This document shows positions 1 through 21,561 of a stretch of DNA of 21,561 nucleotides, in pieces. A program made the translations under genes and the position numbers. The stretch is from Candidatus Micrarchaeum sp. GTDB taxonomy: Archaea > SpSt-1190 > DYHY01. The notes under the pieces are model-generated. The model worked only from the letters and a program-made list of their open reading frames with translations, had not been told where the DNA came from and did not search any database. Every line of letters begins with the position of its first letter. The stretch's first letter is position 1. Location of the stretch: contig DYHY01000013.1 of assembly GCA_020723935.1 (NCBI GenBank), positions 1 to 21,561 on the forward strand, in the 5' to 3' direction.

Positions 1-128
1 AGGGCGCGGCCTCCCCCTGCACTCCTCGCTAGCGCTCGTCGCGCAGGGCTTCGCGTCCTGCGGTCGCTACGGACCTCGCTCGAGGGCGCGGCCTCCCCCT
101 GCACTCCTCGCTAGCGCTCGTCGCGCAG
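1..128. repeat. 46-bp perfect direct repeat, two copies
   Basis: Bases 1-46 and 83-128 are identical, so the period is 82 bases. The 36-base spacer is also GC-rich. The first copy starts at the window edge, so the array may extend to the left. No convincing protein is seen here. Noncoding tandem or dispersed repeat of unknown role. Confidence 0.85.
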
Positions 129-345
129 TCGGACCGAAGGTGGTCCGCGGACCAGATCGCGCCTGTAGGATTGACCTCCTCCCGCACCAGCCTCGGCTGG
201 TGCAAAGCTATCGTGTCAGCCCAACTTCGGGTCCGCTGCGGAGGACCGTCCCCTGTGCCAGCCTCTTCTCCGCCGCCGGAACCCGCATCACTCCAGCGTC
301 GTCGTGTCAAGGATAAATGCAACCGAAGCAAGCCAGCCGGCCGCG
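129..345. other. Noncoding stretch with palindromes and hairpins
   Basis: No gene is supported between the direct repeats and the first membrane-protein gene. The stretch holds a perfect 14-bp palindrome at 141-154 (TGGTCCGCGGACCA). A 9-bp inverted repeat lies at 184-192/195-203 (GCACCAGCC, two bases, GGCTGGTGC). A GGTCC/GGACC stem lies at 229-246; its bases 229-243 match the 20-bp repeat unit at 8951-9010 in 14 of 15 positions. These may be terminator-like or repeat-derived structures; function unknown. Confidence 0.6.
311..319 (+). promoter_or_regulatory. TATA box for the ECF-S-like gene
   Basis: The AT-rich GGATAAATG lies in GC-rich surroundings about 30 bases before ATG 346. This predicts a start of transcription just before 346 and argues against the upstream in-frame GTG at 304. 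Confidence 0.45.
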
Positions 346-900
346 ATGGCGCGCGCTAAGGCTGGACAGATACCGGGCGTTAAGATGGTCCTCGCGGGGA
401 TCTTCTGCAACCTCTACAGGCTCCTGAGGTTCATCCCCAACAACGACCCGATAATGGGCGCGATGCTCCCGTTCTCGCGCGCGGGGTCCTGGTGGCAGGC
501 GGGCCTCTTCGCGTTCCTCACAATGGCGTCCTTCGACGCTATCACGGGGAAGGTCGGCTCCTGGACGATCGTCACCGCCGCGACCTATGCGGCGATCGGC
601 CTCGCGTTCCATTTCGCGTACGGGAGGATGAAGGGGCGCGTGTCGTTCTGGACCTACATTGGGAGCAGCGTCGCGGGCGTCCTCCTCTTCGATTTCGTCA
701 CGGGCCCGATCGCAAGCAGCCTGATGTTCGGGCCTCCCTTCTGGGACTCGCTCGTCGGGCAGGTCCCATTCACCCTGCTGCACCTAGCGAGCATCGCGTT
801 CTTCGTCGCCGCGCTGACGCCGCTCATCGACAGGACCGTTGCGGGAGCGCCCGCCGACGGGGAAGGGGTCGCGCGGGAGTTTCCTACCGACGCTTCCTGA
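346..900 (+). CDS. ECF-transporter S-component-like integral membrane protein
   Basis: The 184-residue product is a polytopic membrane protein. The segments are roughly an amphipathic N-terminus, then helices around GLFAFLTMASFDAIT, WTIVTAATYAAIGLAFHFAY, WTYIGSSVAGVLLFDFVTG and LLHLASIAFFVAALTPLID. The NDPIMGAMLPFSRAG opening and the spacing of helices resemble small ECF S-component or DUF6580-like proteins, which bind a vitamin or metal substrate and partner with an energizing module. No ATPase or T component is encoded nearby, so substrate and partner are unknown. ATG 346 was chosen because a TATA-like element sits about 30 bases upstream; GTG 304 is in frame but less likely. Its 3' end overlaps the convergent HAD gene by 17 bases. 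The family call is tentative; the membrane nature is clear. Confidence 0.6.
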   Translation: MARAKAGQIPGVKMVLAGIFCNLYRLLRFIPNNDPIMGAMLPFSRAGSWWQAGLFAFLTMASFDAITGKVGSWTIVTAATYAAIGLAFHFAYGRMKGRVSFWTYIGSSVAGVLLFDFVTGPIASSLMFGPPFWDSLVGQVPFTLLHLASIAFFVAALTPLIDRTVAGAPADGEGVAREFPTDAS

Positions 901-1555
901 GAAGCCTGCGGATGAGGGCGGGGAGCGCGGAAACGTCCCTCACGAAATAGTCGGCGCCCGCCTCCGCGAGGCTCCTCCTCGGCGCGCGGGAGACCAGGAC
1001 AGCAACCGCGACGCAGCCGGCCTTCCTCGCACCGGCCGCGTCCGCCGTCCCATCCCCGATGCAGACCGTTTCGCCGGGCTTCACATCCAGCCTCCTGCAG
1101 GCGAGCCAGAAAGGCCTTCCGGAGACCTTGCCTCCCGGGCAATCTTCGCTGGAGACTGTGGCGTCGAAAATCCCTCCGAGCCTCAGGTGCGAGAGCAGCC
1201 TGTCGACCTTCTCCCTAGTGCCGGCGGAGACTATGGCGAGGCGGATGCCCGACCTCTTCAAGAGGCCCAGGGCCCGCCTGGTGCCGGGGAAGAGCCGGGC
1301 CTCCCTGAAATAGGAGGACTCTTCAAGTATCCGCGCGAACTCCTCTTTCGCCGCAGCCCGCAGGGCCGGCGGCCCGATGCCCAGCTCCGCTACCGTCTCC
1401 TCCGCGGAATATCCCATAAGGCGCACGAGAGAGCGCCTCGGCACGGAAATCCCCGCCGTCCGCCTGACCGCGAGGGCCCACGCCCCGATGAGCATAGGCG
1501 TCGTGTCCGCGAGCGTCCCGTCGATGTCAAAGATCGCGGCCCTTATCAGCGGCAT
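884..1555 (-). CDS. HAD-superfamily phosphatase (phosphoglycolate phosphatase-like)
   Basis: This 223-residue soluble enzyme has all four HAD motifs. Motif I is DIDGT with nucleophile D10 and general acid D12. A Ser motif occurs in LAIVSAGT, a Lys follows in CPGGKVSGRP, and motif IV is GDGTAD with D168. The helical cap between residues 20 and 85 is the C1 type, typical of phosphoglycolate phosphatase and beta-phosphoglucomutase relatives. It would hydrolyse a small phosphomonoester in the cytoplasm; the substrate cannot be told from sequence. The start ATG 1555 follows a TATA element by about 30 bases, so the mRNA is probably leaderless. It ends with TAG inside the end of the convergent membrane-protein gene. 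Confidence 0.85.
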   Translation of the reverse strand: MPLIRAAIFDIDGTLADTTPMLIGAWALAVRRTAGISVPRRSLVRLMGYSAEETVAELGIGPPALRAAAKEEFARILEESSYFREARLFPGTRRALGLLKRSGIRLAIVSAGTREKVDRLLSHLRLGGIFDATVSSEDCPGGKVSGRPFWLACRRLDVKPGETVCIGDGTADAAGARKAGCVAVAVLVSRAPRRSLAEAGADYFVRDVSALPALIRRLLRKRR

Positions 1556-1580
1556 GCTGCGGGCGGGGGGCTTGTGGAAC

Positions 1581-1590
1581 TTATAGATTT
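1581..1590 (-). promoter_or_regulatory. TATA box for the HAD gene
   Basis: Read on the minus strand the element is AAATCTATAA, centred about 30 bases before ATG 1555. This implies a leaderless or nearly leaderless transcript. Confidence 0.55.
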
Positions 1591-1621
1591 GGGCGCGGGG
1601 GGCGTCGCGAACTTGTCATAG

Positions 1622-2181
1622 TTAGTCCCTCGGCAGGGCGCCTATTATCCCGCCGAACTTGTTGGCGAGGTAATCCTAGCCGCCGACCGATATGCGCAGG
1701 CAGCTTCCCAGGGGAAGCCCTCCCGAGAGCCGGGGCGCCTTGAGGAGCCCGCTCTTGATGGCCGCCTTGATCACGGCCTGCTTGACTGGGTCCTTCGCGT
1801 TGACGGCGATCACCCCGTCGGATATCGCGCGCATGAGGGCGGAGGCCTGGTTAGGGGAATTCATCACTGAGAGGAACGCCGACGAGGAGCCGGATACGAC
1901 GATGTCAGCGGCGCTACCGCCCGACGCGGGGGCCGCCGACCCGCCCTGGACGGCCACGAAGGAGCTCTTCTCGCCGTCCCTTACCTCCATGAGGACGTTT
2001 TGCCCCTTGAGTATCCCCTGCACCTCGGGCGCGGTTATCGCGGCCTGGACCGCGCCGACGTAGTCCTGGGCCGGGACGGAGAGCTTGAGGGAGAGGCAGA
2101 GAATGCGGGATGAAGCGTCGCCCCCGCAAGGACTATCGCGGCCACTGCCAGGAAATATGCACATTTTGCTCTGTGGTTCAT
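1622..2181 (-). pseudogene. Secreted SCP2-like domain protein, frameshifted and TAG-interrupted
   Basis: ATG 2181 opens a 48-codon frame that begins with a clear signal peptide (MNHRAKCAYFLAVAAIVLAG...HPAFSA) and then runs into a TAA. The rest of the protein lies in another frame, beginning near KLSVPAQDYVGAVQ around base 2080 and running to a TAG at 1676-1678. In that same frame, after the TAG, 17 protein-like codons follow (DYLANKFGGIIGALPRD) and end in TAA at 1622-1624. The body (DGEKSSFVAVQGG, ADIVVSGSSSAFLSVM, SDGVIAV) resembles SCP2-like lipid-binding domains, a moderate match. A -1 shift between about 2110 and 2070 would join signal and body. The promoter supports ATG 2181 as the true start. 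Either the gene has decayed or two sequence errors occurred; programmed recoding is less likely. Confidence 0.65.
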
Positions 2182-2205
2182 TTCGGTGCGCGGCCTGGGA
2201 GGACC

Positions 2206-2216
2206 GTTTTTAAATC
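2206..2216 (-). promoter_or_regulatory. TATA box for the SCP2-like gene
   Basis: Minus-strand GATTTAAAAAC is centred about 30 bases before ATG 2181. It places the transcription start at the signal-peptide ATG, not at the downstream ATG 2164 that opens the SCP2 frame. Confidence 0.55.
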
Positions 2217-2238
2217 TAGCCCATCGGCCCGTAGGCTG

Positions 2239-2247
2239 TTTTATATA
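2239..2247 (+). promoter_or_regulatory. TATA box for alaX
   Basis: TTTTATATA is centred about 34 bases before ATG 2277, which predicts a leader of only a few bases. It is back to back with the TATA box of the divergent SCP2-like gene. Confidence 0.65.
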
Positions 2248-2276
2248 CGGCTCCTCCCCTCTCGCCCGCTGGAAAA

Positions 2277-2987
2277 ATGGCGACGGACCTCCTCTACCAG
2301 AAGGACATGAAGCTTGTCGAGTTCGAAGCCACCGTCACGGCCGCGGACGGCCACAAAATAGAGCTGGACCGGACCGCATTCTACCCGTCCTCCGGCGGGA
2401 TAGCGACGGACAAGGGCGTCATCCTGAAGGACGGGGAGGAGTTCCAAGTCTCCTTCGTGAAGAATGAGAGCCAGAGGATAATACACGAGCTGGACAGGCC
2501 GGGCCTCCTCGTCGGCGACAGGATCGTCGGGAGGATAGATGCCGCCCGCAGGGCGATCCTTTCCCGCTACCACACGGCGGCCCACCTCCTCGTCGGGATA
2601 ATAAGTGTGGAGCTAGGGATCCTCGTCACGGGGAACCAGATGGATGTCGACGGCGGGCGTGTGGACCTGGACTGGGAGGGCTTTGACAAGGCGCGCCTCC
2701 AGAAGGTCTTCGACGACGCTAACGAGTTCATCAAGAAGGACCTTCCCGTGAGAATCTACTATCTCACCAAAGAGGAGGTCCGGGGGCGCCCGGAGTTCGT
2801 GAAGCTTGCCAAGGGCATCCTGAACCTCGAGAAATACAGGATCGTCGAGATCGTCGGCTTGGACGCCCAGCCGGACGGCGGCTGCCACGTCGAGAGTCTC
2901 GGGAGGATTGGCAGGCTCGAGTTCACCGGCTACGAGAGCAAAGGGAAGAGGAACAAGAGGTTCAAGTTCGTAATTAAGGACAATTGA
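2277..2987 (+). CDS. alaX: Alanyl-tRNA editing protein AlaX
   Basis: The 236-residue protein is a free-standing relative of the AlaRS editing domain that hydrolyses Ser or Gly mischarged onto tRNA-Ala. The N-terminal beta barrel carries FYPSSGGIATDKG at residues 35-47. The Zn-binding editing site shows HTAAH at 99-103 and GGCHV with C203 and H204. Length suits the AlaX-M class, without the C-Ala oligomerisation region. ATG 2277 is set by a TATA box just upstream, so the mRNA is probably leaderless. It stands alone, transcribed toward the convergent adenosine-specific kinase with about 50 bases between. AlaX-M versus another AlaX subtype is inferred from length. Confidence 0.9.
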   Translation: MATDLLYQKDMKLVEFEATVTAADGHKIELDRTAFYPSSGGIATDKGVILKDGEEFQVSFVKNESQRIIHELDRPGLLVGDRIVGRIDAARRAILSRYHTAAHLLVGIISVELGILVTGNQMDVDGGRVDLDWEGFDKARLQKVFDDANEFIKKDLPVRIYYLTKEEVRGRPEFVKLAKGILNLEKYRIVEIVGLDAQPDGGCHVESLGRIGRLEFTGYESKGKRNKRFKFVIKDN

Positions 2988-3038
2988 GCTCCTTGCGGAG
3001 GGCTCGCATTCGCGGGTCGGACGAAGCGGCCAGCGCCC
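2988..3038. repeat. Short convergent intergenic region with a TCCTTGCGGAGG motif
   Basis: The gap between alaX and the adenosine-specific kinase contains TCCTTGCGGAGG at 2990-3001. This is the core of the 20-bp repeat unit at 8951-9010 with one base missing. It can fold as a short stem and could act at both 3' ends. Confidence 0.4.
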
Positions 3039-3524
3039 TTATTCGGGCACGAAGCCGAATTTCCTCACCATTTCGCGGCGCTCGCCTTTCTGCTCGTCCG
3101 TCTCTACGGCGCTAGCCGAGCTCCCGTCGACCACTCCGACCACAGAGGCGCCCAGGTCCGTCTTCGCGACGAGGATCTGCAAGGGGTTGCTCGTTGCGCA
3201 GTAGATGCTGGCGACGCAGGGGTTGTTCTTCACGACCGGGATGACCTGTATGGGGTATGCGTCCTTCATGAATATCACGAACACGTGACCCGCGGAGATG
3301 TCGAGGGCCGCCTTGGCGGCGAGCTCCTTGCACCTCTCGCTGTTCCCGACCACGCGCACCAGACGTGGCTTGGCCTCGTTCATCGCTATCCCGAACTGCG
3401 ACTTCGGGGCCGCGGAATAAATGAGGGTGTAGAGGTCGTCTATCGTCTTCACCGCGAAGTTGCCCTGGCCCACTATTATCTCGAACGTCTCCGGGTTCTC
3501 TATGCCGATTGCCTTGATTTCCAT
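3039..3524 (-). CDS. Adenosine-specific kinase (COG1839/DUF355 family)
   Basis: The 161-residue protein aligns along its length with the small archaeal and thermophile adenosine-specific kinase family. Recognisable family phrases are IENPETFEIIVGQGNFAVKT at the N-terminus, DLYTLIYSAAP, KSQFGIAMNEA, AGHVFVIFMKDAYPIQVI, IYCATSNPLQILVA and GVVDGSSAS. The family uses ATP to phosphorylate adenosine to AMP; the biochemical assignment rests on family knowledge. It is a full-length cytoplasmic protein. The start ATG 3524 lies about 30 bases after a TATA element that overlaps the stop codon of the upstream hydrolase, so it can be expressed separately from that gene. Confidence 0.85.
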   Translation of the reverse strand: MEIKAIGIENPETFEIIVGQGNFAVKTIDDLYTLIYSAAPKSQFGIAMNEAKPRLVRVVGNSERCKELAAKAALDISAGHVFVIFMKDAYPIQVIPVVKNNPCVASIYCATSNPLQILVAKTDLGASVVGVVDGSSASAVETDEQKGERREMVRKFGFVPE

Positions 3525-3549
3525 TGCGCAGGCAAGCCGGGGCCCCAGG

Positions 3550-3559
3550 ATTTAACTCT
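3550..3559 (-). promoter_or_regulatory. TATA box overlapping the upstream stop codon
   Basis: Minus-strand GAGTTAAATC includes the TAA stop (3552-3554) of the metallo-beta-lactamase-fold gene. It is centred about 30 bases before ATG 3524 of the kinase, so a promoter is nested in the end of the preceding gene. Confidence 0.5.
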
Positions 3560-4502
3560 TGCCCGCCGCGCGGGCGTCCGGCGGGTTCCCCAAGGGGTCT
3601 CCCAGCGGGTTCCAGATAAGCCTGTTGCCGCGCATTTCCGGCCCTATGCGCCCCGTCTCGCGCAGGTGCGTGAGATGCGCGCGCACGGTCGTGTGGTTGA
3701 GGGCGTGCTGCACGGGCGTCATGTCCAGTGAGTGGCTCCCGGCGAACGCCGCGAGTATGTCCTCGGACGTGTTCCCGCCGACGAGGGAAAATATCGCATC
3801 CGACGTCCTCTGCAGGTTCCTCCTGTTCTCGGCTACGAGCGCGAGCGCTTCCTCCTTCCCGAGGAGCTCGCCGTGGCTGGGAAGGAGCTTGTGAGCCCTG
3901 CCGCCGGAGAAAAGGGCTTCGATCTTGTCCAGGGCCCGCAGGGCCCCGGAGACGTCGGATGAGAAGAGGAACCTGTGCTTGGCGAGGGTCTCGCGCCCGA
4001 AGATCCCGTCGCCCGCGAAGAGGATCCCCTCGAAGAGTATTCCCTGCTGGTTTATCGAGTGGCCGGAGAGGTCTATCGCCTCCATCTTCACGCCGTCGAC
4101 CTCCAGGGGGCCGCTGTCGTAGATGTGGTCCACCTTGCACGCTATCCCCTGCGTGTACTTGTTCACGTATTCCTCGGGCGGCGAGGCCATGCCCCAGAGG
4201 GAGTAGGGCTCCAGATGCGGGCTCTCAATGATCGCCGCCTCGGTGCGCGGCGCCCAGACCTTCGCGCCGGTCCTCCCGACGACCGCGCTGTTGGCGGAGA
4301 AATGGTCCGAATGGGAATGGGTGTTCACTATCGCGCGTATCTCGAGGCCCGCCTCCTTGGAGAGGGACACGAGCCGGCGGCCGACGTCCTCGTCTATCCC
4401 GGTGTCAACCAAGACGACCTCCTTCCCGCCGATGCAGCCAGCGTTCAGGCGCGCGGCGAAATAGCGGGCGCGGGGGGAAATCCCCCGCAGTTCCAGAGCC
4501 AT
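3552..4502 (-). CDS. Metallo-beta-lactamase-fold hydrolase with C-terminal winged-helix-like segment
   Basis: From ATG 4502 the protein has 316 residues. The metal site is THSHSDH at residues 61-67 (H62, H64, D66, H67). It is followed by DLSGHSINQQGILF, then LFAGDGIFG, and a last metal-binding His in LLPSHGEL. This is the two-metal hydrolase fold shared by glyoxalase II, lactonases and related enzymes. Residues beyond about 235 (SLDMTPVQHALNHTTVRAHL...MRGNRLIWNP) look like a small winged helix, as in LACTB2-type proteins. Substrate unknown. It starts 28 bases after the SAM synthetase stop with no AT-rich promoter in between, so the two are probably co-transcribed. An upstream ATG at 4559 would overlap the previous gene and adds unlike sequence. 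Confidence 0.8.
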   Translation of the reverse strand: MALELRGISPRARYFAARLNAGCIGGKEVVLVDTGIDEDVGRRLVSLSKEAGLEIRAIVNTHSHSDHFSANSAVVGRTGAKVWAPRTEAAIIESPHLEPYSLWGMASPPEEYVNKYTQGIACKVDHIYDSGPLEVDGVKMEAIDLSGHSINQQGILFEGILFAGDGIFGRETLAKHRFLFSSDVSGALRALDKIEALFSGGRAHKLLPSHGELLGKEEALALVAENRRNLQRTSDAIFSLVGGNTSEDILAAFAGSHSLDMTPVQHALNHTTVRAHLTHLRETGRIGPEMRGNRLIWNPLGDPLGNPPDARAAGKS

Positions 4503-4530
4503 TCTCGCCGTAGGCCCCCGGTCCGCCTGC

Positions 4531-5733
4531 CTAGAAGACGGACAGCTTCCCGGCGACAATGTCCTTGGTTATCCTCTGGATCCCGGCAAGCTCCCTGTCC
4601 ATTATCTTCCTCGCGTTCTTGGCGTCCTCCGCGAGCCTCGGCGAGAGTATCTGAACCTCTGCGACGTGCGGGTCGTCTATTGGCCGGCCGATCTGGGAGA
4701 GGAGCTTCACCTGGCACTCCTTTATCGAGGGTATCTCCTTGACGATGTTTGCGGCCGCGCGCGTCGCGAGGAGGTTGTATATCTTCCCGACGTGCCCCAC
4801 CGGGTTCTTCCCGGCCGCGGCCTCCAGGCTCATGGGCCTCGCGGGCGATATGAGCCCGTTCACCCTGTTCCCGCGGCCCACCGCCCCCGCGTCGCCCATC
4901 TCGGCGGAGGTGCCGGTGACCGTGATGTAGACGGACTTCCTCTTGGGGGAGTCCAAGTTGTTCACGACGACCTCCACGGGCAGGCCCGCGAGGCTTGATG
5001 CGTACTTCTCGACGTCCTTCCTCACCCTCTCGCGCGAATCCATGTACTCCTGCAGGCTCCTGATCTCCGAGGAGATCATCGCGGCAGCCACGGTGAGGAA
5101 TATCTTGTCCTTCTGGCGCAGGCCCATTACCTTGATGTCCTCGCCCACATCCGGGTGGGCCTTCTTGTACTTGAGGCTGTTGAGGAACTTCTCGACGTTG
5201 TAGACAACCGCCTCGACGCGGCTGAACGGGGCGTACCCGACGCCGAAGGACGTGTCGTTTGCTCCCGGGATCTTCCTGTCATAGTTGTCCCGCAGGTCCG
5301 CAGAGCCCATCACGATGCGCGACTCCATGTCGACGCCCTCGAGGTGGTTGATGTGGGGTACTGCCTGCTTGATGTAGGCGCGCGCGGCCTCTATCGATAT
5401 CTCGGCGACTGGTATCATCTCCGTGCCGGCCTTGTCCGTCGCCTGGCCCGAGAGGACTATGTTTATGGGCGATAGTATCTCGCCGCCGCCGAACACGGGG
5501 TTCGACTGCCCGCAGGAGAGCTGCCCTTTGTCGGTGTTGTGGTGCAGGATCCCGCCGAAGTGCTTGAGGTAGTGTTTGGAGAGCTCCCGCGAGACCGCCT
5601 CCATCATGCCGTCCATGATGCTGTCGGGGTGGCCTATGCCCTTCCTCTCGACCATCTCGACCGCGATGTTCTCGATGTGCTCGGACGAGAGCTTGCTCAC
5701 GACGATGTTGCGCTGCTGCTTTCCTGTTGCCAT
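4531..5733 (-). CDS. mat: S-adenosylmethionine synthetase, archaeal type
   Basis: This 400-residue protein is the archaeal class of methionine adenosyltransferase, which makes SAM from methionine and ATP. Family sequence is clear throughout: ERKGIGHPDSIMDGMMEAVS near residue 30, HHNTDKGQLSCGQSNPVFGG, NYDRKIPGANDTSFGVGYAP in the middle, GDAGAVGRGNRVNGLI and NPVGHVGKIYN toward the end. The length is typical. ATG 5733 follows a TATA box by about 25 bases, so the mRNA is probably leaderless. Open frame continues upstream of this ATG but is only the antisense of the divergent HTH-CBS gene. It heads a likely two-gene unit with the metallo-beta-lactamase-fold gene. Control may involve the repeat array at 5754-5808. 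Confidence 0.95.
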   Translation of the reverse strand: MATGKQQRNIVVSKLSSEHIENIAVEMVERKGIGHPDSIMDGMMEAVSRELSKHYLKHFGGILHHNTDKGQLSCGQSNPVFGGGEILSPINIVLSGQATDKAGTEMIPVAEISIEAARAYIKQAVPHINHLEGVDMESRIVMGSADLRDNYDRKIPGANDTSFGVGYAPFSRVEAVVYNVEKFLNSLKYKKAHPDVGEDIKVMGLRQKDKIFLTVAAAMISSEIRSLQEYMDSRERVRKDVEKYASSLAGLPVEVVVNNLDSPKRKSVYITVTGTSAEMGDAGAVGRGNRVNGLISPARPMSLEAAAGKNPVGHVGKIYNLLATRAAANIVKEIPSIKECQVKLLSQIGRPIDDPHVAEVQILSPRLAEDAKNARKIMDRELAGIQRITKDIVAGKLSVF

Positions 5734-5752
5734 CGCCGGGCCGCGGCCCGGG

Positions 5753-5762
5753 CGGTTAAAAA
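5753..5762 (-). promoter_or_regulatory. TATA box for mat
   Basis: Minus-strand TTTTTAACCG is centred about 25 bases before ATG 5733. It overlaps the first half-site of the direct-repeat array, so a protein bound there would block the promoter. Confidence 0.55.
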
Positions 5763-5808
5763 GGAATCGCAGGTTTCTTAAAGGAATAGCTGTATTTCTA
5801 AAAGAATA
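5754..5808. promoter_or_regulatory. Phased operator-like array between mat and the HTH-CBS gene
   Basis: The half-site AAAGGAAT occurs at 5760-5767 and 5780-5787, and AAAAGAAT at 5800-5807, exactly 20 bases apart. The longer TTTCTTAAAGGAAT (5774-5787) and TTTCTAAAAGAATA (5795-5808) are imperfect palindromes of the form TTTCTWAAAGRAW. Such phasing puts all sites on one helix face. The array overlaps both divergent promoters, so autoregulation by the neighbouring HTH-CBS protein and control of mat are plausible; this is inference. Confidence 0.5.
5774..5784 (+). promoter_or_regulatory. TATA box for the HTH-CBS regulator
   Basis: TTTCTTAAAGG is centred about 30 bases before ATG 5809, giving a leaderless transcript. 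It coincides with the middle operator-like repeat. Confidence 0.5.
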
Positions 5809-6378
5809 ATGATTCCCGATATTTCGGAGGTCAGGAAGCGGCGGCGCGCCGCCGGAGTCTCGCAGGCGGGCCTCGCGGGACGGGCGGGCGTAAGCCAGAG
5901 CGCCCTCTCCAAGATGGAGGGTGGGCGCACCGATCCCTCCTACCGGACGGTGAAGGCAGTCTTCGACGCGCTGGAGGCGATGGAGGCGCGCGGCAGCAGC
6001 CCCGTCTCCGCCCTCATGAACAGGCGCGTCCTCAAGGCCCAGGCCGGCGAGCCCGTGAGGCGCGCGATACAGTCCATAAGGGAGAACGACGTCTCGCAGC
6101 TCCCTGTCTTCTCGGGCGAAAGGCCCGTCGGGAGCGTCTCGGAGAAGACGATACTGGACCTCCTGCGCCGCGGGATGACCCTTGAGCGCGTCTCGGAGAT
6201 GAGGGTGGGGGAGATAATGGGCCCGGCCTTCCCCGTCGTCCCTGCCGCCGCGGGGACAGAGAGCGTCGCGGCGTTCCTGGACGACTTTCCCGCGGTCCTC
6301 GTGTCCGGGAAGAGGAGCGGGAGGATCGTGGGGATTGTGACGAAATCGGACCTCCTGAAAGCCGTCTCGACGAAATGA
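5809..6378 (+). CDS. HTH-CBS transcriptional regulator
   Basis: The 189-residue protein starts with an XRE/Cro-type helix-turn-helix at about residues 5-50 (QAGLAGRAGVSQSALSKMEGG). It is followed by two CBS motifs, at about 62-118 (MNRRVLKAQAGEPVRRAIQS...LPVF...GSVSEKTILDLL) and 125-187 (VGEIMGPAFPVVPAAAG...GIVTKSDLLKAV). Archaeal HTH-CBS proteins are a known architecture; CBS pairs bind adenosyl ligands such as AMP, ATP, SAM or methylthioadenosine. The gene is divergent from SAM synthetase, with a phased repeat array covering both promoters. A role as a SAM- or adenylate-responsive regulator of itself and mat is inferred from this context. Confidence 0.85.
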   Translation: MIPDISEVRKRRRAAGVSQAGLAGRAGVSQSALSKMEGGRTDPSYRTVKAVFDALEAMEARGSSPVSALMNRRVLKAQAGEPVRRAIQSIRENDVSQLPVFSGERPVGSVSEKTILDLLRRGMTLERVSEMRVGEIMGPAFPVVPAAAGTESVAAFLDDFPAVLVSGKRSGRIVGIVTKSDLLKAVSTK

Positions 6379-6450
6379 GCGGGACTGCAAGGCAAGGCGG
6401 TTGAGCGAGGCGCCGAAGCGCTCCAAAAGTCATCCGGTAAGAGGGGAAAC

Positions 6451-6528
6451 TGGTGGGCACGAAGGGATTTGAACCCTTGACCTCTGCCTTATCAGAGCAG
6501 CGCTACTACCGAACTGAGCTACGCGCCC
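6451..6528 (-). tRNA. tRNA-Ile(GAT), with encoded CCA
   Basis: The minus strand reads GGGCGCG-TA-GCTC... as a 75-base cloverleaf (6454-6528) followed by CCA at 6451-6453. The acceptor stem GGGCGCG/CGTGCCC has one G-U pair. The anticodon stem CTGCT/GGCAG encloses the loop CTGATAA, giving anticodon GAT. The T arm AAGGG-TTCAAAT-CCCTT is perfect. The D stem has only three pairs plus a mismatch. No intron is seen. Unlike tRNA-Gly in this window, the CCA end is in the DNA. Confidence 0.95.
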
Positions 6529-6557
6529 GGCGCCGTGTATTGAAGCCGTTTGCGGGC

Positions 6558-6565
6558 TTTTAAAT
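6558..6565 (-). promoter_or_regulatory. TATA box for tRNA-Ile
   Basis: ATTTAAAA on the minus strand is centred about 33 bases before the mature 5' end, as expected for a short 5' leader removed by RNase P. Confidence 0.5.
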
Positions 6566-6585
6566 GTTCCCCGGCGGCCCGATGC

Positions 6586-6846
6586 TCACTTGCCGCTTGT
6601 TTCCAGCCCGAGGAGCTTGTAGAGCGGGGATATGCCCGCAAGGGACGTGACGACGAGGAGGCCGGCGAGGGCATACATGGCGATCGACGCGAGGCCCCTC
6701 TCGAAGAAGAACCCGACGATGACGAGGATGGATGCGAAGATCGCCCGCAGCATCCTGTCCGTCTGCCCCAGGTTGGGCGTAAGGGGCCCCCGCTTTTTCC
6801 CTTCTTCCGTCGGGGCGGTCCGCTTGCCCCCCTTTTTCTGAGCCAT
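6586..6846 (-). CDS. DUF2892 (YgaP-like) two-helix membrane protein with basic tail
   Basis: From ATG 6846 this encodes 86 residues. A hydrophilic Lys-rich N-terminus (MAQKKGGKRTAPTEEGKKRG) is followed by a family core: NLGQTDRMLRAIFASILVIV at the first helix, a second helix at MYALAGLLVVTSLAG, and the closing ISPLYKLLGLET. DUF2892 proteins often end GxCPLYxLLGxxT; here Ser replaces the usual Cys. Function of the family is not established; some are fused to rhodanese. It begins 22 bases after the MetRS stop with no promoter in the gap, so it is probably co-transcribed with MetRS. Upstream ATG 6948 would overlap MetRS and was not used. Confidence 0.75.
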   Translation of the reverse strand: MAQKKGGKRTAPTEEGKKRGPLTPNLGQTDRMLRAIFASILVIVGFFFERGLASIAMYALAGLLVVTSLAGISPLYKLLGLETSGK

Positions 6847-6868
6847 GTTCTCTTCCTTTCCTCCTACG

Positions 6869-8884
6869 CTAAGACACCGCGGTTCCGGGCAAGAGCTTCT
6901 TGTCCGGCTTGAGGAGCGATATCTCGCCGTCCGAGCCCACTGCCGCAAGCAGCATTCCGTTGCTGCGGTTCCCGCGTATGACGGCTGGCTTGAGGTTGGC
7001 TATGACCACTATCTGCCTCCCGACGAGGTCCAGGGGCGCGTATTTCTCGGCGATGCCCGAGATTATCGTGCGCGGCGCGCCCTCGCCAACATCTATCGAG
7101 AGCTTCAGGAGCTTCTTTGCTCCCGGGACCGGCTCGGCCGAGACTATCGTCGCGACCCTCAGATGCACCTCCCTGAACTGGTCGATGCCTATCCTCTTCT
7201 CCGCCTCTTGCGCAGGCTCCACCGTCATCTCGTCAGTCACCTCTTTTCCAGTCCCTTTCTGACCGCGATCCTTCTTCGCGCTTTCGTGCTTCCTCTCTTC
7301 CTGCTGGAACTCGTCGGGCTTGACCTCTATTTTGGAGAAGAGGAGCGCGGGCTTGCCTATCCTGTGCCCCGCCGCCACTCGCATCTCCGCCGCTGATTCC
7401 CAGGACTCTGCCGGCTTCTCCAGGCCCAGCTGCGAGCGCAGCCTCGCGGCCCCGTCCGGGAGGAAGGGGAAGAGGAGGACAGAGAGGCCCGCGCAGACGT
7501 TGGCGCAGACGTAGAGGACCGTCTCGCCCCGGCCCTTGTCCTTGAGCTTGACGAGCTCCCAAGGCTTCGTCTCCTGGAAGTACTTGTTCGCCTCCGAGGA
7601 GAGGGCCATTATCTCGGCGAGGGCGTCCTTGGTCTTGAGCTGCGAGAGCAGGTCGCCCGCCCGCTTCGCGCACTCCTCCATCCGGGCGATGAGTGCCTCG
7701 TCGCGCGGCTCCAGGTCCTCGGGCTCCGGGACTATCCTGGAGAAGTACCTGTCGAGGAACGAGAGGGTGCGGTAGGCGAAGTTCCCGACGTTCGCAACGA
7801 GCTCGTTGTTTATCCGCTCTATCATGAGGCGCTCGGAATAGTCGCCGTCGTCGAAGGGCGGGATCTCGCGCAGCATGAAGTACCTCACCGAGTCGGTTCC
7901 GTAGCGCCCTATCAGCGCGAAGGGGTCCACGATGTTCCCTATCGACTTGGACATCTTGTGCCCGCCGACCGTCACGTAGCCGTGGGCGAAGATCTCCCTG
8001 GGCACAGGCACCTTGGCCGAGAGGAGCATCGCTGGCCAGTAGACGGCGTGGAAGCGGATTATCCCCTTGCCTATGACGTGCAGGTCGGCGGGCCAGTACG
8101 TCCTGAAGCGCCCGTCACCGTGCGTGCCGTAACCGAGGGCTGTTATGTAGTTCCCCAGGGCGTCGAACCAGACGTACACCGTCTGCTTCGGGTCGCCCGG
8201 GACAGGTATCCCCCAGCCCTTCATCCTCTCCGTGGGCCGCGAGACGCTGAAGTCGTCTAGGCCCGAGCGCACGAAGCTCAGGACCTCGTTCTTCCTCGTC
8301 GCCGGGACTATCTTCAGCTCGTCCTTCTCTATCATCTCCTCGATGTCCGGCTGGTATTTGGAGAGCCTGAAGAAGTAGTTCTCCTCTGTGATCCTCTCGG
8401 GCGCCTTGAGATGCTCCGGGCAGAGGCCCTCTTTGGTGAGGTCCTTCTCCGTCCAGAAAGCCTCGCAGCCGACGCAATAGAGGCCGGAGTAGCTCCTCTT
8501 GTAGATGTCGCCGGCCCTGATGCACGTGTTCCATAGGGCCTCAACGCCCTTCCAGTGCCGCGCCCTGTCCGTCGTCCTGATGAAGTCGTCGTTGGATACA
8601 GAGAGGGCCCTCGCGAGGGCGACGAAGCGCTCGGTGTTCGCGTCGACGAGCTTGATCGTCTCCAGGCCCGCCGCCTCCGCCGCGAGGGCGTTCTTCTGGG
8701 CGTTCTCGTCTGTCCCGGTGAGGAAGAAGACGTCCTCACCCCTGAGCCGGCGGAACCTCGCGACGACGTCGGTCTGCAGGAGCTCAAGGGCGTGGCCTAT
8801 GTGCGGAGCCGCGTTCACGTAGGGGATCGCGGTCGTGATGTAGAATTTGCCGGCGGCAGTGCGCCCTGCCGATGCTGCTGTCAT
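6869..8884 (-). CDS. metG: Methionyl-tRNA synthetase, bacterial-type, with C-terminal tRNA-binding domain
   Basis: The 671-residue enzyme charges tRNA-Met. Class I signatures are PHIGH (HIGH at residues 28-31) and KMSKS at 310-314. The connective insertion shows a Zn-knuckle-like CVGC...CPEH. The anticodon-binding helical domain (NKYFQETKPWELVK) follows. A Lys/Glu-rich linker near residues 530-560 leads to a Trbp111/EMAPII-like OB fold (FREVHLRVATIVSAEPVPGA...NLKPAVIRGNRSNGM) from about 566. The FYITTAIPYVNAAPHIGH opening and the TDENAQKN phrase are of the bacterial and DPANN/CPR kind rather than the usual archaeal MetRS, suggesting transfer. ATG 8884 lies about 30 bases after a TATA box; open frame upstream of it runs through repeats and is not coding. 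Stop is TAG. Confidence 0.95.
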   Translation of the reverse strand: MTAASAGRTAAGKFYITTAIPYVNAAPHIGHALELLQTDVVARFRRLRGEDVFFLTGTDENAQKNALAAEAAGLETIKLVDANTERFVALARALSVSNDDFIRTTDRARHWKGVEALWNTCIRAGDIYKRSYSGLYCVGCEAFWTEKDLTKEGLCPEHLKAPERITEENYFFRLSKYQPDIEEMIEKDELKIVPATRKNEVLSFVRSGLDDFSVSRPTERMKGWGIPVPGDPKQTVYVWFDALGNYITALGYGTHGDGRFRTYWPADLHVIGKGIIRFHAVYWPAMLLSAKVPVPREIFAHGYVTVGGHKMSKSIGNIVDPFALIGRYGTDSVRYFMLREIPPFDDGDYSERLMIERINNELVANVGNFAYRTLSFLDRYFSRIVPEPEDLEPRDEALIARMEECAKRAGDLLSQLKTKDALAEIMALSSEANKYFQETKPWELVKLKDKGRGETVLYVCANVCAGLSVLLFPFLPDGAARLRSQLGLEKPAESWESAAEMRVAAGHRIGKPALLFSKIEVKPDEFQQEERKHESAKKDRGQKGTGKEVTDEMTVEPAQEAEKRIGIDQFREVHLRVATIVSAEPVPGAKKLLKLSIDVGEGAPRTIISGIAEKYAPLDLVGRQIVVIANLKPAVIRGNRSNGMLLAAVGSDGEISLLKPDKKLLPGTAVS

Positions 8885-8910
8885 CCTTACACTGCGGCCG
8901 CCCCGCCGGA

Positions 8911-8920
8911 AGTTTAAATG
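8911..8920 (-). promoter_or_regulatory. TATA box for metG
   Basis: Minus-strand CATTTAAACT is centred about 30 bases before ATG 8884, consistent with a leaderless mRNA. The 20-bp tandem repeats lie just upstream. Confidence 0.6.
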
Positions 8921-8950
8921 CCTTGGCCGGGAGGGGAGGGACTGCGCAGG

Positions 8951-9010
8951 CCGGAGGTCCTCTGCGGAGGCCGGAGGTCCTCTGCGGAGGCCGGAGGTCC
9001 TCTGCGGAGG
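8951..9010. repeat. Three perfect 20-bp tandem repeats
   Basis: The unit CCGGAGGTCCTCTGCGGAGG occurs three times without change at 8951-8970, 8971-8990 and 8991-9010; 8942-8950 looks like a decayed fourth copy. Each unit can fold through CCTC-TGCG-GAGG. The array fills the space between the divergent metG and nurA promoters. Its core recurs at 229-243 and 2990-3001, and an inverted piece at 14887-14896. Confidence 0.9.
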
Positions 9011-9018
9011 AAAAAATA
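9011..9018 (+). promoter_or_regulatory. Likely TATA element for nurA
   Basis: AAAAAATA directly follows the last tandem repeat. It lies about 60 bases before ATG 9075, allowing a leader that carries the Shine-Dalgarno at 9056-9065. Confidence 0.35.
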
Positions 9019-9055
9019 CCGGCAAGCGCCACCCGAAAGCCAATATAGAAGGGCA

Positions 9056-9065
9056 GGGGGTGATT
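9056..9065 (+). promoter_or_regulatory. Shine-Dalgarno for nurA
   Basis: GGGGGTGATT matches the complement of the 16S 3' end (GGAGGTGATC) at eight of ten bases and ends nine bases before ATG 9075. It decides the start against the in-frame GTG 9060 and TTG 9069. Confidence 0.5.
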
Positions 9066-9074
9066 GACTTGCAT

Positions 9075-10154
9075 ATGGCGGTAGACAGCCTTTCGGCGGC
9101 GCTCCTTTCGGCTGCCGAGAGCATCAGGAACAAGGAGCTTGAGCGGGCGGGGGCGTCCGCCTTCCTTAAGAAGGTCGCTGCGAGGCCCGCGGCGAGCCTC
9201 TCGAAGCTGTGCGCCGAGGAGGGGGCTTCGCTGTTCCTGAAGGTCCCCGAGGCCGGCTACTCCGGGAGGATTCTTGGCGTCGACGGGGGCCTCCTCAAGG
9301 AGCAGTACCACGGCGTCGACCTCATACTCATCAGGGCGGTCGCCGTCCTCTTCGAATATTGTGACGGGAAGCTCTCAAAGCACGAGTATTTCCCCTCGGA
9401 GAACCCGGCGCCCGATCCCCGCACGATCACGGCCTCCCTCTCTGAGATGGAGGTCCTCCAGGCCGCAAACATCCTGCGGCCCAGGAAGGAGTTCGGGACG
9501 GCCCTCCAGGCCGCGAGGAAATTCCGGCCCGACATCCTCGTGATGCACGGCTCCATCGTCCCTCATCCGGCCAACAGGGCCGATCCGAAGGGCCCCCTGG
9601 GGAAGGACTATTCCGAGATGATCTTCGCCTACAAGGGCCTCTACGAGTTCTGTCTGGATAACGGCATACTCCTCTGCGGGGTAATCGAGGATTCGCGCGA
9701 CAACCAGTTCTACAGGTCGGTCTCCGCTTCCGGGAACGTCGGCCCCGAGAGCGACTGCAGGGACACGGCGATACTCTACGACGCCCTGGAGAAGGGGGAG
9801 CGCACGTTCTCGATGAGCCATGAGGGGGCGTCCCAGCTTTCCGGGGACCTGGGGGGCTTCGCGAGCAATGTCTTCTCGTTCTACATCAAGCCCGCCGAGT
9901 TCGACAGGCCCGTTAAGGTGGATTTCCTCTCCGGGAACGGTGTGGGCGCGGTGGCGGAGCGCGTCGCGCATGCCGTCCACAACACCTCCCGCTTCAACAG
10001 GAGCTACGGGATCCCGACGGTCACAATCGAGGCCGATTCGCGCGCGAAGCTCAGGGAGGAGGACCTGGAAGCCATCTCGCAGCAGATTTCCGACAGGGCG
10101 GGGCCGACGCCCCTCTCGCTGGCCCTCCGGCGCAAGAACAGGCCGTTCGCCTGA
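9075..10154 (+). CDS. nurA: NurA-family 5'-3' nuclease
   Basis: The 359-residue protein belongs to NurA, the RNase H-fold nuclease that works with HerA to resect DNA ends for recombination. Visible family sections are GVDGGLLKEQYHGVD with catalytic-type D70, the DILVMHGSIVPHPANRAD strand, GVIEDSRDNQFYR, DTAILYDALEKGER and the C-terminal GIPTVTIEADSRAKLRE. Where many NurA proteins have DGS in the second conserved strand, this one has HGS with H158, so one metal ligand may be changed. The start is set by a good Shine-Dalgarno. The gene is followed after 58 bases by herA on the same strand, the standard archaeal pairing. It is divergent from metG across the 20-bp tandem repeats. Confidence 0.85.
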   Translation: MAVDSLSAALLSAAESIRNKELERAGASAFLKKVAARPAASLSKLCAEEGASLFLKVPEAGYSGRILGVDGGLLKEQYHGVDLILIRAVAVLFEYCDGKLSKHEYFPSENPAPDPRTITASLSEMEVLQAANILRPRKEFGTALQAARKFRPDILVMHGSIVPHPANRADPKGPLGKDYSEMIFAYKGLYEFCLDNGILLCGVIEDSRDNQFYRSVSASGNVGPESDCRDTAILYDALEKGERTFSMSHEGASQLSGDLGGFASNVFSFYIKPAEFDRPVKVDFLSGNGVGAVAERVAHAVHNTSRFNRSYGIPTVTIEADSRAKLREEDLEAISQQISDRAGPTPLSLALRRKNRPFA

Positions 10155-10172
10155 GGAAAGGGCGCGCCGGAA

Positions 10173-10206
10173 AACTCTTTTATTGGGCCGGAAGGAGCGA
10201 GGAGGA
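10173..10206 (+). promoter_or_regulatory. TATA-like element and Shine-Dalgarno before herA
   Basis: CTCTTTTATTGG (near 10175-10186) could serve as an internal promoter. GGAGGAG at 10201-10207 is a good Shine-Dalgarno for ATG 10213. herA may be read from the nurA transcript, from its own promoter, or both. Confidence 0.4.
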
Positions 10207-10212
10207 GACATC

Positions 10213-11799
10213 ATGGCCGCATCGTCAGCACCCCCGGCAGGCCCAGCCGCAACGGCCGCAATGGAGAAGATAGGGACGGTCATATCGACCATGGAGGGCC
10301 CGAGCACGGATTCGTTCTCCTTCGTGATAGACCGGGCCGAGGGGGCCGTCCCGGTGAGGAAGGACGAGTTCGTCTCCGTCGAGTTCGAGGACGGGCGCGT
10401 CATTGCGCGCGTCGAAGCGGTGAGGAAGACCAATCGCTATTTCGCCCGGGCCGAATCGGTGCGCGAATACGGCAAGGAGACCGAGATCGCATCCCTCTTC
10501 CCTATAGATTCCTGGGAATTCCTCGTCGCCGACGCAAGGGTCCTGGGGGTCTTCCAGAACGGCCCGGCCGACCTTCCGGTCGCGAGGCCCACCTTCCCCG
10601 TCTCCCCGGGTTCGTCCGTGAGGAAGATGGAATCCGGGAAGCTCGGGAGGTTCCTGGGCTTCGAGGACGGCGGGATCAACATAGGCGAGGTGGAGCACCA
10701 CAAGCTCGCCTGCCGCCTCAAGGCGTCGCGCCTCTTCCAAAAGCACCTCGCGATCCTGGCCATGAGCGGCGCCGGGAAGAGCCACCTGACAAGGGTCCTC
10801 ATAGAGGAGCTCCTGGACAGGAAGAGGGAGCAGGGGCGCCTCGGGATCGTCGTCATCGACATCCACGGCGAATATGCAAGCTTCTCGGATCCCGGGCCCT
10901 ACAAGGCGAGGACAGCTGTCTTCGACTGCTCCGAGTTCCAGATAGCGGTCCCCGACCTCTCGGGGCGGGAGCTTGCGGGCTTCATGCCCCACCTCACGGC
11001 GCCCCAACGCAGGGCGCTGGACGCTGCCGTCAGGGGCCTCAAAAGGGAGATGCGCGAGAAGGGGAACACCTACGACATCAAGGACGTCATCGCATCCGTC
11101 GAGACGGACGAGGACCTCGCGAAGAAGCGGCCGGTGAGGGACGGCCTCATCGCGCAGCTGGAGGACCTGGAGTTCACGCGGCTCTTTTCGGCCAAGTCCG
11201 TGCCACCCCTCCAGGGCCTCGTCCTCCCCGGCACCGCGACGATCTTCGACCTCAACAGGATGACGAACCCCCACGCAAAGCAGATCCTCATCTCCTACCT
11301 GACGCGGCGCCTCTTCGACATGAGGCAGCGGGGGGCGGTGTGCCCGTACGTCGAGATAGTTGAGGAGGCCCACAACTTCGCCCCGCAGACGGAGAAGAGC
11401 TCCAACGCCCTCGCGAGGGGGATACTCGAGAAGATAGCGCGCGAGGGGAGGAAGTTCTGCGCGTCCCTTGTTATAATCTCCCAGCGGCCGGTGAACCTCA
11501 ACACGACGATACTCTCCCAGTGCAACACGCACATAATAATGCGGGTGACGAACCCCAACGACCTAGACAACATCGGCAAGGGCTCGGAGGGCATAACCGC
11601 CGAGACTCTGAGGAGCATCACGACGCTTCGCGTCGGCGAGGCGTTCATAGTCGGCGAGGCGGTGAACCACCCCGTGCCGGTGAGGATCCGCGACAGGAGG
11701 AGCCCCAAGCCCCGCCACTCGGCGACCCTGGAGGAGAGCGCGAGGGAGTTCGAGGACGCCAGCGGCAGGAGGCGCGAGGACGCCTCCGAGTTCGTCTGA
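10213..11799 (+). CDS. herA: HerA hexameric DNA helicase/translocase
   Basis: The 528-residue ATPase is the DNA-pumping motor of the HerA-NurA end-resection complex. The N-terminal HAS barrel spans about residues 17-150. Walker A is GAGKS at 186-190 (K189), Walker B is VVIDIHGEY with D216, and the second acidic motif is VEIVEEAHNF with E384 and E385. The segments LVIISQRPVNLNTTILSQCN and IIMRVTNPNDL are typical of the family's sensor and arginine-finger region. The first 16 residues are an Ala/Pro-rich tail, and M17 (base 10261) is an alternative start; the Shine-Dalgarno favours 10213. It follows nurA closely. Mre11 and Rad50 are not in the window. Confidence 0.95.
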   Translation: MAASSAPPAGPAATAAMEKIGTVISTMEGPSTDSFSFVIDRAEGAVPVRKDEFVSVEFEDGRVIARVEAVRKTNRYFARAESVREYGKETEIASLFPIDSWEFLVADARVLGVFQNGPADLPVARPTFPVSPGSSVRKMESGKLGRFLGFEDGGINIGEVEHHKLACRLKASRLFQKHLAILAMSGAGKSHLTRVLIEELLDRKREQGRLGIVVIDIHGEYASFSDPGPYKARTAVFDCSEFQIAVPDLSGRELAGFMPHLTAPQRRALDAAVRGLKREMREKGNTYDIKDVIASVETDEDLAKKRPVRDGLIAQLEDLEFTRLFSAKSVPPLQGLVLPGTATIFDLNRMTNPHAKQILISYLTRRLFDMRQRGAVCPYVEIVEEAHNFAPQTEKSSNALARGILEKIAREGRKFCASLVIISQRPVNLNTTILSQCNTHIIMRVTNPNDLDNIGKGSEGITAETLRSITTLRVGEAFIVGEAVNHPVPVRIRDRRSPKPRHSATLEESAREFEDASGRRREDASEFV

Positions 11800-11855
11800 G
11801 GGGGCGAAGAAGTCGCCGATTGACGAAGTGTCCTGTGCGAAAAAAGTGACAAAAA

Positions 11856-11892
11856 ACTTAAAAACAAAAACTCCGCAGTTTCCCGCGGGAAA
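11856..11892 (+). promoter_or_regulatory. TATA box and 14-bp palindrome before the decarboxylase gene
   Basis: ACTTAAAAAC at 11856-11865 is a likely TATA box. The expected transcription start near 11887 falls inside a perfect palindrome, TTTCCCGCGGGAAA, at 11879-11892. A protein bound there would block initiation, so it is a candidate operator. The leader to ATG 11924 is about 37 bases, longer than most in this window, and has no clear Shine-Dalgarno. Confidence 0.5.
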
Positions 11893-11923
11893 GGCCTTTT
11901 CCACGAAGTGACCAAAACAGGAA

Positions 11924-13567
11924 ATGAACCACAATAATCCGGCCGGCGGGAATCCCGCGGGCACTTCGTCTTCTTCTTCCTCCTCCGCCTCGCAATCATC
12001 GTCGCCGCCCTCGGAAGGCGCGGCGCACCAAGGGGGCCATGCCCAGCATCATTCCCCTTCCGGCCAGAACGGCGGCGGGGGCAACGGAAACGGGAATGGT
12101 GGCGCGGCCAAGGAGCCTGCGCCGACGCCCTTGCAGCAGAACCACTTCTTCAAGAAGAGGTGGACTTTCATCGGCGCCCTTTCCGACGGGACGATGACGG
12201 TGGACGGCGTGTCCGTGAAGACGATCGCCGCCCAGCACGGGACGCCCGTCTACGTCCTTTCCGAGAGGACCATCCGCGCCAGGATGGCTGCGTTCAAGGC
12301 GTCGTTCCCTTACGAGAAGCTGGAGGTCCAGTACGCCGCCAAGTGCAACAGCAACCTCTCAATACTGCGCCTCGCGAAGGAGATGGGGATAGAGATAGAC
12401 GCATCCAGCGTCGGGGAGATAATGCTCGCCCTCCTCGCCGACCACGAGCCCGGCCAGATAACCTTCACGAATATGTACAAGACCGCGCAGGACATCCTCT
12501 TCGCGGCCAAGGTCGGGGTCAAGGCGATAACGGTCGACTCCAACGAGGAGATAGAGCGCATCGAGAAGGTGGGGGAGTACCTCAGCAAGAGGATAGGGAT
12601 ATTCCTGCGGATAAACCCGCTCATACGCCTCGGGCGCTATTCGACGCTCCACCACAAGTATGGGATACCCCTGGACGTCGCCAAGGACTCGATAAACAAG
12701 ATACTCGCGAGCTCCCACCTGGAGCTCGTGGGCTTCCACTTCCACGGCGCCTACATCGACAGCCCCGGCGTCTACACTGCGGCGGCGGACAAGCTCTTGC
12801 GCCTCGCCAAGTACGTGCGCGAGAAGGGTGGGGTCACGATAAGGTACATAGACCTGGGCGGCGGCTTCCCGATAGAGCACGATTCCAAGAGCAGGGCATT
12901 TGACCTCTCCGAGATAGGGCCCAAGATCGTCTCGATGTTCAAGGAGACCGCGAAGAGGTACGGCTTTGTTGGCAGCGCGGAGCCCACGCTCATCTTCGAG
13001 CCGGGAAAATACCTCGTCGGGAACGCGGGAATCGGCCTCGTCAAGGCGGTCTCGGTCAAGAGCCTCGGGAGCAAGAGGACGGTGGTCGTCGACGGCTCGA
13101 CGTACGCCTTCGTCCCGGACACCCTCGTCTACGACTGGTACTACGAGATAATACCCGCGACGTGCATGACGAGCAGGCCCAGCGACGTGTTCGACGTCGC
13201 GGGGAACACGTGCGACAGCGAGGACATCATAGGCTTCGACAGGAAGCTCCCGGACAAGACGTCGCCCGGGGACCTCCTCGCCATAATGGACTGCGGAGCC
13301 TACAGCAACGTCGTCGCTTCCAACTTCAACACGCTCAAGAAGGCGCCCATCGTTATGGTGACGACGGACGGCCAGGTGAGGCTCGTGCGGCGCCGCGAGC
13401 GCTACGCGGACATGTTCGCGCCGGAGCTCGACGTCCTAAAGGTCGCCGATCCCCACGAGCTCAAGACCCTCACGAACCTGACGCGCCTGGGCCTGGGGAA
13501 GGACATCCTGGGCGAGGGCGGCGAGAAGGAGTCCGCCGCCACGCATGCGGGCAACGGCGGCGACTGA
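11924..13567 (+). CDS. lysA: Diaminopimelate decarboxylase-like PLP enzyme with low-complexity N-terminal extension
   Basis: The 547-residue protein is a fold-type III PLP decarboxylase. The enzyme core starts near residue 76. It shows VQYAAKCNSNLSILRLAKEM with PLP lysine K140, GFHFHGAYID, YIDLGGGFP, EPGKYLVGNAG, the CDSEDIIGFDRKLP motif with C430, and GAYSN with Y460. The VRLVRRRERY ending points to diaminopimelate decarboxylase, which makes lysine from meso-diaminopimelate. Other members act on ornithine, arginine or carboxynorspermidine, so the substrate is likely but not certain. Residues 1-70 are a Ser/Gly/Asn/Gln/His-rich tail, unusual for this enzyme. In-frame TGA at 11909 excludes an earlier start; a later start such as ATG 12194 would cut into the fold. 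It converges with deoxyhypusine synthase, with 15 bases between the stops. Confidence 0.8.
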   Translation: MNHNNPAGGNPAGTSSSSSSSASQSSSPPSEGAAHQGGHAQHHSPSGQNGGGGNGNGNGGAAKEPAPTPLQQNHFFKKRWTFIGALSDGTMTVDGVSVKTIAAQHGTPVYVLSERTIRARMAAFKASFPYEKLEVQYAAKCNSNLSILRLAKEMGIEIDASSVGEIMLALLADHEPGQITFTNMYKTAQDILFAAKVGVKAITVDSNEEIERIEKVGEYLSKRIGIFLRINPLIRLGRYSTLHHKYGIPLDVAKDSINKILASSHLELVGFHFHGAYIDSPGVYTAAADKLLRLAKYVREKGGVTIRYIDLGGGFPIEHDSKSRAFDLSEIGPKIVSMFKETAKRYGFVGSAEPTLIFEPGKYLVGNAGIGLVKAVSVKSLGSKRTVVVDGSTYAFVPDTLVYDWYYEIIPATCMTSRPSDVFDVAGNTCDSEDIIGFDRKLPDKTSPGDLLAIMDCGAYSNVVASNFNTLKKAPIVMVTTDGQVRLVRRRERYADMFAPELDVLKVADPHELKTLTNLTRLGLGKDILGEGGEKESAATHAGNGGD

Positions 13568-13582
13568 CTGACTGAACCGCGG

Positions 13583-14542
13583 TCAGCCCAGCATTTTTGC
13601 GGCCAGAAGCGGGAGCGCGAGCGTCGCCTCGGCTTCCACGAAGGCGCTGTTCTTCCTGTCCTTGAGCTTGTTCCAGCTCACCGCTTCCGTCGGGCGCGCG
13701 CCGGAGAGCGACCCGTCGCCGGCGGTCCCCGTGGAGACGTAGACAGCGTAGTCAAGGCCGTTCCTCAAGATTGCCGCGCCTATCAGGTGGTGCTTGGCGA
13801 TGCCGCCACCTATCACGAGGCCCGCCGTCTTCCTGGCGGAGATCATCATGTCGTAGAAGCTCCTGAGCTCGGCGGTCTGGTCGACGACTAGCCTCCTGCC
13901 CTGGTTCCAGAAGTACACGTGGTCGCCGATGGCCCCGTCCGTGAAGCCGGGGAGGAACACGGGGATCTTGTTCTTGGCGGCCTGGTAGAGGAAGGATCTC
14001 TTGTCGGATATTTTCCCCCCGGCGAGCCTGCAGTAGTCGCTGGGGACGAGGGTTTCCTTGAAGAGTGGGAACATCGTCTCGTTGTCGAAATCCTCGAGCC
14101 ACAGGTACGCCTCGTCCGGGACTAGGAGGTTCCCTATCCTGTTGAGCGCCTCCCCCTTGACGCCGCGGTCGTCCTCGTCGAAGTTCCCGAGCACGAAGTC
14201 GAACTTCGTCTTCATGATGTCCTCCTCGACCGACCCGGTCGTCGTGACTATCGCATCGACCACTCTTGCATCGCAGAGCGCCGCGACGACCTCGCGCAGG
14301 CCGCTCGACACGATGTTCGATGTCATCGACATGAAGAGGGTCGCCTTCTCCCTCTTCGCCTCGGCCAGGATTTCCGCCGCGCGGGAGAGCTCCGTCGCCT
14401 GGAAGCCCAGGGAGGATGACGCTGAGAAGAAGTCGTCGACGGTCATCCTGACTGAGGGCGAGAAGCCCCTGACAGGGGCGCTCTTGCGCCTTCTCCCGGT
14501 TGCCTTCCTGTGGAACGAGATGTTCTTGTTTCCGGATGCCAT
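13583..14542 (-). CDS. dhs: Deoxyhypusine synthase
   Basis: This 319-residue enzyme moves the aminobutyl group of spermidine to a lysine of aIF5A, the first step of hypusine formation. Family sequence covers SLGFQATELSRAAEIL, TLFMSMTSNIVSSGLRE, DAIVTTTGSVEEDIMK, IPVFLPGFTDGAIGDHVYFW, GLVIGGGIAKHHLIGAAILR and the catalytic-lysine motif SWNKLK with K292. Residues 1-30 form a basic tail rich in Lys and Arg. ATG 14542 lies about 26 bases after a TATA box, so the mRNA is probably leaderless. The gene is divergent from tRNA-Gly. Its activity needs a polyamine donor; no dedicated polyamine gene is certain in the window. Confidence 0.93.
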   Translation of the reverse strand: MASGNKNISFHRKATGRRRKSAPVRGFSPSVRMTVDDFFSASSSLGFQATELSRAAEILAEAKREKATLFMSMTSNIVSSGLREVVAALCDARVVDAIVTTTGSVEEDIMKTKFDFVLGNFDEDDRGVKGEALNRIGNLLVPDEAYLWLEDFDNETMFPLFKETLVPSDYCRLAGGKISDKRSFLYQAAKNKIPVFLPGFTDGAIGDHVYFWNQGRRLVVDQTAELRSFYDMMISARKTAGLVIGGGIAKHHLIGAAILRNGLDYAVYVSTGTAGDGSLSGARPTEAVSWNKLKDRKNSAFVEAEATLALPLLAAKMLG

Positions 14543-14561
14543 GCCGTCGTCCCCCTGCCCG

Positions 14562-14572
14562 GAGTTTTAACC
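14562..14572 (-). promoter_or_regulatory. TATA box for deoxyhypusine synthase
   Basis: Minus-strand GGTTAAAACTC is centred about 25 bases before ATG 14542, predicting a leaderless mRNA. Confidence 0.6.
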
Positions 14573-14593
14573 TTTGGGAGCCCCAGAAAGAAA

Positions 14594-14604
14594 CGTTAAA
14601 AATG
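14594..14604 (+). promoter_or_regulatory. TATA box for tRNA-Gly
   Basis: CGTTAAAAATG is centred about 35 bases before the mature tRNA 5' end, back to back with the divergent deoxyhypusine synthase promoter. Confidence 0.55.
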
Positions 14605-14633
14605 ACTCACTCCGGCGGACGTGGAGCGCGCAC

Positions 14634-14706
14634 GCGGCTATCATCTAGCCTGGTAGGATTCGAGCCTTCCAAGCTCGCAACGCGGGTTCAAATCCCGCTG
14701 GCCGCA
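14634..14706 (+). tRNA. tRNA-Gly(TCC)
   Basis: The 73-base cloverleaf has acceptor stem GCGGCTA/TGGCCGC with a U-G pair and a four-pair D stem (ATCT/GGAT, one T-G pair). The anticodon stem CGAGC/GCTCG has loop CTTCCAA, so the anticodon is TCC. The T arm GCGGG-TTCAAAT-CCCGC is perfect. The discriminator is A. CCA is not encoded. No intron is seen. Confidence 0.95.
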
Positions 14707-15000
14707 CTTGAACCCATTTTCTTTCGGGAAAGAAACTCCGTTCACGGGCGTAAGAAAGCCTGCGGGTTCGGATGCGAACCCGCCCTTTGGTCGAACTCTC
14801 ATAAAGTTTGGTTGCGAATCCCGTCGGCCGCACTCCATCCGCAAGGAGGGACCGTCGTTCCTGCCGCCAAGAATGCCGAGGTCCTGCTCCGCAGAGCATG
14901 TCCAGCGAGAGCATTCGTGGGGGGCCGCCGGCCGCACGTGCCCCGCCCTGCCGGTCGGCCCGGCCGCACTCCGCGCGCGAAGGCGGTGGGACAGGCAACG
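14707..15000. other. Noncoding stretch with hairpins and tRNA 3'-end-like fragments
   Basis: No gene is supported here. A TTTCTTTC-GG-GAAAGAAA hairpin (14718-14735) follows tRNA-Gly and could end its transcript. A second perfect hairpin has stem GCGGGTTCG/CGAACCCGC (14762-14783). Bases 14817-14833 (AATCCCGTCGGCCGCACT) repeat the tRNA-Gly 3' end (AATCCCGCTGGCCGCACT) with two changes, 125 bases downstream, without the rest of a tRNA. The 12-mer CGGCCGCACTCC occurs at 14825-14836 and 14961-14972. CTCCGCAGAG at 14887-14896 is the reverse complement of part of the 20-bp repeat unit. Confidence 0.6.
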
Positions 15001-15009
15001 CTTTTTTAC
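15001..15009 (+). promoter_or_regulatory. TATA box for the SpoIIM-like gene
   Basis: CTTTTTTAC is centred 26 bases before ATG 15031. It supports that start and a leaderless mRNA. Confidence 0.55.
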
Positions 15010-15030
15010 CCGGCGCTCCTCGGAACTGCG

Positions 15031-15504
15031 ATGGCATCCAGGAAGGCGCGCCGCGAGACGCCCGGCCTTCGCGTCGTCGTCTTGGGCCTGTGCGCCGGCG
15101 CGCTCCTCGGCGCGCTCTGCGGGGCGGCGATCGTCCTCCTCCTCGCCTCGCGCAACGCTCACATGAGCTACAACATCCTCCTGAGGGGCGGCGCGCCCTT
15201 CACCGTCGCGCGGCTTTTTGCTGGGAACTCGCTCCTCGCCCTCCTCCTGCATTACGTCCCGGCGCTGGCGAAGCGCAGCAGGAGCCTTCCCGCGATCCTG
15301 ATAGGCACGGTGGGCTTCGTCCTCGGCTTCTTCCTCGCGACCGCCGACATGCGCCCGCAGGACCTCCTCCTGCGCCTGCCGCACACGGTCCTGGAGGTCT
15401 TCGCGTATGTGATCGCCGCGCGGGGCGGAAGGCTCTGGCCGGTCTTCCCGGCCATCGCCGCGGCCTCCCTCTTCGAGTGGGCCCTCGTCCTCAGGCCGGC
15501 CTAG
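15031..15504 (+). CDS. SpoIIM (DUF95)-like integral membrane protein
   Basis: The 157-residue protein has a short basic N-terminus (MASRKARRETPG) followed by about four membrane segments: VVVLGLCAGALLGALCGAAI, the region FAGNSLLALLLHYVPAL, AILIGTVGFVLGFFLA and VFPAIAAASLFEWALVL. The order of an internal N-rich helix, a G-rich helix and LPHTVLEVFAYVIAARGGRL matches the SpoIIM/DUF95 pattern of a PHxxxE motif next to an Ala/Gly-rich helix. Archaeal members are common and of unknown function; the sporulation name does not apply. An upstream reading frame joins it but crosses the tRNA and is not coding; the TATA box supports ATG 15031. The stop is TAG. Confidence 0.65.
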   Translation: MASRKARRETPGLRVVVLGLCAGALLGALCGAAIVLLLASRNAHMSYNILLRGGAPFTVARLFAGNSLLALLLHYVPALAKRSRSLPAILIGTVGFVLGFFLATADMRPQDLLLRLPHTVLEVFAYVIAARGGRLWPVFPAIAAASLFEWALVLRPA

Positions 15505-15521
15505 GGCGCCCCTGCGCAAGC

Positions 15522-15530
15522 CATAAAAGG
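15522..15530 (+). promoter_or_regulatory. TATA box for the DUF1858 gene
   Basis: CATAAAAGG is centred about 42 bases before ATG 15567, giving a leader of roughly 16 bases. Confidence 0.45.
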
Positions 15531-15566
15531 GGGTTCCACGGCGCGCCAGCCGGGTAAATAGTCGCA

Positions 15567-15911
15567 ATGGCGAAGAAATCGGGATCCGGATCAACCAAGA
15601 AGACCGCGCGCAAGGCGGGCTCCAAGAAACGGGGCGCTGCTAGGAGAAGCGCGGGCTCCAAAAAGAAGGCCGCGAAGGCGGAAGCGCTTCTTGTCACCAA
15701 GGACATAACGATCGGGGAGGTCGTCCAGCGCTACCCGGGGGCGGCGCCGGTCATGCTTGACTACGGCCTGCACTGCATAGGCTGCCACATCAACCCGTTC
15801 GAATCCGTCGAGCAGGGCGCGATGGGCCACGGGATGGACAAGAAGACCTTCGAGCGCATGATGGCCGACGTGAATAAGGCGGCCGCATCCGCGGCAAAGA
15901 AGCGCCGCTGA
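15567..15911 (+). CDS. DUF1858 protein with histone H1-like basic tail
   Basis: The 114-residue protein has two parts. Residues 1-40 are almost only Lys, Ala, Arg, Ser and Gly, as in H1-like tails. Residues 42-104 are a DUF1858 domain: TKDITIGEVVQRYPGAAPVM, YGLHCIGCH with C70 and C73, NPFESVEQGAMGHGM, and a short closing helix, then a second basic patch ending KKRR. DUF1858 domains are small helical dimers with a CxxC pair, found alone or beside hybrid-cluster and ScdA-type proteins, and may sense or bind redox-active metal; the exact role is not known. The tail suggests nucleic-acid binding or a disordered linker. A joint DNA-binding redox role is inference. Confidence 0.8.
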   Translation: MAKKSGSGSTKKTARKAGSKKRGAARRSAGSKKKAAKAEALLVTKDITIGEVVQRYPGAAPVMLDYGLHCIGCHINPFESVEQGAMGHGMDKKTFERMMADVNKAAASAAKKRR

Positions 15912-15935
15912 AGGCGGGGGCGCGGCGAGAAGCAA

Positions 15936-16008
15936 AAGACCATCAGAAGCTACTCCTGTTCTTCATCTCCCTTGCGGGATTGGAGTGTGTTCACCTCATC
16001 ATCTGGCG
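15936..16008 (-). ncRNA. Candidate C/D box sRNA
   Basis: On the minus strand, box C ATGATGA (16002-15996) and box D CTGA (15946-15943) are 49 bases apart, a normal archaeal size. GCCA just before the C box can pair with TGGT just after the D box as a terminal stem. A weak C'-like GATGAAG lies at 15967-15961; no clear D' box is seen. A TATA box lies about 26 bases before the predicted 5' end, and TTTT follows the stem. A competing CCTCATC/GATGAGG hairpin over box C weakens the call. Confidence 0.4.
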
Positions 16009-16027
16009 ATGAGGGGATAGGACACGT

Positions 16028-16037
16028 CCTTTTAATG
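16028..16037 (-). promoter_or_regulatory. TATA box upstream of the candidate sRNA
   Basis: Minus-strand CATTAAAAGG lies in a region with no minus-strand gene. Its expected start site, near 16007, falls just before the C box. Confidence 0.4.
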
Positions 16038-16070
16038 CGTAGGCCGCCTGCGGCCGGGCGACCCAGCCAT

Positions 16071-16080
16071 TTTTTATAAA
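16071..16080 (+). promoter_or_regulatory. TATA box for the DUF1616-like gene
   Basis: TTTTTATAAA is centred about 30 bases before ATG 16107. It excludes GTG 16089, which would lie upstream of the transcription start. Confidence 0.65.
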
Positions 16081-16106
16081 GAGCCCGGGTGGCTCCCGCG
16101 GGCAAG

Positions 16107-16562
16107 ATGGCGAAAGCCGCGGCTGCGAAGAAGGCTTTCAGAGGAGGCGCGAAAAGGGGCGCGCAGGGCAAGGGAACCCTCCTTTCCGGCATCGGGCCGT
16201 TCGTCGCCGACGAGAGGTTCGGTCCGTTCGCAGCCATCCTCCTCGTGATTCTCCACGTCGTCAACACTTTCGTCGCGAAGAATGGCGTCCTGCAGGTCCC
16301 CCTGGGCCTCGCCGCGGTCTTCCTCGTCCCGGGCTACCTGTGGCTCGACGTCCTCTCGGGAAAGCTGAGGATATCAGAGATTTCCGAGAGAGTGGTGACG
16401 TCCATAGCCCTCAGCATCGGCCTCGTGATACTCGTCATGACTGTTTCCTCTCTCCTCCTGCACGTCCCGGTGACCCAGGGGAACACCGTCATTGCGCTTT
16501 CCGCAGTCTCGCTAGCCGGAATAGGGGCGCGGGTGGTCTTCCTGAGGAAGCGTATACTCTAA
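16107..16562 (+). CDS. DUF1616-like integral membrane protein
   Basis: From ATG 16107 the protein has 151 residues. A basic Ala/Lys tail (MAKAAAAKKAFRGGAKRG) precedes about four membrane segments: FGPFAAILLVILHVVNTFVA, LGLAAVFLVPGYLWLDVL, VVTSIALSIGLVILVMTVSS and VIALSAVSLAGIGARVVFL. The PGY in the second helix, the ISERVVTSIALSIGL lead into the third and the overall layout match archaeal DUF1616 proteins. These often occur as membrane domains linked to cell-surface or glycan functions, but no reaction is established. Start choice rests on the TATA box. It ends 56 bases before the next gene, which has its own TATA box. Confidence 0.65.
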   Translation: MAKAAAAKKAFRGGAKRGAQGKGTLLSGIGPFVADERFGPFAAILLVILHVVNTFVAKNGVLQVPLGLAAVFLVPGYLWLDVLSGKLRISEISERVVTSIALSIGLVILVMTVSSLLLHVPVTQGNTVIALSAVSLAGIGARVVFLRKRIL

Positions 16563-16586
16563 CAGTTGCTTTTGCATGTCATTTTG

Positions 16587-16594
16587 TATTTATA
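16587..16594 (+). promoter_or_regulatory. TATA box that sets the GTG start of the redox protein
   Basis: TATTTATA predicts transcription from about 16617. This puts GTG 16618 at the 5' end of the mRNA and leaves ATG 16576 upstream of the promoter. Confidence 0.55.
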
Positions 16595-16617
16595 CCGAGG
16601 AGCGACGCCAAGGATTT

Positions 16618-16884
16618 GTGGTGGCTGCCGAAGTTTTCGTCTCCGACGATTGTCCTCGGTGTAAGAAGCTCCTTGACGAGATGAGAAAGCAACTGGGGGA
16701 GAAGTTTTCCAGGGCTGTCGTCGTGAAGAACGTCGACAGCGAGGAGGAATCGCAGCGCGACCTCCTGCGCCTTAACTTCCTCAGCACGCCGGTGATAAAG
16801 GTCGAGGGCCGCGCGTTCGTATTCAGCCAGATGAACGAGTCCTCCATCCAGCAGGTCTGCACCAACCTCGCCGCCAAGGTCTGA
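16618..16884 (+). CDS. Small glutaredoxin/thioredoxin-like protein with CPRC
   Basis: From GTG 16618 this is an 88-residue single-domain thioredoxin fold. The active-site motif is CPRC at residues 12-15, after the first strand AEVFVSDD. A cis-Pro type STPVIKVEG follows, with the usual strand-helix ending. It would act as a thiol-disulfide or glutaredoxin-like carrier in the cytoplasm; its partner is unknown. The longer reading from ATG 16576 adds 14 residues but would start before the TATA box. GTG 16621 is a further alternative. It converges with the geranylgeranyl-reductase-family gene, with 15 bases between them. Confidence 0.75.
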   Translation: MVAAEVFVSDDCPRCKKLLDEMRKQLGEKFSRAVVVKNVDSEEESQRDLLRLNFLSTPVIKVEGRAFVFSQMNESSIQQVCTNLAAKV

Positions 16885-16899
16885 GGAGCCGCGTTTCCC

Positions 16900-17949
16900 C
16901 TAGAATCCGAGGTAGAGCAGGAGGTATTTTGCCAGCATCGCCCAGTTGCGCGGCTTGCTGAAGATCTTCACGACGGCTTTCGTGTGGAAATCCATGTCCC
17001 CGTGGCTCTTGAGTTCGTCCAGGTTCTCCCGGGAAAATCTCATGAGCCTGTCGTAGTCCGCCTCCGAGAGCCGCGAGAGGACTCGGCGCACCGCGACGGA
17101 GGTCGCAAGCTCGCGGCCGATCTTCCTCCTCCAGAGCCCGTCGTATTCGGCGGGATTCTCGACGCTCTTTGCCGCGATCTCCGCGCACATCATCCCCGTT
17201 ATTATCCCGCCACCGGTAGTCGCCTTCACCTGGCCGGCCGCGTCGCCGACGAGGATCTTGTTCCCAAAGACGCACCTCCGGAACGGGCCTCCGGTGACGA
17301 CGTGGCTCCCCTGGCGCTCCTTGATGACAAACCCCTTGAGGCGCTTCTTCATGAAAGCCTCCAGGAGGTCCTTGGGGAGCTTGGAGGTGGCGACGCCGAT
17401 CTTCGCCAGCTGCCTGTCCTCGGGGACTATCCAAGCGAAGAAGTCGCTCCTGAGGAAATGGAGCTCGACGAAATCGGTGTCCAGGGTCTCGGAGGTCCTG
17501 ACGAGGTACTGGACCGCCGGGAGGGTCCCAAGCTTGAGGCCTAGCTTCGGCAAGGTCCTGCTCGTGGCCCCGTCCGCGACTATCACCCTCTTGGACCGCG
17601 GGAAGGAGAACGCGTCGGCGCCCCGGTTGAACTCTATCCTCGCGCCCGCGGAAACCGCGAGGTCCGCGAGGTGCTGGTCGAAGCCCGCGCGGTCTATCAC
17701 GGTCGCCTCCGTCCTCCCGCGCTCGAGCTCGAAGGACTCGTTCCTCGAGAAGAAGCGTGCCCCCTTCACCTTGTTGAACTTCAGGGAATCGGGAACGTGC
17801 AGGACCTCGTCAATCCTCCCGGAGACCAGGCCCGTGCAGTGCTCCGGCCGGCCGATGCGGGAATGCTCCTCATAGACGACGCACGAGTCGCCCAGGTGCT
17901 TCGCCGCCCAAAGGCCTGCGGAGCCGCCGCCTATGACGTGTATGACCAT
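16900..17949 (-). CDS. Geranylgeranyl reductase-family flavoprotein
   Basis: The 349-residue protein has the p-hydroxybenzoate-hydroxylase-like FAD fold. It carries the dinucleotide motif GGGSAGLWAA at residues 7-16, the family phrase GRPEHCTGLVSGR with C38, and the second FAD motif VGDAAGQVKATTGGGI with D236. In archaea these enzymes saturate the geranylgeranyl chains of membrane ether lipids, and many genomes carry several copies with different jobs, so the exact substrate is uncertain. It is slightly shorter than typical full reductases of about 390-450 residues. ATG 17949 follows AT-rich TATA candidates. It is divergent from the giant surface-protein gene. The stop is TAG. Confidence 0.85.
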   Translation of the reverse strand: MVIHVIGGGSAGLWAAKHLGDSCVVYEEHSRIGRPEHCTGLVSGRIDEVLHVPDSLKFNKVKGARFFSRNESFELERGRTEATVIDRAGFDQHLADLAVSAGARIEFNRGADAFSFPRSKRVIVADGATSRTLPKLGLKLGTLPAVQYLVRTSETLDTDFVELHFLRSDFFAWIVPEDRQLAKIGVATSKLPKDLLEAFMKKRLKGFVIKERQGSHVVTGGPFRRCVFGNKILVGDAAGQVKATTGGGIITGMMCAEIAAKSVENPAEYDGLWRRKIGRELATSVAVRRVLSRLSEADYDRLMRFSRENLDELKSHGDMDFHTKAVVKIFSKPRNWAMLAKYLLLYLGF

Positions 17950-17966
17950 TCTGCGAGCAGGAAAAG

Positions 17967-17990
17967 CTTATTAGAACGGGAATTTAAAGG
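17967..17990 (-). promoter_or_regulatory. TATA candidates for the geranylgeranyl-reductase gene
   Basis: Two AT-rich elements are present on the minus strand, TCTAATAAGC (17967-17976) and CTTTAAATTCC (near 17980-17990). Either gives a start of transcription within about ten bases of ATG 17949. Confidence 0.5.
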
Positions 17991-18019
17991 TTCTATAATA
18001 GGGCCAGGGCAGGGAAGGC

Positions 18020-18029
18020 TTATAAAATA
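18020..18029 (+). promoter_or_regulatory. TATA box for the giant surface protein
   Basis: TTATAAAATA is centred about 32 bases before ATG 18057, implying a leader of about seven bases. Confidence 0.65.
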
Positions 18030-18056
18030 ATGACCACGGAGAAGTAGTAGATAAAG

Positions 18057-21000
18057 ATGGCTAATCACACAAAGCTCGGAACGGTTCTAGCGCTTGCGTC
18101 GGTTATGTTCGTTTTCGTCCTCGCGATCCTCCTTTCTCCTGGTTTTTCCGCCAACTGCGGCTGCTCGGACTGGCGCGGCAACGGCGGATGCGGCGCGGGC
18201 TGCTGGTTCAGCGGGATAAGCTGCGGCCCGGGCCAGATACAGATGTGCCGCCACGCGGGGAGCCCCAGCTGCGAGAACCTCGTCCCGGGGCATATCTGCT
18301 ACAACCTGTGCAGCTATCTCCTGAACTCCGGGGGCCAGTGCGCCTGCGGCAACTACGTCTGGCCCAGGCAGACCACGACCACGGTGCCTCACACCACGAC
18401 CACGGTGCCTCACACCACGACCACGGTGCCTCACACCACGACGACCAATCCCACGACGATTCCTACGACCGTCTACACGACCACCACGACCGCTCCGCCC
18501 TGCGGGGGCGCCGACATGGAGCGCGACCCGAACAACTGCGGGTATTGCGGGCACATCTGTCCCCCCTGCTACCGCGGGTGCTCCAACGGCATGTGCCAGC
18601 CCAGCGGCAACTGCCCGACCACGACGACGATAGTCTGCAACGGCGTAGACATGAACAGCGACCCGAACAACTGCGGATACTGCGGCCACATCTGCCCGAC
18701 CTGCTACAAGTCCTGCGTCTACGGCATGTGCCAGAACGACGGGACGTGCCCGACCGCGACGACGATCGCCCCGTGCGCCGGCGCGGACCTCAACAGCGAC
18801 AACGGCAACTGCGGATACTGCGGCCACATCTGCCCGGAGGGCTTCTACTGCTCGGGCGGCTCGTGCCAGAAGAAGTTCACGACCCCCGGCTGCAGCGAGG
18901 ACATCGTCTTCTTCGACAACTTCACGAGCGGGGCGGACCCGGGCGGATGGAAGTATTCCGTCGCCGACGGGATCGTCCTCTTCTCCGAGCAGGGCGAATA
19001 TCTCTACATCTCTCCCTATCCCGGGGCCTACACCTACCCCCTTGTCGGGAGGAACGACGCATTCGATAGGGCCACGAACAACTATTTCGTCGAGGCGAGG
19101 ATCCAGTACCCGCGCCTGACCAAATACACGGCCGGCTTCTACGTGGGCTCCTCCGTCTTCAACCCGTCCCTTCGCCTCAACCTCTGGGAGGCGCAGGATC
19201 CGGGGCTCTCCGACGTCCTGATGTTCAACGAGACGAACGGCTCCGCGCGCGCCTTCGCCGTCAGGCCCTTCGGGGACCTTGGCTACTACAACTCCACGAT
19301 CGACAACAACTGGCACCTGGCGCGCCTCGAGGTGCTCTTGAGCGGCTACACGCTCTTCCTGGACGGAAGAAGGGTCGCTTCCGGGTTCGCCGAGCCCCTT
19401 CCGCCAAAGGCGCTCTGGTTCGGCAACAAGCACGTCGCGGGAGCATCCCCCCTGGGGAGCGCGATGCGCGTTGACTGGGTGAAGGTGGGGATACTGTGCC
19501 CGACCACGCCCACGTGCGCAGCGGACACCGCAAACGACGCAAACAACTGCGGATACTGTGGCCACATCTGCCCGGAGGGCTTCTTCTGCTCCGGCGGCAA
19601 CTGCCAGAAGACCTTCGGCTCGACGACAAGCGAGCCGGCGTGCGGGGGAGCCAACCTCAACACCGATCCCCTCAACTGCGGATACTGCGGCCACATCTGC
19701 CCGGAGGGCTTCTACTGCTCCGGCGGCTCGTGCCAGAAGTCCTTTGCGTCAACGACGACGACAGTGAACAACACCAACTGCCCGGGAGTGGACCTCGTCA
19801 CCGACCCTAGGAACTGTGGATACTGCAGGCACGCGTGCCTGGCCGACGAATACTGCGCGGCGGGCGTGTGCAACCAGGTCGCCAAGCCCCAGGAGCTGTG
19901 CTGCGACAACGCGGACAACGACAACAACAGGTTCATTGACGCCGAGGACCTGGGATGCAGGAGGGACTTCTGGTTCGTGAAGGGCCTGAACGATGCCTGC
20001 TACGGCTCGCCCCACCTCTACACCAACAACGTGCAGACAGAGGGCGGCTATCTGACGTGCCCGACCGACACCAACCTCATGCGGCTGTACCTCAAGTCGG
20101 CGACGGAGTCCGGCGACAGCCTCGCGGCGTACGACGGGGCAAACAAGCTCATCTACGTCGTCCCGACGAACTTCAACGGCGGACAGTACGGCTGGACGGA
20201 CTATTTCCCCACGAACAAACTCAAGCTCTCATTCAGGACGGACCCCATCTCCAGCGGCTGGGGCTTTGACGTGGGGAAGGTCGACTGCTTCAACGGGACG
20301 GGCACCTCGCTCCCCAACTACAGCAACTTCACCTGCGACCCCGCGTACTGCGCCGCGAAGACCGGCTACTATTGCAACGGGCCGGTCCGGGAGAGGCGCT
20401 CCTACTTCTGCTCGGAGAGCCTCTGCAAGTTCACGGTGACGCAGTCAAGCCAGGCCAGCGGCTCGTGCGGGGTCCTAGCGATGACGATGAGCACGGACAA
20501 GTACGAGTACGCGCCCGGAGAGACCGTGCGCATATCCGGCGATGTCTACAACGGGTCAAGGCTCTCGCCCGACACGTTCATCGACGTGCAGACCTCGTTC
20601 GGCCGCTGGTCAACCTACTCGGACTTCGCCGGCAGGTATTCGCTCTCCATCCATTCCCCGCCCGCGGGGCTCTACGAGATATCGGCGCGGGCCTTCAACA
20701 GGCCCGCCGGCGACGTCATAGCCCACGCCGAAAGGTGGTTCGTGCGCCAGAAGAACGACCTGAAGGTCGACGCGCAGGTGAGCCCCCTGACGGTGAAGCT
20801 GGGGGAGGCGTCCACGGTCTCGGGCAAGGTCTGGGACAGGGGCTTCCCCGTGAGCAGCGCGAGCGTCGAGGTGCGCGCCCCCTGGAGCACCTACCACACC
20901 GCGACCAACCAGTTCGGCGAGTTCTCCTACGACATATCGAGCGCCTGGATCGGGAACAACAACGTCACGGTCTTCGCGCAGAAGGACGGCGTGTCCGGCA

Positions 21001-21561
21001 CGAGGAACGTAGTGTTCTCGGTGAACCCGGCCGGCCTGGGCGCCGAGGCGTTCACGCTCTCGGCCCCGTCGGTCGTCAAGCCCGGGAAGATCTTCTACGC
21101 CTCCGGCTCATGGTACGTGGACGGCATCGGGATGAACGAGCAGTTCGTCATGACCTTCGCGGGGGGCTCCAAGGGCGTGAAGCCCGTCGGGGGCGTCTAC
21201 AACGCAAGCCTCCTCGCCCCGGTGGCGGAAGCCTGCTACTCGGTCGCGGCGAGGAACAAGACCGCGCAGGTCTGCGTGAGGAAGCACGACAAGATAACGA
21301 TAACCTTCCAGCTCGAGGGGACCTCGACGGTGGCTATTATGGGCGACTACGAGGACGGGAGCCCTGTCACGGGGGGCCTGGCCTACTGGATAGATTCGGG
21401 CTCCAACACCTACGTGAGGATGGAGAACGGGCGCACCGCGGTCCCGGTGTCCTTCGCGCCGGGGCGGCATTCCGCCTGGGCGTCCCTCAACGACGGCTTC
21501 CTCTACGCGACGGCGACAAGGTCCTTCGACGTTTCAGGAGCCGCGCCCACGACCACTGTCC
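18057..21561 (+). CDS. Giant secreted modular Cys/Thr-rich surface protein, 3' end outside window
   Basis: ATG 18057 opens a frame with no stop for 1168 codons to the window edge. Residues 1-32 are a signal peptide (LGTVLALASVMFVFVLAILL, then SPGFSA). Residues 33-104 are a Cys-rich head. A Thr-rich linker with three TTTTVPH units follows at 106-126. Six Cys modules of about 33 residues start near residues 149, 194, 240, 487, 529 and 575, with core NCGYCGHICPEGFYCSGGSC; the sixth is degenerate. A probable LamG/concanavalin-like domain (about 275-480) sits between modules three and four. A CCDNADNDNNRFIDAEDLGC motif lies near 615. Beta-sandwich-like domains follow near 806-900, 902-995 and 999-1160, and the frame ends entering another Thr linker. 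The modules resemble Stig1-like NCGxCG repeats of bacterial surface proteins. Likely exported and disulfide-rich, with an adhesion or glycan-binding role; function unknown. Confidence 0.9.
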   Translation, partial: MANHTKLGTVLALASVMFVFVLAILLSPGFSANCGCSDWRGNGGCGAGCWFSGISCGPGQIQMCRHAGSPSCENLVPGHICYNLCSYLLNSGGQCACGNYVWPRQTTTTVPHTTTTVPHTTTTVPHTTTTNPTTIPTTVYTTTTTAPPCGGADMERDPNNCGYCGHICPPCYRGCSNGMCQPSGNCPTTTTIVCNGVDMNSDPNNCGYCGHICPTCYKSCVYGMCQNDGTCPTATTIAPCAGADLNSDNGNCGYCGHICPEGFYCSGGSCQKKFTTPGCSEDIVFFDNFTSGADPGGWKYSVADGIVLFSEQGEYLYISPYPGAYTYPLVGRNDAFDRATNNYFVEARIQYPRLTKYTAGFYVGSSVFNPSLRLNLWEAQDPGLSDVLMFNETNGSARAFAVRPFGDLGYYNSTIDNNWHLARLEVLLSGYTLFLDGRRVASGFAEPLPPKALWFGNKHVAGASPLGSAMRVDWVKVGILCPTTPTCAADTANDANNCGYCGHICPEGFFCSGGNCQKTFGSTTSEPACGGANLNTDPLNCGYCGHICPEGFYCSGGSCQKSFASTTTTVNNTNCPGVDLVTDPRNCGYCRHACLADEYCAAGVCNQVAKPQELCCDNADNDNNRFIDAEDLGCRRDFWFVKGLNDACYGSPHLYTNNVQTEGGYLTCPTDTNLMRLYLKSATESGDSLAAYDGANKLIYVVPTNFNGGQYGWTDYFPTNKLKLSFRTDPISSGWGFDVGKVDCFNGTGTSLPNYSNFTCDPAYCAAKTGYYCNGPVRERRSYFCSESLCKFTVTQSSQASGSCGVLAMTMSTDKYEYAPGETVRISGDVYNGSRLSPDTFIDVQTSFGRWSTYSDFAGRYSLSIHSPPAGLYEISARAFNRPAGDVIAHAERWFVRQKNDLKVDAQVSPLTVKLGEASTVSGKVWDRGFPVSSASVEVRAPWSTYHTATNQFGEFSYDISSAWIGNNNVTVFAQKDGVSGTRNVVFSVNPAGLGAEAFTLSAPSVVKPGKIFYASGSWYVDGIGMNEQFVMTFAGGSKGVKPVGGVYNASLLAPVAEACYSVAARNKTAQVCVRKHDKITITFQLEGTSTVAIMGDYEDGSPVTGGLAYWIDSGSNTYVRMENGRTAVPVSFAPGRHSAWASLNDGFLYATATRSFDVSGAAPTTTV
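18372..18434 (+). repeat. Three perfect 21-bp tandem repeats coding TTTTVPH
   Basis: The units at 18372-18392, 18393-18413 and 18414-18434 are identical at the DNA level. They are in frame with the surface protein and code the heptad TTTTVPH. The lack of any third-position change suggests recent duplication. Confidence 0.95.
18501..19878 (+). repeat. Six in-frame Cys modules (NCGYCGHIC type) within the surface protein
   Basis: Modules begin at about 18501, 18636, 18774, 19515, 19641 and 19779, each about 100 bases. Modules three to five share long near-identical DNA around AACTGCGGATACTG and GGCCACATCTGCCCGGAGG. Modules one and two have a different second half (CPxCYxxC). Module six reads NCGYCRHAC and has lost some positions. 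Confidence 0.9.

Follow-up and report, generated by a model that had tools for sequence, protein, structure and literature searches.

The gene that begins at position 18057 of the window (the whole stretch of DNA analysed, 21,561 nucleotides from Candidatus Micrarchaeum sp.) encodes a giant exported protein in which six homologous cysteine modules, a nested domain and a series of predicted β-type domains are joined with threonine-rich linkers, and a membrane-anchoring helix lies downstream of the assembly gap at which the window ends. The reading we favour, at a little better than even confidence, is that of a membrane-anchored, disulfide-stiffened and probably glycosylated stalk for contact or adhesion. 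The arrangement is new; its individual ingredients all belong to kinds known from elsewhere.

Reading frame and domain layout

The frame (18057–21560, 1168 amino acids) has no stop before the window ends and stays open at its 3′ side. A first-pass annotation of the sequence had proposed this open frame, a signal peptide, Thr-rich spacers, six homologous Cys modules and a further domain between the third and fourth of them, and all of these were recovered in the following layout.

18020–18029, + strand: TATA-box-like TTATAAAATA, a candidate archaeal promoter about 30 nt upstream of the ATG, judged by resemblance to the consensus only
18057–18152, + strand: signal peptide or N-terminal hydrophobic segment (aa 1–32), assigned by hydropathy; ...SPGFSA precedes the first Cys
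18153–18368, + strand: N-terminal Cys-rich domain (aa 33–104), 11 Cys
18369–18494, + strand: Thr/Pro linker (aa 105–146) with TTTTVPH repeats
18495–18617, + strand: Cys module 1, 8 Cys; the NF041328 match spans aa 148–271
18630–18755, + strand: Cys module 2, 8 Cys
18768–18878, + strand: Cys module 3, 6 Cys, 76% amino acid identity with module 5
18891–19502, + strand: nested domain (aa 279–482), 204 aa, Cys-poor, ending ...AMRVDWVKVGILC
19509–19619, + strand: Cys module 4, 6 Cys
19635–19748, + strand: Cys module 5, 6 Cys, the module modelled with AlphaFold2 (pLDDT 91.8)
19773–19886, + strand: Cys module 6, 6 Cys, diverged (NCGYCRHAC)
19893–19964, + strand: acidic Cys motif LCCDNADNDNNRFIDAEDLGC, a candidate Ca-binding or acidic double-disulfide repeat
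19968–20327, + strand: CUB-like β domain (aa 638–757)
20475–21536, + strand: Ig/carboxypeptidase-regulatory-like β repeats (aa 807–1160), weak PF13715/PF02369

The hydropathy (KD) of residues 7–27 reached 2.70, against an internal maximum of 1.12 in the part of the protein within the window, and 25 of the 42 residues of the first linker are threonine. The N-terminal Cys-rich domain had no Pfam match and showed no more than marginal similarity (E 0.056) to a Cys-rich part of a second giant protein encoded by this genome.

The setting of the gene is archaeal in type. Its neighbours include an AdoMet synthetase (PF01941), HerA and deoxyhypusine synthase, and a search for a sigma-70-type site found none. 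GC3 ranged from 0.82 to 0.95 along the gene and was 0.90 overall, the same value as for the AdoMet synthetase gene of the window; the long antisense ORFs seen here are attributed to this high GC3. The gene is flanked on one side by an FAD oxidoreductase resembling geranylgeranyl reductases (16900–17949, − strand; family assigned by eye) and on the other by a cis-prenyltransferase (L008 4404–5099, − strand; PF01255, 221 bits). The two flanking enzymes could act in dolichol or lipid synthesis and hence in glycosylation. Further downstream (L008 7888–11514) lie an ABC transporter, with ATPase and ABC-2 permease, and then an exported-type CARDB-domain protein.

The assembly gap and the C-terminal anchor

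A second Thr linker starts at 21537, and the frame is cut by a run of ten Ns at positions 21562–21571 of the contig (C9), so that the window end at 21561 is an assembly boundary and not a stop. The first-pass annotation had asked for an extension beyond this point and for a C-terminal anchor. Indeed, the sequence beyond the gap (contig 21572–22288) ran through VPAETTIVPAPATTTISSGGDTTTTTVSPP..., a Thr/Pro linker, about 190 aa of β-type sequence and a C-terminal transmembrane helix AVKWFALVIAGVAALLLFF (KD 2.34) to a stop at 22288, with no early stop. Because Thr/Pro linker sequence stands on both flanks, the gap lies inside a low-complexity linker. Counting the ten Ns literally would put the flanks in different frames; we infer continuity from the open frames on either side and the matching linker type, and the simplest reading of the two halves is a single gene of about 1,406 aa, gap not included. 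Read in this way, the N-terminal signal and the single C-terminal helix give the protein the layout of a type-I membrane-anchored surface protein.

Six cysteine modules, probably disulfide-stapled

The six modules are built around NCGYC[GR]H[IA]C, with NCGYC at residues 160, 205, 251, 497, 540 and 586. The pattern NC[GA]xCx3C occurred six times in the protein; 5,000 shuffles gave 0.003 on average and never more than 1. Throughout the 1.14-Mb genome the NCGYCGHIC coding pattern occurred five times, always in this gene, and the reversed control gave 0. The cysteines are invariant across the alignment of the six modules, and an alignment of 22 modules that included those of relatives kept mainly the cysteines and a few glycines. 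Modules 3, 4 and 5 are the most alike (66–76% amino acid and 77–81% nucleotide identity), placing the nested domain between recently duplicated copies.

AlphaFold2 modelled the module confidently from the 22-sequence alignment, with a C-terminal β hairpin, in keeping with the repeated mini-domain that had been proposed. Foldseek, VIA-align and a viral library returned no significant match to this model, the weak ones being mostly other small disulfide domains, and a PDB sequence search with modules 1–3 returned nothing significant.

The even Cys counts and the confident model fit modules that are probably stapled by disulfides. Against this reading, no VKOR homologue was found in the genome, which is 91% complete. 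The modules might instead bind Zn or Fe and make the protein a surface metal scavenger or an electron conduit. The CxxC and His spacing is superficially like that of metal sites, and of the two PDB matches to the module profile, both very weak, the second (E 6.5) was a ferredoxin-type Cys cluster. However, relatives do not conserve the His and Tyr of CGYCGH, and the cysteines come in even numbers, two features more in keeping with disulfides than with metal; the protein is also exported. We therefore regard a metal-binding role as highly improbable. Heme c binding in particular is ruled out, since CGYCGH is not a CXXCH motif.

Relatives of the modules in bacteria and archaea

The closest described family was NF041328 (MXAN_6577-like cysteine-rich proteins, NCBIfam), which matched best over residues 148–271 (76.4 bits, E 2.1e-21), below its whole-protein curated cut-off of 100 bits. 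As in that family, the protein carries tandem six-Cys DPxNCGxCGxxC modules, whose Cys columns align with those of the bacterial modules in the order DP.NCG.CG..C..G..C..G.C. Unlike in the MXAN_6577-like proteins, the modules here are dispersed along an extended archaeal mosaic that also contains other domains and a transmembrane anchor. Plant STIG1 proteins are small secreted proteins, and the Stig1 family (PF04885) matched the modules weakly in three stretches (17.3 bits, E 0.0068; gathering cut-off 24.1); at E 0.001 the genome was absent from the Stig1 matches. Since both scores fall below the curated cut-offs, the modules appear related to NF041328 and Stig1, yet formal members of neither, and the proposed Stig1-type relation of the exported, repeated modules stands in this looser sense. 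A Stig1 match at another locus (L010) was dismissed as a false positive, that protein having ferredoxin-type Cys clusters.

A scan of 84,980 genomes for NCGYC[GR]H relatives found six loci, from Kofleriaceae, Myxococcales, a deltaproteobacterium, a proteobacterium of the deer omasum, a Methanotrichaceae archaeon and a Micrarchaeota archaeon. A tblastn search of residues 149–611 against phages and plasmids found none. One 398-kb contig of a viral collection (IMGVR_UViG_3300017991_000048) carries a frame of 795 aa in which many Cys repeats accompany a single NCGYCGH module; the start of this frame is lipoprotein-like and bacterial in appearance, and the viral label of the contig may be questionable.

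Within archaea, the NF041328 profile matched 13 of 394 genomes. Five of the 13 were discounted, three at inspected loci without an NCGxC motif and two as same-genus copies of one of these, leaving about eight of the 394, the present genome included, with an NCGxC-type motif in a long frame. Among these long frames, L026 and L030 have Thr/Pro linkers and L025 has LamG-type sequence. The last, a frame of 1,837 aa in genome G266, is comparable in bringing together LamG-type sequence (by eye) with NCGSCG modules and NGIDDDCDGLID-type motifs within a single protein; it differs in its domain order and in having no CGYCGH signature, and is not an ortholog. The first-pass annotation had called such a mosaic unusual in an archaeon. 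The modules are indeed rare, but the statement was too strong, long mosaics with LamG or Thr linkers occurring sporadically in archaeal genomes. Judged from these sequences, the Cys modules are sporadic, not unique, in archaea. Literature searches for archaeal Stig1 modules turned up no relevant report.

A search of 196 other archaeal genomes, the same-family genome G001 (84% complete) among them, recovered no relative of the protein as a whole, so that no argument from conservation can be made for its function.

The nested domain and the C-terminal half

The nested domain has two cysteines, one at each end. It had been described as LamG-like, and its closing stretch (...LFLDGRRVASG...AMRVDWVKVGIL) resembles a ConA-like jelly roll by eye only. 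No support for this identity emerged. Laminin_G_3 (PF13385) gave no match to the domain at E 10 in a search of the genome that did recover a 2,560-aa frame on contig C1 (E 1e-24), hhalign of the domain against LamG scored no better than shuffles, and searches of Pfam, NCBIfam and PHROG named no convincing family. A single-sequence AlphaFold2 model (pLDDT 33.5) was uninformative as to the fold and only suggested β strands, and a PDB sequence search returned nothing significant. Viral contigs, plasmids and the 394 archaeal genomes held no usable homologue, the single match, in genome G349, having internal stops.

Downstream of module 6, the acidic CCDNADNDNNRFIDAEDLGC motif upstream of the CUB-like region matched NF033662 below the cut-off (E 0.0057). 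The CUB-like domain matched PF23062 over residues 33–123 of the segment (E 2.1e-4, 21.6 bits; gathering cut-off 32). The same pair of acidic motif and CUB-like domain occurs in an archaeal frame of 1,800 aa (L048), whose CUB-like counterpart is 23% identical. The repeats at residues 807–1160 are similar to those of three giant archaeal surface proteins (L047, L049 and L050). PDB sequence searches with the CUB-like and Ig regions found nothing significant.

Other giant proteins of the genome

Contig C1 (42000–53500, − strand) holds the 2,560-aa frame, in which two Laminin_G_3 domains score well above the cut-off. A region of contig C27 (41000–53000) holds two further large frames on the + strand. 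The one from 1068 of that region is exported in type, 1,713 aa long with 117 Cys, and includes a PPVTTTTAP linker as well as a GH25 lysozyme domain (130 bits); it too runs into an N-gap, and its product is a possible antibacterial enzyme. Near it, the frame from 7766 (847 aa) combines Cys-rich regions with TTTTT linkers and has a transmembrane helix at its C-terminus, the same building style as the window protein. Because this genome thus has additional giant proteins of the Cys-rich or LamG kind, including one with GH25, the window protein probably belongs to a lineage-specific surface repertoire.

A putative contact stalk

Under the favoured reading, the signal peptide would export the protein and the C-terminal helix would hold it in the membrane (type I). 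The Thr/Pro-rich linkers, probably glycosylated, would space the rigid parts, and each module would be a mini-domain with three disulfides, or four in modules 1 and 2. Modules and β-sandwich-type domains together would make up a protease-resistant stalk on which the nested 204-aa domain and the CUB-like domain are displayed to a partner; the likeliest purpose would be attachment to another cell or to a matrix. This is argued for by the resemblance of the CUB-like and Ig-like segments to parts of giant archaeal surface proteins, and by the other giant Cys-rich, Thr-linked or LamG-bearing proteins of the genome. Counting against it, no ligand can be assigned to any domain, and the nested domain has no family match. 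A sugar-binding or host-contact role may be suggested.

The same features could belong to a structural component of the cell envelope, S-layer-like or part of a sheath, in which the modules and β repeats would yield an extended protective fibre and the nested domain would bind nothing but adjacent copies of the protein. The transmembrane anchor, the many β domains, the Thr linkers and the lack of an identifiable ligand domain would suit such a component, as would the several similar giant proteins of the genome; the modules, however, occur in no other gene of the genome, and S-layer proteins are usually conserved in relatives, whereas G001, only 84% complete, gave no match. We consider an envelope role somewhat unlikely.

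Distinctly improbable is a part in an antibacterial or predatory surface arsenal, with the protein docking bacteria or binding their glycans. Peptidoglycan hydrolases from archaea that kill bacteria are known (PMC12352652), and the 117-Cys frame with its TTTT linker does carry GH25. That gene and the present one are on different contigs, however, and neither a catalytic nor a peptidoglycan-binding domain was found in the protein.

The proposed contact stalk would have a works-like analogue, in layout and contact role, in TraA of Myxococcus xanthus, which acts in cell contact with a signal sequence, a PA14 lectin-like head, a Cys-repeat stalk and a C-terminal tag (PMC3325183). The TIGR04201 repeats, PA14 head and MYXO-CTERM tag of TraA were not found here. 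Among archaea, LamG/ConA proteins of Undinarchaeota, likewise β-domain proteins, have been proposed as adhesins (PMC7414124); in contrast to these, LamG identity could not be established for the nested domain. A more specific version, in which the nested domain would be a novel fold for binding carbohydrate or protein, inserted between two recently duplicated Stig1-type modules, and the whole an archaeal analogue of TraA attaching to a specific microbial partner, is speculative and in our judgement quite unlikely.

Should the protein prove to be a contact stalk, it would be a concrete candidate for how an archaeon with a small genome touches its partner, and its design of disulfide mini-domains, glycosylated linkers and binding heads would be one common to archaea and myxobacteria. 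If it is not, it still documents a family of Cys modules thinly spread over the archaea.
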